Assembly (NCBI RefSeq): GCF_009649845.1
Contig: NZ_WJIE01000004.1
Location: 558,001 to 622,000 of the forward strand
Direction of reading: 5' to 3'
Length of the DNA: 64,000 nucleotides
Origin: Polyangium spumosum
Lineage (GTDB): Bacteria > Myxococcota_A > Polyangia > Polyangiales > Polyangiaceae
Within the stretch, counting starts at the first letter, position 1. Every line of letters begins with the position of its first letter. The notes under the pieces are model-generated. The model was not told where the DNA came from, did no database searches, and saw nothing but the letters and a program-made list of their open reading frames with translations. Position numbers and translations under genes: made by a program. This document shows, one piece after another, positions 1-64,000 of this stretch.

Positions 1-1
1 G

Positions 2-778
2 ATGATCCGCCGGATCCGCGAGGTCGAGCGGGCGCTCGGGACGGGCCGCAAGGAGGTGCACGAGGTCGAGGAGGAGCTGCGCGCCTTCGCGCGACGGACG
101 GTCTTCTCGTCGCGGAGGATCGAGCCCGGTGAGTCGCTCTCGGCGGAGAACACCATCATGCTGCGCGCGGGCAAGCACCGGCACGGGATGTCGCCGCGGC
201 AAGGCGTGGAAGCGTTCGGGCGAAAGGTCGCCCGCGCGATCGAGCCTTACGAGCCCGTGAGCCTCGAGGACCTCGCGCCCGCGCCCACGCGCGCCGCGCC
301 CGCTGTGACCTTGCGCAAGGCCGAGCGTCGCGACGAGGGGCGCGTGTGGGTCTGGAACGACGAGCCGGGCGCGCGGCGCGTGTCGATCAGCAAGGAGCCG
401 ATCCCCTGGGAGGCGCACAAGGCCTGGTTCGCCGCGCGCCTCGCCGATCCCGGAACGACGCTGTGGATCGTCGAGTCCGGCGGGGAGGCCGCGGGCACCG
501 TGCGGATCGAGCGTCGCGGCGAGGAAGACCAGATCTCGATCGCGCTCGCGCCCTCGGCGCGTGGTCGCGGGATCGGCGTCGCGGCGATCCTCGAGGCCAC
601 CCGGCTCCACGAAGGCTGGCTCGTCGCGCTCGTCTCGTTCGAGAACACGGCGAGCGCGCGGGCCTTCGAGCGCGCGGGGTTTGGCCGGGTGGGCACGCGT
701 GACGTGCAGGGGACGACGGTCGTGGTCTACGCGCGCGCCGCGCGCCCGCCCGCCGCGGAGGCGCTCGATGAGCGGTGA
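2..778 (+). CDS. NeuB/PseI-type nonulosonate synthase C-terminus fused to PseH-like GNAT acetyltransferase (5' partial)
   Basis: The gene runs in from the left, so only its C-terminal 258 residues are visible. Residues about 20-90 resemble the SAF (antifreeze-like) domain that closes NeuB/PseI/LegI synthases, which condense a hexose derivative with phosphoenolpyruvate to make nine-carbon nonulosonic acids; the catalytic TIM barrel would lie upstream of the window. Residues about 101-250 form a GNAT acetyltransferase like PseH, with the acetyl-CoA loop seen as SARGRGIG. SAF and GNAT in one chain is unusual, since PseH is normally separate or joined to PseG. The stop overlaps the next gene by 11 bp, so the glycan genes probably form one transcript. 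Which sugar is made (pseudaminic or legionaminic type) cannot be told from this piece. Confidence 0.8.
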   Translation: MIRRIREVERALGTGRKEVHEVEEELRAFARRTVFSSRRIEPGESLSAENTIMLRAGKHRHGMSPRQGVEAFGRKVARAIEPYEPVSLEDLAPAPTRAAPAVTLRKAERRDEGRVWVWNDEPGARRVSISKEPIPWEAHKAWFAARLADPGTTLWIVESGGEAAGTVRIERRGEEDQISIALAPSARGRGIGVAAILEATRLHEGWLVALVSFENTASARAFERAGFGRVGTRDVQGTTVVVYARAARPPAAEALDER

Positions 779-1670
779 CGCTCCCGTCACCATCGTCATC
801 CCCTGCTTCAACCACGGCCGTTTCCTCGCGGACTGCGTCGGGAGCCTGGAGCGCCAGACCCACCGGCGCTGGCGTGCCGTCGTGATCGACGACGCCTCGA
901 CCGACGGTGAGACGCCTGCGCTCGCCGACGCTGTCCGGAGCGATCGGGTCGAGGTCGTGCACCTCGCCGAGAACATGGGCCGCGCGGGCGCGCGCAACGT
1001 CGGCATCGAGCGAGCCGAAAGCGAGGCCGTGATGAGCCTCGACGCGGACGACAAGCTCGAGCCCGAGCACCTGGCGCGCACCGTCCCCGTGCTCCTTTCG
1101 GATCCGCGGTGCGGCATCGTCTACACCGATTACGAATACTTCGGCGCGCGGCAGGGGACGGCGCGGGGAAAACCCTTCGATCGGGATTTGCTCTACGTCG
1201 ACCAGTACATCTTCGCCGGCAGCCTCTTCCGCAAGAGCGCGTTCGCGAAGACGCCCGGGTATCGCAGCGAGTTCAACATCGGCAACGAGGACTGGGATTT
1301 TTGGCTCTCGATCGTCGAGGCCGGGTACACGGCCTCGTACGTCGCCGAGCCGCTCTACGCGTACCGCGTCCACGAGGGCTCCTGGACCTCGCAGCCGACG
1401 CTCGCGCGCGCCGAAAAGACGCGCCTCTCGCGCGAGCTGCTCCGCGACATGCACATCGAGGGGTACCGGCGCTCCGGCAAGCTCCGACAGTTCGATCGAG
1501 ACACGGAGGTCAAGGACGGCCGGCTCCGGCTCCTCGGCGGCGACCCCCACGGCGCGCGGCGGAGCCTCCTCCGCGCGCTCGGTATCGCGCCTCTCTCGCT
1601 CGAACCCTGGCCACTCTTGTTTCGCGCGCTCGTCGAGCGCCCTGCCCGCACGGCGGGCGAATCGAGGTAA
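768..1670 (+). CDS. Family 2 glycosyltransferase
   Basis: A 300-residue inverting GT-A glycosyltransferase of the GT2 family, expected to act at the inner face of the membrane on a surface polysaccharide. The N-terminus has the usual nucleotide-binding start (TIVIPCFN), then VIDDASTDG near residue 40 and a D92-A-D94 metal/nucleotide motif followed by a typical acceptor-side region (NEDWDFWLS). The ATG at 768 lies inside the end of the preceding synthase gene (11-bp overlap), so translation is probably coupled. It lies in a nonulosonic-acid-type cluster, so it may transfer that sugar or a neighbouring one; donor and acceptor cannot be read from sequence. The last 60 residues are a helical tail without a recognised domain. 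Confidence 0.88.
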   Translation: MSGDAPVTIVIPCFNHGRFLADCVGSLERQTHRRWRAVVIDDASTDGETPALADAVRSDRVEVVHLAENMGRAGARNVGIERAESEAVMSLDADDKLEPEHLARTVPVLLSDPRCGIVYTDYEYFGARQGTARGKPFDRDLLYVDQYIFAGSLFRKSAFAKTPGYRSEFNIGNEDWDFWLSIVEAGYTASYVAEPLYAYRVHEGSWTSQPTLARAEKTRLSRELLRDMHIEGYRRSGKLRQFDRDTEVKDGRLRLLGGDPHGARRSLLRALGIAPLSLEPWPLLFRALVERPARTAGESR

Positions 1671-1679
1671 AAGGACCCC

Positions 1680-2300
1680 ATGAACGAGACGAAGTCCCCG
1701 GACGCGCGAGACGTCGAGCGCCTCTTCGCAAGCGAATTCGGCGCGCAGTACACCGATCGCAACCGCGCGATCGATCCGCGCAAGCCTGCGTTTTTCCATG
1801 ACCTTTTCCGGCGCCACGGGATCCGCCGGGTCCTCGAGTGTGGCTCGAACCTGGGCCTCAACCTCACCGATTGCGTCGGTGATCCCGAGATGGACGTCTG
1901 GGGGATCGACATCCAGCGCGGCGCCATCCGCGACGCGTGGGCCTCCAGGGCCGGCGGCAACTTCGTCGTGGGCAGCCTCTTCGACCTGCCTTTCCGGGAC
2001 GGTCGATTCGACCTCGCGTTCACGTGCGGCGTGCTCATCCACGTCCCGCCGGCGGGCATCCGGGATGCGATTCGCGAAATGCACCGCGTGAGCTCGCGAT
2101 ACCTCCTCTGCGCCGAGTACCACGACGATCGAGACGAGGTGGCCGTGCCCTGGCGGGGCCAGGCCGCGGCCCTCTTCCGGCGCAACTACAAGAAGCTCTT
2201 CCTCGAGCTGTTCCCGGACCTCGTGGTGGTGGAGGAGGGCTACAAGGGACAGGAGGAGGGGTTCGATCGAATCACGTGGCACCTCTTCCGGAAGCCCTGA
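1680..2300 (+). CDS. Pseudaminic acid biosynthesis-associated methylase (class I SAM methyltransferase)
   Basis: A 206-residue class I SAM-dependent methyltransferase. The start (F-x-S-E-F-G-x-x-Y-x-x-R-N) and motif I at residues 51-61 (VLECGSNLGLN) match the family found in pseudaminic-acid clusters and named for them (TIGR03587). The acidic residue ending strand 2 (GIDIQRG) and a motif IV-like FTCGVLIHV are present. It follows the glycosyltransferase by 9 bp on the same strand. It probably methylates a nonulosonic acid or the glycan carrying it, but the family has little biochemistry, so the target is inferred from context. The family match also supports reading the first gene as a pseudaminate-type synthase. 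Confidence 0.85.
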   Translation: MNETKSPDARDVERLFASEFGAQYTDRNRAIDPRKPAFFHDLFRRHGIRRVLECGSNLGLNLTDCVGDPEMDVWGIDIQRGAIRDAWASRAGGNFVVGSLFDLPFRDGRFDLAFTCGVLIHVPPAGIRDAIREMHRVSSRYLLCAEYHDDRDEVAVPWRGQAAALFRRNYKKLFLELFPDLVVVEEGYKGQEEGFDRITWHLFRKP

Positions 2301-2325
2301 AGCGCGTCGAACCGCGGTCGCTTTC

Positions 2326-3279
2326 ATGTTCGTGAGCAACGCCCATTACGGTCACCGGACGATCCTCAATCGTCACGGCGGAGTCCCCGACGGCACGCCC
2401 ATCCCCGGGATGGTGGAGCACGGCTGGAACTACGACCTGGGGGCCACGCACGAAGACATCCTCCACCCGTTCCCGGACCCATTTTACGTGTGGTCCGAGC
2501 GCAACCTGCGGAATTGCCGCAAGGCTGGAGGGCTCGATCACGTGGTGCCGCTCGGCGCGCCCTTCCTGTATCTCCCTCCGCTCGAAGAGACGATCGAGGC
2601 CGAGCCCGGCTCGCTCCTGGTGATGCCCATCCACGGCTGGGAGAGGTCGCGGGTCCTCTGCGACTTCGATCAGTACGTCCAGGATCTAGCGGAGATCGAG
2701 CGCCATTTCCGATCGATCACCGTGTGTCTTTATTACTTCGAGCACCGGGAGGAGCGTTTCCGCAGGCCCTTCGAGGCGCGCGGGTACGAGGTCGTCACCT
2801 CGGGGCCACGCGACAACAACCCGACCTTCCTGCACGACCTCCGCCGCCTCCTCCTGCGTCACGAATACGTGTCCACGAACCGCGCGCAGACGGCCACGTT
2901 TTATGCGCTGCACCTCGGCCGAAAGGTCTTCCTCCACGGGCCGGCGGCCGGCGTCGAGCAGCGTCTGGATCCCTCGGGGCAGCTCTATCAGGCGTGGCAA
3001 AGCCTCGAGTTTCCCATGCTGCTCTGGAAAAATTTCAAGGATGAGACGTACCCCCAGATCGGAGCCGACGAGCTCGGCCTCCCTTTCGTGCGGACGAGGC
3101 AGGAGCTCCGTGAGCTCTTCCTGTGGCAGCCCGAGCAGCGCCGCGCCATCGACGCGCGCGCGAGCGCCGTCCAGCAGCGGAATCGAGAGCGCATCCGCGC
3201 GCGGCGCATTCAGGCCTGGCAAGACGCGTTCGTCGCGCTCCCCTACATTGGACGTCACTTCTCCCGCGTGAAGAAATGA
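2326..3279 (+). CDS. Unrecognised protein of the surface-glycan cluster
   Basis: A soluble 317-residue protein without signal peptide or membrane segment, which I do not assign to a family. It alternates hydrophobic strands with Gly/His-rich turns (HGWNYDLG, MPIHGWERS, VSTNRAQTATFYALHLGRKVFLHGP). The last stretch, a conserved-looking polar site before a strand and HGP, recalls the C-terminal donor lobe of GT-B enzymes such as polysialyl- or glycerophosphotransferases, but the resemblance is loose. It sits 25 bp after the methylase and overlaps the next gene by four bases (ATGA), so it is clearly part of this operon. A glycosyltransferase or glycan-modifying role is a guess from context. Confidence 0.6.
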   Translation: MFVSNAHYGHRTILNRHGGVPDGTPIPGMVEHGWNYDLGATHEDILHPFPDPFYVWSERNLRNCRKAGGLDHVVPLGAPFLYLPPLEETIEAEPGSLLVMPIHGWERSRVLCDFDQYVQDLAEIERHFRSITVCLYYFEHREERFRRPFEARGYEVVTSGPRDNNPTFLHDLRRLLLRHEYVSTNRAQTATFYALHLGRKVFLHGPAAGVEQRLDPSGQLYQAWQSLEFPMLLWKNFKDETYPQIGADELGLPFVRTRQELRELFLWQPEQRRAIDARASAVQQRNRERIRARRIQAWQDAFVALPYIGRHFSRVKK

Positions 3280-4016
3280 GCGAAACGAGCCCGCCTTCGA
3301 GCGACGCCGCCATCGAAGAGGATCTCGACCGGATCCGGCGATTCTACAGGGACAAATTCCTCCCCGAGAACGCGTGGTCGACGCTCCTGCCGCGGCCCTA
3401 CCTCTACCTCCGCCAGCGCCAGCGCCGTTTACGCGACACGCTGATCGAATGTGGCATCGACACGCCCGAGCGGCTGCGCTCGGTCGACGTGCTCGACGTC
3501 GGCGCGGGCACGGGGACGAACCTCACCTGGCTCGTCGAGCTCGGCGCGGATCCTTCGCGGTGCACCGGCATCGACATCATGCCCGAGAGCGTGGCCGTCG
3601 CCCGCGAGCGATTGCCGCTCGTCCATTGGTACAGCGGCGATTTCTCCTCGACCGACGTCGGCGGGCCCTTCGATGTCGTGATGCTCCTCGCCGTGCTGAC
3701 GTCGATCCTGGACCCGTCGCTGAAGCAGCGGATCGTGGATCGATGCTTCTCGCTGCTCAGGCCCGGCGGCGTGCTCTTCTTCTACGATTACATGAGCAAG
3801 AAGGAGGTGCGCGGCTCCGAGAACTACAAGCGCCTCTCCTACGCCGAGGTCGACGGGTATTTCCGCGGGCGCACGGCGCGATGGTGGAGACGCGATTACC
3901 TGCGCGCGTCCGTCGCCAACCGCATCGTGCCCCGCTTCGGCGTCACCGCCGCCGAGCTCGTGCAGGCGCTCGGCTGGTTCAACATCGAAGGCTCGTTCGC
4001 CTACGTCCGCGTCTGA
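3276..4016 (+). CDS. Class I SAM-dependent methyltransferase
   Basis: A 246-residue methyltransferase with motif I at residues 72-82 (VLDVGAGTGTN), an acidic residue after strand 2 (CTGIDIMPES), a motif IV-like strand (FDVVMLLAVLTS) and the post-motif LLRPGGVLFFYD typical of small-molecule methylases. The ATG overlaps the upstream stop (ATGA), which fixes the start and shows coupling to the glycan genes. The substrate is unknown; a sugar or lipid-linked intermediate is likely from position. Its last 16 bp overlap the end of a convergent methyltransferase gene on the other strand. Confidence 0.85.
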   Translation: MSETSPPSSDAAIEEDLDRIRRFYRDKFLPENAWSTLLPRPYLYLRQRQRRLRDTLIECGIDTPERLRSVDVLDVGAGTGTNLTWLVELGADPSRCTGIDIMPESVAVARERLPLVHWYSGDFSSTDVGGPFDVVMLLAVLTSILDPSLKQRIVDRCFSLLRPGGVLFFYDYMSKKEVRGSENYKRLSYAEVDGYFRGRTARWWRRDYLRASVANRIVPRFGVTAAELVQALGWFNIEGSFAYVRV

Positions 4017-4879
4017 TCAGCGGCCTCGCTGCGCGGCTTCTTGCAGGCGAGGAACTTGCGCGGGTGGATGCCGTAACGCGCGCGCGTCGCCTCGTCGAAC
4101 GTCCGCTCCACGTCGACGATCTCGACCTCGAAGCCGAGCCTGCGCAGCCGATCGGGCAGGTCGCTCCCGTACCGGCGGCGATGCATCGCCTCCTCGGGCC
4201 GCGCCCGGCCATACTCCTCGGTGGGCGCGCTCCAGTTCATCGCGTTGTCGAGCAGGCCGACGCCGCCCGGGGCGAGGACGCGATAGAGCTCGCGCATCGC
4301 GCGCTCGTCGTCCTCGACGAGGTCGAGCACGTGGAAGCAGACCCAGAGGTCGAAGGACGCGTCCGCGAAGGGCTGCGCGCAGATGTCCCCGCGCACCATC
4401 GCGTGCGGCGCGTAGAGGTCGAAGGAGACGTAGTCGACGTCGTCCGGGAAGAAGCGGCGCGAGTTCGAAAGGGGCCCGATGTCGAGCACGCGGCGCCGCT
4501 CGGCGCCGAAGAAGTCGGCGAGGATCTCCTGGCAGTAGAGCGGCAGGAGCCGGACGCGATCGGTCGAGCCACACGCGTAGCAGAGCGTGTCCTCGCGGTA
4601 GGCGTCGACGTAGTAGATCGGCCCGAAGCGCTCGCCCGTCCAGCCGCAGAGCGTGCAGGCGCGCTCGCCGCCCCGGCCGCGGATCGCGCCGCGGATCTCG
4701 CGGCCGAGGGCGCGGAGGGCGCGGACGCCGTTCTCGACGCCGTCGCGGCGGCGGAGCGTGGCGAAGCGGGCCATGGCGGCGCCGATCGAGGCCGCGCGGC
4801 CGAGGTAGGCGCGCGCGCGAGAGAGAGGGCCCGGATCGGGCAGGGGTTCGGGGCGAGTCACGGCTCGGCGTCTACCCAA
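4001..4879 (-). CDS. Methyltransferase with N-terminal zinc-ribbon-like Cys pairs
   Basis: A 292-residue protein converging on the plus-strand methyltransferase and overlapping it by 16 bp. Residues C75/C78 and C100/C103 form two CxxC pairs that look like a small zinc-binding knuckle. A class I SAM domain follows: VLDIGPLSNSRR at about 131, then FDLWVCFHVLDLVEDDERAMRELYRVLAPGG, the signature of UbiE/Methyltransf_11-type enzymes. The C-terminal residues (GIHPRKFLACKK) are typical of this zinc-ribbon group, often seen near sugar-metabolism genes. The start could also be the Met at residue 36 (4774), which would drop only a basic leader. Substrate unknown. Confidence 0.82.
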   Translation of the reverse strand: MGRRRAVTRPEPLPDPGPLSRARAYLGRAASIGAAMARFATLRRRDGVENGVRALRALGREIRGAIRGRGGERACTLCGWTGERFGPIYYVDAYREDTLCYACGSTDRVRLLPLYCQEILADFFGAERRRVLDIGPLSNSRRFFPDDVDYVSFDLYAPHAMVRGDICAQPFADASFDLWVCFHVLDLVEDDERAMRELYRVLAPGGVGLLDNAMNWSAPTEEYGRARPEEAMHRRRYGSDLPDRLRRLGFEVEIVDVERTFDEATRARYGIHPRKFLACKKPRSEAADQTRT

Positions 4880-4913
4880 TCGGGCGCCGCGCGTCGACGC
4901 GTTTCCTCGCGGC

Positions 4914-6323
4914 TCAGGCGCTCGTCTGCTGCTTGCGCTCCTCGTAGAGGCGCCGCGCCGCCGCGAGCAGGCGGCCGCGCTCGTTCTCGGCCGGATCGTC
5001 GGTGACGACCTCCACGAGCGCGCCGAGGATCTCGCCCACGACGGGCCCGGGCGGGATGCCGAGCTCCTTCATGAGCTCGTTTCCCCGGATCGCCAGGTCC
5101 TTCGTGCCGAGCGCCGTGCCCGCCGCGAGCAGGCCCGTCGCGCGCTCGCGCAGGCGCTCGATCGACGCGACCTCGCCCGTGGCGTCACGCCCCTTGCCGC
5201 GCACGTCCGCGAGCGCGAGGGCGTAGAGGTCGGGCGCGAGATCGGGCGTCACGCGCCGGATCCAGCGACGCACGGCCGCGTCGGTCCAGCCCTCGTCGTA
5301 ACAGAGCAGGTGGTGCCGGACGAGCGCGCCGATGCGGTCGCGCTCCTCGTTCGAGAAGCGCAGCCGGCCGAGGATCTCCATCGCCATCTCGGCGCCGAGC
5401 TTCTCGTGGTCGTGGAACGTGTAGTCCCCGGTCTTGTCGGAGAGCTCGCGCGTCCGCGGCTTGGCGATGTCGTGCAGGAGCGCCGCCACGCGGAGGAGCG
5501 GCGCGGGCTCGCTCGCGTCGAGGCACGCCATCACGTGGCCCCACACGTCGTAGGCGTGCCACTTGTTCTGCGCGCACCCCACGCCCTCGAGCAGCTCGGG
5601 GCAGGTGATCTCGAGGATGCCGGTGCGGCGCATGGCCTCGAACGCCACGCTCGGGCGCCGCGCGCGCATGCTCTTCAGCCACTCGTCGCGCACGCGCTCG
5701 GCGCTCACGCGGCGGAACGTCACGTGCGACCGCGGCTCGCTCATCGCGCGCTCGGTGTCGGGATCGATCGAGAACTCCATCGTGGCAGAGAAGCGCGCGG
5801 CCCGCAGGATCCGGAGCCCGTCCTCGCCGAAGCGCTCGCGCGGATCGCCGACCGCGCGCACGACGCGCGCCTCGAGATCACGCGCGCCGCCGAAGGGATC
5901 GATCACGTGCCCGTCCACGGGATCGAGCGCGATCGCGTTCACCGTGAAGTCGCGCCGCGCGAGGTCGGCGCTGATGTCGTCGACGAACTCGACCTTGTCG
6001 GGGCGCCTGCCGTCGCTGTAGGCGCCTTCGCCGCGCAGGGTCGTCACCTCGTAGTGCACGCCGCGCAAGAGGACCGTGACGGTGCCGTGCTGGAGGCCGG
6101 TCGGGATGACCTTGCGGAACATCCGCATGACCTCCTCCGGCCGCGCGTCGGTCGCGACGTCCCAGTCCTTGGCGGGCGCGCCGCGCAGGAGGTCGCGCAC
6201 GCAGCCGCCCACGATCCAGCCGCGCTTGCCGTTCTCGCGCAGCCGGCGGCAGATGCCGAGCACGTCCTCGGGGACCTTGTCGATGAGGTGAGCGACGCCT
6301 TCCACGGCGCTCGGCTTTATCAC
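4914..6323 (-). CDS. cca: CCA tRNA nucleotidyltransferase / poly(A) polymerase family with HD domain
   Basis: A 469-residue class II nucleotidyltransferase that completes or repairs the 3' CCA end of tRNAs. Visible are the GGCVRDLLRG motif (39-48), the catalytic carboxylates in DWDVAT (D53, D55), the RRDFTVNAIA motif near 125, and an HD phosphohydrolase motif (LLHDIAK) with later conserved His residues (DHEKLGAEMA). The HD domain makes it the long E. coli-like architecture, in which the HD part can remove 2',3'-cyclic phosphate. Whether the nucleotidyltransferase part adds CCA or poly(A) cannot be settled from sequence alone; this is the only copy in view. It lies just downstream of a kinase gene on the same strand. 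Confidence 0.92.
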   Translation of the reverse strand: MIKPSAVEGVAHLIDKVPEDVLGICRRLRENGKRGWIVGGCVRDLLRGAPAKDWDVATDARPEEVMRMFRKVIPTGLQHGTVTVLLRGVHYEVTTLRGEGAYSDGRRPDKVEFVDDISADLARRDFTVNAIALDPVDGHVIDPFGGARDLEARVVRAVGDPRERFGEDGLRILRAARFSATMEFSIDPDTERAMSEPRSHVTFRRVSAERVRDEWLKSMRARRPSVAFEAMRRTGILEITCPELLEGVGCAQNKWHAYDVWGHVMACLDASEPAPLLRVAALLHDIAKPRTRELSDKTGDYTFHDHEKLGAEMAMEILGRLRFSNEERDRIGALVRHHLLCYDEGWTDAAVRRWIRRVTPDLAPDLYALALADVRGKGRDATGEVASIERLRERATGLLAAGTALGTKDLAIRGNELMKELGIPPGPVVGEILGALVEVVTDDPAENERGRLLAAARRLYEERKQQTSA

Positions 6324-6343
6324 GCTTCGGGGGCGGACGGCCC

Positions 6344-8443
<2,100 letters not shown>

Positions 8444-8666
8444 GAAGGAGATCGCAGAGAGAGCGGGAAGCCAGGGTCCATCGTAGCAGGACGCGGGGAA
8501 CACGAGAAGAGCGTGGAGGATGTCTGTCCGGTCCAGGCTCGACGGCGCGTCGGGCGACGATTCAGGCCCGCCCCGAAGGGCCCGCGTCCCTCGCCTTACG
8601 CCCTTCGTGTCCTTCCCGAAGCTCGCGCGTGCTGCGGAGCGCGGCCTCTGCTAGAGGTCCCGCGAG

Positions 8667-10367
8667 ATGGGTTACCCCCTCGAGGTCGCGCTCCGGTACC
8701 TGGGGAGCAAAAAACGCGCGTTCATTTCGGTCGGAACGGCCTTCGCGATCCTGGGCGTCACGCTCGGCGTGGCTGCGCTCGCCACCGTGATGAGCGTCAC
8801 GGGAGGCTTCCAGGCGCAGTTCCGCGAGAAGGTCCTCGGGGTGAACGCGCACGTGCTCGTGCTCAAATACTCCACGGATTTCCGGGAGTATCGCACGATC
8901 ATGGAGCAGGTCGCCAAGGTGCCCGGGGTGCGCGCGGTGGCGCCGTTCAGCATCAACCCGATGATGCTGACCCACGGCGACGCGACGGCGACGGGCGTCT
9001 TGCTGAAGGGCGTGGATCCCGCGACGAGCCTCGGCGTGGGGCAGCCGGAGGGGGCGCCGTTCGTCCTGGATCTGCCGAAGCAGGTGAAGGAGGGCTCCCT
9101 TGACGGCCTGCGCCGCGCCGGCGCGAAGCCGCCCGAGCGGCGGACGAGCGCGCCCGACCTGCCGCCCGTGCCAGTGCTGCCGGACAAACGCTCGCTCGAC
9201 GCGGACGCGGGCGCCGACGCGGGAGGGGGGACGCAGGGCTTGCTGCGCGCGATCGAGGAGGACCTCCGCAGGGCCGAGAAGGCGCCGGAGCCCGAGAAGA
9301 TCGAGCCGAGCGGCGGAGGCATCGAGGAGATCCTCGCGATCGAGGCCGGCAAGCTCGGCGCTTCGGACGAACCCGAGGGCGACAAACCCCGCGCGGACAA
9401 ACCGTCGGACGAGGAGGTCGCCGCGGCGGACGCGGCCCTGCCCGAGGGCGCGCCCGTCGGCTCCGTGGAGCCGGAGGGCGGCTACGCGAGCGTGCTGCCC
9501 GACGACGACGACATCCCCAAGGAGATCGATCCCGATCTCTGCGCCGACCCGGCCGAGGTCGCGAAGCTGCCGGGCATCGTCGTCGGCGTCTCGCTCGCGA
9601 AGACGTTGAAGCTCGGCCTCGGCGACTGCGTCACCGTCACCTCGCCGACCATCGGCTACTCGTACTCGGGCGGATCGCTGAAGCCGCCCGTGGCCAAGCG
9701 TTTCCGCGTCATCGCCGTCTTCGAGGCCGGCTTCGATCAGTACGACTCGAAGCTCGTCTACACCGACCTCTTCGAGGCGCAGGCCTTCTACGACCAGGGC
9801 GACACCGTCACGGGCGTGGAGATGAAGGTCGACGACATCGACCAGGCCAAGGACATCGCCAAGCAGATCAGCACGAACCTGCAGAGCGGCCTCTACCACA
9901 CGATGGACTGGGAGGAGCTGAACCACGGCCTGTTCACGGCGCTGCTCATCCAGCAGATCCTCATGAGCGGCGTGCTCGCGCTGATCATCGTCGTCGCCGC
10001 GTTCACCGTCGTGGCCACGCTGATCATGGTCGTGCTCGACAAGACGAAGGAGATCTCCGTCCTCAAGGCCATGGGCGCGACGGACGGGGAGATCCTGCGG
10101 ATCTTCCTCTACCAGGGCGGGATCATCGGCCTGCTCGGCACGACGTTTGGCCTCCTGCTCGGCGTGGTCGTCTGCAAGGGCCTGCTCGTCTACGGCTTCC
10201 CGCTGGATCCGAAGGTCTACTTCATCTCGCGGCTCCCCGTGCAGGTGCGGCCGCTCGAGTTCGTCATCACGGGCGCCATCGCCATCGTGATCTGCCTCGT
10301 CGCGACCATCGTGCCGAGCCTCTACGCCGCGCGCCTCCGCCCCGCCGAAGGGTTCCGAGCGCAGTAG
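8667..10367 (+). CDS. LolC/LolE-type ABC transporter permease with a large inserted acidic domain
   Basis: A 566-residue permease of the FtsX/MacB superfamily. The start (LRYLGSKKRAFISVGT...LGVTLGVAALATVMSVTGGFQ) is the signature of LolC/LolE, the inner-membrane subunits that extract lipoproteins for delivery to the outer membrane, and three more membrane helices lie in the last 190 residues. Family members have about 400-415 residues; the excess is an insertion at roughly 150-300, rich in Ala, Glu, Asp and Pro (including DDDD at 279-282), inside the periplasmic domain. No LolD-like ATPase is next to it, so the partner must be elsewhere. A SD-like AGAGG precedes the ATG. It converges on the histidine kinase gene with 7 bp between stops. 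Confidence 0.85.
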   Translation: MGYPLEVALRYLGSKKRAFISVGTAFAILGVTLGVAALATVMSVTGGFQAQFREKVLGVNAHVLVLKYSTDFREYRTIMEQVAKVPGVRAVAPFSINPMMLTHGDATATGVLLKGVDPATSLGVGQPEGAPFVLDLPKQVKEGSLDGLRRAGAKPPERRTSAPDLPPVPVLPDKRSLDADAGADAGGGTQGLLRAIEEDLRRAEKAPEPEKIEPSGGGIEEILAIEAGKLGASDEPEGDKPRADKPSDEEVAAADAALPEGAPVGSVEPEGGYASVLPDDDDIPKEIDPDLCADPAEVAKLPGIVVGVSLAKTLKLGLGDCVTVTSPTIGYSYSGGSLKPPVAKRFRVIAVFEAGFDQYDSKLVYTDLFEAQAFYDQGDTVTGVEMKVDDIDQAKDIAKQISTNLQSGLYHTMDWEELNHGLFTALLIQQILMSGVLALIIVVAAFTVVATLIMVVLDKTKEISVLKAMGATDGEILRIFLYQGGIIGLLGTTFGLLLGVVVCKGLLVYGFPLDPKVYFISRLPVQVRPLEFVITGAIAIVICLVATIVPSLYAARLRPAEGFRAQ

Positions 10368-10374
10368 GCGCAGC

Positions 10375-12234
10375 TCAGACCGGCAAGGTGAACGAGAACG
10401 TCGTCGTCTTGCCGGGCTCGCTCTCGACCCACAGGGCGCCGCCGTGCGCCTCCACGAGGCCACGGCAGATGTAGAGGCCGAGCCCGAGGCCCTTGATCGG
10501 CGACGCGCCCGAGGTCCCCCGCTGAAACCGCGTGAAGAGCCGCGGCACGATCTCGGGCGCGATCCCCGGCCCCTCGTTGCACACCGAGATCAAAACCTCC
10601 CGCGGGCGCAGCCGCAGCCGGAGCGCGATCGGCGTCCCGGGCTTGCCGTACTTCAGCGCGTTCGAGAGCAGGTTTTCCACCACCTGCTGGATCCGCGCCG
10701 CGTCGACGAGGACGAGCGGCACGTCCCGGTCCACCGAGAGCCAGACCCGCGCGCGCGCGTCCTCGTCGGGCATGTCCTCGACGATCTGCCGCAAGAGGAC
10801 GGGCAGGTTCGTCGAGGCGCGGACGAGCTCGAGCTTGTGCGTGTCGAGGCGCGACAGATCCGAGAGGTCGTCGGTCATCCGGACGAGCCGCTCGGCGCTC
10901 GCGCGGATCCGATCGACCTTGCGCCGCACGCTGGGCTCGCCGAGGGCGCGGACGAGGTGCGACGCGGTGGCGAGGATCGTCGTCACGGGCTGGCGGAGGT
11001 CGTGCGCGACGATGGTCGTCCACTCCTCGCGCAGGCGGACGAGCTCCTTCATCGCCGTGACGTCGAGGAAGAGGACCACCGCGCCGTGGATCTCGCCGTC
11101 GTCGTCGCGCACGGGCGAGGCGTTGACCAGCGTGTGGATATGCGCCCCGTCGGGCCGCTTCACGACGAGCTCGCGGCCGATGATGACCTCGCCCGCGAGC
11201 GCGCGCTCGACGCTCAGATCACCGGGATCCATCGGCGAGCCGTCCGGGCGGAAGATACGCAGCCGCAAGAAGTCGAGGCTCGGCCCGGGGTTCGGGAGGT
11301 GGCCGAAGAGCTGGTCCGCCATGCGGTTTTGCGTGGCGCGTGGCGCGCTCTCGCCCTCCCAGAGCTGGATGCCGACGGGGGAGCAGTCGATGACGGCGCG
11401 TAGCCACCGGCGCTCGTCGGCGAGGGCCCGGAGCAGCGCCTCGCGCTCGTGCTCGACGCGGCGAAGCTCGGTGACGTCCTGCACGACGCCGAGCACGTCG
11501 ATCGGCCGCCCCGCCTCGTCGCGCGTGAGCTCGGCCTCGACGCGTACGATCCGCAGCTCGCCGCTCGGTCGGATGACACGGTGCTCGCACGCGAACGGCA
11601 CGCCCCGCTCGAGGAGGGCGCGGAAGCCGTGCAGGATCATCATCCGATCGTCGGGGTGGACCACGGCCGAGAGCGTCTGCGGCGGCTCGGGGCCCGTGCG
11701 GGGCGAGAGGCCGAAGATGCGGTAGACCTCCTCCGACCAGCACGACGCGCCCGTCTTCGCGTCCCACTCCCAGTGGCCGACGTGCGCCACGCGCTGGGCC
11801 CGCGAGAGGCTCTCGCGGCTGCGTCGGAGCTCCTCCGCGTAGCGCTTCCGTGTCGTCACGTCATGGATCCACGCCACGTGACAGCCGGGCAGGACGTTCG
11901 CCCGCGCCCGGTACTCGACGTCGATCGTGCTGCCGTCTCCGCGGACGAACGTGAAGTCGCCGATCTGGATCCCGTCGGCGAGGAACTGGCTCCAGCGCTC
12001 CTCGAAGCTCCCGAGCGCTTGGCTGGGCGTGATCTGCTGGATGGTGAGTCCGAGCAGGTCCTCGCGGCTCCGACCGAGCAGGGTGCAGGCCGCCGGGTTC
12101 GCGTCGAGGTAGCGGCCGTCGTCGCTGGCGACGAGGATGCCGTCGAACGACGCGTCAAAGAACCGCCGGAAGGCGTCGTGCGCGGCAGGGCCGTCCATCC
12201 ACGCAGGCATCGCTGTTCCGCTTCTCTTGGCCAC
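10375..12234 (-). CDS. Soluble PAS-domain sensor histidine kinase
   Basis: A 619-residue histidine kinase with no membrane segment. Three PAS domains follow one another: residues about 20-140 (LDANPAACTLLGRSREDLLG), 145-265 (WSEEVYRIFGLSP) and 280-400, then a HisKA dimerisation helix with the phospho-acceptor H411 (IVAHDLRQPV) and a HATPase_c domain with N box (NLLSNALKYG), G1 (NEGPGIAPE) and G2 (GLGLGLYI). No receiver or DNA-binding domain and no response-regulator gene adjoins it, so it is an orphan whose partner lies elsewhere. The ligand is unknown; there is no obvious heme or flavin motif. About 118 bp of apparently non-coding DNA separate it from the next gene upstream. Confidence 0.93.
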   Translation of the reverse strand: MAKRSGTAMPAWMDGPAAHDAFRRFFDASFDGILVASDDGRYLDANPAACTLLGRSREDLLGLTIQQITPSQALGSFEERWSQFLADGIQIGDFTFVRGDGSTIDVEYRARANVLPGCHVAWIHDVTTRKRYAEELRRSRESLSRAQRVAHVGHWEWDAKTGASCWSEEVYRIFGLSPRTGPEPPQTLSAVVHPDDRMMILHGFRALLERGVPFACEHRVIRPSGELRIVRVEAELTRDEAGRPIDVLGVVQDVTELRRVEHEREALLRALADERRWLRAVIDCSPVGIQLWEGESAPRATQNRMADQLFGHLPNPGPSLDFLRLRIFRPDGSPMDPGDLSVERALAGEVIIGRELVVKRPDGAHIHTLVNASPVRDDDGEIHGAVVLFLDVTAMKELVRLREEWTTIVAHDLRQPVTTILATASHLVRALGEPSVRRKVDRIRASAERLVRMTDDLSDLSRLDTHKLELVRASTNLPVLLRQIVEDMPDEDARARVWLSVDRDVPLVLVDAARIQQVVENLLSNALKYGKPGTPIALRLRLRPREVLISVCNEGPGIAPEIVPRLFTRFQRGTSGASPIKGLGLGLYICRGLVEAHGGALWVESEPGKTTTFSFTLPV

Positions 12235-12352
12235 GTTAGCGGCACTAGTTTGCTGAACGAACGATGACGCTCACAAGGCAAAACAACCGAGGATGATCTG
12301 TCCGGATTCGTGGCCGGGGGCGGCGGCTCGACGGGCGCGGTAGGGGTGGGCC

Positions 12353-14146
12353 TCAGCCGGGTCGGTTGTAGTTCGTGTCTTCGAGCAGGATGACGTTCGT
12401 CTTCGAGCGGCTCTCGCCGACGTTGGTCACGTAGACGGCGGGCTTGTCCTGGACGGGGCAGACCTTTTCACAAGCGCCGCAGCCGATGCAGAGCGAGGGG
12501 TCGACGTGCGGCCGCTGGACGTGCACGGTGGTCATCCCGGGCTCTTTGCCGTCTTCGCCGGCCATGGGCAGGCGCTTGGGGATGTCGACCTCCTCGACCC
12601 AGATGGCCTTGGGCGAGGTCGGGCAGAACTCTTCACAGACGATACACGGCGTGGCCATGGCCCAGGGCAAGCAGCGGCCCTGGTCGTAGAAGGCGGTGCC
12701 GATCGAGAGGGCCTTCTGGCCGATGCCGAGCTTCTGGTCCTCGGTGATCTTCTGGATCGCGCCGGTCGGACAAACCTGGCCGCAGAGCACGCAGGAGTGC
12801 TCGCAATAGCCGATGCGGGGGATGAGGATCGGGGTCCAGATGCCCTCGACGCCGGCCTCGAAGAACGCCGGGTGCAGGGCGTTGTTGGGGCAGACCTTCA
12901 TGCATTCGGCGCAGCGGATGCAGCGCTCGAGGAACTCGCGCTCCTCGACCGAGCCCGGCGGGCGGATGACGCGGTGATCGTAGTTGGCGTCGATGACGTC
13001 GGCGATACGCATCGCCGGGATGACGACGGCGCCCGCGGCGGCCGAGGCGATGGCGGTGCGGCGGCCCGTGTCCGGCTTCGAGATCGTGCTCTTGCGGCTC
13101 GGGAGGAAGCGGAACTTGATCACGTCCTCCGGGCAGGCGTTCTCGCAGTTCAGGCACATGTGGCACTCGTCCTGGCGCCACTTCACGCCCCCCTGCGGCG
13201 AATCCGCGCCCTGGCAATGCACGAGGCAGAGGTTGCAATCGGTGCACTTCGCGTGGTCCTTCTCCATGCCGAAGAGCGCGAAGCGGGCGAAGACGCCGAG
13301 GAACGCGCCGAGCGGGCAGAGGACGCGGCACCAGAACCGCGGGATCACGCGGTTCATGAAGAGGATCGCGACGAGCAGGATCCCGATGAACCAGGTGTGG
13401 TGGAAATAAAACTGCTTCGATTGCCAGACGGTCTGCGCGAGGAAATCCTGGGCGGCGTCGGACGCGCCTTGCACGGGGCGGACGCCGGCCTGGCCCGCCG
13501 CGAAGCTCGCGACGCCCGTGATGTATTGCAGGGCCGGGACGACGGCGAGGCCGATGGCGCGGACCGCGACGCAGATCGGATCGAAGAGCCCGCCGATCGC
13601 GCTGCCCGCGACGCTCGCCGCGAGGAAGGCATACAGCAGGTAGTATTTCACCTGCTGCCGCGTCGCGGTCTTGTTGGACTCGACGCGCTTGTTCCCGCGC
13701 AAATAACGGGACGGGAAGATCCAGCCGAAGAAATGGTGCAGCGTGCCGAACGGGCAGATCCAGCCGCAGAAGACGCGGCCGAAGACGAGCGTGACGGCGA
13801 GCAGGCCGAGGGACCAGGCGAGCCCGCGGTAGACCGTGTGCGTCGAGAGCAGCGTCATCGCCGCGACGAACGGGTCGGCGAGCAGGAACGCCTCGACCGG
13901 CAAGGGCAGGCGCACCGCGGTCTCGGCGGACGCGAACGTGCCGCGGAAGGCGGTCTGGAAGAGGAAATAAAGAAACAGCGCGAGGAAGCCGGCCTGCGAG
14001 ACGCGACGCACCCAGACGAGGACGCGGATCGACAGGCGCGCCTCGATGCCCGAGCCGGCGCGTGTCTTCTTTTTCGCCGGGGCCTTCGAGGCCTTCGCGG
14101 GCGAGGACGAGGGTTTGGCGGGACCAACGATCGCGGGAGCGGCCAT
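12353..14146 (-). CDS. NapH/NosR/CcoG-like membrane polyferredoxin
   Basis: A 597-residue membrane iron-sulfur protein. The first 330 residues hold several membrane helices with the paired cysteine motifs of the NapH/NosR/CcoG group (FCGWICPFGTLHH and CRVLCPLGAFLG). The remainder is a string of 4Fe-4S sites: CTDCNLCLVHC, CHMCLNCENACP, CIRCAECMKVCP, CVLCGQVCPTG, CIVCEEFCP and CIGCGACEKVCP. It probably carries electrons between the quinone pool and a periplasmic or cytoplasmic acceptor, but neither partner is known. The ATG is 1 bp after the stop of the DUF362 gene, so the two are co-translated and very likely form one complex. No nap, nos or cytochrome oxidase genes are nearby to suggest an ordinary role. 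Confidence 0.85.
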   Translation of the reverse strand: MAAPAIVGPAKPSSSPAKASKAPAKKKTRAGSGIEARLSIRVLVWVRRVSQAGFLALFLYFLFQTAFRGTFASAETAVRLPLPVEAFLLADPFVAAMTLLSTHTVYRGLAWSLGLLAVTLVFGRVFCGWICPFGTLHHFFGWIFPSRYLRGNKRVESNKTATRQQVKYYLLYAFLAASVAGSAIGGLFDPICVAVRAIGLAVVPALQYITGVASFAAGQAGVRPVQGASDAAQDFLAQTVWQSKQFYFHHTWFIGILLVAILFMNRVIPRFWCRVLCPLGAFLGVFARFALFGMEKDHAKCTDCNLCLVHCQGADSPQGGVKWRQDECHMCLNCENACPEDVIKFRFLPSRKSTISKPDTGRRTAIASAAAGAVVIPAMRIADVIDANYDHRVIRPPGSVEEREFLERCIRCAECMKVCPNNALHPAFFEAGVEGIWTPILIPRIGYCEHSCVLCGQVCPTGAIQKITEDQKLGIGQKALSIGTAFYDQGRCLPWAMATPCIVCEEFCPTSPKAIWVEEVDIPKRLPMAGEDGKEPGMTTVHVQRPHVDPSLCIGCGACEKVCPVQDKPAVYVTNVGESRSKTNVILLEDTNYNRPG

Positions 14147-14147
14147 C

Positions 14148-15119
14148 TCAGACCTCCACCCAGCGCAAATCTCTCCAGTGCATCGTGCCGAGGCCGCGCT
14201 CGTGGCCCATCTTGAGGTAGGGGATTTCCTCGGGCGAGCGGCCGACGAGCTGGCAGCCCCACGCGTCGGCCGCGACCTGATCGGTCGAGGCGAGCACGGT
14301 GCGCATCTCCTTCGCGTCGGCGATGTTGCCGCCCTGCGGGCCGTTGCGCACGAGCACGCGCCAGGCGTCGACGATCGTGAGCGTCGGCTGCATGAAGGTC
14401 GCGAGATCCGCGATGGAGACGTCGATGTTCTGGTGCAGCCGATTGCGCCGCCCGCCGAGCGAGCCGTACCAGTTCTTCATCGCCGCCGTGTACTTCGAGA
14501 GGTTGTGGTGCTTGGCGATGGGGACGTTGATGACCTTGTCGGCGTTGATGAGCGGCGTGTAGACGGGCCACTCGTCGAGGACCTCGCCCTTGAGGCGCAT
14601 GCCGCGGAAGCGGTGCTCCGCGGGCAGGACGACCTCGGCGCCGACGTCGTACGCGGCTTTCCAGATGCCGGAGCGCTGGAAGCAGCGGTTCGGCTCGTTG
14701 CAGGAGGCGTCCGTGACCACGACACGCTTGGCGCCCGCGTCGTAGGCGAGCTTGACGACCTCGGCGACGACGCGCGGGTTCGTGTTGGCCGCGTGGATCG
14801 GGGTGCGATCCCAGCCGATGTTGGGCTTCACGACGACGATGTCGCCCCGCGAGATGAAGCGGTTCATGCCGCCGAGCGCGGCGACCGCCTTGCGTACGAG
14901 CGCCTCGGGCTCGGCCTCGTTCTTCGCGACGACGAGCTTCGGCAGCTCCGCAGGCAGATCCCGCAGCCGGTAGTCCCGCGTCTGCGGCCGATCCGTCGAG
15001 GGGCCCGCCTCGATCGAGCCACGATCGTAGCGCGTCTTCGCGAGGGCCGCGGCCCCGCCCAGCACGAGCCCCGCGGCGCCGAGGCGCTCGAGCATCTCAC
15101 GGCGCGAAATGTTACGCAT
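14148..15119 (-). CDS. Tat-exported DUF362 protein
   Basis: A 323-residue DUF362-family protein. Its N-terminus (ISRREMLERLGAAGLVLGGAAAL) is a twin-arginine signal, which suggests export with a folded cofactor. Family features are the strand VVVKPNIGWDR, the motif KHHNLSKYTAAMKNWYG and the C-terminal AADAWGCQLVG. DUF362 proteins are often next to or fused with 4Fe-4S ferredoxin domains, as here, where the polyferredoxin follows after 1 bp. The biochemical role is not established. I chose the ATG at 15119, preceded by an AGGA about 10 bp away, over an in-frame TTG at 15143. The gene is the first of this two-gene unit. Confidence 0.86.
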   Translation of the reverse strand: MRNISRREMLERLGAAGLVLGGAAALAKTRYDRGSIEAGPSTDRPQTRDYRLRDLPAELPKLVVAKNEAEPEALVRKAVAALGGMNRFISRGDIVVVKPNIGWDRTPIHAANTNPRVVAEVVKLAYDAGAKRVVVTDASCNEPNRCFQRSGIWKAAYDVGAEVVLPAEHRFRGMRLKGEVLDEWPVYTPLINADKVINVPIAKHHNLSKYTAAMKNWYGSLGGRRNRLHQNIDVSIADLATFMQPTLTIVDAWRVLVRNGPQGGNIADAKEMRTVLASTDQVAADAWGCQLVGRSPEEIPYLKMGHERGLGTMHWRDLRWVEV

Positions 15120-15233
15120 CGGAAGATTTCCTACGGATAGCAAGGCCGCGCCGGAGGGACAAGCGGGCCCCGTGTGGAAGAGGCTAGTGGGCAGGGCAGG
15201 GGGCGTCGACGAGGATCGACGGGCCCGAGGCAG

Positions 15234-16970
15234 CTACTTGCCGGGAGGCGGCGGAGGGGGCGGCGGAGGGGGCGGAGGCGGCGGAGGCAACGGAGGTGGC
15301 GGGGGCGGGCCCACCGAGGCGCTCGCGGGCGCGGGGGGCGGCGGCGCGATGGAGGCGGAGCCCGCGGGGACCGTCGCGTTTGCGGCGGCGGATTTCAGCT
15401 CAGCGCGGAGCTTTTCCCTCTCGTCGCTGCACGTCTTCTGCTCGGCGACGCAGCGATCCCGCTCCTCACCGAGCTTCTTCAGCTCCTCGGCCCTCTTGTC
15501 GGCGAGGGCCTTGAGCTCTTCGCGCTCGTTGCCGAGGGCCGCGCGTTGTTTGTCCCACTCGGCCTCGCGGTTCTTCCACTCGTCCTCGGCCTTCGTGGCG
15601 TTCTCCTCGCAGGTCTGGAGGCGCGCCCTGCCCTGATCGCGGGCTTTTTTGATCTCGATCGCGCAGTCGAGCTCGCCGCCCGACTCGCAGAGGTTCATCT
15701 GCGCGTCGAGCTGCTCTTCGTAGAGCTTTTTGTCCTTGCTCCAGGACGCCTTGCACTTGTCGACGTCCGCCATCGCGGTCTTGTAGGAGGCGTTGCAGAT
15801 CTCGATCTGATCGAAGCGCCGCGCTCCTTCGGCGCGGGCGCGCTCGAGCTCGTTGGCGAGCGCCAGGGTCTCGCGCTTGGAGAAGGCGACGACCGCGCCC
15901 GCGGCGGCGAGCAACAAGAGCGCGCCGGCCGAGAGCCGGAAGCCCTGGAGCGCGGCGCGTTGCTTCTGCCGTTGCCGCTCCTCGGCGCGGGCGATCGCGC
16001 GCTCCGGTTCGAGCAGGACGTCGAGCTCCTCGGCGAGCTCGCTCATCGTCGGCCGCTCGCGCGGATCGCGCGCGAGCCACCGCGAGAGCGCCCGATCGAT
16101 CTTCTCGCGCGCCTCGCCCCGCACCTCGGGGAGCGCGCCGTCGGGCAGCGGGTTTTGCGCGCGGATCTCGAGGGCGCGTTCGAGATCCGCCATCGTGTTC
16201 GCCGAGGCCCCGGGGTACCGATCCTCGCCGACGAGCGAGACGAGCAGCGTCGAGGCGAGGCAATACGTGTCCATCTTCTCGCTGATGGGCAGCTCGCCGA
16301 GCTTGCCCTTCATCGCGAGGAGCTGCTCGGGCGAGGCGTAGAGCGCGGTGCCCGCGACGAACGTGCCGTCCTTCTCCGCCGCGACGCCGAGATCGAGCAG
16401 GATCGGGTGCACGCGCCCGCCGAAGGTGGCGAGGTAGATGTTGTCGGGCTTGATGTCCTGATGCCGGAGGCCCGCCGCGTGTAGCGCCTCGAGCCCGCGG
16501 GCGATGGCGAGGACGATGTCGTGGGCCTCGCGCAACTCGAGAGGCCCGCGCTCGAGCCGCTCGGCGAGGGTCTCGCCGCGGTAGACGGGCATCGTGAGCC
16601 ACACGTACTCGGGCGTGGTGCCGTGGTCCTTCATCTGCACCACGTGCGGGTGGCCGACCGTCGCGAGCATGACGAGCTCGCGCTCGACGTTGCGGCCCGC
16701 GAAGTGGGATCGCGGCAGGATCTTCAGCGCGACCTGGTGCTCGGGGACGTCCTCGCGCTGGGCGACGTAGACCTTGCCGAACATGCCCGCGCCGAGCAGG
16801 CGTTTCAGGCGGTAGACGCCGCCCACGACGTCATCGATGGTCGGCATGACGACGACCGAGGGCGGGCTCTGGCTCTCGTGCGGGAGGGCCCCGGCGCGCT
16901 GGGAGTCGTCCACGACGGTCACGGCGTAGGCGTGTACGGTGACGGTGGCGCGGAGGTTCGAACTCTTCAC
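15234..16970 (-). CDS. Membrane Ser/Thr kinase with coiled-coil and polyproline tail
   Basis: A 578-residue Hanks-type kinase. The kinase domain (about 50-320) has glycine loop LGAGMFGKV and K83 but changed catalytic signatures: HRD is HQDIKPDN (170-177) and DFG is D193-L-G. One membrane helix (346-363) is followed by a long charged, Cys-containing coiled coil (370-530) outside the cytoplasm, ending in a nearly unbroken run of about 20 prolines (555-576). It can still bind ATP and keeps the catalytic Asp, so it may be active but non-RD. The GTG start at 16970 keeps strong codon bias through the first 41 residues; an ATG at 16847 is possible. It is divergent from the stress-protein gene. Confidence 0.86.
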   Translation of the reverse strand: MKSSNLRATVTVHAYAVTVVDDSQRAGALPHESQSPPSVVVMPTIDDVVGGVYRLKRLLGAGMFGKVYVAQREDVPEHQVALKILPRSHFAGRNVERELVMLATVGHPHVVQMKDHGTTPEYVWLTMPVYRGETLAERLERGPLELREAHDIVLAIARGLEALHAAGLRHQDIKPDNIYLATFGGRVHPILLDLGVAAEKDGTFVAGTALYASPEQLLAMKGKLGELPISEKMDTYCLASTLLVSLVGEDRYPGASANTMADLERALEIRAQNPLPDGALPEVRGEAREKIDRALSRWLARDPRERPTMSELAEELDVLLEPERAIARAEERQRQKQRAALQGFRLSAGALLLLAAAGAVVAFSKRETLALANELERARAEGARRFDQIEICNASYKTAMADVDKCKASWSKDKKLYEEQLDAQMNLCESGGELDCAIEIKKARDQGRARLQTCEENATKAEDEWKNREAEWDKQRAALGNEREELKALADKRAEELKKLGEERDRCVAEQKTCSDEREKLRAELKSAAANATVPAGSASIAPPPPAPASASVGPPPPPPLPPPPPPPPPPPPPPPGK

Positions 16971-17226
16971 GGCGAGGACGAGCGTACCGCGATGCCTCCC
17001 TTTGCCGCGAGAAAGCGGCGGACTCGGCCCTGGCTCGGCGCGTGCAAGCCCTTCGGGGAGGCCCTTTCACCCGCGCAAGGAGGTGCCGCTCGGGGGCTGC
17101 CATCGCGCCCGTTTCGGGCCTCACGTGACGTGACGGCATGGACAGCCGACGCGCCCCGCGAGCTCCCTGGTTGCGCGGGCCGGGGTGAGCCTGCAACCTG
17201 CGCTCCCCAAACGAAGAGGAGCCGCC

Positions 17227-17661
17227 ATGACGACGAGCGCGAACGTGACACTGCTGGTCCCCATCGACTTCGAAACCGCCTCGATGAAGGCGCTCGCGCT
17301 GGCGAAGGAGCTCGCCGCGCGCCTCGGCGGTCAGGTCGTGCTGGTGCACGCCTACCAGCTCCCGGTCTACACGTACCCGGGGCTCGAGCCGACGCTTCTG
17401 CCCGGGTTCCACACGGAGGTGACCGCGGCGGCCCAGCGCGCGGTGGATCAACTCGCCCAGCAGGAAGGGGGCCTCAAGGCCGTGCTGCGCCAGGGTGATC
17501 CCGCGATCGAGGTGCTCGCGGCGGCCGAAGAGCTCGGCGCCACGATGATCGTCATGGGCACACACGGTCGCACCGGCGTCGCGCATCTGATCCTCGGCAG
17601 CGTGGCCGAGAAGGTCGTGCGCAAGAGCCCGGTCCCGGTGCTGACGGTGCGGGCGAGCTGA
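17227..17661 (+). CDS. Universal stress protein (UspA family)
   Basis: A 144-residue single-domain USP. It has the first-strand Asp (VPIDFETAS) and the nucleotide-binding loop GTHGRTGVAHLILGSVAEKV, which fits G-x2-G-x9-G-(S/T), so it should be of the ATP-binding kind. These proteins help cells through starvation or energy stress. The start is the ATG preceded by AGAGGAG; a GTG 42 bp upstream in frame lacks such a site. The 256 bp between it and the divergent kinase gene must hold both promoters; it contains a TCACGTGA palindrome at 17131-17138 but no convincing sigma-70 boxes. Confidence 0.92.
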   Translation: MTTSANVTLLVPIDFETASMKALALAKELAARLGGQVVLVHAYQLPVYTYPGLEPTLLPGFHTEVTAAAQRAVDQLAQQEGGLKAVLRQGDPAIEVLAAAEELGATMIVMGTHGRTGVAHLILGSVAEKVVRKSPVPVLTVRAS

Positions 17662-17711
17662 GCTGCGCCGTCTTCGGGGGGGTTCGGGCGTGTAACGCGG
17701 GGGGGGCGTGA

Positions 17712-18284
17712 ATGCCGCAGTATCGTCTCGCTGATCTCGGTCTGTTGCCGAACGTCCTCAGCGCGCTGCGCCTACCGCTCGCGGCGATGTTCCCCTTCGT
17801 CGTCGAGGACGTACGCGCGGCGCTCGCCGTGCTCTTCGCGGCCGCGCTGACGGACGTGCTCGACGGCTGGCTGGCGCGGCGCCGCGGGCAACTCACGGGC
17901 GTGGGGGCGGTCGTGGATCCGATCGCGGACAAGGTCTTCGCGGTGACCGTGGTGGTCACGTTGCTGTACGAGCGGCGCATGCCCGTGTGGGCGCCGTTCG
18001 CCTTGCTATCGCGTGAGATCCTGGAGGCGCCGCTGCTCGCGTGGGTGCTCGTGAGCCGCCGCTTTCGAGGGGCGCGGCGGGCGGGGGCGCGCGCCAACGT
18101 GCCGGGCAAGCTCGCGACCTGCGTGCAGTTCGTCGCGGTCGTCACGGCGATCGCGGCGCCCGATCTCGTGGAAGGCGCGCTCATCGCCGCGGCCTGCGCG
18201 GGGACCCTCGCGGGCGTGTCCTACTGGGCGCGCGAGATCGAGCGGGCGCGGCAGCTCTCGGGCCGGGCCTCGCGGGGCTCCTGA
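17712..18284 (+). CDS. CDP-alcohol phosphatidyltransferase family membrane enzyme
   Basis: A 190-residue integral membrane protein with several hydrophobic helices and the full CDP-alcohol transferase motif D48-x2-D51-G52-x2-A55-R56-x8-G65-x3-D69-x3-D73, whose Asp residues bind the two metal ions. Such enzymes move a phosphatidyl (or other phospho) group from a CDP-activated donor to an alcohol such as glycerol-3-phosphate, serine or inositol. The size is close to PgsA/CRD1-type enzymes, but the substrate-specific residues cannot be judged by eye. The ATG follows a run of G (GGGGGGCGTGA) that can serve as ribosome-binding site. It begins 50 bp after the USP gene, on the same strand. Confidence 0.85.
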   Translation: MPQYRLADLGLLPNVLSALRLPLAAMFPFVVEDVRAALAVLFAAALTDVLDGWLARRRGQLTGVGAVVDPIADKVFAVTVVVTLLYERRMPVWAPFALLSREILEAPLLAWVLVSRRFRGARRAGARANVPGKLATCVQFVAVVTAIAAPDLVEGALIAAACAGTLAGVSYWAREIERARQLSGRASRGS

Positions 18285-18356
18285 ACCACGAGCCCCTTCG
18301 CGCGTGAAGCGAGCCCATGTATCGTGCTCGGCGCGATCCCAAGGCCAGGACGAACG

Positions 18357-19331
18357 ATGCGACCCAAAGTGATCCTCGCGCTCGCCAGCGTGATTCTCGG
18401 GCTCCTGCCGGCTTGTTACGCGGGCGCGCAAGCGCGGTCGTACGAGTCGCCGATGGCCTCCACCTACTCGACCGATGGCATCCAGGCGGACGAGGAGCTC
18501 ACGATCGCCTCCGCGGGCGAGTCCACGGCCGATCTCACGGCCAGCGCGGGAGACGAGGGCGCCTCGTTCGCGAGCACGCCGCAGGGCCTCACGCTGGGCT
18601 TGCGGCGCGAAGCCACGCCAAACGACGCCCCGCCGCCCGCGCCTCCGCCGCCGCCTGCGCAGGTGCCTTCGCCGGGCGGAAACGGAAAGAAGAGCGACGC
18701 CCCCCCGAAAGAGGCGCCCGTGGGCGGAGAGGCGAGGCCACTCGCGGAGCCGACCGGCAAGCCGCTCGAGGGCGACGGCACCGTGGCCGTCATGCGCGCG
18801 CCGATGCTCGTGTACACGGCGCGCGTGAACATGGCCGTCTTCGAGGTGAAGAGCTCGCTCGCCGAGGTCGAGTCGCTCGCGCGTAACCTCGGCGGCTTCC
18901 TCGCGCGCAGGAACGATCAGTCCATCACCATCCGCGTGCCGGCCGCCCGCTTCGACGAGGCCATCCGCCGCATCGAGAAGCTCGGCGACATGCTCTCGCG
19001 CGACGTGCAGGTCGAGGACGTGACCGAGGAGTACCTCGACACCGAGATCCGCCTGAAGAACGCGCGCGCCGTCCGCGAGCGGCTCGAGCAGCTCCTCGCG
19101 AAGGCGACGAAGGTCGAGGAGTCGATCCAGATCGAGAAGGAGCTCGAGCGCGTGGCCGAGACCATCGAGAGGCTCGAGGGGCGCATGAAGTTCCTCCGCG
19201 ATCGCGCGGCGTTCTCGACCATCACCGTGACCTTCCAGCCCCAGCGCGCGGCCGAGCTCGGCAAGCGCCGCTTCAACCTGCCCGTGCCCTGGATCTACCA
19301 GCTCGGCCTCGGCCGGTTGCTCAGCCTGTGA
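18357..19331 (+). CDS. DUF4349-family lipoprotein
   Basis: A 324-residue protein starting with a lipoprotein signal ending in LLPAC, so it is lipid-anchored after Cys processing. Residues about 80-140 are Pro/Lys-rich linker; the rest matches DUF4349: a first beta region (YTARVNMAVFEVKSSLAEVESLARNLGGFL), IRVPAARFDEAIRRIEKLGDMLSRDVQVEDVTEEYLDTEIRLKNA, then a coiled coil (EQLLAKATKVEESIQIEKELERVAETIERLEGR) and SAFSTITVTF-like strand at the end. The family occurs in many cell envelopes; its job is unknown. The usual C-terminal membrane helix is reduced or missing here. The start ATG has AGGA in front. The next gene overlaps by four bases (GTGA). Confidence 0.82.
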   Translation: MRPKVILALASVILGLLPACYAGAQARSYESPMASTYSTDGIQADEELTIASAGESTADLTASAGDEGASFASTPQGLTLGLRREATPNDAPPPAPPPPPAQVPSPGGNGKKSDAPPKEAPVGGEARPLAEPTGKPLEGDGTVAVMRAPMLVYTARVNMAVFEVKSSLAEVESLARNLGGFLARRNDQSITIRVPAARFDEAIRRIEKLGDMLSRDVQVEDVTEEYLDTEIRLKNARAVRERLEQLLAKATKVEESIQIEKELERVAETIERLEGRMKFLRDRAAFSTITVTFQPQRAAELGKRRFNLPVPWIYQLGLGRLLSL

Positions 19332-19807
19332 CGGAGTGTTCCGTGCGATTCCGACCTGCAGCCATCGCTCTGTTCGCCCTGCTCTTCGCCTCGGGTTGTC
19401 GCCCCTTCGAGCCGGCCACGCCGCCCGGCTTCGTCGAGCTCGAGGACCGTTACGGCCGCTCCGAGTACCGCGCGACGACGGCCGACGGCGTGGTGCTCGG
19501 CGTGCGCGCGTTCGACAACGAGCCCAAGGGCGAGCGCGCTTTCTGGGTGCGCGCCATCGAGAACCGGCTGCGCGACATGGGCGGCTACGCGCTCCTCGAG
19601 AAGCGCGAGGTCAAGGACCGCGCCGGGCTCACGGGGACGCAGCTCCGCTTCGGTCACGACGAGGGAGGCGAACCCTACCTCTACTACCTCACGATCTTCG
19701 TGACCGACGATCGCGTTTTTGTCCTCGAAGCGGGCGGGGCGCGGCCGCAGATGCAGCGGCTCGCCGAGCAGATCGACTGGTCGGTGAAGAATTTCCTTCA
19801 TCACTAG
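19328..19807 (+). CDS. Small lipoprotein of unknown function
   Basis: A 159-residue predicted lipoprotein: a basic start, hydrophobic helix and lipobox FASGC, then about 135 residues alternating strands and helices (RYGRSEYRATTADGVVLGVRAF, YLYYLTIFVTDDRVFVLEAGG). I recognise no family. The GTG start shares GTGA with the stop of the DUF4349 gene, so the two are translated together and may work as a pair on the same membrane. A second GTG at residue 6 is also possible and would not change the lipobox. Confidence 0.72.
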   Translation: MTECSVRFRPAAIALFALLFASGCRPFEPATPPGFVELEDRYGRSEYRATTADGVVLGVRAFDNEPKGERAFWVRAIENRLRDMGGYALLEKREVKDRAGLTGTQLRFGHDEGGEPYLYYLTIFVTDDRVFVLEAGGARPQMQRLAEQIDWSVKNFLHH

Positions 19808-19819
19808 AGGGCTCCCGCG

Positions 19820-20494
19820 TTGCTTGCGCTCGGCCCCTTTGCTACCCCGCGTCTGGTGCGACACCTGCTCTCGTCCGCCGCGCTCCTCTTGCCCGCGCTC
19901 TTCGTGGCCCCGGCGCTCGCGCACGGCGGCGCCTCGTCCTCGTCGGGCCCGCCGATCGAGATCCCGCCGCCGCCCCCGGGGGACGGCGCGACCGCGGTCG
20001 GCATCCTGAAGGACGTCGAAGCGAAGGCGCTGGATCCCCGCTCGAAGAAGGCGGTCGCGGACGCGATCTCCCGCGCGCGGAAAGCGCTCGAGCGGGCGCA
20101 CGGGATGCGCGCGTCGGGGGACGTCGCGCACGCGCGGATGCTCGACGGCGTCGCGCTCGAGTGGGCTGAAAACGCGCGCGATCTGCTACGCGCGGCGGAG
20201 GCGGAGCGACGAGCCGCGGCCGTGGCCGAGAAGGCGAAGGAGGCCTCCACGCAGGCCGAGCGGGCGCGCGCGCTCCTCGAAGAGACGCAGGCGCGCAGGG
20301 GCCGCGCCGAGGCCGAGCTCGAGCGCGCGATCGCCGAGGAGAAAGAGGCCCGCGAGGCCGCCGCGAAGGCCGAGGACGCGCGCGTCGCCGCGGGCAAGTC
20401 CAAGGACAAACCGACCCAGGCCCCGAAGAAGGGCCCGGCCGCGGACCCGAAGAAGGGCCCGGCCGCGGACCCGAAGAAGGGGAAGGGCAAGTGA
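19820..20494 (+). CDS. Secreted coiled-coil protein with Lys/Pro-rich repeat tail
   Basis: A protein of up to 224 residues with a signal peptide ending near ALA/HG at residue 35, a proline run (IEIPPPPPGD), and then an almost continuous Ala/Glu/Arg-rich helix that should form a coiled coil. The tail is a tandem repeat PKKGPAAD encoded by a 24-bp DNA repeat (20423-20481). The frame opens at TTG 19820, but a GTG at 19856 just before the hydrophobic signal is a likelier start. It overlaps the next gene by one base (TGATG). An envelope structural role beside the OmpA-like protein that follows is plausible, not shown. Confidence 0.7.
   Translation: MLALGPFATPRLVRHLLSSAALLLPALFVAPALAHGGASSSSGPPIEIPPPPPGDGATAVGILKDVEAKALDPRSKKAVADAISRARKALERAHGMRASGDVAHARMLDGVALEWAENARDLLRAAEAERRAAAVAEKAKEASTQAERARALLEETQARRGRAEAELERAIAEEKEAREAAAKAEDARVAAGKSKDKPTQAPKKGPAADPKKGPAADPKKGKGK
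20423..20481 (+). repeat. 24-bp tandem repeat (2.5 copies) in a coding region
   Basis: Two identical 24-bp units (20423-20446 and 20447-20470) and 11 bp of a third encode PKKGPAAD repeats at the end of the coiled-coil protein. The copies are identical at every base, so they are recent or homogenised and may vary in number between strains. Confidence 0.85.
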
Positions 20495-21654
20495 TGAAGC
20501 GGATGCTCCTCGTGGCGCTCGTCGCGCTCGCCTCGGCATGCGCGCCCGTGCCGCGACCGCCGGTCCTCTCCGAGGTCGATGCGGTGCAGCAGGGCGCCGC
20601 GGCGAAGGAGGCGCGGGATCTCGCGCCGCTCGCCTTCGCGCGCGCCGAAAAGTTCCGCAAGGACGCGAACGCCGCGTACGAGGCCGGCGACCTCGCAGGC
20701 TCGCAGCTCCTCGCCGAGCGGGCCCTTGCCGCGTACGCCCATGCCCTCACGCTCGCCCGCGTGGCGCGCGCGGAGACCGACGCGAAGAGCGTCGAGGCCG
20801 AGCTCGAAGCGAGAAAGGCCGAGCTCGCGTCGCTCGACGGCGAGCAGACGCGCGCAGCGGCCGAGGTCGCGGCGCTCGAAGCGCGCATCAAGGTCGCTCG
20901 CGACGCGCAGCCCGTCGCGCCTTCCAGCCCCGCGGACGCGGCGCGCGAAAAAGCGCGTATCGCCGCGGCGCGATCGCTCGCGCTCGAAGCGCGCATGCTC
21001 TGCACGGCGGCGCGCCTCCTCTTGCCCGAGGTCCCCGCTGCGAAGGCCGACGCGCCTCGGCCCATCGGCGCGCCCACCCGCGAGGCGCTCGTCGCCGAGC
21101 TCGACGAGGCGCAGCTCATCGTCGGCAAGCTCGACGAGTCGCTCGCCGGCAGCGGCCCTGCGCCGATCGATCTCGCGACGCGCGCCCGCGCGAGTTGCCT
21201 CTCCGCGCTCACGGGCATGCGCCGCGCCATGACCCCGGTCACGCGCGCGCCTGGCGCGGGGGACGCGCTGCTCGGCGAGATCTCGGCCACGCGGCTGTTC
21301 TCTCCGTCGCGGGACGATCGCGGCATCGTGGTCACGCTGCGCAACGTCTTCGCCGGCGAGAAGCTCACGCCGGCCGCGACCGAGCAGATCACGCGGCTCG
21401 GCAAGCTCGCCGCGGAGAACCCGCGTTTCCCGCTCGCGGTCATCGTGCATCAGGAGAAGGAGCCCTCGGCGAAGGAGCAGGCGGCCGTGAAGGCGCGCGC
21501 CGAGGCCGTCGCGGCGGCGCTCCGGGCGGCGAACGCGCCGAAGGTGGACGTCGTCCTCGCCGGCGCGGCCTCGCCCGTGGTGGATCCTGCGGGCAGCGAT
21601 CGGGCGCGGAATGCGCGCGTCGAGATCGTCTTCGTCACCCCCGAGACATTCTAG
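20494..21654 (+). CDS. DUF4398/OmpA-like lipoprotein
   Basis: A 386-residue lipoprotein (lipobox ASAC). Residues about 30-90 look like the DUF4398 helical repeat (ARAEKFRKDANAAYEAGDLAGSQLLAERAL), followed by a coiled coil (AELEARKAELASLDGEQTRAAAEVAALEARI). The last 120 residues resemble an OmpA/MotB peptidoglycan-binding domain: a TLRNVFAGEKLTPAATEQI start, AVKARAEAVAAALRA in place of the RA-x-x-V helix, and SDRARNARVEIVFV at the end. That domain would tether it to the cell wall while the lipid holds it in the membrane. The ATG overlaps the upstream stop by one base, so the pair is co-translated. Confidence 0.8.
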   Translation: MKRMLLVALVALASACAPVPRPPVLSEVDAVQQGAAAKEARDLAPLAFARAEKFRKDANAAYEAGDLAGSQLLAERALAAYAHALTLARVARAETDAKSVEAELEARKAELASLDGEQTRAAAEVAALEARIKVARDAQPVAPSSPADAAREKARIAAARSLALEARMLCTAARLLLPEVPAAKADAPRPIGAPTREALVAELDEAQLIVGKLDESLAGSGPAPIDLATRARASCLSALTGMRRAMTPVTRAPGAGDALLGEISATRLFSPSRDDRGIVVTLRNVFAGEKLTPAATEQITRLGKLAAENPRFPLAVIVHQEKEPSAKEQAAVKARAEAVAAALRAANAPKVDVVLAGAASPVVDPAGSDRARNARVEIVFVTPETF

Positions 21655-21696
21655 TAGCATGCACCCGCGCGCTTCTCGTGCGCGCCCGAGGTCCCG

Positions 21697-22557
21697 ATGC
21701 GTTCGAGCTCGCTCGCTTCCCTGATCGTCCCTGCCGCCCTCGTCGCGACGCTCCCTGCGTGCGAGGACAACAGCAAGCAGCAGGAGCAGGACGCGGCTTA
21801 CGTGCTCGACAAGCTCGTGCCGCTCGCGAACGAGGACGCCGCGCAGGTGCGCCGCGGCCTGCCCGAGGGCGCGAAGAAGCTCGGCGAGATCGTCGACGCC
21901 GATCCCGGGGCGAACCTCGTCGCGCTGCAGAAGGCCGTCCGCGGGGCGCGCGCCTCGGTGAAGGATCTCGACATCGCGAAGACCACGTTCTTCACCTTCG
22001 TCGACACCACGGGCATCGCGCTGCGCAGCGAGGCCGATCCCGACATGCTCGCGCAGAAGTCGGTCCTCTCGTCGTTCCCCGTGCTGAAGAAGGCCCTCGA
22101 GCCGAGCGCGGGTGTCGTCGAGGCGTGGGGCGAGATGCAGGAGATGCGCGGCGTGCGCACGGGCCCCGACACGCAGTGGGTCGCCGCGCACCCCGTGAAG
22201 GACAAGGAGGGCCAGGTGAAGGGCATGTTCGTCACCGGCTGGTCCTTCCGGCGCTTCGCGTACCACCTCGAGGAGATGGCGAAGCGCGAGCTCATCGACC
22301 GCGCCGAGCGCGAGAAGCAGAAGAAGGTCCCCCTCATCTACGTCTTCCTCGTCCGCGAGGGCAAAGCCTACGGCGCGCCCGTCACGCCCGACGTCAACGC
22401 GCAGGCCGTCGAGGGGCTCGATCTCGCGAACAAGACGCAGAGCGGCCCCTTCCGTGGATCCATCGAGATCACGAAGCGCAGCTACGGCGTCGCGGCGCAG
22501 CGGATGCCCGACCTCGGCGAGGGCACGATCCTCTCCGTGATCACCTCCTCGTTCTGA
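21697..22557 (+). CDS. Lipoprotein with Cache/PDC-like domain
   Basis: A 286-residue lipoprotein (LPAC lipobox near residue 22). After a helical stalk the core FFTFVDTTGIALRSEADPDMLAQKSVLSSFPVLKKAL and WVAAHPVKDKEGQVKGMFVTGWSFRRFAYHLE resembles the strand-helix pattern of Cache/PDC ligand-sensing domains of chemoreceptors and sensor kinases, here without any transmembrane helix or output domain. A stand-alone lipid-anchored sensor or binding protein is a reasonable reading, not proven. The gene lies 42 bp after the OmpA-like gene, across a short GC-rich inverted repeat, and 13 bp before the M28 peptidase gene. Confidence 0.72.
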   Translation: MRSSSLASLIVPAALVATLPACEDNSKQQEQDAAYVLDKLVPLANEDAAQVRRGLPEGAKKLGEIVDADPGANLVALQKAVRGARASVKDLDIAKTTFFTFVDTTGIALRSEADPDMLAQKSVLSSFPVLKKALEPSAGVVEAWGEMQEMRGVRTGPDTQWVAAHPVKDKEGQVKGMFVTGWSFRRFAYHLEEMAKRELIDRAEREKQKKVPLIYVFLVREGKAYGAPVTPDVNAQAVEGLDLANKTQSGPFRGSIEITKRSYGVAAQRMPDLGEGTILSVITSSF

Positions 22558-22570
22558 GCCCGGGACCCTC

Positions 22571-23884
22571 GTGGCGAGCGAGCCTCCGCCGGCACCTTCG
22601 GCCCCCGATCCCGCGGCGAAAGCGCCCTCGAAGGCGCGCTCGCGTCGTCGTCGCACGATCGCCCTCGTGCTCCTCTCCATCGTGCTGCTCCTCGCGCTCG
22701 ATCAGGTCGGCGTGCGTGAGCTCTCAGGCCGCGATTTTCCTTCGTCCGATCCGCTCGCCCTGGCCCTGCGCGCGCGCGTCGAGCAGCTCGCCGCGCCTGC
22801 ATGGGGCGGCCGCGTCCCTGGCAGCGAGGGCAACGCCGCGGCCGCGCGTTCCCTCGCCGACGCGCTCGCCGCGGCGAACGTGAAACCTTTCCCATCGCTC
22901 GGCGGCTACCTCGCGCCGCTCTCCGAGCCGACCTCGCCGCTCGGGCACAACGTGCTCGGATGGATCCCCCCCGAAGGTGAATCGCGCGGCACCATCGTCC
23001 TCGGCGCGCACTTCGATCACCTCGGCATGACCGACGAGGGCCTCCTCCTCGGCGCCGACGACAACGCCGCCGCCGTCGCCGTCCTCCTCGGCGCGCTCCC
23101 CTCGATCCTCGCGCAGCACCCGCGCCCTTACGGCGTCGCCGTCGCCTTCTTCAACACCGAAGAATCCCCCTACTTCGGCACGCCGCGGCAGGGCTCGCAG
23201 CGCTTCGTCGCCGCGCTCCCCCGCGAGATCGGCGGGCTCTCCGCCGTCCGCCTCGCCGTCGTGCTCGACCTCATCGGCGGCGTGGTTTGGCGCCCCACGG
23301 CGGACACCATCTTCGCGTGTGGCGCCGAGAAGGCCCGTGGCCTGCCCGCGATCGTCGACGGCGTCCGCGAGCCTGGCCTCGACGTTCGCCGCCTCGGCAT
23401 CCACGCGGTCGAGAACATCCCTGGTTACGTGCCGCAGCCCTTCTCCGACTACGACGTCTTCCGCGATCACGGCGTGCCGTTCCTCTTCCTCTCGAGCGGC
23501 CGTACGCCTCGCTACCACCGCGCCTCGGATCTCCCGGAGACGCTCCATTACGATCGTATGGCGCGCACCTCGCGCTGGATCGCCGGCCTCGTCGCAGCGC
23601 TCTCCGCGGCGCCGCCTGCGCTCTCCTTCGATCCTCGTGGCGAGGACTTCGCGGCCGAGCGCGACACGCTCCGCTATGCGTTCGGCGCGGCCGCCAAGCC
23701 CTGGACCTCCATCCCGGGCACGAGCCCGATCACCTGGGCGCGTATCCTCGGCGATCGCTCGCGCCTCGAGGCCATGGCCGAACCGGGCCATACGTGGACC
23801 CCCGAGGACGCCCGGGCGATCGAGCGCGCGAGCTTCCGCCTGCAATGCCTTCTCTACCGCTTCCCGGTCTGCTTCACGCTCTGA
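22571..23884 (+). CDS. M28-family zinc peptidase, membrane-anchored
   Basis: A 437-residue protein with a basic, Pro/Ala-rich cytoplasmic end, one membrane helix (about 28-46) and an exported M28 aminopeptidase domain. The two-zinc site is visible: GAHFDHLG (His-x-Asp), GADDN (bridging Asp), the NTEES Glu pair, LDLIGG (Asp) and a late His in TPRYHRASDLPETL. It should trim N-terminal residues from peptides outside the cytoplasm. The start is GTG at 22571. About 100 extra C-terminal residues, ending in a Cys-containing LQCLLYRFPVCF, are not part of the usual fold. A 34-codon Pro/Ala leader precedes the helix. Confidence 0.88.
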   Translation: MASEPPPAPSAPDPAAKAPSKARSRRRRTIALVLLSIVLLLALDQVGVRELSGRDFPSSDPLALALRARVEQLAAPAWGGRVPGSEGNAAAARSLADALAAANVKPFPSLGGYLAPLSEPTSPLGHNVLGWIPPEGESRGTIVLGAHFDHLGMTDEGLLLGADDNAAAVAVLLGALPSILAQHPRPYGVAVAFFNTEESPYFGTPRQGSQRFVAALPREIGGLSAVRLAVVLDLIGGVVWRPTADTIFACGAEKARGLPAIVDGVREPGLDVRRLGIHAVENIPGYVPQPFSDYDVFRDHGVPFLFLSSGRTPRYHRASDLPETLHYDRMARTSRWIAGLVAALSAAPPALSFDPRGEDFAAERDTLRYAFGAAAKPWTSIPGTSPITWARILGDRSRLEAMAEPGHTWTPEDARAIERASFRLQCLLYRFPVCFTL

Positions 23885-23925
23885 GGGCTTCGTGGTACGT
23901 TCGGCCCCGGAGATAAGTCGAGACG

Positions 23926-24192
23926 ATGCCCGCGAACATCGATCAGATGCTCAAGGTTTGCCGTGAGGTGATCGCGCCGCTCGTGCGCGCGGATCAAGGC
24001 GAGCTCTACCTCGTGGCGGTGGAGCCCGATCAGATCACGCTCCACCTCGCCGGGATGTGCGCGGGTTGTCCCGGCGCGAACCTCACGACGAAGGGCGTCA
24101 TCGAGCCGGCCGTGCACGCGGTCGCCCCCACGGCGCGTGTCGTCGTGACGAGCGGCATCCGCATCCCCGAAGGCGCGTCGCTCGTCACCTGA
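23926..24192 (+). CDS. NifU-like C-terminal domain protein
   Basis: An 88-residue protein consisting of the NifU C-terminal (Nfu) domain only. It carries the cluster-binding motif C-x-x-C within CAGCPGANLTTKGVIEPAVHA, which in Nfu scaffolds holds a 4Fe-4S cluster between two subunits for delivery to target proteins. The sequence before it (VIAPLVRADQGELYLVAVEPDQITLHLAGMC) matches the family's strands. It is probably an accessory Fe-S carrier; the window's polyferredoxin would be an example of a client, but that link is speculative. It ends in front of a shared hairpin terminator. Confidence 0.87.
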   Translation: MPANIDQMLKVCREVIAPLVRADQGELYLVAVEPDQITLHLAGMCAGCPGANLTTKGVIEPAVHAVAPTARVVVTSGIRIPEGASLVT

Positions 24193-24213
24193 AGGGCAGG
24201 GGATGGAAGACGA

Positions 24214-24237
24214 AGGGCCCCGGTTGTTCGGGGCCCT
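24214..24237. terminator. Bidirectional hairpin terminator
   Basis: A perfect 9-bp GC-rich stem (AGGGCCCCG/CGGGGCCCT) with a 6-nt loop lies between the convergent ends of the NifU-like gene and the secreted-protein gene. Both transcripts could end here; the T-rich tracts are weak. Confidence 0.65.
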
Positions 24238-24263
24238 CTCGTTGGATCACGTCTTCCCGTTGA

Positions 24264-25094
24264 TCACTTCTTCTTCTTGGGATCGGCGGGAGGCGGCTCG
24301 GGCGCCTTGTCGTCGCCGCGGATCGCGGCGGCCACCGCAGGATCGATCTCCTCCTCCTGCTTCGGCTTGTTCGGGCGCAGCGAGTCGAGCTTCGCGAGCG
24401 TCGCGTTGTCCTCGTACGCGATCGCGATCGCCGCTTCGCCGCGCTCGATCAGGCGCACGTGCGTGGCCTGGTCCTTCCAGTCGACGACGGTCGAGTACAT
24501 CCCGAGGTCCGGGTTCGGCGGGATGATCCGGCCCGGCGTGCCGTAGGCCGTGGAGAGCTTGACCGCGGCCTCCTGGAAGTTCGCGCCGAAGGGCCCACCC
24601 TTCTGCAGCTTGATCTCGTCGATGATCTTCCAGAGTTTGTCCTGGATGAAGAAGAAGTACCGCGTCTTGCCGTCACGCGTCTGCGACAGCATCCACTCGT
24701 TGTTGAGGTAGCTGTACTCGCCGCGGAGCGGCGTGGAGTCGACGGCCACGGGCAGCTTGCCGAACGCGATCTTGCTGCGGCGGAAGGTGTTTTTCTCTTC
24801 GAGGAGCTGCGCGTCGAGCGCCCGCATCCTCACGCCGGGCGAGACCTTCTGGTAGAGCGGCTTGTAGGCCTCGTCGAGCTGCTTGTCGATCGCCTCGCCG
24901 ACCTGCTTCGTCGTCATGCCCCACTTGAGCGAAGCGGGCTCGATCGCGATGGGCTTCTTGACGACCGCCGGGCCCATCATGGCGGGGGCCGCCGCCTTCT
25001 TTTTTGCCTGCGCCTCGACGACCATCGGGGTCGCCGTCGCTGCGAGGCCGAACGTCGTCGCCAGGAGGGCTGCCCAAAGCTTGTTCACCTTCAT
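24264..25094 (-). CDS. Secreted protein of unknown function
   Basis: A 276-residue protein with a cleavable signal peptide (LWAALLATTFGLAATATPMVVEAQA). The mature part begins with a Lys/Ala stretch and continues as a mixed region with many charged and aromatic residues (TPLRGEYSYLNNEWMLSQTRDGKTRYFFFIQDKLWKIIDEI) and ends in an acidic/Pro-Lys tail (DPKKKK). It resembles, only loosely, periplasmic proteins of myxobacteria that bind small ligands; no family is certain. The ATG has an excellent GGAG just upstream. It is transcribed opposite to the gene starting at 25285, with a 190-bp shared upstream region. Confidence 0.75.
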   Translation of the reverse strand: MKVNKLWAALLATTFGLAATATPMVVEAQAKKKAAAPAMMGPAVVKKPIAIEPASLKWGMTTKQVGEAIDKQLDEAYKPLYQKVSPGVRMRALDAQLLEEKNTFRRSKIAFGKLPVAVDSTPLRGEYSYLNNEWMLSQTRDGKTRYFFFIQDKLWKIIDEIKLQKGGPFGANFQEAAVKLSTAYGTPGRIIPPNPDLGMYSTVVDWKDQATHVRLIERGEAAIAIAYEDNATLAKLDSLRPNKPKQEEEIDPAVAAAIRGDDKAPEPPPADPKKKK

Positions 25095-25284
25095 CTCCAA
25101 ATCCTCCGCCCCGCCGGCCCGCGGCCGGCAACCGGGATCTACCAGATTCTGCGGGACAAGGGGCCCGCCGAGGTCTTCGGGGGCGTTGGACGAAGCCCGA
25201 GCCCGATCGATGGAAAACGATCCGCGCGAGGCAGCAGGCTGCCAGCACTGACAGGACCGGGGGGACGTGCTAGGTCGAGGCCCG

Positions 25285-25878
25285 ATGCCGCAGCTCTCGA
25301 CGCGGACGGCCAAGCAGGCCCTCGCGGTCGCGTTCAGCGCGGCCCTCGGGGGGCTCGTGTCCGGTTGTGGGGCCGCGTCCGTCCAGGGTGACGCGAACAC
25401 GACCGCGTACCCCACGTGGACGGGGCACGATCAGGTGCTCTTCGACGACGTGGTCGACGCGGGCGCCCTCGGCCTCGGCGCCGATGTCTCGCGTGCGCAG
25501 AAGGATCCGCTGCTCAGGGAGCGGGCGCGCGCGTCCGAGCTGGTGTCGCGGGTGCGCGTGAGCACGGTGACGGTGGAGTCGCTGGCCGAGGTCCGCACCT
25601 ACCGCCTGGTTCTTCAGGTCGTGCCGCCGCCGTTCGGGTCGCCGGCCTTCGAGCAGACGGCCTTCGAGCTCGTCATCGGCCCTTCGGCCCCATCGTACGG
25701 GGTCGCCAAGGCCTTCGACATGCGCCTGCGTGGCGCGTCGTTCATCGGCTTCCTCCGTCGTTTCGCGGGCGCTGGAGACGAGCCGAGCAAGTTACACTGG
25801 CACCTGTCGCCGGACACCGCCGAGGTGGCGGCCGCCGTGACGGATGCCCTCGCCCTCGCGGAGCTTTCGGGATCGTGA
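25285..25878 (+). CDS. Lipoprotein of unknown function
   Basis: A 197-residue lipoprotein (lipobox LVSGC). The mature part contains an Asp-rich stretch (FDDVVDAGALGLGADVSRAQKDPLL) and a beta-rich half (YRLVLQVVPPPFGSPAFEQTAFELVIG, SKLHWHLSPDT). I recognise no family. The ATG at 25285 is chosen over an earlier GTG because GC3 bias begins there. Its stop overlaps the methionine aminopeptidase start (GTGA), suggesting one transcript, although the proteins act in different compartments. Confidence 0.7.
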   Translation: MPQLSTRTAKQALAVAFSAALGGLVSGCGAASVQGDANTTAYPTWTGHDQVLFDDVVDAGALGLGADVSRAQKDPLLRERARASELVSRVRVSTVTVESLAEVRTYRLVLQVVPPPFGSPAFEQTAFELVIGPSAPSYGVAKAFDMRLRGASFIGFLRRFAGAGDEPSKLHWHLSPDTAEVAAAVTDALALAELSGS

Positions 25879-26696
25879 GCAACGTCAGCATCAAAACGTT
25901 GAAGGAAGTCGAAGGGATGCGGGCCGCGTGCCAGATGGCCGCGGAGACGCTGCTCGCCGTCGGGGAGATGATCCGGCCTGGCATCACCACCGAGGACATC
26001 AACCGCTTCGTGCACGACGACACGGTCCGCCGCGGAGGCTGGCCGGCGCCGCTGAACTACCACGGCTTCCCGAAGAGCGTGTGCACCTCGGTGAACGAGG
26101 TCGTCTGCCACGGCATCCCGGGCCCGCGGGTGCTCGAGCCGGGCGACATCATCAACGTCGACGTCACCACGATCTTCAACGGGTTTTACGGCGACACGTC
26201 GGCGACGTTCTACGTGGGCAAACCCTCGTCCGCGGCGAAGCACGTGACCGAGGTGTCGCGGCGCTCGCTCGATCTCGCGATCGCGCAGGTGCGCGAGGGC
26301 GCGCGGCTCGGGGACATCGGCGCGGCGATCCAGGAGTTCGCCGAGGGCGAGGGCTGCTCGGTGGTGCGCGCGTTCGTGGGGCACGGCATCGGCCGGGTGT
26401 TCCACGAGGCGCCGCAGGTCTCGCACGTGGGCAAGCGCGGCACCGGGATGCGCCTGCGCGCCGGGATGTGCTTCACGATCGAGCCGATGATCAACCTGGG
26501 CCACCACGACGTGGAGGTCCTCGCGGACAAGTGGACCGCGGTCACGGCGGACGGCTCCCTCTCCGCGCAGTTCGAGCACACGCTCGTCGTGACCAAGAAC
26601 GGCTGCGAGATTCTCACGCGCCGAAGCAGGAAACTCGCGAACAGCGAGATGTTCGGGGACGTGTTTTCGGTCGCCGCCGCGGCCACGACGCGCTAA
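25875..26696 (+). CDS. map: Methionine aminopeptidase, type I
   Basis: A 273-residue M24 peptidase that removes the initiator Met from nascent proteins. The five metal ligands are in place: two Asp (NVDVTTIFNGFYGDTSAT), a His (GHGIGRVFHE), and two Glu (TIEPMI and FEHTL). The length is that of the minimal type Ia enzyme, without an N-terminal zinc finger. The GTG start at 25875 shares GTGA with the stop of the lipoprotein gene; the frame is open further upstream only as a chance extension. The gene is followed 14 bp later by the ThyX-like gene. Confidence 0.95.
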   Translation: MSNVSIKTLKEVEGMRAACQMAAETLLAVGEMIRPGITTEDINRFVHDDTVRRGGWPAPLNYHGFPKSVCTSVNEVVCHGIPGPRVLEPGDIINVDVTTIFNGFYGDTSATFYVGKPSSAAKHVTEVSRRSLDLAIAQVREGARLGDIGAAIQEFAEGEGCSVVRAFVGHGIGRVFHEAPQVSHVGKRGTGMRLRAGMCFTIEPMINLGHHDVEVLADKWTAVTADGSLSAQFEHTLVVTKNGCEILTRRSRKLANSEMFGDVFSVAAAATTR

Positions 26697-26710
26697 CGGC
26701 CATCGCTCCC

Positions 26711-28237
26711 ATGCCTCTCGACGAAGCTGCGCGCGGCCGGATCGCGCCGTACGTCTCCAGCCTGACCGACGACGTCTTCGCCCTCTCGGGTTTGCCCGAG
26801 GAGGTGATCGCCGTCCTGTTCGCCTACTACTCGCGCAGCCGCGACGACCTGCGGACGAACCTCGCGCGCCTGCTCGCCGATCAGGAGCTCGACGTCGGCG
26901 AGGCCGCGGCCGCGCGCCCCGCGTTCGGGCTCGCGACCGAGAAGGCGCGCGCGTTCCACGAGAAGTGGGTCGTCGGCTATGGGCACGCGTCGGTCGCGGA
27001 GCACGCGGTCGTGCACCTCGCGATCGAGAACGTGAGCATCGTGGCCTCGAAGGTGATCGAGGACCTCCGGCTCGGCTCGTACACCGAGAAGAGCACGCGC
27101 TACGTGGTCTTCGATCGGAACAGCTTCGTCGATTTGCCCGAGCTCGAAGGAGCGCTGGGACAAACCTACCGGCAGAGCGCGGAGCGGCTCTTCACGACGT
27201 ACGTCGAGCTCATGGCGCGCGTGATGGATGCGCTCAAGGTGCGCGTGCTCCGGCCGCCGGGTGCATCGGAGGCGGCACACGCGGCGGCCATCCGCGCGCA
27301 TGCTTGTGATCTCCTGCGTGGCCTCTTGCCGGCCGGCACGCGGACGAACCTCGGGCTCACGGCGAACGCGCGCGCGCTCGAGGCGCTGCTGACGAAGATG
27401 CTCTCGCATCCGCTCGCCGAGGTCCGCGACGTCGCGACGGCGATGCACGCGGCGGCGCGCACCGTCACGCCGACCCTGGTCAAGTACGCGGCGAAGAGCG
27501 AGTACCGCGCGGCGCTGCGGGGCGACGTCACGGACAAGCTGCGATCGGTCTACGATCCCGGCCCCTGGGACGTGGGCGCGACGAACGTGGTCGGGCAGCC
27601 GGTGCGGCTCGTGCGTCACGACAAGGACGCGCTCGAGCGGATCGTCCTCGCCCTCGCGTACGAGGGGAGCGAGCCGAACGTGCACGCGCGTGGTCTCTCG
27701 GAGGGGATGCGGCACGCGACGGCGCGCGAGCTCGAGGACATCGTGCGCGCGTCGGTGCAGCGGCGCGGCGCCTACGATCCCGTGCCGCGCGGGTTCGAGG
27801 CGACGACGATGACGTTCGAGCTGATGCTCGACTACGGTGCCTACCGGGATCTGCAGCGGCACCGCATGCTCCTGCCGGCGACGCAGCGGCTCACGTGCCG
27901 GCTCGGCTTCGAGACGCCCGCGGAGCTCTCGGAGCTCGAGCTCGATCGCGTCTACACCGATGCGATGGTGGCGGCGTGTGACGCGTGGGAGCAGATCGAG
28001 GAGCAGCGCCCGCTCGAAGCGCAATACGCGGTGCCGCTCGGCTTCCGGATCCGCACGCTCTGGACGCTCAACCTGCGCGAGCTCTTTCACGTGATCGAGC
28101 TGCGATCGGCGCGGCAAGGGCACGCGAGTTACCGGCGGATCGCGCAGGGGCTCTTCCGCGCGGCGATCGCGGTGCACCCCTGGCTCGAAGGCCTCGTCCG
28201 GGTCGACCTCGGCGACTACACGCTCTCGCGCGCCTGA
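26711..28237 (+). CDS. Tandem ThyX-like (FAD-dependent thymidylate synthase family) protein
   Basis: A 508-residue protein with two ThyX-like halves. The first (about 60-200) has GYGHASVAEHAVVHLAIENVS and EKSTRY at 126-131 but no RHR. The second (about 300-480) has QRHR at 382-385, followed by MLLPATQRLT instead of the family's RHR-x-x-S-x-x-x-x-S-x-R. Real ThyX (about 220-250 residues) carries both parts in one motif, binding FAD and dUMP across a tetramer. So the signature is split between the halves and neither looks complete. It could form a working pseudo-dimer or be a relic with another role. No thymidylate synthase of other type is in view. The gene lies just after map and converges on recN. 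Confidence 0.82.
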   Translation: MPLDEAARGRIAPYVSSLTDDVFALSGLPEEVIAVLFAYYSRSRDDLRTNLARLLADQELDVGEAAAARPAFGLATEKARAFHEKWVVGYGHASVAEHAVVHLAIENVSIVASKVIEDLRLGSYTEKSTRYVVFDRNSFVDLPELEGALGQTYRQSAERLFTTYVELMARVMDALKVRVLRPPGASEAAHAAAIRAHACDLLRGLLPAGTRTNLGLTANARALEALLTKMLSHPLAEVRDVATAMHAAARTVTPTLVKYAAKSEYRAALRGDVTDKLRSVYDPGPWDVGATNVVGQPVRLVRHDKDALERIVLALAYEGSEPNVHARGLSEGMRHATARELEDIVRASVQRRGAYDPVPRGFEATTMTFELMLDYGAYRDLQRHRMLLPATQRLTCRLGFETPAELSELELDRVYTDAMVAACDAWEQIEEQRPLEAQYAVPLGFRIRTLWTLNLRELFHVIELRSARQGHASYRRIAQGLFRAAIAVHPWLEGLVRVDLGDYTLSRA

Positions 28238-29986
28238 TCAGGGAGCGCGGCCCTTGGCGCCGCGCTTCGGGGTCGGAGCCGTCGTCGATACCACCTTCGC
28301 CTCGTCCAGGAGCTCGGAGGCCGCCTTCAAGGCGCTCGGGCCGACCTTCGCGCCCGCGAGCATACGCGCCACCTCGGCGACACGATCCTTGCCCTCCACG
28401 CGCTTGACCGTGCTCTTCGTGATCGCGCCGTCGACCTGCTTCGACACCACGAAATGCGCGTTGGCGTAGGCCGCGATCGTGGCGAGGTGCGTGATGCAGA
28501 AGACCTGGTGGTGGCGCGCCACGTCCGCGATCGCGCGGCCGATCTTGTCCGCCACCGCGCCGCCGACCCCGGCGTCGACCTCGTCGAAGACGTACAGCCC
28601 CGCGGGCCCCGACTCCGCGAGCGTGCGCTTGAGCGCGAGCAGCGCACGCGAGAGCTCGCCGCCCGAGGCGATCTTGCGCAGCGGCCGCGGCTCGATGCCC
28701 TTGTTCGGCGCGATGAGGAACTCGACGCGATCGATGCCGTCGCGGCCGAGGCGAGCGCCGTCGACGACGAGCTCGGAGCGATCCCCCGAGAGCTGCGCGA
28801 CGTCGACGATCACCCGCGCGCCGCCCATGCCGAGCTCCGCGAGCTCGGCGCCGATCGATGCGCCGAGCCTCTCGCCCGCCTCGCGGCGCTGCTGCGAGAG
28901 CTTCCGCGCGCGCTCCCCCGCCGCGCGCAGCAGCCGATCTCGCTCGTGCTCCAGCGCTTCGAGCTTCGTCTCCACGTTGCCGAGCCCCTCGAGCTCCGCG
29001 GCGATCCGCGATCGCGCCGCGATCACGTCCTCGATCGTGGGCCCGTGCTGTCGGAGCAGGCCTTCGAGCCGGTACATGCGGTCCTCGATCTCCGAGAGGC
29101 GCGACGGGTTCGCCTCGGCGCGCTCGGCGTACCGATCGACCTCGCGGGCGATCTCGCGCAGCTCGGCGAAGCAACCGTCGAGCGCGTCCGCCGTCTTCTC
29201 GAGGGAGGGATCGAGATCCGCGGCGGCGCGCAGATCCTTCGAGAGCTTCGCGAGCTCGTCGCAGATCGCGTGTTCACCCTGATCGAGCCGCGCGGCGGCG
29301 TGTTCGGTCAGCTCGCGGAGCCTGCCCGCGTGGCGGAGGCGCTGGCGCTCGGCCGCGAGCTCTTCGAGCTCACCGGGCAGCGGAGACACCGCGTCGATCC
29401 CCTGGAGCTGGAAGCCGAGGAACGCCTCGCGCTCGACGCGACCACGCTCCGCTTCGCGCACGTCGCGGATCTCGGCGACGATCTTCTCGAGCCGCTCGAC
29501 CTCCGCGGCGAGGGCCTCGCGCGCGGCCGAGAGGCGGCCGAAACGATCGAGGTACCCGAGGTGCGTCGAGGGATCGGTCAACGCGACGCTCTCGTGTTGC
29601 GAGGCGACGTCGCAGAGCTCCGGCGCGAGCACCTGGAGCTCGCCCGCGGTGCAGAGGCGTCCGTTCAGGTAGGCGCGTGAGCGGCCGTTTTGCTGCACGA
29701 CGCGGCGGATGACGAGCTCGCCGCCGGAGGAGACGCCGGCCGCTTCGAGGGCCGTGGCGAGGCGCTCGCTGCCCGTCACGTCGAAGAGCGCCTCGACCTC
29801 GGCCTCGTCGGCGCCGGGGCGCACCTGCTCGGCGTTGCCGCGGCCGCCGAGCACCAGCGAGAGCGCGCCGACGACGATCGACTTGCCTGCGCCGGTCTCG
29901 CCGGTGAGCACGTTGAAGCCAGGCTCGAGGCGAAGCTCGAGCGAATCCATCAGGACGAAGTTCTTGACGCGGAGGGCGACCAGCAC
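28238..29986 (-). CDS. recN: DNA repair protein RecN
   Basis: A 582-residue SMC-like ATPase of double-strand break repair. Visible are the Walker A loop GETGAGKS near residue 34, a long central coiled coil rich in Glu/Arg/Ala, the ABC signature around SGGELSRALLALK, and a Walker B VFDEVDAGVGG followed by a switch His (ITHLATIAAYA). The C-terminus ends in Lys/Arg-rich residues. The stop abuts the stop of the convergent ThyX-like gene with no gap and no hairpin between, so read-through would give antisense RNA to both. Confidence 0.95.
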   Translation of the reverse strand: MLVALRVKNFVLMDSLELRLEPGFNVLTGETGAGKSIVVGALSLVLGGRGNAEQVRPGADEAEVEALFDVTGSERLATALEAAGVSSGGELVIRRVVQQNGRSRAYLNGRLCTAGELQVLAPELCDVASQHESVALTDPSTHLGYLDRFGRLSAAREALAAEVERLEKIVAEIRDVREAERGRVEREAFLGFQLQGIDAVSPLPGELEELAAERQRLRHAGRLRELTEHAAARLDQGEHAICDELAKLSKDLRAAADLDPSLEKTADALDGCFAELREIAREVDRYAERAEANPSRLSEIEDRMYRLEGLLRQHGPTIEDVIAARSRIAAELEGLGNVETKLEALEHERDRLLRAAGERARKLSQQRREAGERLGASIGAELAELGMGGARVIVDVAQLSGDRSELVVDGARLGRDGIDRVEFLIAPNKGIEPRPLRKIASGGELSRALLALKRTLAESGPAGLYVFDEVDAGVGGAVADKIGRAIADVARHHQVFCITHLATIAAYANAHFVVSKQVDGAITKSTVKRVEGKDRVAEVARMLAGAKVGPSALKAASELLDEAKVVSTTAPTPKRGAKGRAP

Positions 29987-30041
29987 GGGGCCGGGAGGAT
30001 AAAGAACGGAACGAGAGACGTCGACGCGTTCCGCGCGAAGG

Positions 30042-31496
30042 TCAGCGGATCGTGACCGACTTGCTCACGGTCACGGGTCCGCCGGAGAACGGCGGGACCG
30101 AGGCGCTGCGGAACGCCGCGGCGATGCAGCCACCCGTGCGGGTGCCTGCGAAGGGCGGGCCGTTGACGATGGCGCTCGTGGCGCGGCCGGACGGGGCGAA
30201 CGTGACGCTCACGCGGGCCGTGCCGGCCGGATCGGTGGGCGAACGGCAGCCCGCGGCCCTGCCGGCGGCGGCGCCGAGCGCGGAGGACGCGGCGCTCCGG
30301 CTGAACTCGCCTCCGCCGCCCGCGGGCGCCGGGGCGGGCGCGCTCGCCCCGCCCTTGTTCGCCGCGGCCATCGCGGCGGCGAGGTCCTGCGCCTTGTTCC
30401 CCGACGACGGCTGCGCCGGCTCGGCCGCCTTCGTATCGGCCGGTTTGTCGGGCTGCTTGTCCGCGCCCCCGGCGGGTTTGTCCCGACCATCACCCTTCGG
30501 CGCGTCCGCCTTTGTGTCTCGTTTGTCCGCGGGGGCCTCGGCGCCGCCCTTCGTGGCGGCGGTGTCGGCCGGCGCCGCGGCGGCCGTGTTCGGCGCGGGC
30601 GCCTGCGCCGTGTCGGCCGTGCGAAGCGCGGGCGGCGTGTCGTTCGCCGGGTCGTCCGGGCTCGTCGTCGTCGACTCGGTCGCGACGGCGGACGCCGGAT
30701 CCTCCGGCTTCGTCGAGGCGCTTTGCACGCCGAAGAACACGAGGCCCGCGAGGGCCGCGACGAGCACGACGCCGATTGCGATGCGCTTCCGATCGAGCTT
30801 GCCGCCCGCGGCCGCGACGTCGACGTCCACGTCGATCGCGTCGATCGACGACTTCTGCGCCGGCGGCGCGGTGACGGGCGGCGGGGCCAGGAAGAGCGGG
30901 TTTGCGGCGGCCGGCTCGTTCTTCGCGGCGGCCGCAGGCTCGGCCGCTTTCGGCGCGGTCGTGAGATCCTTGCCGAGCCCGGACATGCCGAGGGCCGACA
31001 CGTCGGGCGCGACGAGCGGCGTGAGCGACTGGTTGCTGAAGAGGCTGCTCGAAAGGTTGAACAGGTCCTCGTCGACGATCTTCCGGCTGCGGCTGATCTC
31101 GCGCTGGTCCGGGCGCGAGCCGCGCTGGGCCGCCTTGTCCGCGGGTTTTTCCTGGACGGCCTCGGCCTGGGCCTTGGCCGCCTCGGCTTCGTGCCGCTCG
31201 ACGTCGAAGACATCAAAAAACGAGGGGCGGTCGTCGTCGTCCTTCAACGTCGGCGTGCGCTTCGTCATGGCCGGCACCGGCGTCGGGTTCTTCCCCAGCG
31301 CAGGCTGCGACGCGGCCCGCGGGCGGACCGGCGGCGGAGGCGGCGGGATCTTCGGCACATCCGAAGCTGCGTCGAGCGGCGGCGGATACACCGTCACCAC
31401 GTCGGCCGACACGTCGACGTCGGTGGGGAGCGTCGGCGGCGTGCTCGACCTCATCGTCTCGGGCGGGATCGCGTCGTCGTCTTTTTTGTCGCTCAT
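30042..31496 (-). CDS. AgmX/TonB-like membrane protein with Pro/Ala-rich regions
   Basis: A 484-residue protein. Residues 1-135 are disordered and Pro/Lys-rich; a short motif near 140-155 (IVDEDLFNLSSSLFSNQSL) recurs in myxobacterial proteins of this kind as I recall them. One membrane helix (239-257) is followed by a long Pro/Ala/Asp-rich stretch and a C-terminal beta domain with two Cys (GCRSPTDPAGTARVSVTFAPSGRATS and TGGCIAAAF), like the AgmX/PglI C-terminal domain linked to gliding and envelope traffic. The layout (cytoplasm-membrane-periplasm) is like TonB. Its start overlaps the previous gene's stop by 4 bp (ATGA), so both are translated together. Confidence 0.75.
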   Translation of the reverse strand: MSDKKDDDAIPPETMRSSTPPTLPTDVDVSADVVTVYPPPLDAASDVPKIPPPPPPVRPRAASQPALGKNPTPVPAMTKRTPTLKDDDDRPSFFDVFDVERHEAEAAKAQAEAVQEKPADKAAQRGSRPDQREISRSRKIVDEDLFNLSSSLFSNQSLTPLVAPDVSALGMSGLGKDLTTAPKAAEPAAAAKNEPAAANPLFLAPPPVTAPPAQKSSIDAIDVDVDVAAAGGKLDRKRIAIGVVLVAALAGLVFFGVQSASTKPEDPASAVATESTTTSPDDPANDTPPALRTADTAQAPAPNTAAAAPADTAATKGGAEAPADKRDTKADAPKGDGRDKPAGGADKQPDKPADTKAAEPAQPSSGNKAQDLAAAMAAANKGGASAPAPAPAGGGGEFSRSAASSALGAAAGRAAGCRSPTDPAGTARVSVTFAPSGRATSAIVNGPPFAGTRTGGCIAAAFRSASVPPFSGGPVTVSKSVTIR

Positions 31497-32317
31497 CGTG
31501 TCGGAACCTCGCGGTCGGCGGGTACGGCCGGGTCCCCCGAAAGCCAGTGCTTCTCGAGCCAGTCGAGCGCGACGTCCGCCCCGCGCAGGGCCGCGTCGAT
31601 GGCCATCACCTGCGGATCCGGCGCGCCGAGATCCTTGGCGTAGGCGCGCGCGTAGAGGATCCACGTCGAGAGCTCGTAGTGATGCAAGAGCGGCCCGAAG
31701 CGGTGGCCGTCGAAGCGCGCGATCGTCTCGGCCGCCTCCTCGGCGGAAGGGGCGCGCACGAGCGCGGTGCTCGCGTCGAAGAGCAGCTCGCGCAGATCCT
31801 CGAAGGCTTTGTCCGGGTCGCGGGACACCTCGTCGAGCATGGCCTCGAACGCCTCCTCCGGCATGCCCGCTTGCTGCGCGACCTCGGCCATCGCGGGCAC
31901 CTGCGTCTCGAGGAAGGACGCGTCCGGCGCGTGGCCGAGCAGGCGGCCGACGAGGTAGAGGTCGAACGCGCTCGCGATCGACTCGCCGAGGAAGAGCGCC
32001 TCGGGGCTCTGGCTCGACGCCGTCCCGAGGGCCTCGAGGGCGCGGCGCGTGACGTGATGCCAGCCCGCGTGCATCAGCACGTCCGCGGGGATGGCGTCGC
32101 CGTCGAGGACGTCGCTCGGCTGGTCGGCCGACCAGAACGTGAGGTTCAGGAAGAGCGCTCGATCCCACCGCGCTTCCGGCGTCCCGGGCTTCGGGACGAG
32201 GAAGGTGACGTGATCACGCACGAGCGCGCGCTTGAGCTCGGCGTAGAGCCCGATGTGGCGATACGACCGCTCGTCCTCGATGCGGAGATGGTCGAGCGTC
32301 AGACGTTGGAGTCGCAC
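31493..32317 (-). CDS. Unrecognised soluble protein
   Basis: A 274-residue, mostly helical, acidic protein with no signal peptide or membrane helix. It contains a middle region with conserved-looking aromatic/His residues (DVLMHAGWHHVTRRALEAL, FDGHRFGPLLHHYELSTWILYARAYAKDLGAP). I recognise no family. Upstream of and overlapping by 4 bp the AgmX-like gene, it should work with it. The first codon is GTG at 32317. The His-rich sites could bind a metal, but this is only a remark on composition. Confidence 0.65.
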   Translation of the reverse strand: MRLQRLTLDHLRIEDERSYRHIGLYAELKRALVRDHVTFLVPKPGTPEARWDRALFLNLTFWSADQPSDVLDGDAIPADVLMHAGWHHVTRRALEALGTASSQSPEALFLGESIASAFDLYLVGRLLGHAPDASFLETQVPAMAEVAQQAGMPEEAFEAMLDEVSRDPDKAFEDLRELLFDASTALVRAPSAEEAAETIARFDGHRFGPLLHHYELSTWILYARAYAKDLGAPDPQVMAIDAALRGADVALDWLEKHWLSGDPAVPADREVPTR

Positions 32318-32329
32318 GGGAACCGATGT

Positions 32330-32704
32330 TCAAGCTACGCGGACATCGGCCCCGGATCGAGGCCCTCCTACGTCGACCACGATTTCCGGCTTCGGCTCGT
32401 GGTACCGGCCGAGCTGCCGGTGCAGGAGCAGACGGAAGACGAGGACCACGCCCGCGTCGTCGATCCAGGTGATGAAAGGCACGGCGTCGGGCACGAGGTC
32501 GAGCGGCCAGATGCAATAGGCGACCGAGAGGACGACGAGCGCCTTGGCCCAGAGCGCGGCCTCCTTGTCGCGGAGGAGCCGCCACGCCGCGGGCGCGTCG
32601 CGCAGGAGCGGCACGAGCGCGAGCCCGCGCGCCTTGCCAGAGACCTTCTTTCCATCGAGGTTCAGCGGACGCGCGTCGGTGGTCTTTTTCACGACGTCCA
32701 ACAT
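32330..32704 (-). CDS. DUF1232 (YkvA-like) small membrane protein
   Basis: A 124-residue protein whose middle AYCIWPLDLVPDAVPFITWIDDAGVV is the DUF1232 signature (a hydrophobic helix with WP-x-D-x-x-PD and a following Asp-Asp). Family members are small membrane-associated proteins of unknown role, found widely in bacteria. The start was placed at ATG 32704; an upstream GTG at 32773 extends a Ser/Ala-rich leader with poorer coding signal. It lies 12 bp before the next gene on the same strand and is divergent from the DUF3829 lipoprotein, with 134 bp between starts. Confidence 0.78.
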   Translation of the reverse strand: MLDVVKKTTDARPLNLDGKKVSGKARGLALVPLLRDAPAAWRLLRDKEAALWAKALVVLSVAYCIWPLDLVPDAVPFITWIDDAGVVLVFRLLLHRQLGRYHEPKPEIVVDVGGPRSGADVRVA

Positions 32705-32838
32705 GATTCCGCTGCACGAGGCTGCAAGGGGCCGAGGTGCAGCGGCGCTTGAAAGTCCGTGGCTGTCGGGCATGATGCCGGTCCTGTCGTCGCCCGCGCT
32801 TCGCGAGGCGTCGGCGCGTCTTCGAGGAGGCTGTCTTC

Positions 32839-34050
32839 ATGATCCGGCTGCGGTCTTTTCTTCCGTTCGTGCTCGCGCTCGCTCCCCTGGCCCTGGGCTG
32901 CAAGAAGGACGAACCGCCTGCGCCTGCGCCGGAGGCGAAGCCGTCGACGGCGGTGTTGCCGAGCGGAAAGGGCAGGTTGCCGCTGCGCAGCCCGATCGCG
33001 GCCGTCCCGAAGTTCGATCCGCAGGCGATGAAGGACTACCGCCTCGAGGTCTGTTACTTCGGCACCCTGACGCTGCGTCAGGCGCGCGACGCGTACTTCG
33101 CGAGCCTCGGCAAGGACGAGCCGAGCGAGAAGAAGATCCCGAACTTCGGCGTCAGCGGCGGCTCCTTGCCGCACGCCCCGCCGCACGCGCCGCCCACGAT
33201 CGCGCCCGTGGCCAAGCCCGGCGCGTCCGGGGCGCCTGCGGCCGGCGCCTCCGCGGCCCCCGCGATCCCCGTGCCCCGCAGGGTGGCCGACATGGGCATG
33301 CGCGCCCCGCACGAGCGCAACGCGCGGGCCTGCACCGTCGCCGCCGGCCTCAAGGATCCCGCGATGCCCGACGTCGACGCGGCCCTCGGCGCGTTCGCCC
33401 CGTTCTCGCTCGAGCTCAGCCGCAACATCGCCGCGGCCAGCGTCTACTACCAGCGCGAGGAGTACACGAAGGACAAGCTCGAGCGCGGCAAGGAGCTGCA
33501 CAAGAAGCTCGTCGCCGACTTCGCCAAGCTCGACGAGAACTCGGAGAAGCTCGGCGGCGCGCTCGCCGCGTGGCGCAAGGATCACCCCGTCGACACGGCG
33601 AAGCTCGACGAGGGCGAGCGGCTCGTGTTCACGGCGTACGACCGGGCGCGTGGGCTCGTCCTCGGCATGATCGCGAAGAAGATCGACGTGGGCGCCTTCA
33701 AGGAGGGCGTCGCGGCGCTCGCGAAGGACATCGAGGCCATCAAGGCGTTCGGAACGAACAACACGAACGACCCCTGGGCGAAGATCACCGCTCCGCCCTT
33801 CACCACCTTCCACAAGGCGGCGGACGAGGCCCAGGCGAAGATCAGCGACAAGGGGATGGAGCCCGCGGCGTTCCTCGCGATGGTCAACACCTTCACCTCG
33901 CTCGTCGAGGCGAAGCACCGCGCCCTCTCTCGCTCGCTCACCGCGAAGGGCCAGGTCGTCGAGCCGAGGAGCGGCCCGGCGGCGCGCCCGAACGTGCATC
34001 CGCGGCAGCACATCGAGCGCCCGGACGAGCACGCAGGCCACAAACACTGA
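32839..34050 (+). CDS. DUF3829-like lipoprotein
   Basis: A 403-residue lipoprotein (lipobox ALGC at about residue 21). After a Pro/Ala/Lys leader comes KDYRLEVCYFGTLTLRQARDAYFASLGKDEPSEKKIPNFG, then a low-complexity Ala/Pro stretch (110-145) and a long helical region (NIAAASVYYQREEYTKDKLERGKELHKKLVADF...LVFTAYDRARGLVLGMIAKKIDVG) typical of DUF3829 proteins of the envelope. The end is His/Pro-rich (HPRQHIERPDEHAGHKH), which might bind metal. No role is known. It runs toward the glycogen synthase gene and ends before a hairpin. Confidence 0.78.
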   Translation: MIRLRSFLPFVLALAPLALGCKKDEPPAPAPEAKPSTAVLPSGKGRLPLRSPIAAVPKFDPQAMKDYRLEVCYFGTLTLRQARDAYFASLGKDEPSEKKIPNFGVSGGSLPHAPPHAPPTIAPVAKPGASGAPAAGASAAPAIPVPRRVADMGMRAPHERNARACTVAAGLKDPAMPDVDAALGAFAPFSLELSRNIAAASVYYQREEYTKDKLERGKELHKKLVADFAKLDENSEKLGGALAAWRKDHPVDTAKLDEGERLVFTAYDRARGLVLGMIAKKIDVGAFKEGVAALAKDIEAIKAFGTNNTNDPWAKITAPPFTTFHKAADEAQAKISDKGMEPAAFLAMVNTFTSLVEAKHRALSRSLTAKGQVVEPRSGPAARPNVHPRQHIERPDEHAGHKH

Positions 34051-34063
34051 GCCTCACCCTCAA

Positions 34064-34098
34064 CCCCTCTCCACGTCGTGAAACGTCGTGGAGAGGGG
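34064..34098. terminator. Bidirectional hairpin terminator
   Basis: A perfect 12-bp stem (CCCCTCTCCACG/CGTGGAGAGGGG) with an inner 3-bp CGT/ACG extension separates the ends of the convergent DUF3829 lipoprotein and glycogen synthase genes. An outer CCTCA/TGAGG pair extends it. There is no clear T-run, as is usual in high-GC genomes. Confidence 0.7.
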
Positions 34099-34107
34099 AG
34101 CTGAGGT

Positions 34108-35553
34108 TCAGCCGCCGCGATGCCGTGAAATCGCGAGCCGATAGAGCGCCTCGTACTGGCGGCTCGCGTAATCCCAGCCAAACGGCTTTTTCATCGCGCG
34201 CCGCTGCATCGAGCGGAAATGCGCCGGGTGCGCGCGGTAGATCCACGCCGCTTCGAGCACCGCGTCCGCGAGCACGTGCGGCGAGAGGTCGAGGAACTTG
34301 AAGCCCGTCGCCATGTGCTCGACCGTGTCGTCGAGCCCGCCCACCGCGCGCACGACGGGCAACGTGCCGTATCGCTGGCTGTAGAGCTGGTTCAGCCCGC
34401 ACGGCTCGTACCGCGAGGGCATCACGAAGAGGTCCGCGCCCGCCTCGATGCGGTGCGCGAGCGCGTCGTTCATGCCGATGTGCGCGCGGAATCGATCCGT
34501 CGAGTGGCCGAGCCGCGTGAAGAGATCCTCCGCCCAGCTCTCGCCCGATCCGAGCACCACGACCTGCACGTCGTGCTGGAGCAGCGCGCCGAGCGCGCCC
34601 GCGAAGACGTCGATGCCCTTCTGGTTCACGAGCCGGCTGATCAGGCCGATGAGCGGCACGTCCGGGCGAACCGGCAGCCCCATCTCGCGCTGCAGCTCCG
34701 CCTTGCAGAAGGCCTTGCCTTGCAGGTCGTCGGCGTCGAAATGCGCGGCGAGGTGACGATCGGTCGCGGGGTTCCAGATCTCGTCGTCGATCCCGTTCAG
34801 GATGCCGATCACGTCGCTGCCCCGCTCGCGCAAAGCGCCTTCGAGCCCGTGCCCGCCCTCTTTCGTCTGGATCTCCTGCGCGTATTTCGGCGAGACGGTC
34901 GAGAGCATCGTCGAGAAGTTGATGCCGCCCTTCAGGAGGTTCAGTTTGTCGTAGGACTCGAGCGCGCGGTGGTGGAAGACGTCCCAGCCGAGGCCGGTCT
35001 GGAAGAGCTCGTTTTTGTCGAACCAGCCCTGGTAACCCATGTTGTGGATCGTCAGGACCGACGCGGCCCCGCCGAGGGGCGAACGAGCGTCGAGCGTCTT
35101 CAAATAAATGGGGACGAGGCACGTCGGCCAGTCGTGCACGTGCACGACGTCGGGGACGAACCCGAGCGCGCTCGCGAGCCGGAGCGCGCCGCGCGAGAGG
35201 AACGTGAAGCGCGCGAGGTTGTCGCGATAATCCCCGTTCGAATCGTTGTAGATCCCGGCGCGATCGAAGAGCTCGTCGTGCTCGAGCAGGTAGACACGCG
35301 CCGCGCTCTCGCCGAGCCGCGACTCCCACACCGCGCCCCACGCCTCGCCGTGTCCGACGGGCACGCCGAGCGAGATCGGCAGGCGTTTGGCCGGGTGTTT
35401 CTTGGCTACGCGGTAACGCGGCATCACCGTGCGTACGTCGTGGCCCCGCGCGGCGAGCGCGATGGGGAGCGCGCCGGCCACGTCCGCCAGGCCTCCTGTC
35501 TTTGCAAAAGGGACACACTCGGAGACGACGTTGAGGATGCGGAGGCGAGGCAT
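34108..35553 (-). CDS. glgA: Glycogen synthase (ADP-glucose type)
   Basis: A 481-residue GT5 glycosyltransferase that adds glucose from ADP-glucose to the growing alpha-1,4-glucan. The KTGGLADV motif near residue 15 binds the ADP-glucose phosphates; the C-terminal lobe has the usual Gly/Glu region (FVMPSRYEPCGLNQLYSQRYGTLPVVRAVGGLDDTVE). The length is normal for GlgA. I chose ATG 35553 (MPRLRILNVVSE), since residues upstream are not conserved. The gene starts 19 bp after boxR on the same strand, so it may be transcribed from the box promoter; whether this is meaningful is doubtful, since glycogen and benzoate metabolism are not usually linked. Confidence 0.93.
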   Translation of the reverse strand: MPRLRILNVVSECVPFAKTGGLADVAGALPIALAARGHDVRTVMPRYRVAKKHPAKRLPISLGVPVGHGEAWGAVWESRLGESAARVYLLEHDELFDRAGIYNDSNGDYRDNLARFTFLSRGALRLASALGFVPDVVHVHDWPTCLVPIYLKTLDARSPLGGAASVLTIHNMGYQGWFDKNELFQTGLGWDVFHHRALESYDKLNLLKGGINFSTMLSTVSPKYAQEIQTKEGGHGLEGALRERGSDVIGILNGIDDEIWNPATDRHLAAHFDADDLQGKAFCKAELQREMGLPVRPDVPLIGLISRLVNQKGIDVFAGALGALLQHDVQVVVLGSGESWAEDLFTRLGHSTDRFRAHIGMNDALAHRIEAGADLFVMPSRYEPCGLNQLYSQRYGTLPVVRAVGGLDDTVEHMATGFKFLDLSPHVLADAVLEAAWIYRAHPAHFRSMQRRAMKKPFGWDYASRQYEALYRLAISRHRGG

Positions 35554-35572
35554 GCAGGTAACTGACGGACGG

Positions 35573-36400
35573 TTACGGGAGCCTACCACGGCTCGCCGCG
35601 TTGACGATCTTCACGAGCCGGTCGGTCGAGCGTTCGAGGCCAAGCGCCGAGGTGTCGATGACGTGGGCCGCGCGCTCGTAGAGGGCCCTACGAGCGCGTA
35701 GGATCGCGCGCAGCTCCTCCATCGCCGCTGGCCGGCTCGCCATGGGCCGCGCGTCGCCCTGGTCGATCACGCGCTGAAAGTGGTCCTCCGGTCGCGCGCG
35801 CAGCCACACGGTCACGGCCTCGCGGCAGAGCAGCTCGAACGTCTCGTGAGCGGTCACGAGGCTGCCGCTCGTCGCGACGATCCCGCGATCGCCCCGCGCC
35901 ACGAGCCGCTCGAGCTCCTCGCGCTCGAGCCTGCGGAAATACGCGGTGCCGTGCATCTCGAAGATCTCGGTCAGGCTCATGCCGGCGCGCGCCACGACGA
36001 GGCTGTCGAGCTCCACGAAGGGCAAACCGAGGCGGACGGCCGCGCGGCTGCCCAGCGTGGTTTTTCCCGCCCCGCGCAGGCCGAGCAGCGCCACGAGCGG
36101 GCCCTTCGCCGAGCGCGTCGTCGTCGGCTCGGAGGGCGCGTCCGCGAGCAACGCCGAGGCCGACGTGCCGAGCGCGCGCGCGATCGCGTCGAGGCGAACC
36201 ACGGACACGTTCGCCTTGCCGCCCTCGACGAGCACCAGGAACCGCTCGCTCACGCCCGACGTGATCCCGAGGTCCCGGAGCGTCAAACCCGCCGCGCGCC
36301 GCCGCTCCCGCACCCGCTCGCCGAGCGCCTGGAGGAGGGGCGAGCCTTCGCCTTTTTCGGCGCCCTCCTCGCGCGTCTCGGGCTTCTTTCGGGCCGCCAC
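35573..36400 (-). CDS. boxR: BoxR-type regulator: XRE DNA-binding domain fused to shikimate-kinase-like domain
   Basis: A 275-residue regulator. Residues 22-85 are an XRE helix-turn-helix (LRDLGITSGVSERFLVLVEGGKANVSVVRLDAIARALG) and residues 100-270 a shikimate-kinase-like domain with Walker A GLRGAGKT (107-114). This fusion is the hallmark of BzdR/BoxR, which repress benzoate genes and release DNA when the kinase-like part binds benzoyl-CoA. The divergent boxC-boxB genes confirm the call. The GTG at 36400 is the only good start; it lies one base from an operator and at the predicted transcription start, so the mRNA may be leaderless. It would then also repress itself. No separate shikimate kinase role is likely. 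Confidence 0.9.
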   Translation of the reverse strand: MAARKKPETREEGAEKGEGSPLLQALGERVRERRRAAGLTLRDLGITSGVSERFLVLVEGGKANVSVVRLDAIARALGTSASALLADAPSEPTTTRSAKGPLVALLGLRGAGKTTLGSRAAVRLGLPFVELDSLVVARAGMSLTEIFEMHGTAYFRRLEREELERLVARGDRGIVATSGSLVTAHETFELLCREAVTVWLRARPEDHFQRVIDQGDARPMASRPAAMEELRAILRARRALYERAAHVIDTSALGLERSTDRLVKIVNAASRGRLP

Positions 36401-36401
36401 G

Positions 36402-36421
36402 TCATGAACTATATTTCATGA
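36402..36421. promoter_or_regulatory. Operator 1 (palindrome with TATA core), boxR side
   Basis: A perfect palindrome TCATGAA-CTATAT-TTCATGA (7-bp arms, 6-bp spacer) beginning 2 bases from the boxR start codon. It covers the boxR -10 box and the right arm overlaps the boxC -35. Together with operator 2, of the same form, it is the probable BoxR binding site. Confidence 0.75.
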
Positions 36422-36436
36422 AAGAAGGAGCATCAA
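36408..36436 (-). promoter_or_regulatory. Predicted sigma-70 promoter of boxR
   Basis: On the minus strand -35 TTGATG and -10 TATAGT are separated by exactly 17 bp. The -10 lies in the core of operator 1 and the -35 overlaps the left arm of operator 2. Transcription would begin about 36401, almost at the GTG. Confidence 0.6.
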
Positions 36437-36446
36437 GCAGTATATT
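36418..36446 (+). promoter_or_regulatory. Predicted sigma-70 promoter of boxC-boxB
   Basis: On the plus strand -35 ATGAAA (4 of 6 bases) and -10 TATATT (5 of 6) are 17 bp apart. The -10 lies in the core of operator 2 and the -35 overlaps the right arm of operator 1. Transcription would begin near 36453. A perfect TTGACA at 36449-36454 has no good -10. Confidence 0.5.
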
Positions 36447-36452
36447 GCTTGA
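36433..36452. promoter_or_regulatory. Operator 2 (palindrome with TATA core), boxC side
   Basis: A second perfect palindrome, TCAAGCA-GTATAT-TGCTTGA, with 7-bp arms and 6-bp spacer. Its centre is 31 bp (about three helical turns) from that of operator 1, so two dimers could bind one face of the DNA. Confidence 0.75.
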
Positions 36453-36485
36453 CACCCTTCCGTCCGGGTGATGGAGTTTCCGGCG

Positions 36486-38161
36486 ATGGGCATCGAGAGT
36501 GAAAGCAGCGGGGCCAAGGCGCCCGCCATCCGTTTCGAGACACATCCGAGCCGCTACAAGCACTGGAAGCTCTCGTTCGAGGGAGCGATCGCGCGGCTCG
36601 TGATGGATGTGGTCGAGGAGGCGCCGATGCGCCCCGGCTACACGCTCAAGCTGAACAGCTACGACCTCGGCGTGGACATCGAGCTCGCGGACGCGGTGGA
36701 GCGGCTGCGCTTCGAGCACCCCGAGGTGAAGGTCGTGATCGTCACGAGCGGGCAGCCGCGTATCTTCTGCGCCGGCGCGAACATCTACATGCTCGGCTCG
36801 TCGACGCACGCCTTCAAGGTCAACTTCTGCAAGTACACGAACGAGACGCGCCTCTCGCTCGAAGAGGCGTGCAGCGAGAGCGGCCAGCACTACGTGGCCG
36901 CGCTGAACGGTGTGGCCTCGGGCGGCGGCTACGAGCTCGCGCTCGCGTGCGAGAAGATCCTGCTCTGCGACGATGGATCGAGCGCGGTCTCGTTCCCGGA
37001 GACGCCGCTGCTCGCCGTGTTGCCTGGCACGGGCGGGCTCACGCGGCTCGTGGACAAACGCAAGGTTCGGCGCGATCTCGCGGACGTGTTCAGCACGCTC
37101 GCCGAGGGTGTGCGCGGCAAGCGCGCCGAGGAGTGGCGCCTCGTCGATCGTTCGATCCCCAAGAGCCGCTTCGATCAGGTGGTGATCGAGGAGGCGAACG
37201 CGATCGCCACGAGCGCGTCGGACAAGCAGGGCCCGGGCGTCACGCTCGCCCCGCTCGAGGTGAAGCGCTCGGAGGACGGCAGCAAGTACAGGGCCGAGTA
37301 CAAGTACGTCACGCTCGTCGTCGACAGGCAGACGCGTGTCGCCGAGCTCGAGGTGCGGGCTCCCGCGGGCGCGCCCGAGACGACGGTCGAGGCGCTGCAC
37401 AAGAGCGGCTCGGACGTGTGGGCGCTGCGCGCCTTCCGCGAGATCGACGACGCGCTGCTCGATCTGCGCTTCAACCACCCGGAGGCGGGCCTCGTGCTCC
37501 TGCGGACGAAGGGGGATCCCGAGGCCGTGCGTGCCGCGGATCGGGCGCTCCACGCGCTCCGTGACGACTGGTTCGCCCGCGAGATCCTGCTCAAGATGCG
37601 TCGCACCTTGAAGCGGCTGGATCTCACGGCGCGCAGCGTGTTCTCGCTCGTCGAGCCCGGCTCGTGTTTCGCGGGCTCTCTCTTCGAGCTCGCCCTCGCG
37701 GGCGACCGGACCTACATGCTCGACGGCGGCGACGATCCGCCCGTGATCGGGCTCTCGCCGCTGAACTTCGGCCCGTTCCCCATGCCGAACGGCCTCACGC
37801 GCCTCGAGACGCGGTTCCTGCACGATCCTTCCGCCGTGAAGCGTCTGGAAGGACAAACCGAGCTCGTCGACGCCGACGGCGCCAGGAAGCTCGGGCTCGT
37901 GACGTTCACGCCTGACGAGATGGACTGGGACGACGAGGTGCGGATCGCGGTCGAGGAGCGCGCGAGCCTCTCGCCCGACGCGCTGACGGGCATGGAGGCG
38001 TCTCTTCGATTCGCGGGGCCCGAGACGCTGGAGACGAAGATCTTCGGGCGTCTGTCGGCCTGGCAAAACTGGATCTTCCAGCGCCCGAATGCGGTCGGCG
38101 AGCGGGGCGCGCTCACCATGTACGGCCGGCCCGAGCGACCCGAATTCGACTGGAGGCGAAC

Positions 38162-38165
<4 letters not shown>
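36486..38165 (+). CDS. boxC: 2,3-epoxybenzoyl-CoA dihydrolase BoxC
   Basis: A 559-residue member of the enoyl-CoA hydratase (crotonase) family with two crotonase-like halves. BoxC opens the ring of 2,3-epoxybenzoyl-CoA, giving 3,4-dehydroadipyl-CoA semialdehyde and formate, in aerobic benzoate breakdown. Hallmarks are the block PSRYKHWKLSF, GYTLKLNSYDLGVDIELADA, FCAGANIYMLG, CKYTNETR and SFPETPLLAVLPGTGGLTR, which is close to known BoxC. The ATG at 36486 has GGAG nine bases upstream; in-frame GTG 36468 and ATG 36471 have no ribosome site. It overlaps boxB by 4 bp (GTGA). Expression should be controlled by BoxR through the double operator. Confidence 0.94.
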
Positions 38166-39601
<1,436 letters not shown>

Positions 39602-39617
39602 CCCTCCCTCGGCCCGC

Positions 39618-39648
39618 TGGAAGAGCTGCGCATCGCGCAGTTCTTCCA
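39618..39648 (+). terminator. Hairpin terminator after boxB
   Basis: A 14-bp stem (TGGAAGAGCTGCGC with GCGCAGTTCTTCCA, one G-U pair) with a 3-nt loop begins 16 bp after the boxB stop. It would end the box operon mRNA. Confidence 0.7.
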
Positions 39649-39702
39649 CCTTCGGTCCAGGCCGTGCCTGGTCCGGATCCAGGGGCGGACAGCCCCGGGG
39701 TT

Positions 39703-39770
39703 TGGGGCGTAGCTCGGCTTGCCGAGCGTAGCCCCATCGTAAACCGACGGGGCCTGGGGCGACGCCCCAG
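39703..39770. repeat. Pair of GC-rich inverted repeats
   Basis: First, 39703-39736 folds as GGGGC/GCCCC and GCTCGGC/GCCGAGC stems flanking a symmetrical GTA/GTA loop. Second, 39754-39770 is CTGGGGC-GAC-GCCCCAG. They lie between the convergent boxB and phosphatase genes. They may act as a terminator for the phosphatase gene, or belong to a dispersed repeat family. Confidence 0.5.
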
Positions 39771-39779
39771 CGCGGCGCC

Positions 39780-41036
39780 TCAGCTCGTATACGGCCTGAC
39801 GCCTTGCGCTTCGAAAAGCTCGGCGCGGGCCTCGGAGAGCTCGGTGTTCACGGTGCGCAGGCGCTGCGAGAGGCCCTGCACGAAGCTCCAGAGTAGCTTC
39901 ACGGCGAGCACTGGCTCGCGTCGCATGACGTTCATCATGTCCGCACGCGTGATGACCATCGTGCGCGTGGGCTCGAGCGCGCGCACCGTCGCCGAGCGCT
40001 TCGAGTCGTCGACCAGGCCCATCTCGCCGAAATAACCGCCCGTCAGGATCGAGGTGATCGCGACGTTGTCCTTCTCGACGGCGACGCGCCCTCGCAGGAT
40101 CACGTACAGGTCCTCGCCAGGCTCGCCTTCGGTCACGATGGCTGCGCCTGCGGGGTAACCCTTCACCTCGGAGATGGCCAGGATCTCGGCCTGCTCGCGG
40201 TAGGTGAGGTGCATGAAGAGCGGGATGCCGCGTAGCGCTTCGTGCTTCGTGAGCGCCTCGGGCTCCTCTGCCGTCGCGCCGCTGAACGAGAGCACGATGG
40301 CTGTGATGTTGTCCCTCCCGCCGCGCTCGTTCGCGACGTCGATGAGCCTCTCGGCCAGGCCTTCCGGCGCGCCTTCGCAGAGCGTCGGGACCTCCTCGTC
40401 CTCGACGTAGCCGTAGAAGCCGTCGCTGCAGATCAGGAAGACGTCGCCCGTCATGATCTCCACGAGCAGCGTGTCGACCTGCACCGACTCCTGCGTCCCC
40501 ACGGCCCGCGTCAGCACGCTGCGGAGCGCGCTCACCTTGGCCTGCTCCTTCGTCATCGTGCCGTTCTTGATCGAGGCCGCGACGATCGTGTGGTCCTCGG
40601 TCAGCCGGTTCGCGATGCCGTCTCGCACGAGGTAGGCGCGGCTGTCGCCCACGTGCCCGACCACGGCGCGATCACCTGCGACGGCGAAGCACACCATCGT
40701 CGTGCCCATGCCGCGGAGCTTGGGGTCGTTCTCGGCCATGGCCCAGAGGTCCGCGCAGGCCGCCTGGATGGCGGACGCGACGAGCTCTTGCGCGGCGATG
40801 CGGTTCTCCTGGGTGGGGCTCTCGGCGAAGCGGATCAGCACCTCGACCCGGTCGGCCACGTAGGCCCGGGCCACGTCGACGGCGCGGCGCGACGCGACGT
40901 CTCCGGCCGCCTGTCCGCCCATGCCGTCGGCCACGACGTACAGGCCGAGGTCGGGATCCACGAGGTGGCTGTCCTCGTTGCGCTTTCGCTTGCGACCGAC
41001 GTGCGTCGCCGCCTGCGACGTGACCGAGAGGGGCAT
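39780..41036 (-). CDS. PP2C-type Ser/Thr phosphatase fused to cyclic-nucleotide-binding domain
   Basis: A 418-residue soluble protein. Residues 1-250 are a PP2C/Stp1-type phosphatase with RNEDS (20-23), VADGMGG (metal-binding D37), GHVGDSRAYL, LICSDGFYG and GGRDNITAIVL, so the metal site is intact. Residues about 275-400 are a cNMP-binding domain (the phosphate-binding cassette is seen as GGYFGEMGLVDDSKRSATVRA). It should reverse the work of Ser/Thr kinases, perhaps controlled by cAMP or cGMP or by another ligand of the domain. The R in the cassette (KRSATV) is kept, which favours nucleotide binding. ATG 41036 was chosen; another ATG lies 9 bp upstream. No kinase gene is adjacent. Confidence 0.9.
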   Translation of the reverse strand: MPLSVTSQAATHVGRKRKRNEDSHLVDPDLGLYVVADGMGGQAAGDVASRRAVDVARAYVADRVEVLIRFAESPTQENRIAAQELVASAIQAACADLWAMAENDPKLRGMGTTMVCFAVAGDRAVVGHVGDSRAYLVRDGIANRLTEDHTIVAASIKNGTMTKEQAKVSALRSVLTRAVGTQESVQVDTLLVEIMTGDVFLICSDGFYGYVEDEEVPTLCEGAPEGLAERLIDVANERGGRDNITAIVLSFSGATAEEPEALTKHEALRGIPLFMHLTYREQAEILAISEVKGYPAGAAIVTEGEPGEDLYVILRGRVAVEKDNVAITSILTGGYFGEMGLVDDSKRSATVRALEPTRTMVITRADMMNVMRREPVLAVKLLWSFVQGLSQRLRTVNTELSEARAELFEAQGVRPYTS

Positions 41037-41101
41037 GGCCCACATCCTAGTCGAGACGCCGTCGGGTGCGGAAGAGCGCGTCGCCGTGGGGGATCCCTCG
41101 G

Positions 41102-41584
41102 TCAAACCATGGGGATGCGACGCTGGAACGGGAGAAACCCGACCGCGAGCGCGAGGCCGAAGATGACGTGCTCCAGGATCGCCGGGCCGACGGGGGCGCT
41201 CGCGGCGAGGTCGCCGAGGCCCACGAGGGGCAAGACGAGGCGGTACATCACGAGCCAGACGAATGCGCCGTACGCCGCGCCGAACAGGACCGTGCGCAGC
41301 GGGTTCGCGCCGAAGGCGAAGAGGCCGAAGAGCGCGCCCCAGCCGATGGAGATGGCGAAATGGATGATGATTCCGAGGGCCACCACGGCAGCGTCGAAGC
41401 CGGGCGCGAAGGCGAGCTCGGGGAAAAACGGGGCCGCGGGGGCCTTGAACGTCAGCCACGGGTCGCCTCCGCGCGCGACCATCGCGAGCAGGCCGTAGAG
41501 GGTCAGCACGATGCCGCCGAAAATGCCCGCGATCACGCCGCCCGAGAGGGCGATGACCGTCCTTTGAGTCCCGCTCGCCGCCAT
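41102..41584 (-). CDS. Small integral membrane protein
   Basis: A 160-residue protein with four predicted membrane helices (about residues 8-34, 61-88, 93-115 and 130-152) and many Gly/Ala (SGGVIAGIFGGIVLTLYG, VVALGIIIHFAISIGWGALFGLFAFGANPL, VLFGAAYGAFVWLVMYRLVLPLVGLGD). It looks like the DUF1440/YagU-type small membrane proteins but I am not sure of the family. It ends with a short positive tail (FQRRIPMV). It lies 65 bp upstream of the phosphatase gene on the same strand, perhaps in one transcript. Confidence 0.78.
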   Translation of the reverse strand: MAASGTQRTVIALSGGVIAGIFGGIVLTLYGLLAMVARGGDPWLTFKAPAAPFFPELAFAPGFDAAVVALGIIIHFAISIGWGALFGLFAFGANPLRTVLFGAAYGAFVWLVMYRLVLPLVGLGDLAASAPVGPAILEHVIFGLALAVGFLPFQRRIPMV

Positions 41585-41711
41585 GCGGGTCCCGTGGCGC
41601 CAAGCGCTCGCGTGTCAACGTGAGGGAATCGTGTCGCAATCGGGCGGGCTCGTCGTCGACCGCCCGGCACGAGCCGCTTGACGCCGGCTGGTAGCCATTG
41701 ATCATCGGTCC

Positions 41712-43472
41712 ATGAATTCTGCGCTTCGACGTGATATCGTACTCTTGTTGACCCTGGCCTCGGCCGCTGTGCTCGGCGCGGCGGGGGTCTCTTGTTCCGG
41801 TGGCGGCAGTGGCAGCGGGGGCGGCTCGTCGCAGGGGACGGGCGGCGCCGGCGCTGCGAGCGGCTCGGGTGGCTCGGCCGGCGCGGGCGGGGAAGGGGGG
41901 ACGTTCATCGGCAGCGGCCCCAATCCGGACGGACCGTTCGCCGATTTCCCTGCCGGCCCGCAAATCGACATGGGCGTGCCCGCCGAGGCGCCCGGCCTCT
42001 TCGAGAAGACGCCCGCGATGCCACAAGGTGGCCCGTGTATGGCGGAGCCGCCCATGGAGGCGCTCGTCCCGACGAACTGGACGCCGTTGCGCTTCGAATG
42101 GATCGCGCCGCCCGGGCACAACGTCTTCGAGCTCCGGCTCGCGGTCGACAACCAGGTGAACGAGCTCGTCGTTTACACGGCGGCCACGTCGTACAGCATT
42201 CCCCCGGACGTCTGGACCGGGCTCGCGGGGCACAGCGCGGGCCGCGACCTCAAGGTCTCGATCCGCAGCGCGCAGATCGACGGCGGCGCGCTCGTCGCGG
42301 GGCCGGTCATCGGCACGGAGGGCGTGGTGCACGTGGCGCCCGTCGCGGCGCCGGGGTCGATCATTTACTGGACGACGGGCGCGCCGGGCTCGGGCAAGAC
42401 CGCATTGAAGGGTTTTACCATCGGCGACACCGAGCTCAAGACGGTGCTCTCGCCCGAGAGCCTGGGCGGCGACACGGTCTGCGTGGCCTGCCATGCCTCG
42501 TCGCCGGACGGCCTCTTCTCGTTTTTCGCGCGCGACGGCGCGGCCAACACGCGGAGCGTGACGGCGCGGAAGGTCGACGGGACGGCGGGTTTGCCCACGG
42601 AGATGCAGGTCTCGGCCGTCGCGCTCGGCTTGCTCGATAGGCAGAGGCAAACGGTGCCGACGCTCTCGAAGGCGCATTATTCGGCGCAGGATGCCGTGGT
42701 CCTGACCGTGATGTACGATCCCGTGCTCACGGCGGGCAGGTGGGACCTCGTCTGGACCGACCTCCACGCGCAGGATCCCGCGACCGGCTGGGGGATCTTG
42801 TCGCGCGGCGGGGAGACGGGCGTGGTCGCCTCGCCGACGTGGTGGCACGACGGGACGACGATCGCCTACACGACGGCGCCCACGGGCGGCGAGGGCGTCA
42901 TCACGGGGATCACGGATGCCAACCAGCAGATGGACATCTACACGGTGCCCTTCAACAACCGGCAAGGCGGTAATGCGACGCCGCTGCCGGGCGCGAGTGA
43001 TCCGGCGCTCCTGGAGTTTTATCCGGTCATCTCGCCGGGCGACACGATGCTCGCGTTCAATCGATTCGCGCCGTACAAGCAGGCGAATGGGGTGTGGGCC
43101 GACTCCTACGACGAGCCGCAGGCCGAGGTCTTCGTGGTCCCGGCGAAGGGCGGCGAGCCCGTGCGCGTGGCGGCGAACGATCCGCCGGCGTGCGTGGGCA
43201 AGGCGAGCCCGGGTCTCACGAACTCGTGGCCGCGCTGGGCGCCGAGCGCCGAGGCGTTCAACGGGAAAAAGTATTACTGGCTGACGTTCAGCTCCAAGCG
43301 GCGCGACCTCAACAATCCGCAGCTCTTCGTGAGCGGCGTCGTGACGCGGTTCGAGAACGGGGTCGAGGTGGTCGACAAGACGTACCCGGCGCTCTACGTG
43401 ACCTCGCAGGTCCCGGAGGAGAACAACCACACGCCCGCGTGGGACGTGTTCCAGATCGAACCGCCGCAATGA
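41712..43472 (+). CDS. Lipoprotein with TolB-like propeller and a c-type heme motif
   Basis: A 586-residue protein with a signal ending at a lipobox-like GVSC (residue 28) and then a 40-residue Gly/Ser-rich linker. In the middle is a single CVACH motif, the heme-attachment site of cytochrome c. The rest resembles PD40/TolB-type beta propeller blades (HYSAQDAVVLTVMYDP, SPTWWHDGTTIAYTTAP, FYPVISPGDTMLAFNRFAPY, PRWAPSAEAFNGKKYYWLTFSSKR). One heme and a propeller suggests an electron-transfer or surface redox role, but with a single site it might be a chance motif. It converges on the next gene, 4 bp between stops. Confidence 0.75.
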   Translation: MNSALRRDIVLLLTLASAAVLGAAGVSCSGGGSGSGGGSSQGTGGAGAASGSGGSAGAGGEGGTFIGSGPNPDGPFADFPAGPQIDMGVPAEAPGLFEKTPAMPQGGPCMAEPPMEALVPTNWTPLRFEWIAPPGHNVFELRLAVDNQVNELVVYTAATSYSIPPDVWTGLAGHSAGRDLKVSIRSAQIDGGALVAGPVIGTEGVVHVAPVAAPGSIIYWTTGAPGSGKTALKGFTIGDTELKTVLSPESLGGDTVCVACHASSPDGLFSFFARDGAANTRSVTARKVDGTAGLPTEMQVSAVALGLLDRQRQTVPTLSKAHYSAQDAVVLTVMYDPVLTAGRWDLVWTDLHAQDPATGWGILSRGGETGVVASPTWWHDGTTIAYTTAPTGGEGVITGITDANQQMDIYTVPFNNRQGGNATPLPGASDPALLEFYPVISPGDTMLAFNRFAPYKQANGVWADSYDEPQAEVFVVPAKGGEPVRVAANDPPACVGKASPGLTNSWPRWAPSAEAFNGKKYYWLTFSSKRRDLNNPQLFVSGVVTRFENGVEVVDKTYPALYVTSQVPEENNHTPAWDVFQIEPPQ

Positions 43473-43476
43473 ATCG

Positions 43477-44700
43477 TCAGGGGTCGCCGCCGGCCGCTGC
43501 GACCTCCGCCTCCGCCTCCTTCACGTCCTTCGTGAACTCCTCGACGTGGCGGTCCTTCTCCTCGCTCTGCCATTCCGCGTCCGAGAACACGCTCTCGGGA
43601 TAGGCCTTCGTCGTGTAGAAAGGACCATCGCGCCCCGGGACGAGCTCGCGATCGGGGTACGTGTCCTCCTTCAGCAAAAACGCCTCGACGTCGCGCAAGA
43701 CGAACGGTGATTTCGCCTGCTCGTCGAGGACGAGTTTGCCGAAAATGCACATTTTCGCCTCCTGCGCGCCCGCGCCGAGCGGATCGTTGTGCTCGAGGTA
43801 AGCGAATCCATCCCCGCCGGCGTCGTCCACGCGGCCCACGACCACGTACCGGCCTGGTTTGTCCACGGCGAGGCGCACGTACAAGCAGAGCGAGCCGTCC
43901 TCGAGGACCTCGCGCACGTCGCCCGTGAAGCGCGCCGGCGGGGCGGGCGTGTAGACGAGGTCGAAGCCCGCGGCGCCCTCCTCGCCGTCGATGCGTAGAT
44001 CGAGCTGTATCGCGATCGGGCCGTGATACCCGCCGAAACCTTCCTTCGCCGGGGCGAAGAGCGCCGCGGCGCTGCCCGCGCCGTCGTCGGCGAAGACGAC
44101 GGGGGCCGGCGGGAGGGTGTTCGCCTGCGGCATCGACGCGGGGACCTTGGCCTCGGCGCGCAGGACCTCGCACCGCGCGGGGCCCTCGCTCGTTTCGCAC
44201 GTGACGGCGAGGCGCGCGGCCTCGTCGCCCACGAGGTACAGGCGATCCTGCGAGAGCGTGACGCGGGCGTCCGTGAGCTTCTGGTCCGGGCGCGCGAGCG
44301 GCTGCGTGCTCGGCTGGACCGCGTGCGGCTTCTGGAGATCGGGCTTCTCCGAGAGCGGGCGCGCGCCGGGCGGATAACGCGTGGCCTGCAAATACCCTTC
44401 GAGCGTGTGCCGCGCCCGCGCCAGGCGCTTCTCGGCGATTTCAAGCGACGTCGAGCCCCCGCCGTCCTCGCCGGCGCCGGTCCTCGTCGGATCCACGAAG
44501 CGCGGCTTCGGGCCGTCCCCGAGCAGGCTGCGGGCGGGATCGGGATTTGCCGAGCGCGCGGGGGCCCCGGCGAGCAATTCGTCCTCGGAGGGCGCGCGCC
44601 GCGGCGAGAGGCGGTCGTGTTGCCAGAAGAGCAGGAGGGCCGCGGCCAGGACGGCCCCCCCGATCACGAGGCGCCGCCGCCCCGGCCCCGGAGAGGCCAT
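43477..44700 (-). CDS. Membrane-anchored protein of unknown function
   Basis: A 407-residue protein with one N-terminal membrane helix (residues about 12-28) and an exported domain of about 380 residues. Residues 110-330 look beta-rich and immunoglobulin-like (DRLYLVGDEAARLAVTCETSEGPARCEVLRAE, GPIAIQLDLRIDGEEGAAGFDLVYTP, SLCLYVRLAVDKPGRYVVVGRVDD), followed by an acidic helical tail (KDVKEAEAEVAAAGG). I recognise no family. The ATG 44700 has an AGGAAAA spaced for translation; a GTG 24 bp upstream is also open. It lies 33 bp downstream of the secreted protein gene on the same strand, a likely two-gene unit. Confidence 0.7.
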   Translation of the reverse strand: MASPGPGRRRLVIGGAVLAAALLLFWQHDRLSPRRAPSEDELLAGAPARSANPDPARSLLGDGPKPRFVDPTRTGAGEDGGGSTSLEIAEKRLARARHTLEGYLQATRYPPGARPLSEKPDLQKPHAVQPSTQPLARPDQKLTDARVTLSQDRLYLVGDEAARLAVTCETSEGPARCEVLRAEAKVPASMPQANTLPPAPVVFADDGAGSAAALFAPAKEGFGGYHGPIAIQLDLRIDGEEGAAGFDLVYTPAPPARFTGDVREVLEDGSLCLYVRLAVDKPGRYVVVGRVDDAGGDGFAYLEHNDPLGAGAQEAKMCIFGKLVLDEQAKSPFVLRDVEAFLLKEDTYPDRELVPGRDGPFYTTKAYPESVFSDAEWQSEEKDRHVEEFTKDVKEAEAEVAAAGGDP

Positions 44701-44733
44701 TTTTCCTGCCAACCGTTTTTTCACGCGGCGGTT

Positions 44734-45624
44734 TTACTTGGCGTAGTTGACCATGTCGGCGCGCACCGGGCCGACGATGCCGCCCCACTTGCCCGCCGCG
44801 TAATGGTCGTAGGCCTCCGAGTCGTCGCGGAACTCGACCGTGTGGTAGGACCATTTCGCCTTGTTGTTGCTGGTCGCGCCCGAGCCGAGCGACAGGGTGC
44901 CGTCGCAGAACAGGTTGCCCGGGTTGCAGAAGCCGCCCGTCGAGGCGACGCCGCCGGTCGAGTGGTAAGCGACCGCCTCGTCGTCCTGGCCGGGCAGGGT
45001 GCCGGAGTAGAGCGTGCCCTTGGCGCCCGCGAACATGTAAAACCATTTTCCGCGGGTCTGGTTGTGGTCGTAGAGGCCGCGCATCACGCCCGTGCGCAGG
45101 TCGCCCGTGAGCGGGTCGCTCACGGCCCAGGAGCCGATGTTCGCGAGCTCGCTGCCGCCGCCGGCGCCGCTCGCGACGTCGACCCACTTGATGTTCCAGC
45201 CGGTCTGCGTGCCGCCCGCGTTGCCACACGTGCCGTCGGCGGCGGGGCTCGCGTTCTTCTTGTTGCGCGTCGAGCCGCCGTAGAGCGCCAAGGCGTACCC
45301 GATCTGCGCGTCGCCGGCGCTGTGGGCGGCGATGTAACAGAAGTTCGCGCCCGTGCAGTAGCAATCGAGCGCGTCGCGGATGCGGTAGTTCTGGCTGGAA
45401 ATGCGGCTCTTGCCGTCCCAGTTGACGGCCTTCTTGTTGATGCCGGCCGCGGTCGAGGACGAGCCCCAGTAGGAGAAATCGGCGTAGTTGCCCGCCTTGG
45501 TCGCGGTGCCGGTGTTCCGGCCGTGAATCCAGAGCGTGTAGTTCGCCGCCGACGCGTCGGGCGTCACGAGCAGCGCGGCGGCAGCAAGAGGAGCGAATGC
45601 GAGGAGGAGGGAGGCGCGGGACAT
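44734..45624 (-). CDS. Secreted protein, possible alpha/beta hydrolase
   Basis: A 296-residue protein with signal peptide (cleavage near ASA/ANY, residue 26). The sequence suggests an alpha/beta hydrolase: an early strand followed by HG (YTLWIHGRNTG) where the oxyanion hole sits, then a nucleophile elbow AHSAG (in IAAHSAGDAQIGYAL), with a late Asp and a His (DDEAVAYHS, YHTVEFRDDSEAYDHYAAG). Cys residues come in close pairs (CYCTGANFC), suitable for disulfides in an exported enzyme. Substrate unknown; a lipase or esterase is the likeliest group. The assignment rests on short motifs only. It precedes the anchored protein by 33 bp. Confidence 0.65.
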   Translation of the reverse strand: MSRASLLLAFAPLAAAALLVTPDASAANYTLWIHGRNTGTATKAGNYADFSYWGSSSTAAGINKKAVNWDGKSRISSQNYRIRDALDCYCTGANFCYIAAHSAGDAQIGYALALYGGSTRNKKNASPAADGTCGNAGGTQTGWNIKWVDVASGAGGGSELANIGSWAVSDPLTGDLRTGVMRGLYDHNQTRGKWFYMFAGAKGTLYSGTLPGQDDEAVAYHSTGGVASTGGFCNPGNLFCDGTLSLGSGATSNNKAKWSYHTVEFRDDSEAYDHYAAGKWGGIVGPVRADMVNYAK

Positions 45625-45812
45625 GGTCCAATAAAAAGTGAGCGGAACCGGGGTGTCAAGCGGGAACCAGGCGCGTGGATTCGAATGAATTGCAGCGCCG
45701 CAGCGCTTTTCCGCGCCGGCTGCACGCGGCCACGCGCGGACGTGGACCCTGTGACTGGGGACACCCGTAAGGATCTTTCAGCGTCCGGGCGCGGGGAGTA
45801 GCATGGACGGTC

Positions 45813-46973
45813 ATGACACTCCTCACCCGCCGCCGCGTGCCCTTCGCGCTCTCGATGTCGGCGCTGCTCGCGTCGCTCCCGGCCTGCGAGCCCATGGCGC
45901 AAGACTTCGACTTCGTCCGCGAAGAGGTCCCGGTCACGACGCGCAGCGTCCTCGTCCCGCCCGCCGATCCCCAGCCCGCCGCGCTCAAGGTGATGGCCTG
46001 GAACGTGAAATACGGCGCGGCGCGGATCGACTTCTGGTTCGATTACTGGGGCGACCGTGTGCAGATGACGCACCACGAGGTCGCCGAGAACATGGCCGAC
46101 CTCTACCGCCTGGTGAACGAGTACGACCCCGATATCCTCATGGCCGAGGAGATCGAGGTCAACTCGCGGCGGAGCGCCTATTACGACATGGTGCAGGGCA
46201 CGCTGGAGGGCACGAGCCTCAACTATGCCGCCTACATCCAGACCTGGAACAGCCGCTACGTCCCCTCCGAGGGCGTCGGCCGCATCGACCTCGGCAACGC
46301 GATCTTCTCGAAATACCCGATCACGTTCGCCGAGCGCATCCGGCAGGAGGATCGCACCGATCAGGACGGGGTCACGGCCACGTTCTACATCCACCGCATG
46401 ATCGGGCGCGCCGTGATCGACGTGGGCGCCGGCCGCGACGTCGCCGCCTACGTGGTGCACACCGAGGCCTACGACGTCGACGGCACGAAGGGCCGGCAGA
46501 TCCAGCAGATATACGACGAGATCAAGAAAGAGACGCTCCCGTTCGTGCTCGGCGGCGATTTCAACGAGTTGCCTCCGACCTCGGTCAAGATCGTCGGCTT
46601 CCCCGACGAGCACCCGAGCTCGATCGGCACCGAGTACGAGCAGCCCCCCTACACGCCGGAGATCATGCAGAAGTTCTACGACGATTACGTGCCCTGGGTG
46701 AGCCTCGAAGACTACGGACAAACCGAGGCCGAGCAGCGGCGGTATTTCACGCACACCGTGGCCGGGCCGCTGCGGAGCGACGAGGAGGGTCAGCCGCAGT
46801 TCTGGAACCGCACCCTCGATTACCTCTTCGTCACGAAGGCCGACGCCTGGGCCCCGGGCTCGACCGACGTCTTGCAGGAGCCGGGCAGGCTCGGGATCCA
46901 GAGTGATCCGATGCTCCTCAGTGATCACGCGCCCGTCGTGGGGACGTGGGTGCTCGGGGGAGGGACGCCGTGA
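45813..46973 (+). CDS. Endonuclease/exonuclease/phosphatase (EEP) family lipoprotein
   Basis: A 386-residue lipoprotein (lipobox LPAC). The EEP fold motifs appear in order: MAWNVKYG, AEEIE (metal Glu), GGDFNELP, and SDHAPV at the end, so the DNase I-like metal site is complete. In secreted form the family covers DNases, sphingomyelinases and inositol phosphatases; substrate is unknown here. The following beta-barrel-like gene overlaps its stop by four bases (GTGA), so they form a pair. Confidence 0.87.
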   Translation: MTLLTRRRVPFALSMSALLASLPACEPMAQDFDFVREEVPVTTRSVLVPPADPQPAALKVMAWNVKYGAARIDFWFDYWGDRVQMTHHEVAENMADLYRLVNEYDPDILMAEEIEVNSRRSAYYDMVQGTLEGTSLNYAAYIQTWNSRYVPSEGVGRIDLGNAIFSKYPITFAERIRQEDRTDQDGVTATFYIHRMIGRAVIDVGAGRDVAAYVVHTEAYDVDGTKGRQIQQIYDEIKKETLPFVLGGDFNELPPTSVKIVGFPDEHPSSIGTEYEQPPYTPEIMQKFYDDYVPWVSLEDYGQTEAEQRRYFTHTVAGPLRSDEEGQPQFWNRTLDYLFVTKADAWAPGSTDVLQEPGRLGIQSDPMLLSDHAPVVGTWVLGGGTP

Positions 46974-47797
46974 AGCGATCCCTCTTCGTCGCGCTCGGCG
47001 TCGCCGCGTTGCTCTCGCCGACCCTCGCTTCTGCCGAGCCCATGCCCGCGCGCGAGACCGCGCGTGTCCTGCCAAAAGGAAAACTCTCCGCGGGGCTGCT
47101 CTCGCCCTTCGAGCTCGGGCTCGGCAAGGGCTGGGAGGTCACCACCATGATTGTGCCCTGGCTCGTGCTCTCGCCGAATTTCACGTTCCGCGGCGAGCTC
47201 GGCCATCTCGGCAAAAATATCGTTGTGACGGGCGAATACGGCCTCTCGGCGCCGACGGGCGCGATGCGGCTGACGCAAGGTTATCTCTTCCCGACGTGGG
47301 AGACCTCGGGGAGGCGGCCCGGCTGGGTGATCGCGCCGACCGCGGGGCTCTGGATCTCGGGCGGCGAGCGCGGCGTCCTCACGGGGCGGCTGGAGACGAC
47401 GGTGGGCCTCGGGCTGGGCGACAACCCGGCGACGCCGCTCGAGACGTACGCGCCGATCGAGCTCCTCTTCGCGCCCGCGCTGAACGGCTTCCGCGTCCGG
47501 ACCGGCCTCGCCTACGATTACGCGATCCTCGACTGGCTCCGCGCCCGCGCCGCCGTGAACGGTTATGTGATCGGCAGGAGCCCGTATCCGCCGCGATCGC
47601 CGCTCTATGCGAGCGCCGAGGTCGGGCTCGAGATCGGCCTCGGAAAGACGGTGCGCGTGGCGCTCGGCGCCATCTGGTACAACTACGATCAAAGGGAAAA
47701 GGTCCTCGAGAAGGGGGACGATGGGCGGTGGAGCCGGGTCCCCGTGCGATCGAACGATTTTTTCCCGACGTTCGACTTGATCCTGCGGCCCCGGTGA
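46970..47797 (+). CDS. Exported protein, probable outer-membrane beta-barrel
   Basis: A 275-residue protein with signal peptide (LFVALGVAALLSPTLASA) and then alternating short strands with Gly and aromatic ends (GLLSPFELGLGKGWEVTTMIVPWLVLSPNFTFRGELG, LTGRLETTVGLGLGD, LYASAEVGLEIGLG, VRVALGAIWYNY), the look of a small outer-membrane barrel; the last residue is Arg, not the usual aromatic. No family is certain. Start GTG at 46970 has GGGGGAGGG in front and overlaps the EEP gene by 4 bp. Confidence 0.7.
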   Translation: MKRSLFVALGVAALLSPTLASAEPMPARETARVLPKGKLSAGLLSPFELGLGKGWEVTTMIVPWLVLSPNFTFRGELGHLGKNIVVTGEYGLSAPTGAMRLTQGYLFPTWETSGRRPGWVIAPTAGLWISGGERGVLTGRLETTVGLGLGDNPATPLETYAPIELLFAPALNGFRVRTGLAYDYAILDWLRARAAVNGYVIGRSPYPPRSPLYASAEVGLEIGLGKTVRVALGAIWYNYDQREKVLEKGDDGRWSRVPVRSNDFFPTFDLILRPR

Positions 47798-47814
47798 AGC
47801 GAGGCTAGAGGCTC

Positions 47815-47843
47815 GCCTCCTCTCCCGCGCGGGATGAGGAGGC
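47815..47843. terminator. Hairpin between barrel and kinase genes
   Basis: GCCTCCTC/GAGGAGGC stems enclose CCC-GCGC-GGG, making a strong hairpin 18 bp after the barrel gene. It probably ends that transcript. Its right arm contains AGGAGG, a consensus ribosome site placed 5 bases from GTG 47848, so it may instead hide the start of the kinase gene. Confidence 0.55.
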
Positions 47844-47865
47844 GGGGGTGAGGGGAGTGGGACCC

Positions 47866-50800
47866 GTGGAAAATGTCGTGCAATTGCCGTCCGTCTCCGA
47901 GGAGCTCAGCCGGCGCTTCGTGATTCGCCGCTGCCTCGGGCAGGGCGGCTTCGGCGTCGTGTACGAGGCGTTTGATCGATCCCTCGGCTCGGACGTCGCC
48001 TTGAAGGCGCTGCTCTCCATGGATCCGGCGGCGCTTTATGCCTTCAAGCAGGAGTTCCGGGCGCTCGCCGACGTCGCGCACGAGAACCTCGTCGGCCTGC
48101 ACGAGCTCTTCTTCGACGATGGCCGGTTCTACCTGACGATGGAGCTCGTGCGTGGCGTGAGCTTCCTCCGCCACGTGCGCCCGAACCGCGAAGAGCGGAG
48201 CGACGCCTCGGCGATCACGCTCCCGCCGCTGCCCACCGCCCAGCGCGCGATGGCCGCCGAGCTCGAGACCGTGGTGACCATGGACCTCCCCGCCGTGGCC
48301 GGTCCGCACGGCACGATCGCCATGACGACCCTGTCCATGGATGGCGCCGCGCCCCCGCGCCCGCCGCAAATGCAGCCCGACGCGCGAGGCGAGCTCGACG
48401 TGGATCGGCTGCGCCATAGCCTCGTGGGGCTCGCGAAGGGCGTCTCCGCCATTCACCGCACGGGCCGCGTGCACCGCGACCTCAAGCCCTCGAACGTGCT
48501 CGTCACGCCCGAGGGGCGCGTGAAGATCCTCGATTTCGGGCTCGTCGGATCGTTCGAATCGCTGGCGCGGGACCGCATCCTCGTGGTGGGCACGCCGGCG
48601 TACATGTCGCCGGAGCAAGCGACGGGCGCCTCGGGCGACGGGGGCTCGGACTGGTATTCGGTCGGCGTGATGCTCTTCGAGGCGCTCACGGGCGTCGTGC
48701 CGCACCTCTTCGAAGGGACGAGCATCGAGGATCTGCTCTACGCGAAGCACCTCGTCGATCCGCCCGATCCGCGGGAGATCGCGCCCGACGCGCCGGAGGA
48801 TCTCGCCGAGCTCGCCCTCCGCCTGCTCGCGCGGGATCCGGGCGCGCGGGCAGGGGCCGAGCAGGTCTTCCGCGTGGGCCGCGCCGCGACGGAGAGCGCG
48901 CCGCGCGTGGCGTCGATGACGATGACGACGCGTGGCGCGCGGCCGAGCTTCGTGGGCCGCGCGCGCGAGACCGCCGCGATGCGCGAGGCGTTCGAGGCGT
49001 TCGTCCGCGAGAAGCAGCCCGTGGTGCTGCACGTGCACGGCACGTCCGGCATGGGCAAATCGGACCTCGTGCGGTCCTTCCTCGACGGGCTCGGCGCCCA
49101 GCCGATCGTGCTCGAAGGCCGCTGCCACGAGCGCGAGTGGGTGCCCTACAAGGCGTTCGACGGGGCGATCGACGCGCTCGCGCGTTTCCTCGGCGAGTTC
49201 GACCCGGAGGATCGCCTGGGGTTCTTGCCCCCGGGTTTGTCCTCGCTCGCGCGCCTCTTCCCGGTGCTCGGCCGGCTCGCGGAGGAGGGGAGCGAGCCCG
49301 AGGCGCCCGATCCACACGAGCTGCGGCGGCGCGCGTTCGAGGCCCTGCGCAAGCTCTTCGTGAACCTCGCGCAGCACCGCCCGCTCGTGCTCTACCTCGA
49401 CGATCTGCAATGGGCCGACGCCGACAGCGCCGCCCTGCTCGAAGCCTTGCTCGTGGCGCCGGCGCCGAACCTCTTCCTCGTCGCGAGTTACCGGACCGAG
49501 GAGGCGCGCGGCAGCGAGCTCGTCGGGCGTTTGCCCTCACCACGCGCGGCGGAGGCGGCGGCGGAGATCGAGGCGCGCGAGGTCGTCGTCGGTCCGCTCT
49601 CGACCGAGGACGCCGAGGCGCTCGCGCTCTCGATCCTCGGCAGCGACGACGCGGAGGCGCGCCGGGCGGCGGCCCGGATCGCGCGGGAGGCCGCGGGCAG
49701 CCCGTTTTTCGTGCAGGAGCTCGCGCGGTACCTCCTCGCGGGGCACACGAGCGAAGGGCTCGACATGCGCGGCGTCGTGGCGGCGCGCGTGGCCTTGCTC
49801 CCGGCGCACGCGCGCCTCGTGCTGGAGATCGTGAGCACGGCGGGGCGGCCGATCGAGCCGGTGCTGATCAAGGAGGCGGCGGCGCTCGGGGACGAGGAGA
49901 ACAGCCGCGCGATCGCGGCGCTGCGGGCCGAGGGCCTGCTCCGCGCCAAGGGCGGGCGCGACGAGGCGCGCGTCGAGGCGTACCACGACAAGATCCGCGA
50001 GTCGGTCGTGCAGGGCCTCGCCGACGAGGTCTTGCGGGATCGGCATCGCGCGCTCGGCCACGCCATGGAGGGCATGAGCAACGCCGACCCGGAGGCGCTC
50101 GCCATGCATTTCCGCACGGCGGGCGAGCCTTCGCGCGCGCGGGCCTACATGGAGCGCGCGGCGCAGCGGGCCGAGCGGGTGCTCGCGTTCGACCGGGCCG
50201 CGACGCTCTACCGCCTCGCGCTCGAGCTCGCCGAGCCTGCAGACGTGGGCGCGCTCGAGCTCCGGCTCGGCGACGCCCTCGCGAAGGCCGGACGCGGGGC
50301 CGAGGCGGCGAACGTCTTCCTCTCCGCGGCGTCGAAGCTCGACGCGCGCTCGGCCCTCGTGCCGCGGCAGCGGGCCGCCGAGCATCTTTTACGCGCGGGC
50401 CACATGGACGAGGGCCTCGCGGCCGCGCGGGAGCTGCTCCCGGCCGTGGGCCTGCGTTACCCGGCGACCCCGCGGCGCGCGTTCGTCAACGTCGCCGTGG
50501 CTCGCGTGAAGCAGCGGCTCCGGGGGTACGACTTCCACGAGAGGCCCGAGCACGACATCGATCCTGCGGTGCTCCACCGCATCGATCTCTGCTGGTCGCT
50601 CGGCAATGGCCTCGGCGGCGTCGACGCCGTCCGCGGCGCCGACTTCCAGGCGCGGCACCTCGCGCTCTCGCTCGAGGCGGGTGAGCCTTATCGCATTGCG
50701 CGGGCCTTCTCCTGGGAGGCCGTGCTCCGCAGCCTCGGCGGCGGCGCGCAGAACATCGCCGAGGCCCGCGAGCTCGCGGCGCGCGCGGAGGCGATCGCGC

Positions 50801-51720
50801 GGCGGATCGAGCACCCGCACGCGCTCGCGTGGTCCTCTGCGGCCAGGGCCCTCGCGGCGCACAACGGCTACGAGTTCCGCGAGGCGATCGTCCTGTGCGA
50901 GCGCACGATCGACCTCTTCCGCGAGGCGTGCAGCAACATCGCCTGGGAGATCGCCTCCATGTACGCCTGGTGGCTCCTCACGGCGCTCTTCTACGTCGGC
51001 GACCTCCGCGCCCTGCTCGAGCACCTCCCCCGCTGCTTCCATGAGGCCGATGCGCTCGGCGATCGGTACATGGAGACCGCGCTCGGCGCCTTCATGGGTC
51101 CGATCGGCCTGCTCCTGCAGGATCGGCCGCACGAGGCGATCGCGTCCGCCGAGCGTGCCCTCGCGGGCTGGACGACCCGGGGGTTTCACACGATTCACTG
51201 GGGCGCGCTCTACGTGAGGGCGGGGGCGTGGCTTCAACTCGGCGAGGGCAGCCGCGCCTACGCGCACGTGCACGCGCGGCTCGGCGAGCTGCATGCCTCG
51301 ATGCTCCCGCGCACCGCGAAGGCGATCCGCCTCCGCCTCCTCGACCTCCAGGCCCGCGTGGCGCTCGCCCGCGCCCGTGACGTCGCGGACCCCGAGCCCC
51401 TCTTTCGTGAGGCCCTTTCCCTCGCGGATCGCCTCGATCAGGAGCGCACCTCCTGGTCCGACGCTTGCGCCCTCGCCATTCGTGCCGCCATTCTCGTGCG
51501 CCGCGGCGACGTCGATCGCGCCCTTGCCTACCTCCTGCGTGCTGGCTCTGCCTTCCGCCGCTCCGACCTCGATTTCTTCGCGCGCCTGACCGAGCGGCGC
51601 GTGGGCGAGCTCGAGGGCGGCGAGGCGGGCCGAGCGCGGATCGACGCCGTCGACACGTGGTTCTGCGAGCAAGGCGTCCTTCGCCCCGATCGCCTCGTCC
51701 CGGCCTTCCTCGCCGTCTGA
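47866..51720 (+). CDS. PknK-like Ser/Thr kinase with AAA ATPase and helical-repeat region
   Basis: A protein of about 1,284 residues. The kinase domain (about 15-350) has LGQGGFGVV, K47, HRDLKPSN, DFG and GTPAYMSPEQA, with an insertion of some 75 residues, rich in Thr and Pro, between the hinge and the catalytic loop. An ATPase domain starts near 360 (FVGRARE), with Walker A GTSGMGKS (about 392) and Walker B LVLYLDDLQWAD. The last 600 residues are helical repeats (TPR-like, e.g. AFDRAATLYRLALELAEPADVG). The order kinase-AAA-TPR is that of PknK and other myxobacterial regulators related to AfsR/MalT. GTG 47866 with AGGGGAG ahead is preferred to GTG 47848. Soluble; ligand unknown. Confidence 0.92.
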   Translation: MENVVQLPSVSEELSRRFVIRRCLGQGGFGVVYEAFDRSLGSDVALKALLSMDPAALYAFKQEFRALADVAHENLVGLHELFFDDGRFYLTMELVRGVSFLRHVRPNREERSDASAITLPPLPTAQRAMAAELETVVTMDLPAVAGPHGTIAMTTLSMDGAAPPRPPQMQPDARGELDVDRLRHSLVGLAKGVSAIHRTGRVHRDLKPSNVLVTPEGRVKILDFGLVGSFESLARDRILVVGTPAYMSPEQATGASGDGGSDWYSVGVMLFEALTGVVPHLFEGTSIEDLLYAKHLVDPPDPREIAPDAPEDLAELALRLLARDPGARAGAEQVFRVGRAATESAPRVASMTMTTRGARPSFVGRARETAAMREAFEAFVREKQPVVLHVHGTSGMGKSDLVRSFLDGLGAQPIVLEGRCHEREWVPYKAFDGAIDALARFLGEFDPEDRLGFLPPGLSSLARLFPVLGRLAEEGSEPEAPDPHELRRRAFEALRKLFVNLAQHRPLVLYLDDLQWADADSAALLEALLVAPAPNLFLVASYRTEEARGSELVGRLPSPRAAEAAAEIEAREVVVGPLSTEDAEALALSILGSDDAEARRAAARIAREAAGSPFFVQELARYLLAGHTSEGLDMRGVVAARVALLPAHARLVLEIVSTAGRPIEPVLIKEAAALGDEENSRAIAALRAEGLLRAKGGRDEARVEAYHDKIRESVVQGLADEVLRDRHRALGHAMEGMSNADPEALAMHFRTAGEPSRARAYMERAAQRAERVLAFDRAATLYRLALELAEPADVGALELRLGDALAKAGRGAEAANVFLSAASKLDARSALVPRQRAAEHLLRAGHMDEGLAAARELLPAVGLRYPATPRRAFVNVAVARVKQRLRGYDFHERPEHDIDPAVLHRIDLCWSLGNGLGGVDAVRGADFQARHLALSLEAGEPYRIARAFSWEAVLRSLGGGAQNIAEARELAARAEAIARRIEHPHALAWSSAARALAAHNGYEFREAIVLCERTIDLFREACSNIAWEIASMYAWWLLTALFYVGDLRALLEHLPRCFHEADALGDRYMETALGAFMGPIGLLLQDRPHEAIASAERALAGWTTRGFHTIHWGALYVRAGAWLQLGEGSRAYAHVHARLGELHASMLPRTAKAIRLRLLDLQARVALARARDVADPEPLFREALSLADRLDQERTSWSDACALAIRAAILVRRGDVDRALAYLLRAGSAFRRSDLDFFARLTERRVGELEGGEAGRARIDAVDTWFCEQGVLRPDRLVPAFLAV

Positions 51721-51725
51721 GCCTG

Positions 51726-52454
51726 CTAGCCCGCGGGCTCGTCCGCCCAGTACGCGCCCCGGATCCGCTCGCAAAACGCGACCAGGTTCGCCCTCTCCAG
51801 CGCGCGGGCCTTCACCGGGCTCTCGGCGGGCGCGAACAGGATCGGCGCGAGCATGCCATACGCCGTCGCGTCGATCGTCGACGGCTCGTCGTCCAGGAAG
51901 AACCGCTTGTCGCCGAGCAGGTCCGCCGCCGCGTCCACGAGCGAGCGGCCCATCGCGAACACTTCCTCGCGCGTGTGCCGGCCCATTCCCTGCGCCTTCA
52001 GCATGTTACGCGTCCCCCGCTGCGCGAACGAGAGCATGGGCGACACCATCAAGCGCGGCACCCCTCCGGCCATCATGGCCTCCCCGAACGCGGGGCGGAC
52101 GAGCGCGAAGTCCTCGTCGCTCCACCACCGGAGGTACACGAGGACGAAATAGAGCTCCGACTCGAAGAGCGACTTGATGGCCCGCCCGAGCGCGCGCTCC
52201 CGTGGGCCGAAGCGCCCGTCGTTCAGCTTGTCCCCGTGCTTCTCCACGAGGTAATCGATGATCTGGCTCGAATCGGGGATCAGCCGGTCGCCGTCCGCCG
52301 CGTAGGGGATTTTTCCTTTGGGCGCCTTGCGGAAATCGCCGACCTCGCTCCGATACGGCAGCCCCGCCATGCGCAGCCAGGTCTCGAGCTTGATGACGAA
52401 CGGGCCGAGGTCGGGCAGGCCGAACGCGGGGCCGAATTTGTAGACCGTCAGCAT
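51726..52454 (-). CDS. Glutathione S-transferase-like protein (metaxin/Fax group)
   Basis: A 242-residue protein with a thioredoxin-like N-terminal domain (YKFGPAFGLPDLGPFVIKLETWLRMAGLPYRS, KGKIPYAADGDRLIPDSSQIIDYLVEKHG) and a helical C-terminal domain with DATAYGMLA, which is the conserved N-capping region of GSTs (the final WADEPAG is not conserved). The first domain resembles the metaxin/failed-axon-connection (Fax) group, common in myxobacteria. The Cys usually found in Omega-type GSTs is absent, so it may be a glutathione-binding or a binding-only protein. It lies 10 bp after the secreted 151-residue gene. Confidence 0.83.
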   Translation of the reverse strand: MLTVYKFGPAFGLPDLGPFVIKLETWLRMAGLPYRSEVGDFRKAPKGKIPYAADGDRLIPDSSQIIDYLVEKHGDKLNDGRFGPRERALGRAIKSLFESELYFVLVYLRWWSDEDFALVRPAFGEAMMAGGVPRLMVSPMLSFAQRGTRNMLKAQGMGRHTREEVFAMGRSLVDAAADLLGDKRFFLDDEPSTIDATAYGMLAPILFAPAESPVKARALERANLVAFCERIRGAYWADEPAG

Positions 52455-52464
52455 CGTCGTCTCC

Positions 52465-52920
52465 TCAGGGCGCCTCGCCGCCCTTGTCGCCGTCCTTCTC
52501 CGGCGGCGGCGGCGGCGGGTCGGGCTTTCGCGCGGGGGGATCGCCGTATTCGACCGAGAGCTTCTTCGCGAGCGCGTCGACGATCATCCGCTCGTGGTAA
52601 CTCGGCATCGTGGGCAGCTTGGCCGTGACGCGCACGACGTCCTTGCCGCTCTGCACGACCTCGATCGAGCCTGTGTGCACGCGTTTGCCGCTCTCGGGGC
52701 TCGTGTATTCGAAGAGCAGGTAGCCGTGCTCCGGGTCCTTCTCGGTGATCTTCAGCCCGAGATCCACGCGGACGAGGCGGATCGCCGTGCCCCAGGTCTG
52801 CTCGAAGGTGTAGGGCGACTCGTAGGCCGTCGCAGCGAGCGCCTCGGGCTCGAACGCGGGGACGAGGACGGCGCCGCCGACGAGCAGCGCGCAGAGGACC
52901 ATGCCGCAGAGCCGGCGCAT
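52465..52920 (-). CDS. Small secreted protein of unknown function
   Basis: A 151-residue protein with a signal peptide (RLCGMVLCALLVGGAVLVPA, cleavage near LAA) and a compact mature part of about 115 residues (YTFEQTWGTAIRLVRVDLGLKITEKDPEHGYLLFEYTSPE... VRVTAKLPTMPSYHERMIVDALAKKLSVEYG), an alpha/beta pattern, followed by a Pro/Asp/Lys tail. I recognise no family. ATG 52920 was chosen; a GTG at 52929 is also open. The stop of the flippase-like gene upstream is 9 bp before this start. Confidence 0.72.
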   Translation of the reverse strand: MRRLCGMVLCALLVGGAVLVPAFEPEALAATAYESPYTFEQTWGTAIRLVRVDLGLKITEKDPEHGYLLFEYTSPESGKRVHTGSIEVVQSGKDVVRVTAKLPTMPSYHERMIVDALAKKLSVEYGDPPARKPDPPPPPPEKDGDKGGEAP

Positions 52921-52929
52921 GGAAAACAC

Positions 52930-54024
52930 TTACCCCAGGCGTGACGTGGAGGGCCAGCTTTCCGGCGCGCGGCGGAGCAGGAAGAGCCCGAGCCCGAGGC
53001 CGACGAGGTGGAAGCCGACCTGGGCCGCGTAGAGGACGAACACGAACGCGGCGGCGGGGCCTCGCAGCGCGCTCTCGGGGAAGTACATGGCGAGCGCCAC
53101 GTACGTGGAGAGCTGGAACGCGCCGAAATACCCGGGCCCGGACGGGACGAGGATGCCGATGCCGATGCAGCCCATGGCCACGCAGGCCTCGGCCAGCGTG
53201 ATCCCCGCGAGCCCCGACCCACGCGCGAGCAGCCAGATCCCGGCCGCGTTCACGCCCCAGTAAGCGGCCGTCTCGAGCAGGAAGGGCAAGAGGTGGCGGG
53301 GCGAGGGCAAGAAGCGGATGCCCTGGGCGACGCGGTCGACGATGTCGGCGACACGCTCGCCGAGGCGCTTCGAGGCGAGGCCGAGGATCGCCCGGGTCGC
53401 GCGGCGGGCGAAATCGCGGGCGAAGAAAAAGACGGCCATGGCGACGAACGCCGCGAAGAAGAGGAAAAGCGCGCCATTGGCCGCCTGCGGTACGGCGGCG
53501 ACGGGGACGGGCAGATCGGCGATTCGATCGGGCAGCGGATCGAGCGGCGTGGCGAGGCGGAGGGCGACGAAGAGGATCACGCTGAGCGCGAGGCCATCGA
53601 TGACGCGCTCGGCCCCGACGGTGCCTGTCGCCTCCCAGAGGCGCACGGGTCCGCGGCGGGTGACGAGGTAGGGCCGGACGATCTCGCCGCTGCGAAGCGG
53701 GGAGAGGAGGATGGCGCCGAACCCGACCCAGGAGACGGCGACGACGTCCCGCAGCGAGACATGGCCGAGGGGCCGGAGGAGGTGGCGCCAGCGGGCGGCG
53801 CGGAACCAGTGGACGACGGCGAGCGAGGCCACGTAGGCGACGACGGCCGACGGTTGCAGGAGGTCGAACGAGCTCTTCGGCGGCAGGAGGGGCAGGCCGC
53901 CGCGCAGGAGGACCCAGGCGAGTCCGAGGCCGCAGAGCAGGGAGATGGCGAGGCGAGCGCGCCAGGGTGTTTGGGGGCGCTCGGCGACCGCTTCGGGCTG
54001 GAGAGGCTCGTCCGCTGCGGACAC
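52930..54024 (-). CDS. Lysylphosphatidylglycerol synthase/flippase-like (UPF0104) membrane protein
   Basis: A 364-residue integral membrane protein, about eight helices, matching the flippase-like part of lysylphosphatidylglycerol synthase (MprF) and the UPF0104 family: VVHWFRAARWRHLLRPLG, VGFGAILLSPLRSGEIVRPYLVTRR, GTVGAERVIDGLALSVIL and GIGILVPSGPGYFGAFQL. It probably moves a lipid (perhaps lysyl-PG or a polyprenyl-linked sugar) across the inner membrane; it lacks the synthase part. The start is uncertain: a TTG at 54060 opens the frame; I prefer GTG 54024, which gives MSAADEPLQPE. Confidence 0.85.
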   Translation of the reverse strand: MSAADEPLQPEAVAERPQTPWRARLAISLLCGLGLAWVLLRGGLPLLPPKSSFDLLQPSAVVAYVASLAVVHWFRAARWRHLLRPLGHVSLRDVVAVSWVGFGAILLSPLRSGEIVRPYLVTRRGPVRLWEATGTVGAERVIDGLALSVILFVALRLATPLDPLPDRIADLPVPVAAVPQAANGALFLFFAAFVAMAVFFFARDFARRATRAILGLASKRLGERVADIVDRVAQGIRFLPSPRHLLPFLLETAAYWGVNAAGIWLLARGSGLAGITLAEACVAMGCIGIGILVPSGPGYFGAFQLSTYVALAMYFPESALRGPAAAFVFVLYAAQVGFHLVGLGLGLFLLRRAPESWPSTSRLG

Positions 54025-54085
54025 GGGCGCCAGGGTGGCAGGACGAACGGGTGGGGGCAAGGCGGGAGCGCCCCCGCCGCCTCCT

Positions 54086-54745
54086 CTACTTGAGCTCGAT
54101 CTCGAGCTCGATCTCCAGGTCGTGATCCCTGTTCACGAGGTCGATGGTGTGGGCGATGGAAAACTCGCGGAAGGTCCCCTTCGCCTTCACGAACTTGCCG
54201 GTACCACCGACGATCCTGGCCGTCTCGGGGATGGTGCTCAGCGTGCGGAGCGGCGTCGGGTAGGTGCGGATGAGCTCCCCGGTGGCCAGCATGTCCTCGA
54301 CCTCGGCGAGCAGGACCGTCAGGTCCTCCGTTTGGGCGAGCATGAGCGTGCCTTCATCCATCAGGGTCAGCGTGTACGTGGTGAACGTCCTCGCGTTCGG
54401 CAGGTCGAGCACCTCTTGCTCCGTGCCGAAGCCGCGCAGATTGCCCTGCTCGTCGTACAGCTTGAATGCGAGGAGGAATCCGTCGGCGATCTCGGGCTCG
54501 TCGAAGGTCGGAATGCTCGCCGGAGACGGCGCGAAGAGTCCGCCGGAGGCCATCGTCACGGCAATGACGTCGTCCGTCGAGAACCTGAACGTCTCGACGG
54601 ACGGTTTCTTCGAGGACACGGCCAGGGCGTCCGCCACGACCGCCGCCTCGCCCTCGGGGGCGATCGGCGTGTCCACTCGTGGATCGCAGGCAATGATGAG
54701 CGACGAAATGCAGAGCCCGATGACGGAAATACGATTGGAAAGCAC
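54086..54745 (-). CDS. Lipoprotein with allene-oxide-cyclase/dirigent-like barrel motif
   Basis: A 219-residue lipoprotein (lipobox LIIAC). The mature domain is beta-rich: FLLAFKLYDEQGNLRGFGTEQE, TYTLTLMDEGTLMLAQTEDL, and RIVGGTGKFVKAKGTFREFSIA, the last close to the GGTG-x-F-x-x-A-x-G hairpin found in dirigent and allene-oxide-cyclase barrels, a fold rarely seen in bacteria. A ligand-binding role is likely but unproven. GTG 54745 has AGGAGGGG nine bases upstream. The C-terminal residues alternate Glu and hydrophobic residues (DLEIELEIELK), one final strand. Confidence 0.72.
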   Translation of the reverse strand: MLSNRISVIGLCISSLIIACDPRVDTPIAPEGEAAVVADALAVSSKKPSVETFRFSTDDVIAVTMASGGLFAPSPASIPTFDEPEIADGFLLAFKLYDEQGNLRGFGTEQEVLDLPNARTFTTYTLTLMDEGTLMLAQTEDLTVLLAEVEDMLATGELIRTYPTPLRTLSTIPETARIVGGTGKFVKAKGTFREFSIAHTIDLVNRDHDLEIELEIELK

Positions 54746-54940
54746 GACGATTCCCCTCCTCTTTCGCGGACGGATGTCGACCGGCCGGGGTTGGTGCTCT
54801 AGCATTCGGAGGGTGGGCGCACGCGTCGGGGCGGTACCTCCGACGAACCTGGTGGATCCCTGCCTACCCTGAAGGGGGAAGCGGAGGGGACGTCATCGCG
54901 GCCCCTTCCCGCGCGAGGAAGGTTGCCCTAAAAGCAGGCG

Positions 54941-55711
54941 ATGCTTTCAGGCATCCAGGATCCGGAGACGTGGGTCGCGCTCCTCTCGCTCTGCGCGATG
55001 GAGATCGTGCTGGGCATCGACAACGTCGTGTTCATCTCGATCCTCACGGCGAAGCTGCCGGCGGACAAGAGGGACGGCGTCGGGCGTCTGGGCCTCTTGC
55101 TCGCGCTCGTGATGCGCATCGGCTTGCTCTTCACGATCAGCTTCTTGATGGGCCTGACGAAGCCGCTCTTCACGCTCCCGCTCGCGAACGTGGCCATCTC
55201 GGGCAAGAGCTTGATCCTGCTCGTCGGCGGCCTGTTCTTGATGGCGAAGTCGACGAACGAGATCTACTCGAAGGTCGAGCGGGACGAGGAGGGCGAGCAC
55301 GGCCCCGGGGGCAAGGCGGTGAGCGTGGGGCTCGTGGTCGCGCAGATCCTGGCGCTCGACATCGTGTTCTCGCTCGACTCGGTGATCACGGCGGTCGGCA
55401 TGATCCCGCCCGAGCAGATGTGGGTCATGGTCACGGCGGTCATGGTCTCCGTGGGCGTGATGCTCCTGTTCGCCAAGCCCATCTCGAGCTTCGTGCTCGA
55501 GCACCCGTCGGTGAAGCTCCTGGCGCTCGCGTTCCTCCTGCTGATCGGCGTGATGCTCATCGCCGAGGGCATGGGGCAGAAGATCCCGAAGGGCTACATC
55601 TACTTCGCGATGGCGTTTTCGCTCGGCGTGGAGCTGCTCAACATGCGGTTCCGCGGCAAGAGGCGGAAGAAGAGCGCGCCTTCGGCGGCGGGGCCTTCGG
55701 CGGCGGGCTGA
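54941..55711 (+). CDS. TerC family membrane protein
   Basis: A 256-residue membrane protein with at least seven helices. TerC hallmarks are EIVLGIDNVVFISIL near residue 22, LILLVGGLFLMAKSTNEI and LALDIVFSLDSVITAVGM; the intramembrane Asp residues are thought to carry a metal ion. Homologues help cells handle manganese or tellurite, and may metallate exported enzymes. No ter stress genes surround it, so it is the housekeeping YgaP/Alx/TerC-like kind. The terminal residues are basic then Ser/Pro/Ala-rich. Upstream 135 bp is shared with the divergent lipoprotein gene. Confidence 0.9.
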   Translation: MLSGIQDPETWVALLSLCAMEIVLGIDNVVFISILTAKLPADKRDGVGRLGLLLALVMRIGLLFTISFLMGLTKPLFTLPLANVAISGKSLILLVGGLFLMAKSTNEIYSKVERDEEGEHGPGGKAVSVGLVVAQILALDIVFSLDSVITAVGMIPPEQMWVMVTAVMVSVGVMLLFAKPISSFVLEHPSVKLLALAFLLLIGVMLIAEGMGQKIPKGYIYFAMAFSLGVELLNMRFRGKRRKKSAPSAAGPSAAG

Positions 55712-55839
55712 CCCGGGCGCTTTTTTCACCCGACCTCATCTCACAGATCGCGGCAATGAGGCCTCTCCGCGGAGGCTAGGACATTCTCGCGTCATTGGCG
55801 CCATTGCGATCGTGCGCGCCGGGGAGCACACTGCGTCTG

Positions 55840-55880
55840 ATACGTGATTCACCTGCCGGCTGCTCCGGCAGGTGGCGTAT
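55840..55880 (+). promoter_or_regulatory. Long leader hairpin upstream of the 702-residue gene
   Basis: A 10-bp perfect stem CACCTGCCGG/CCGGCAGGTG with a 5-nt loop, closed at the base by ATACG/CGTAT after a 5:1 internal loop. It ends 78 bp before the ATG at 55959. It may be the 5' leader of that gene or a terminator for TerC. Confidence 0.45.
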
Positions 55881-55958
55881 CGGGGAGGATCGCGCGGGGC
55901 CCGCTGTTCGTGGGCTCAGGGGCGCGCTCGTCCTCGTGCTTCGGAAAGGAGCAATGAC

Positions 55959-58067
55959 ATGGCGCAGTATACTTCTCTCAAGGCGCTCTCCGGCGCTCGT
56001 GGCACTTTTTATAGCCCCGGAGGAGCCCACGTTTATTTCGTCACCGATAACGGCAAGGTGAGCCGCGTCCGGTTCACGCACTCCGAGATCGTCGACCAGG
56101 GCGCGAGGCGAATCACCAAGTCCACCCTCACCCACAACCTCGACGGCGGCACGGACCTCGGGGATATTCGGTGGAGCAATACCCTCGCCCATTCGACCGG
56201 CGCCCTCCAATCGGTCGGCAACGCCCGCATCGCCGCGATGGCGGCGCCCCCTCCGGACGGCTACGCGAACGTCGCGGCCGACACGCTCGAAGAGCTCGCC
56301 ATCGCAGACACCGTGCTGCCCGAGGACGGCACCTCCTCGGAGGGCAATGCCTACGCCGTCCTGACCAGCAAGGGGAACCTCGCGAAGGTCCGCATCTACA
56401 AGGACACCTTGCTGAACCAGACCTGGATGGAGTGGGTCACCTACCGGCTCAGCAAGGAGCCGGAGGACGTGGGCACGGGCTTCGGCGCGCCGACGGATCT
56501 GATCATCAAGAGGAGCCCCGAGGACCTCCTCCTTTACGTGTGCGGCGTCGGCGATTTCGGCGGTTGCGTGTATGTCGCCTTCTCGTCCGCGGCGCTGCTG
56601 AAGCCCGATTTCGGGTGGAACCAGGAGTACATCATCGCCGACGGCCTCGATTCCCCGAAGCAGATGGTGCTCGCGGGCGACGATCGCACGATCTTGCTCG
56701 CCGACGGCGTCACGCTCTGGGCCATCGACTCGGACCTCTACACGCCGGCCGACAAGGTCGACCTCTTCGCGGGCGTCGCGTCTCCCCTCGGCGGGATCAG
56801 CGGCGTCGCGATCGCGAAGGACGGGGTCACCGTGTACCTCTCGAGCAGCACCGACAACAAGGTGCACGTCGGTCAGTTCGATCTCGACACGATGAAGCTG
56901 ACCCTCGATCCGGAGCCGCTCGCGCCGAGCGTGACCCTCGGCCCGGTGGGCACGCTGGCCTGGGCCGACGAGGAGCAGACCGCCCTGCTCGTCGCCGTGG
57001 GGGACGACCCCAATGGCAACAAATTGCTCCGCGTTCCCCTCTCGGATCCGGCCGACATGCAGGACCTGCTCGAGGGCACGGCGGGCGTCGGCGAGCCGCG
57101 CAGCGTCGAGCTCATCGGGCCCCAGCTCTACGTGATGACGAGCAGCGGCGGCGTCGGCGAGCTGAATTGCGGGTTGCCCATCGGCCTCGACGTGCCGCTC
57201 GGCATCGGCTTCGTGCCCTTCCAGTCCATCGTCCAGAGCGGCGAGTTCGAGGGCCTCGCGGACACCACGGACCTCGCCGGGTATTTCTTCAAGGTGCAGA
57301 ATGCGGCCTTCGGCGGCACGATGCATTTCCAGTTGAACCACGCGAAGGCCTACCAGGACGGGCATCGTTACTACCAGATCCGGTTCATCCAGAATGGCGT
57401 CGCCAAGGCGATGACCGCGTCCTTCACCGATGCCAAGTGGAGCCGCACGCTCCTGCGCTTCGAGCCCGCGGCGACGGCGGCGGTGACGGTGGGGAGCCGG
57501 ACGGGTTGTTACCCGGTCCGCGCGCCGGGCGATCTCTGGTACAACGCGCACCTCGGCGCGCTGCTCAACACGACGAGCCTGCCGAACGGCGTGCAGACGC
57601 TCGAGATCACGTTCCTCGACGAGAATGGCGTCGTCTTGGGGGTCTTCTCGCGGAAGATCCGGATCGAGAACGTGGGTTGCGGCTTGAAGTTCCTGAACTT
57701 CCTCATCAATGGGACGCCGCCGTCCTCGGCGTGCGGCGTGTACCAGTACGGGAGCAAGGACGATCCGGTGGTGCTCGAATTCGAGGCGACGTACCCGGGC
57801 ACGATGCCGGCGACCTACAGGCTCGATGTCCGCGTCGGATCGAAGCTGATCACCACGCAGAGCGGGATCTACGACCCGGAGAGCCCGCTCTTCAGCCGAT
57901 CGTTCGACCAGCTCCGCGATCTGATGGGCAAATGCAACATCGCCACGGTCTCCGCGTCGATGTGGATTCACCCGCGGGTGATCAACGGCCACCAGTTCAT
58001 CGGCGGCGCCGGCAAGGGCGCGGCCTTCTCGCTGGTGCCGCTGAGCTTCGACATCGACGAACCCTGA
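55959..58067 (+). CDS. Large protein of unknown function, propeller-like N-terminal half
   Basis: A 702-residue protein with no signal peptide or membrane helix. The first 400 residues carry short strand-rich units with Gly/Asp turns (LLLYVCGVGDFGGCVYVAFSS, MVLAGDDRTILLADGVTLWAIDSD, GVAIAKDGVTVYLSSSTDNKVHVGQFD), resembling a beta propeller. The second half looks like two immunoglobulin-like or jelly-roll domains (HFQLNHAKAYQDGHRYYQIRFIQNG, TYRLDVRVGSKLITTQSG) with several Cys. I do not know the family. ATG 55959 is fixed by AAGGAG at a good distance. It converges on the next gene, with a hairpin terminator between. Confidence 0.7.
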   Translation: MAQYTSLKALSGARGTFYSPGGAHVYFVTDNGKVSRVRFTHSEIVDQGARRITKSTLTHNLDGGTDLGDIRWSNTLAHSTGALQSVGNARIAAMAAPPPDGYANVAADTLEELAIADTVLPEDGTSSEGNAYAVLTSKGNLAKVRIYKDTLLNQTWMEWVTYRLSKEPEDVGTGFGAPTDLIIKRSPEDLLLYVCGVGDFGGCVYVAFSSAALLKPDFGWNQEYIIADGLDSPKQMVLAGDDRTILLADGVTLWAIDSDLYTPADKVDLFAGVASPLGGISGVAIAKDGVTVYLSSSTDNKVHVGQFDLDTMKLTLDPEPLAPSVTLGPVGTLAWADEEQTALLVAVGDDPNGNKLLRVPLSDPADMQDLLEGTAGVGEPRSVELIGPQLYVMTSSGGVGELNCGLPIGLDVPLGIGFVPFQSIVQSGEFEGLADTTDLAGYFFKVQNAAFGGTMHFQLNHAKAYQDGHRYYQIRFIQNGVAKAMTASFTDAKWSRTLLRFEPAATAAVTVGSRTGCYPVRAPGDLWYNAHLGALLNTTSLPNGVQTLEITFLDENGVVLGVFSRKIRIENVGCGLKFLNFLINGTPPSSACGVYQYGSKDDPVVLEFEATYPGTMPATYRLDVRVGSKLITTQSGIYDPESPLFSRSFDQLRDLMGKCNIATVSASMWIHPRVINGHQFIGGAGKGAAFSLVPLSFDIDEP

Positions 58068-58091
58068 ACCACTCGCCGATTCGCCCCCCGT

Positions 58092-58120
58092 CCGCCCTTC
58101 GCGCATGCCGCGAAGGGCGG
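58092..58120. terminator. Bidirectional hairpin terminator
   Basis: A 12-bp perfect stem CCGCCCTTCGCG/CGCGAAGGGCGG with a 5-nt loop, extended by C-run/G-run pairing outside. It separates the convergent 702-residue and 256-residue genes. Confidence 0.75.
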
Positions 58121-58133
58121 GCGGGGGCGCCCC

Positions 58134-58904
58134 CTATTCTTTCCCCGGCTCCACGATCGGCGGCGTCGGCTCCGAGTCTTCCGCCTCGGGCAGCCCTGCG
58201 CGTCGCCGCGCCGTTGGCCTTACGCGGTCGGCGAGCGTGGATTGCGCGGCCATCGTGAACAGCCCGGCCAGCGTATCGGCGACGCCGGGATATACCTTCC
58301 CCCAGCGCGACATGAGCTCGTCTTTTGCGGTTTGCGTGAGCTGCGCCTCCCGCTTTTCGCGCTCCACGTGGTCGAGGGACGTGCGCAGCGCGGTCATGGC
58401 GAGCGAGAGGTCGTCGGCGGCGGCGATGGGAGCGAGCGTCAGGCTCTTGATTTTGGGCTGCTCGGTGAGCGGCCGCTTCCGCAGGAGGGTCTCGGCGTTT
58501 CCGGCGAGCGCGAGCAGGAGCTGCGGATCCTCGGGCAGGGCGCTGTCGAGCCCGTACGCCTCGGCGACGGCGGGGCCATAACTGCGGACGACGAGCTCGC
58601 GCAGCGATGCATAGACGTTTTTCAATTCGGCGATGTGCTCCTCGCGCTCGGCGCGGAACCCGTCGTCGTCGGCGAGCTCGGTGGCGTGGTCGCGATCGGC
58701 GTCCTCGAGCGCCGTGGCATAACGACCCATCGAATTGCCCACGGCCGTGATGACATCGGCGACCGTGAGGGTCTCCGGCACGCCATCGGGGAAGAGCAGC
58801 TTCTCGAGCGCCGGCGCCACCTGGGGCCCGTGCACCGTCGCCGCGGTCTGCACATATCGCGCGATGACCACACGATCGGCGACCATCTTGGAGACTTTAC
58901 TCAT
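58134..58904 (-). CDS. Helical protein of unknown function
   Basis: A 256-residue, acidic, almost wholly helical cytoplasmic protein (TAVGNSMGRYATALEDADRDHATELADDDGFRAEREEHIAEL...) with a middle TLAPIAAADDLSLAMTALRTSLDHVEREKREAQL and a Pro/Glu-rich end. I recognise no family. An unusually strong ribosome site (GGGAGGTGAC) precedes ATG 58904, so it may be produced in quantity. Upstream lies a 421-bp non-coding region that includes the G-rich tract. Its convergent neighbour is the large unrecognised protein; a joint role cannot be shown. Confidence 0.7.
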   Translation of the reverse strand: MSKVSKMVADRVVIARYVQTAATVHGPQVAPALEKLLFPDGVPETLTVADVITAVGNSMGRYATALEDADRDHATELADDDGFRAEREEHIAELKNVYASLRELVVRSYGPAVAEAYGLDSALPEDPQLLLALAGNAETLLRKRPLTEQPKIKSLTLAPIAAADDLSLAMTALRTSLDHVEREKREAQLTQTAKDELMSRWGKVYPGVADTLAGLFTMAAQSTLADRVRPTARRRAGLPEAEDSEPTPPIVEPGKE

Positions 58905-59325
58905 GTCACCTCCCTTTCAAGGTCGAAGGTGGCCGGTGTAACACAGCAGAGGTCGGCGAGGAAACGGTTTTCTGCAGGAGGGGCGGAAGGAGGAAGGAGG
59001 AGTTGGAAGCTGGGACACGTGTTTTGGTTTGAAATATAGGAGATGGCTCACGTCCGGAAGGCGTGTGTGAGGCGCGTCGGGGCGCGTCGGGGGAGGAGGG
59101 ACGCGGGTTTCAGCGGGGGAAGAGCGCGTCGGGCGGGAAGGGAGGAGGGGCTCGGCCGGGGAAGAGCGCGGCGGGCGGGAAGGGACGGGAGGGGGCGAGC
59201 GGTGAGAGGCGCGGGGGGCGAGGCGGGAGGGGGATGCGGATCTGGGAGGGGCGCGGCGGGGGCGCAGGCGAGGGGATCAGGGGGCGGGAGGGGAGGGGCG
59301 GGGCAGGCGGGGAGGGGGTGCGGCT
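58905..59325. other. 421-bp non-coding region with G-rich tract and 28-bp repeat
   Basis: No gene of its own is supported here. From about 59080 the plus strand is extremely G-rich, with dozens of G3-G6 runs that fit G-quadruplex spacing. Two 28-bp copies differing at one base lie at 59116-59143 and 59158-59185 (42-bp period). A frame opening at 59063 is purely low-complexity and is not called. Nearer the downstream gene, 58905-59040 is less biased and should hold the promoter of the 256-residue gene (TATATT on the minus strand near 59035). Confidence 0.8.
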
Positions 59326-59892
59326 TCAAGACTTTTGCGGGATCACGACCTGCCCCGTCCAGATACGGGCGAAATCGGGGCGTGAGATGGATAAGGGCTG
59401 TCCCTCGCGCGGATACCAGGGATCCAGGTAGCGGTAGCCTCCGGTGAAGCTCTCGACCAGCACGATCGCGTGGTGCGGATGCTGGGGGATGCGGCGGCTC
59501 AAGTCTTCACGCTTGTGGATGTCCTCGGGCGATCGACGCATGAGGGCGCCAAAGCGTGATTTCGCGGCCGGAGGATGCCGTTCGTGGTGCATGGTCATCG
59601 GACCGGGGTAGACGTCGACCATGAGCCAGGTGCCTTGTCCCAGGTACGCGTCGAGCAGCATGCGCTCCTCGGATTTGTCCCAATCGAGGTATCGGAACTT
59701 CCAGTCCGTGATCCTGGCTGCGAGCCGCAATCCCGCCGCAGGTTCGAGATCGCGCCGGATGGCGCCCTCGTCCGGATCGACGCCGAGCCACCGCTGGAGG
59801 ATACATACACACGCAACGACGCATCCGTCGGCGACGGCTTGCTCCTGGTGAAACACGGCCGGGCTGCGCCGCGAGGTCTTCGCACGGGCCAT
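59326..59892 (-). CDS. C39-like (papain-fold) cysteine peptidase
   Basis: A 188-residue soluble protein that fits the peptidase C39-like pattern: an oxyanion Gln (Q18) six residues before Cys (C24, in ADGCVVACVCIL), a late His in PHHAIVLVES and an Asp/Trp in YRYLDPWYP. C39 proteins usually cleave bacteriocin leaders after Gly-Gly, or are stand-alone peptidases of unknown target; no transporter is fused here. The start is ATG 59892, after removal of an Arg-rich leader read upstream. It follows the XRE/ImmA gene by 19 bp on the same strand, so the two are probably one unit. Substrate unknown. Confidence 0.72.
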   Translation of the reverse strand: MARAKTSRRSPAVFHQEQAVADGCVVACVCILQRWLGVDPDEGAIRRDLEPAAGLRLAARITDWKFRYLDWDKSEERMLLDAYLGQGTWLMVDVYPGPMTMHHERHPPAAKSRFGALMRRSPEDIHKREDLSRRIPQHPHHAIVLVESFTGGYRYLDPWYPREGQPLSISRPDFARIWTGQVVIPQKS

Positions 59893-59911
59893 GACGAGAA
59901 GCCGGCGCCGT

Positions 59912-61396
59912 CTACGACGAAGTGGCGCGTGCACGCTTGCGCGCACCGCGCCGGGACGAAGGGGCGGGGCGATCGAGGACGCTGTCGATGATCTCGAAGC
60001 CACGCGTGACCCGAACGAACCCTGCGGGGCGTACGGAGCCCTGGTCGCAAGCCTCGACGACCATCACTTGAAAGCCATACGGCTCGCGCAGCACGACCGC
60101 GGCGTGGAGGCACTCGTACCCCGGCGTCTCTTGCAGGTACCCATCGACGCGCGAGCGCGCCTTGTCTTCGGGCGAGCGCAGCGGCGCGCGCTGGGCGTCG
60201 TCGAGCTCGGCGTGGGGGGGAAGCTCGTCCGTGAGCCCGAGGCCGAGATAATCGCGGGCAGTCACGGGATCGATGGCGCCGCGCGCGAGGGCGCGCAGCG
60301 CGAGGTCCTGGAGCGCACCCGCGCGTAGCCCGATGGCCCCGCGGTGGACGTCCGGGTGCTCGGATGGCGTGGGAGGAAGGTATTTGCGTGTGAGCATCAC
60401 GCGGCGCGCGTCGGGGGGAAGACGATACACGTTCTTCAGCACGTTGATCGCGGTCTCACGGCCGACGCCGTAATGATGGCTCACGGCGACGATGGCTTCC
60501 TCCGAGGTCGCGTCCGTGCGCCCCACGAGCTGCCGGACGCCCTCGGGCGGGGCGAGGAAATACGCGGCGAACGCGCTGGCGCGGCGCTCGATGCTCTCGA
60601 AATCGTCGAAGAGGTGAAACCGACGATAGGACCTCCGCCGGGCCCCTTCCTCGTCCCCCGCCGGCGGCCTCGGGCTGAACAGGACGAACCCGCGTGGCCG
60701 GCTTTCGCTGAGCACGTTCCGATCGAAGACGAGGTGACACAGCTCGTGGGCGAGCGTCATGCGGGTGCGCCAGAAGAGCTCGGCGCCGCCGACGAGGTTG
60801 ACGAGAATGGCGGGCGCGGGGCCACGCGCCGAGGCTCCATCGATGTCGCGATCGAGCTCGTCGGGGCTGACCCAGAGGATGTCGACGCCGAGCCGGCGCT
60901 CGAGCAGGTCGATCATGGAGGGAATGGGATCGAGGCCCAGGCCGAGGTGCGCGCGGAGGGATCGAGCGAGGCGCTCGGCGCCATGCGGCGGGGGCGAGGC
61001 GTCGATGGGCCGCGCTTTGAGGCCATTCAGGAGGGAGCTGTCGCGAGGCTCGTGGAGAAGGTCGCGCAGATCGGCGATGTCGCGGGCCGTGCGGACGAAC
61101 TCCCCGAGGACGCGGTGGGCCTCGGCGCTCGCGAGCTCGTCGAGGCTGCTGGGCGTCTGAATCGAGCGAAGGAGCAAGCCCATGGGCGCATGCCGGGCTT
61201 CACCGGCGAGGAAGCGCTTCAGGGACAGGCCAAAGGTCTGGGCGTAACGGTCGAGCAGGGCGGGGGAAGCTTCGTCCTTGCCGTTCTCGATACGACGGAG
61301 GCCGTCCGTCGAGAGGCCGAGGAGACGCGCCATGGCGTGCTCCGAGAGCTTGGCCGCCTGTCTGGCGTCACGGACGATCGCGGGGATGGAGAGCAT
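59912..61396 (-). CDS. XRE regulator fused to ImmA/IrrE metallopeptidase domain
   Basis: A 494-residue protein with XRE helix-turn-helix (residues about 3-60, KLSEHAMARLLGLSTDGLRRIENG) followed by an ImmA/IrrE (DUF955) zinc peptidase domain with H217-E-L-C-H221 and later SIERRASAFAAYFLAP. This fusion occurs in regulators related to phage and mobile-element control, stress and toxin-antitoxin modules. The last 190 residues (after about 300) hold no family I recognise. The start at ATG 61396 is next to the HTH; a Cys/Pro-rich upstream extension is not coding. The C39-like peptidase gene comes 19 bp later. The partner or client of the peptidase is not visible. Confidence 0.85.
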   Translation of the reverse strand: MLSIPAIVRDARQAAKLSEHAMARLLGLSTDGLRRIENGKDEASPALLDRYAQTFGLSLKRFLAGEARHAPMGLLLRSIQTPSSLDELASAEAHRVLGEFVRTARDIADLRDLLHEPRDSSLLNGLKARPIDASPPPHGAERLARSLRAHLGLGLDPIPSMIDLLERRLGVDILWVSPDELDRDIDGASARGPAPAILVNLVGGAELFWRTRMTLAHELCHLVFDRNVLSESRPRGFVLFSPRPPAGDEEGARRRSYRRFHLFDDFESIERRASAFAAYFLAPPEGVRQLVGRTDATSEEAIVAVSHHYGVGRETAINVLKNVYRLPPDARRVMLTRKYLPPTPSEHPDVHRGAIGLRAGALQDLALRALARGAIDPVTARDYLGLGLTDELPPHAELDDAQRAPLRSPEDKARSRVDGYLQETPGYECLHAAVVLREPYGFQVMVVEACDQGSVRPAGFVRVTRGFEIIDSVLDRPAPSSRRGARKRARATSS

Positions 61397-61466
61397 CGTA
61401 CAGTGTTGAGGATAGGGGTAGCACGGAGGCCGGCAGGCCATCTACACCGGGGCGCGAGCGCCCCTT

Positions 61467-62786
61467 CTACAACCGCACGACCTTCCCCTTGTCCCCCTCC
61501 ACCTTCCGCAGCGCATCCCGCGTATCGACCACGAGCTTCGCCTCCCGCAGGAGCCGTCCATAATCGACCGCCGCGTGATCCGTCACGATCACCACCGCGT
61601 CGTATTCGCCGTACGCCACCGTGTTCGGCTCCGATCGCATCACGATCCCGCCCTCGTCGCACTCGGGCACGTACGGGTCGTGGTAACGCACCTCCGCCCC
61701 GAGGCCCTGGAGCTGGTGGATGATGTCGAAGGCAGGCGACTCGCGGTAATCGGCCACGTCGCGCTTGTACGCCACGCCGCTCACCAGGATCTTCGAGCCG
61801 TTCGCCGCCTTGCGCGCGCCATTGAGCGCCTGTTGCACGAGGTGCACCACGTATTCGGGCATCGCGCTGTTGATCGTGTCCGCCAGCTCGATGAAGCGCG
61901 CCTGGTATTTCAACGTGCGCATGCGCCACGAGAGATACAGAGGATCGATCGGGATACAATGGCCGCCGAGGCCCGGGCCCGGGAAGAAGGGCATGAAGCC
62001 AAACGGTTTTGTGGCTGCCGCGCGGATGACCTCCCAGACGTCGATGCCGAGCTTGCGGCTCATCAACGCGACCTCGTTCACGAGGCCGATGTTCACCGCG
62101 CGGAAGGTGTTCTCCAGGAGCTTGACCATCTCGGCCGCGTCCGTGCTCGAGACGGGAACCACGGTCTCGATGATCTTGCCATAAAGCGCCATCGCAGCTT
62201 CGAGGCAACCAGGCGTCGCGCCGCCGAGGACCTTCGGCGTGTTGCGCGTGCCATAGGTCTTGTTGCCAGGGTCCACGCGCTCGGGGCTGAAGGCGATGAA
62301 GACGTCCTTGCCGAGCTCGTAACGGCCCGCCGTCAGCTTGGGGACCAGGACCTCGCGCGTCGTGCCAGGGTACGTCGTCGATTCGAGCACGATGAGCATG
62401 TTCGGGTGCTGGTGCTCCGCGATCTCGTCGCTCGCCGAAAGGATGAACCGCATGTCCGGGTCCTTCGTCTTGTTCAGCGGCGTCGGGACGCAGACGACGA
62501 TCGCGTCGGCCGCGCTAAGGACCGCAGGGTCGGTCGTGGCCCGCAGGCGCCCTTCGGCGACGTGCGGGGCGAGCGCCGAGGACGGGATGTCGCCGATGTA
62601 CGATTCGCCCTGGCCGAGCAGCCGAACCTTCTCGTGATCCTTGTCGTAGCCGGTGACGGAGAAGCCGGCCCGGGCGAACTCGACGACGAGCGGCAGCCCG
62701 ACGTAGCCGATGCCCACGACGACGATGTGCGCGCTACGATCCTCGATCTTCTTGAGAAGCTCCTGCACGATGCGTGTCCCTTTCAC
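61467..62786 (-). CDS. Nucleotide-sugar dehydrogenase (UDP-sugar 6-dehydrogenase family)
   Basis: A 439-residue NAD-dependent enzyme of the UDP-glucose/UDP-ManNAc/UDP-GlcNAc 6-dehydrogenase family. The Rossmann motif VVGIGYVGLPL near residue 24, VPTPLNK, ESTTYPGTT, FSPERVDPGN, the catalytic-type LGGHCIPIDP, and AYKRDVADYRESP place it nearest the WbpA/TviB/CapL subgroup that makes UDP-N-acetyl-uronic acids. Its product would feed a surface polysaccharide. GTG 62786 overlaps the preceding gene's stop (GTGA); another GTG at 62768 has a better ribosome site. The gene pair with the CpsB-type phosphatase suggests a capsule or exopolysaccharide locus. Confidence 0.9.
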   Translation of the reverse strand: MKGTRIVQELLKKIEDRSAHIVVVGIGYVGLPLVVEFARAGFSVTGYDKDHEKVRLLGQGESYIGDIPSSALAPHVAEGRLRATTDPAVLSAADAIVVCVPTPLNKTKDPDMRFILSASDEIAEHQHPNMLIVLESTTYPGTTREVLVPKLTAGRYELGKDVFIAFSPERVDPGNKTYGTRNTPKVLGGATPGCLEAAMALYGKIIETVVPVSSTDAAEMVKLLENTFRAVNIGLVNEVALMSRKLGIDVWEVIRAAATKPFGFMPFFPGPGLGGHCIPIDPLYLSWRMRTLKYQARFIELADTINSAMPEYVVHLVQQALNGARKAANGSKILVSGVAYKRDVADYRESPAFDIIHQLQGLGAEVRYHDPYVPECDEGGIVMRSEPNTVAYGEYDAVVIVTDHAAVDYGRLLREAKLVVDTRDALRKVEGDKGKVVRL

Positions 62787-63511
62787 GAGTCGACCCGGCC
62801 CTCCAGGATGGAAAGCGGTCCTTCAATCAGCATGTCGCGTGCCTCGGCCAGGCCGAGCGCGTGGTGGAGTCGTTCGATGCCCAAGGCGACGTCCTCGACG
62901 TCCCGAGGAGCGTGCGCGTCGCTGCACGCCGCGTAGTAGTAGCCCTCTTCCAGCAAGAGCTCCGCGCACTTCTGCGTCGCGCGGCCGTACTTGCCGACGA
63001 GCGAGGCGACGTCGAGCAGGAGGACGGCGCCGCCGTCGAGCAGCGGATCGAGCACGGCGTGGTCGTCCCAGACAGGCGCATAACGCTCCGGATGCGCGAG
63101 GACGGGGCGGAGCTTTTTCTTGCGGCGGAGGTCGGCGAAGCGAGAGGCGAGGCGCGCCGGGAAGGCGCGGGTCGGCAGCTCGACGAGGACGGCGCGCTCG
63201 CCAGGGTAGGGGAGCGCGTCGCCACGCATGAGGCGCTCGTAGACGACGTCGTCGAAGAAATGCTCGGAGGAGAGCGCGAGCTCGGGCAAGCCAGGGGCGC
63301 CTTCGAGCGCCGCGCGGGTGGCCTCGTAGGCCGCGGCGAGGTCGCCCTTCGTGTTGTCGAACATCCCGGGGCGCATGTGCGGCGTGGCGATGACCTTGCC
63401 AAAACCAGCTCCCGCGAGGCCCGCGAGCAGGGCGCGGCTGTCCGCGGCGGTCCGGACGCCGTCGTCGATGCCGACCACCCAGTGGCAATGCAGGTCGATG
63501 TAACCAGTCAT
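62783..63511 (-). CDS. CpsB/CapC-type PHP protein-tyrosine phosphatase
   Basis: A 242-residue PHP-fold metalloenzyme. Motifs are DLHCHWVVGIDDG (start), IATPHM, SEHFFDD, PVLAHPERY and SDAHAPRD, which bind the metals in CpsB/CapC/YwqE tyrosine phosphatases. These remove phosphate from the BY-kinase that drives polysaccharide chain export. The BY-kinase is not in the window. Overlap with the dehydrogenase gene (GTGA) shows joint translation. ATG 63511 follows a GTG three bases earlier; either gives the same protein apart from one Met. Confidence 0.9.
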   Translation of the reverse strand: MTGYIDLHCHWVVGIDDGVRTAADSRALLAGLAGAGFGKVIATPHMRPGMFDNTKGDLAAAYEATRAALEGAPGLPELALSSEHFFDDVVYERLMRGDALPYPGERAVLVELPTRAFPARLASRFADLRRKKKLRPVLAHPERYAPVWDDHAVLDPLLDGGAVLLLDVASLVGKYGRATQKCAELLLEEGYYYAACSDAHAPRDVEDVALGIERLHHALGLAEARDMLIEGPLSILEGRVDS

Positions 63512-63568
63512 CACGCGTGGCGCGCGAAGCTAGCAGTTTTTGAGCAGGATGGCGGAGCGGGCGTGTTT

Positions 63569-63958
63569 CTACAGGGCGCGTGTGATGACCTTGGCGATGT
63601 CGAGATCCCTGAGGCAACCGTCGGAGCCCTTGCCGAACACACACGCGAGGGTGACGACGCCGTCCTTCAGGCCCACGGAGGCGGTGCCGTCTTTCAGGTT
63701 CGTGACGACGATTCGCTTCACGCCGTCGCGGACGGCCTCCTTGCCGAGCTCGTCGACGCAGATGACGCGGAAGGCGTTGGCGAGCAGGCGGACGCCGAGG
63801 TGCTGGACGTTCTTCAGCGCGGCCTCGTCGGTCTCGAAGGTCGCCCAGTCGACATCCACGACGACGGGCGCGCCGGCGGCGTCCTGGATGGCTTTTTGCT
63901 CGTCCGGGAGCCAGGACTCCTTCGCTTCCTTGATGAGCCGCTTCTCGATGAGTCCCAT
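63569..63958 (-). CDS. Unrecognised small protein
   Basis: A 129-residue protein with alternating strands and helices (VVVDVDWATFETDEAALKNVQHLGVRLLANAFRVICVDELGKEAVRDGVKRIVVTNLKDG, VTLACVFGKGSDGCLRDLDIAKVI). It has no signal peptide or membrane helix. I recognise no family. ATG 63958 has GGAGGCGG in front at a good distance. About 57 bp separate its stop from the start of the CpsB-like gene. Confidence 0.75.
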   Translation of the reverse strand: MGLIEKRLIKEAKESWLPDEQKAIQDAAGAPVVVDVDWATFETDEAALKNVQHLGVRLLANAFRVICVDELGKEAVRDGVKRIVVTNLKDGTASVGLKDGVVTLACVFGKGSDGCLRDLDIAKVITRAL

Positions 63959-64000
63959 GAATACCGCCTCCGTTCGCAGCGTGACGATCACGCCGGGCGG

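Follow-up and report, generated by a model that had tools for sequence, protein, structure and literature searches.

The 508-residue protein encoded at positions 26711–28237 on the forward strand of the window (the whole 64,000-nucleotide stretch of the Polyangium spumosum genome analysed here) is a tandem ThyX, with two Thy1 domains in a single chain, as identified from the list of open reading frames, the Pfam Thy1 and TIGR02170 profiles, and AlphaFold2 modelling. From its sequence and by analogy with canonical ThyX, we propose that the two fused ThyX domains complement each other and make up a working flavin-dependent thymidylate synthase, such that two chains would form a pseudo-tetramer with predicted composite active sites; we give this reading a probability of about 0.8. 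The pattern suggests that a symmetric homotetramer with three-subunit active sites became asymmetric after fusion, with each half losing what the other supplies, and the family as a whole suggests that two working and two dead sites were left.

Several features of the gene and its product support the domain assignment. First, Pfam Thy1 (PF02511) matches two stretches of the protein with a total of 161 bits against a cut-off of 24.8 bits, and the NCBIfam equivalog profile for thyX (TIGR02170) scores 89.5 bits, barely above its cut-off of 87.9; the PF00303 (Thymidylat_synt) profile of ThyA has no match in the protein. Secondly, the whole-chain AlphaFold2 model, built from an alignment of 38 tandems, has a pLDDT of 88.4 and a pTM of 0.88, and a ThyX fold is predicted in each half. 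The first domain, H1 (residues 1–285; 26711–27565), modelled alone over residues 20–271 (pLDDT 89.0, pTM 0.86), matches Mycobacterium tuberculosis ThyX (3hzg_A) with a Z score of 13.8 and an rmsd of 4.7 Å over 203 residues. The linker and second domain, H2, occupy residues 286–508 (27566–28234, with a Thy1 match at 27605–28183), and the H2 model (residues 293–502) matches Thermotoga maritima ThyX (1o26_A) with a Z score of 15.7 and an rmsd of 2.6 Å over 192 residues. Thirdly, dN/dS of the gene is 0.12–0.16 against four Polyangium orthologues and 0.39, in a gap-free comparison, against the more distant Minicystis copy (L041). A chance or misread frame is ruled out by the Thy1 matches, the dN/dS values and the motif counts across tandems, and a 494-residue antisense frame over the gene was judged to be mechanical.

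The protein does not have the single-domain subunit that is a ThyX trait, nor does either domain contain a contiguous RHR-x7-S motif: H1 has DLR followed by S-x-RY, and H2 has RHR without S-x-RY. In H1 (GYGHASVAEH ... DLRLGSYTEKSTRY) the FAD side of the site is represented by G89-Y-G-H92-A-S94-V-A-E97-H98 (26975–27004), which includes the equivalents of T. maritima H53 and M. tuberculosis S71; the place of RHR is occupied by D118-L119-R120 (27062–27070), of which R120 alone is kept, and T125-E-K-S128-T-R130-Y131 (27083–27103) is the predicted dUMP-binding loop. In H2 (RGAYDPVPRGFE ... QRHRMLLPATQRLT), R383-H384-R385 (27857–27865) is the predicted FAD- and dUMP-binding RHR motif, and R465 (28103–28105) aligns with T. 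maritima R174 and M. tuberculosis R199, the arginine of dUMP activation. The original prediction, which described a double ThyX-like protein with its catalytic motif split between the halves, was exact in coordinates, strand and motifs (E126-K-S-T-R-Y131 in H1, and Q382-R-H-R385 followed by MLLPATQRLT in H2), and the split that it reported recurs in 78 of 80 tandems.

The division of catalytic residues was counted across 80 non-identical full-length tandems of bacterial and archaeal origin, the window protein included, which remained after 9 partial sequences and 16 exact duplicates were removed from 105 BLAST hits; full length is defined as coverage of the query from residue 30 or earlier to at least residue 490. 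Motif counts made without alignment place RHR in H2 of 79/80 and anywhere in H1 of 0/80, and S-x-R-Y in H1 of 78/80 and in H2 of a single protein (L049), where SYRY lies close to the C-terminus and away from the motif position. In the alignment, the H1 residues H92, S94, R221 and R130 are each present in 79, S128 in all 80 and Y131 in 78, and the H2 residues R383 and R385 are present in all 80, with H384 and R465 in 79 each. The matching positions in the opposite half have mostly lost these residues: H1 has Arg at 118 in none, His at 119 in one and Arg at 229 in two, with R120 in all 80, and H2 has neither His at 354 nor Ser at 356 in any, Ser at 394 in two, and R456 in 79. Arg at 396 and Tyr at 397 of H2 (positions that were both set by offset) are found in 0/80, and both positions are gapped in 29/29 sequences of a half-against-half alignment. 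All ten scored FAD- and dUMP-contacting residues are held across the two halves in 78 of the 80 tandems, the exceptions being L054 (Y131F) and L082. Two further positions were left out of the ten. The M. tuberculosis R87 position was omitted because it is not conserved, with Ile in most H1 and Phe in 72% of single ThyX proteins; T. maritima R147, whose equivalent is R203 in H1 (80/80) and mostly Gln in H2, was omitted because a literature search on ThyX R147 and FAD did not find which subunit it serves. The tandems of four genomes (G006, G045, G056 and G057; loci L012, L026, L010 and L008) are absent from the 80 because of the full-length and duplicate filters.

A broader view of conservation is given by the 53 columns that are at least 70% conserved in 18 single ThyX proteins, of which 12 are kept in H1 only, 12 in H2 only, and 4 in both; the remaining 25 are kept in neither half, which counts against the synthase reading. 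Outside the 80, ten more divergent tandems (L008, L026 and L112–L119) were inspected by eye: all ten have S-x-R-Y in H1, and eight have RHR in H2. The two departures, L114 and L115, are on viral contigs of 197 and 229 kb, and have RHN for RHR in H2 with TEYSQRY in H1. Because of these, and because the first RHR position in the single ThyX set is Arg in 14/18 and Lys in 4/18, RHR is not absolutely required. We also note four single-domain ThyX proteins, from three phages and one metagenome-assembled genome (MAG) (L127, L128, L130 and L122), that lack RHR (with e.g. KYAV or KHAY) and keep S-x-RY.

M. tuberculosis ThyX binds the FAD of subunit A through the RHR motif of A together with S71 and R190 of subunit B, and binds dUMP through R95 and R199 of A with R87, S105 and R107 of subunit C, whose Y108 forms a lid over dUMP (PMC6514825). 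Other reports add that T. maritima H53 lies on 'monomer-3' (PMC11940539), that one monomer contributes S88 and Gln-89, and the other Arg-182 and Gln-75, in a PBCV-1 inhibitor complex (PMC3498832), and that T. maritima Y91 and S88 are proposed to aid methylene transfer with R174 as the proposed dUMP activator (PMC8316439); the tandem equivalents of these last three, Y131, S128 and R465, are all kept. By twofold symmetry we derive that the four sites of the tetramer draw on subunit positions (A,B,C), (B,A,D), (C,D,A) and (D,C,B). If H2 occupies A and D, and H1 occupies B and C, then all ten scored residues would come together at sites 1 and 4 in 78/80 tandems (R87 excluded), and sites 2 and 3 would be left with the R97 and R190 equivalents alone, the other eight being nearly absent (0–2/80). 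The alternative arrangements bring fewer residues together, with 8/10 when H2 is at A and B, and 7/10 when it is at A and C.

We therefore favor a model in which two tandem chains would assemble into a pseudo-tetramer resembling the canonical ThyX homotetramer. At two of the four sites, H2 would provide RHR (R383-H384-R385) and R465 for FAD and dUMP, one H1 would place H92, S94 and R221 beside the flavin, and S128, R130 and the tyrosine lid Y131 would come from the other H1 to cover dUMP; the remaining two sites would be non-catalytic, and the chemistry would be that of the ordinary ThyX reaction. It is from the sequences and the published geometry that we infer the dimer assembly, the halves that would meet at each site (including a predicted meeting in space of the H2 RHR with H1 residues), and the activity. 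The suggestion that the halves complement one another inside one chain is supported in part: the ten residues are divided alike in 78/80 tandems, but two chains would be needed because the published geometry draws each site from three subunit positions.

An active synthase with H2 at the A and B positions, in which H2 would pair with a second H2 around the flavin, is an unlikely variant; RHR, R465, R456 and S-x-RY would still reach one site, but H92 and S94 (79/80 each) would be left unused, and H2 conserves an Asp at the S71 position (28/29). Returning to the arrangement with H2 at A and D, the scored residues that remain at the non-catalytic sites are R120 (H1, 80/80) and R456 (H2, 79/80) alone, whose equivalents contact the phosphate and ribityl moieties of FAD in canonical ThyX (PMC6514825). 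We speculate, at a low probability, that these two sites may have been converted to regulatory or feeding sites holding NADPH, another flavin or a nucleotide effector, in which case catalysis and regulation would take place at different sites of one pseudo-symmetric thymidylate synthase scaffold. Because residues of H1 and of H2 can be mutated independently, the tandem offers a system for probing flavin handling and the NADPH site of ThyX.

The genome of the window is 10.76 Mb in 61 contigs and is 99.7% complete. The search for thyA or an ordinary thyX elsewhere in the genome that had been suggested with the original prediction was run and found neither: PF02511 matches these two halves only, and the PF00303 profile search returned no thyA. 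The tandem ThyX is probably the organism's only de novo route to T, although thymidine salvage is in principle possible as a backup because the genome has a thymidine kinase, as do 41 of the 59 genomes compared. These 59 genomes, the window genome among them, comprise 20 with a tandem ThyX (including G006, in which H1 is truncated at a contig edge and the protein is 67% identical), six with a single ThyX, and 33 without Thy1. A thyA gene is present in 2/20, 0/6 and 32/33 of these, respectively (Fisher p 5e-11 for tandem versus no Thy1, ignoring shared descent), such that thyA and tandem ThyX are almost mutually exclusive. ThyX converts dUMP, CH2-THF and NADPH to dTMP and THF, and loss of folA is expected if THF and not DHF is the product. 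The folA gene is present in five of the 18 tandem genomes that lack thyA versus 33 of 34 thyA genomes (Fisher p 2e-7, shared descent again ignored), with the five that retain it counting against the synthase reading.

A second set, overlapping the first, consists of the 48 genomes that hold the listed tandem loci. PF00303 has no match in 42 of these, a full match in one (G086), and partial matches in five; 44 have no Thy1 beyond the tandem pair, and the other four have a single ThyX-like gene or genes (G064 and G098), a fragment (G070), or a match below the cut-off (G099). The partial PF00303 matches and these additional Thy1 matches weigh against the synthase reading. Neither another Thy1 nor a PF00303 match is found in 39 of the 48, including two records titled complete, from Sorangium (L036/G060) and Minicystis (L041/G061). 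We note that G064, a MAG labelled Dependentiae, has three single ThyX-like genes besides the tandem, which suggests mixed binning, and that a relative of 94% completeness (G051) has no match to the thyA, thyX, folA or thymidine kinase profiles, reflecting either another source of dTMP or an assembly gap.

Two cases in which thyA and a tandem ThyX coexist are informative. In G008, thyA and folA are adjacent, and its tandem (L027, the same protein as L082:4001–5365 of a Byssovorax MAG) has lost seven of the ten active-site residues with three left, having GAAASASAEH in place of GYGHASVAEH and RTR in place of RHR; its frame is open and the protein is 45% identical to that of the window. This amounts to a natural test, in which residue decay where thyA is present argues for the synthase role. 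The second case, G001, belongs to the genus of the window and has thyA and folA beside an intact tandem (L014, the same protein as L035), and the exclusion is thus not absolute; its thyA is possibly a recent gain.

The tandem family is old and widely distributed. Of 433 stretches picked out by a pattern scan of genome contigs, 385 were confirmed as relatives, and the best 80 of these 385 were kept. They include bacteria (Polyangium, Sorangium, Minicystis and other myxobacteria, Armatimonadota, Acidobacteria, NC10/Methylomirabilota, a Thermoflexales MAG and Patescibacteria) and archaea (Woesearchaeota, Aenigmatarchaeota and other DPANN MAGs), although single taxon labels may be wrong because many loci come from MAGs. 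Tandem ThyX genes are also present on viral contigs (four loci) and in large phages. In a maximum-likelihood tree of a chosen subset (29 H1, 29 H2 and 18 single ThyX), all H1 sequences cluster together, as do all H2 sequences, each with ultrafast bootstrap support of 100 and on long branches, and this two-group tree fits one ancient fusion.

Immediately upstream of the window gene is a frame with an M24 metallopeptidase domain (25416–26696, forward strand), which we read as a methionine aminopeptidase and which ends 14 nt before the tandem gene; a convergent RecN/SMC-type gene (28238–29986, reverse strand) abuts the tandem stop codon. These neighbors say nothing about function. Across the best 80 of the 385 relatives, a gene for a dUTPase, dCTP deaminase, dCMP deaminase or thymidylate kinase lies near the tandem at 13 loci; neighbor identities were obtained with Pfam for nine proteins from five of the 13 loci and one phage protein, and with phmmer over the 80 loci. 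Four of the 13 (L080, L092, L098 and L105) themselves supplied queries, and these four and L094 were first spotted on visual inspection of 14 sampled loci; with a cruder motif scan, such neighbors were seen at eight of 84 loci. Eleven of the 13 fall among 25 loci labelled Patescibacteria-type or DPANN-type, and the remaining two are L091 and L053 (Blastocatellia). A dCMP deaminase gene also precedes the tandem of phage Tunturi_5 (L116:435–1397), and this protein carries a carbohydrate-binding module (CBM_5_12, E 6.4e-10).

The original prediction had offered loss of thymidylate synthesis as an alternative, and the evidence does not support it. A ThyX-derived enzyme that makes no dTMP and instead methylates or reduces another nucleotide, as does PolB (a UMP C5-methylase), would account for the lack of a complete motif in either half, and both halves have PolB 4p5b among their structural matches. 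We nonetheless consider this improbable: another synthase was not found in the window genome or in 39/48 tandem genomes, dUMP/dTMP-pathway genes are neighbors at 13 of the best 80 of 385 loci, and the active-site residues decay in a genome possessing thyA. Loss of function was set aside as the leading explanation, given that the search of the window genome yielded no other synthase and that the ten residues are kept in 78/80 tandems. A non-catalytic relic retained for folding or regulation of another synthase is what the Byssovorax copy looks like, but is highly improbable as a general explanation given the dN/dS of 0.12–0.16 against four Polyangium orthologues, the ten residues intact in 78/80, and 39/48 tandem genomes in which no other synthase was found.

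Tandem ThyX, read as a synthase, shares with canonical ThyX/FDTS (T. maritima TM0449 and M. tuberculosis ThyX) the predicted fold in both halves, the equivalents of RHR, H53, Ser or Thr at the S71 position, S-x-R-Y, R174/R199 and R165/R190 across the chain, and a thyA-replacing distribution. It differs in having two domains per chain with RHR-x7-S divided between them, and in being a predicted homodimer rather than a homotetramer, with two of the four sites predicted to be dead. The tandem itself is already in print: an excerpt of the 2009 report of Valas and Bourne notes an uncharacterised ThyX with a domain duplication in Chloroflexi, as the only thymidylate synthase of most Chloroflexi then sequenced and also present 'in a few other species' (PMC3224940). 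The Chloroflexi protein very likely belongs to the same family, and a Thermoflexales MAG tandem (L107) is in our alignment; the excerpt does not mention split residues, a composite site or a wide spread. Among the matches listed for openly licensed PMC papers on tandem, duplicated or fused ThyX or its hosts, that report alone names the duplication, and neither a split catalytic set nor a composite-site model was found.

The tandem proteins of large phages (e.g. Ma-LMM01 gp020, Tunturi_5 gp50 and those of Vibrio phages) likewise have RHR in H2 and S-T-R-Y in H1 (four proteins, L116–L119), but share only 23–29% identity with the window protein and are annotated as thymidylate synthase or hypothetical protein. 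Two other relatives have the ThyX fold in a single domain. The atypical ThyX of Corynebacterium glutamicum (3fnn, 3ge9) is, according to its PDB titles, dispensable for dTMP as the strain depends on ThyA, and the UMP/dUMP methylase PolB (4p5a, 4p5b) is reported to act in antibiotic biosynthesis; the genes beside the window tandem are those of the M24 peptidase and the RecN/SMC-type protein.

A same-family relative, G018, was at first sight a further tandem with two Thy1 matches, but is counted as a single ThyX carrying a 455-residue intein-like insert. The insert interrupts the RHR-x7-S motif (L133:291–2717, contig G018:C44), begins with Cys and ends with His-Asn before a Ser, and judged by its sequence is an apparent intein at the catalytic motif.

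Follow-up and report, generated by a model that had tools for sequence, protein, structure and literature searches.

In Polyangium, the spacer between the divergent genes boxR and boxC carries two palindromes, op1 and op2, which are likely to form a BoxR operator pair repressing boxR and the boxCB operon jointly, with op1 placed over the predicted −10 of boxR and op2 over the predicted −35 of boxC. The benzoate-pathway repressor BoxR is almost certainly the protein that binds them, judging from the motif and from the genes beside it. The features concerned are given below by their positions in the window, which is the whole 64-kb stretch of DNA that was analysed.

35573–36400, minus strand: boxR, start codon GTG 36400; XRE helix–turn–helix plus shikimate-kinase-like domain (NF006015, 293 bits, cutoff 204)
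36402–36421: op1, BoxR-type palindrome TCATGAACTATATTTCATGA, arms TCATGAA and TTCATGA around CTATAT, core 36406–36417; the conserved boxR-proximal site
36408–36413, minus strand: predicted boxR −10, TATAGT, inside op1 at its centre (hexamer scan)
36431–36436, minus strand: predicted boxR −35, TTGATG, overlapping the inner arm of op2 (hexamer scan; partly conserved)
36433–36452: op2, BoxR-type palindrome TCAAGCAGTATATTGCTTGA, arms TCAAGCA and TGCTTGA around GTATAT, core 36437–36448; the conserved boxC-proximal site
36449–36454, plus strand: predicted boxC −35, TTGACA, overlapping the outer arm of op2 (re-assigned by comparison)
36472–36477, plus strand: probable boxC −10, TGGAGT, a weak hexamer (3/6) with an extended TGA at 36469–36471; spacer 17
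36486–38165, plus strand: boxC, 2,3-epoxybenzoyl-CoA dihydrolase (TIGR03222, 798 bits, over the cutoff)
38162–39601, plus strand: boxB, benzoyl-CoA 2,3-epoxidase subunit, overlapping the end of boxC in the target operon (TIGR03225, 757 bits, over the cutoff)

Two palindromes between boxR and boxC

An earlier note on this DNA had described two perfect palindromes with centres 31 bp apart, and this description was confirmed: the 7-bp arms are perfect in both op1 and op2, the distance corresponds to approximately three helical turns, and both sites, lying in a boxR–boxC spacer of 67 bp, have an ATAT core and the same arm pattern. The GC content of the operator region was 47%, compared with 70% for the window. 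The joint op1–op2 pattern had no further match in the 64 kb even when three mismatches were allowed (0 expected), and the exact sequence GCANTATANTGC occurred a single time in the whole 10.76-Mb genome, as op2.

Perfect symmetry was rejected as a mark of significance, because 7-N6-7 palindromes are common in the window (19, an ordinary number against 7–17 in mononucleotide shuffles) and because it is a peculiarity of this strain. In the other five Polyangium the arms of op1, which reads TCATGCA...TTCATGA, pair at 6 of 7 positions, and those of op2, which differs at its outermost left base, at 6 of 7 at most. A terminator-like match on op2 was the palindrome itself.

Conservation of the site pair

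Comparison loci were fetched with BoxR from relatives and from a genome collection. Among the 103 loci obtained, 87 had divergent boxR and boxC, and 61 were left after near-identical spacers had been dropped; these 61, drawn from Polyangiales and from contigs bearing labels such as Planctomycetota, Vicinamibacteria and Blastocatellia, are related to each other, and counts over them are not counts of independent events. A comparison of intergenic regions across relatives, of the kind that the earlier note had proposed as a check, revealed that the pair recurs in this set. Nearly all 61 loci carry two sites of the form GCA-NTATAN-TGC, at a spacing of 28–34 bp in 56 and of 31 or 32 bp in 42, and the five spacings outside this range (22, 41, 42, 43 and 96 bp, or 2.1, 3.9, 4.0, 4.1 and 9.1 turns) were all near whole turns. 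Pairs with both sites at 8/10 or better and 28–34 bp apart were present in the boxR–boxC spacer of 54 of the 61 loci, and none was found outside this spacer in 236 kb. The choice of the best two matches per spacer raises the site scores somewhat; the best scores in shuffled spacers were 5–7 with few 8s, and of 1220 trials 45 reached 8/10 and 1 reached 9/10. In three loci with the two genes on the same strand (L035, L045 and L050), pairs 30–31 bp apart lay upstream of boxR.

No 9/10 site was present in the loci of six BoxR homologs that do not have boxC next to them. The BoxR homologs of L034, L040, L041 and L054, which come from planctomycete MAGs and have neither boxC in the stretch examined nor a 9/10 BoxR site, may regulate something else.

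Identity of the regulator

The consensus pooled from 122 sites was ATGCACTATAGTGCAT (ATGCA-C-TATA-G-TGCAT). Because this consensus equals the BoxR/BzdR motif published for Betaproteobacteria, a palindrome with 6 nt between the TGCA elements (Suvorova and Gelfand 2019, PMC6449761), op1 and op2 are best read as a BoxR operator pair and not as a new kind of operator. The betaproteobacterial sites are almost always multiple and mainly 3–5 turns apart (PMC6449761), and the sites described here likewise were of the TGCA-N6-TGCA type with CTATAG as the consensus centre, occurred in multiples at whole-turn distances and lay beside boxR and upstream of box genes. The novelty that the earlier note had seen in this layout needs to be corrected, motif, multiplicity and spacing having already been published for betaproteobacterial BoxR.

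The boxR product has an N-terminal helix–turn–helix (PF13560/PF01381) and a C-terminal shikimate-kinase-like domain (PF01202), and an alignment showed that the helix–turn–helix segment SxRxL...E.G..N.S recurs in beta-type BoxR proteins. The BoxR-type neighbour gene, the motif match and the linkage to box genes bear out the proposal that one regulator serves both operators, almost certainly BoxR. It is very improbable that another regulator binds the operators while BoxR acts elsewhere. Although a literature search turned up no binding studies of a myxobacterial BoxR, and the GAA half-sites of op1 in this strain are off consensus, the motif is identical to the characterised BoxR/BzdR motif, the sites are tightly linked to boxR–boxC without paired sites elsewhere in the loci, and sites are absent around the BoxR homologs that do not neighbour boxC.

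The BoxR core score was 10/10 for op2 and 8/10 for op1, both half-sites of op1 in the window being GAA compared with the consensus GCA. Here op1 has lost a C that the other five Polyangium retain, and A accounts for 17% at that half-site position over all sites, which is what would be expected if op2 were the only strong BoxR site in this strain and a decayed op1 repressed boxR weakly or only by cooperativity. We regard such decay as doubtful, though worth keeping in mind: in Polyangium the right arm of op1 has GAA as a rule, this half-site is also found in other genera, and the symmetrical loss still leaves a perfect palindrome. We prefer to treat both op1 and op2 as BoxR operators.

Predicted promoters and start codons

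A scan for sigma-70-like promoters found only ATGAAA-17-TATATT on the plus strand and TTGATG-17-TATAGT on the minus strand (0.0 expected), so that the hexamers predicted in the earlier note for the two promoters are both present as named. For boxR, their proposed placement on the operators was supported. TATAGT lies at the centre of op1, and in 45 of the 61 loci the first in-frame boxR start codon came 2–9 nt past the op1 core; TTGATG overlaps the inner arm of op2 in this genome, and a −35 TTG at the matching spacing was poorly conserved across loci (16 of 61). Since the GTG at 36400 is only 7 nt past the predicted −10, boxR is probably leaderless, its mRNA starting at or beside the start codon. 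Not every boxR would be leaderless at op1, because 16 of the 61 loci have no in-frame start within 9 nt of it. No ATG, GTG or TTG was seen in the boxR frame near op1 in L013, L014, L088, L089, L095, L097 and L113, where boxR may carry a leader or use an unusual start.

For boxC, the conserved layout was a different one from that of the earlier note, which had placed its −35 (ATGAAA) in op1, its −10 (TATATT) in op2 and its transcription start at about 36453, giving a leader of about 32 nt with GGAG before ATG 36486 and letting each operator cover one element of each promoter. These hexamers match at 9 of 12 positions with a 17-bp spacing and 0.0 expected in the scan, and the GGAG 8 nt ahead of ATG 36486 leaves room for them in Polyangium. 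However, TTG was found at the op1 −35 position in 1 of the 61 loci, with a mean of 2.39 matches compared with 2.31 in shuffled sequences; ATGAAA drifts to ATGAGC within Polyangium, whereas TTGACA downstream is invariant there; and the TATA centre of op2 is explained by BoxR recognition, since op1 has it as well. Directly after the core on the boxC-side arm of op2, TTG was present in 51 of the 61 loci, the counts for the three remaining arms being 0, 1 and 12 of 61. A −35 would explain this one-armed TTG, while a preference of BoxR could not, the motif being symmetric. At 17 bp past the TTG, T was found in 39 and A in 32 of these 51 loci and the TATAAT-like score was highest. Polyangium and several relatives bearing TTGAC have a weak −10 hexamer but a TGn ahead of it, an arrangement seen in extended −10 promoters. 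The boxC ATG usually followed the −10 by 6–13 nt and the op2 core by 32–42 nt (50 of 61 loci; most often 36–39, mode 37). In five loci (L031, L032, L036, L037 and L049) the core is TATCTTGC and the TTG stands 4 bp earlier, and in four of these the ATG was at 32–34 instead of the modal 37. The layout with the boxC −35 in op1 and its −10 in op2 is consequently unlikely, and we favour the one in which the outer arm of op2 overlaps the predicted −35 and a −10 follows 17 bp downstream, ahead of the ATG.

ATG 36486 is the preferred start of boxC over GTG 36468 and ATG 36471. Few Shine–Dalgarno motifs were found ahead of the boxR or boxC starts across loci. A distance of 6–10 nt from −10 to start without such a motif agrees with boxR in this genome and with the majority of loci for either gene; boxC is probably leaderless too. 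The −10 of boxC in Polyangium is weak, and the GGAG within it could be the ribosome-binding site of boxC instead of part of the −10.

Neighbouring genes and the rest of the genome

Directly downstream of boxR lies a glgA-type glycogen synthase gene (34108–35589, minus strand), whose frame overlaps the end of boxR. All six Polyangium, as well as L008 and L009, have the order boxR–glgA, and glgA may share the BoxR-controlled transcript. No boxA over the curated cutoff was found in the whole genome, although boxB and boxC are present, and a different protein may serve the BoxB epoxidase as its reductase. A benzoate-CoA ligase over the cutoff is encoded on another contig, C23, on which no near-consensus BoxR site was found. 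A wider BoxR regulon was rejected, as one-mismatch sites elsewhere look like background (23 places in all, compared with 67 for a reversed control pattern). Within the window, an isolated and unpaired 9/10 match to the BoxR core, GCAGTATACTTC at 55964–55975, stands two bases after an ATG and is probably due to chance.

Proposed regulation

Sequence comparison provided the site pair, the motif identity, the spacing, the positions relative to the start codons and the conserved boxC −35; we further infer binding by BoxR, its response to benzoyl-CoA, cooperativity and the leaderless transcripts. We propose the following scenario. When benzoyl-CoA is absent, BoxR would occupy both operators, one dimer on each, on the same face of the DNA and about three turns apart. 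On op1, it would hide the −10 of boxR, its own and probably leaderless gene, along with the start region; on op2, it would hide the −35 of boxC through the outer arm and overlap the −35 of boxR through the inner arm. RNA polymerase would be excluded from both sides, and the boxCB operon and boxR would be repressed together. Once benzoyl-CoA was bound by the shikimate-kinase-like domain, BoxR would come off the DNA, and the pathway would be induced together with its own repressor; that both genes are relieved in this way is suggested by analogy with Azoarcus BzdR and BoxR (PMC6678401, PMC4424350). The earlier note had seen a compact two-way switch in the arrangement. Its joint control of both genes is also predicted here, but 'switch' overstates the case, as the layout predicts joint repression and joint induction, a circuit that would amount to negative autoregulation plus operon repression and not to a two-state switch. 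The phase of the spacing fits dimers on one face, and the boxR promoter, rather than cooperative binding, could be what sets the 31 bp.

We lean towards a more general reading, in which one BoxR operator pair has fused, across Polyangiales and in some further phyla, with two leaderless promoters placed back to back, op1 serving as the boxR −10 and the outer arm of op2 as the boxC −35. Site sequence, −10 and start codon would then shift together, and approximately 85 bp would accommodate the operators along with the promoters and translation starts of the two genes. Such promoter overlap would be economical and seems to be undescribed in the literature searched, where nothing on point was found on leaderless transcripts in myxobacteria or on box regulation there. 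The arrangement would extend the logic of the BoxR regulon beyond Betaproteobacteria, to Polyangia and further phyla, serve as a clear comparative example of operator and core promoter sequences that evolve as a single unit, and provide op1 and op2 as ready target sites for benzoyl-CoA-responsive sensors. It also makes the specific prediction that boxR and boxC are both transcribed without 5′ leaders.

Comparison with known systems

In Azoarcus sp. CIB, several dimers of BzdR bind cooperatively and benzoyl-CoA is the inducer (PMC6678401), as we propose for Polyangium. The PN promoter of that strain is also alike in having repressor sites over the −10 and the start region and TGCA-N6-TGCA in OR2 and OR3 (PMC6678401). 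However, PN has three operator regions over some 180 bp, whereas Polyangium has just a pair of sites with 31 bp between their centres, and a 75-nt leader, a site for the activator AcpR and the requirement of OR2/OR3 for derepression are peculiar to PN (PMC6678401).

With the BoxR/BzdR operators of Betaproteobacteria (PMC6449761), the Polyangium pair shares the palindrome, the multiple sites several turns apart, the position beside boxR and the box operon, and a regulator combining XRE and shikimate-kinase-like domains. In contrast to Betaproteobacteria (PMC6449761), no further paired BoxR site was found in the Polyangium genome with the patterns used. Betaproteobacterial boxR is mostly co-oriented with boxCBA, the divergent partner being boxD/bclA (PMC6449761), whereas boxR and boxC diverge in Polyangium. 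Furthermore, the Polyangium sites, compared with those of Betaproteobacteria (PMC6449761), would double as core promoter elements of genes that are probably leaderless.
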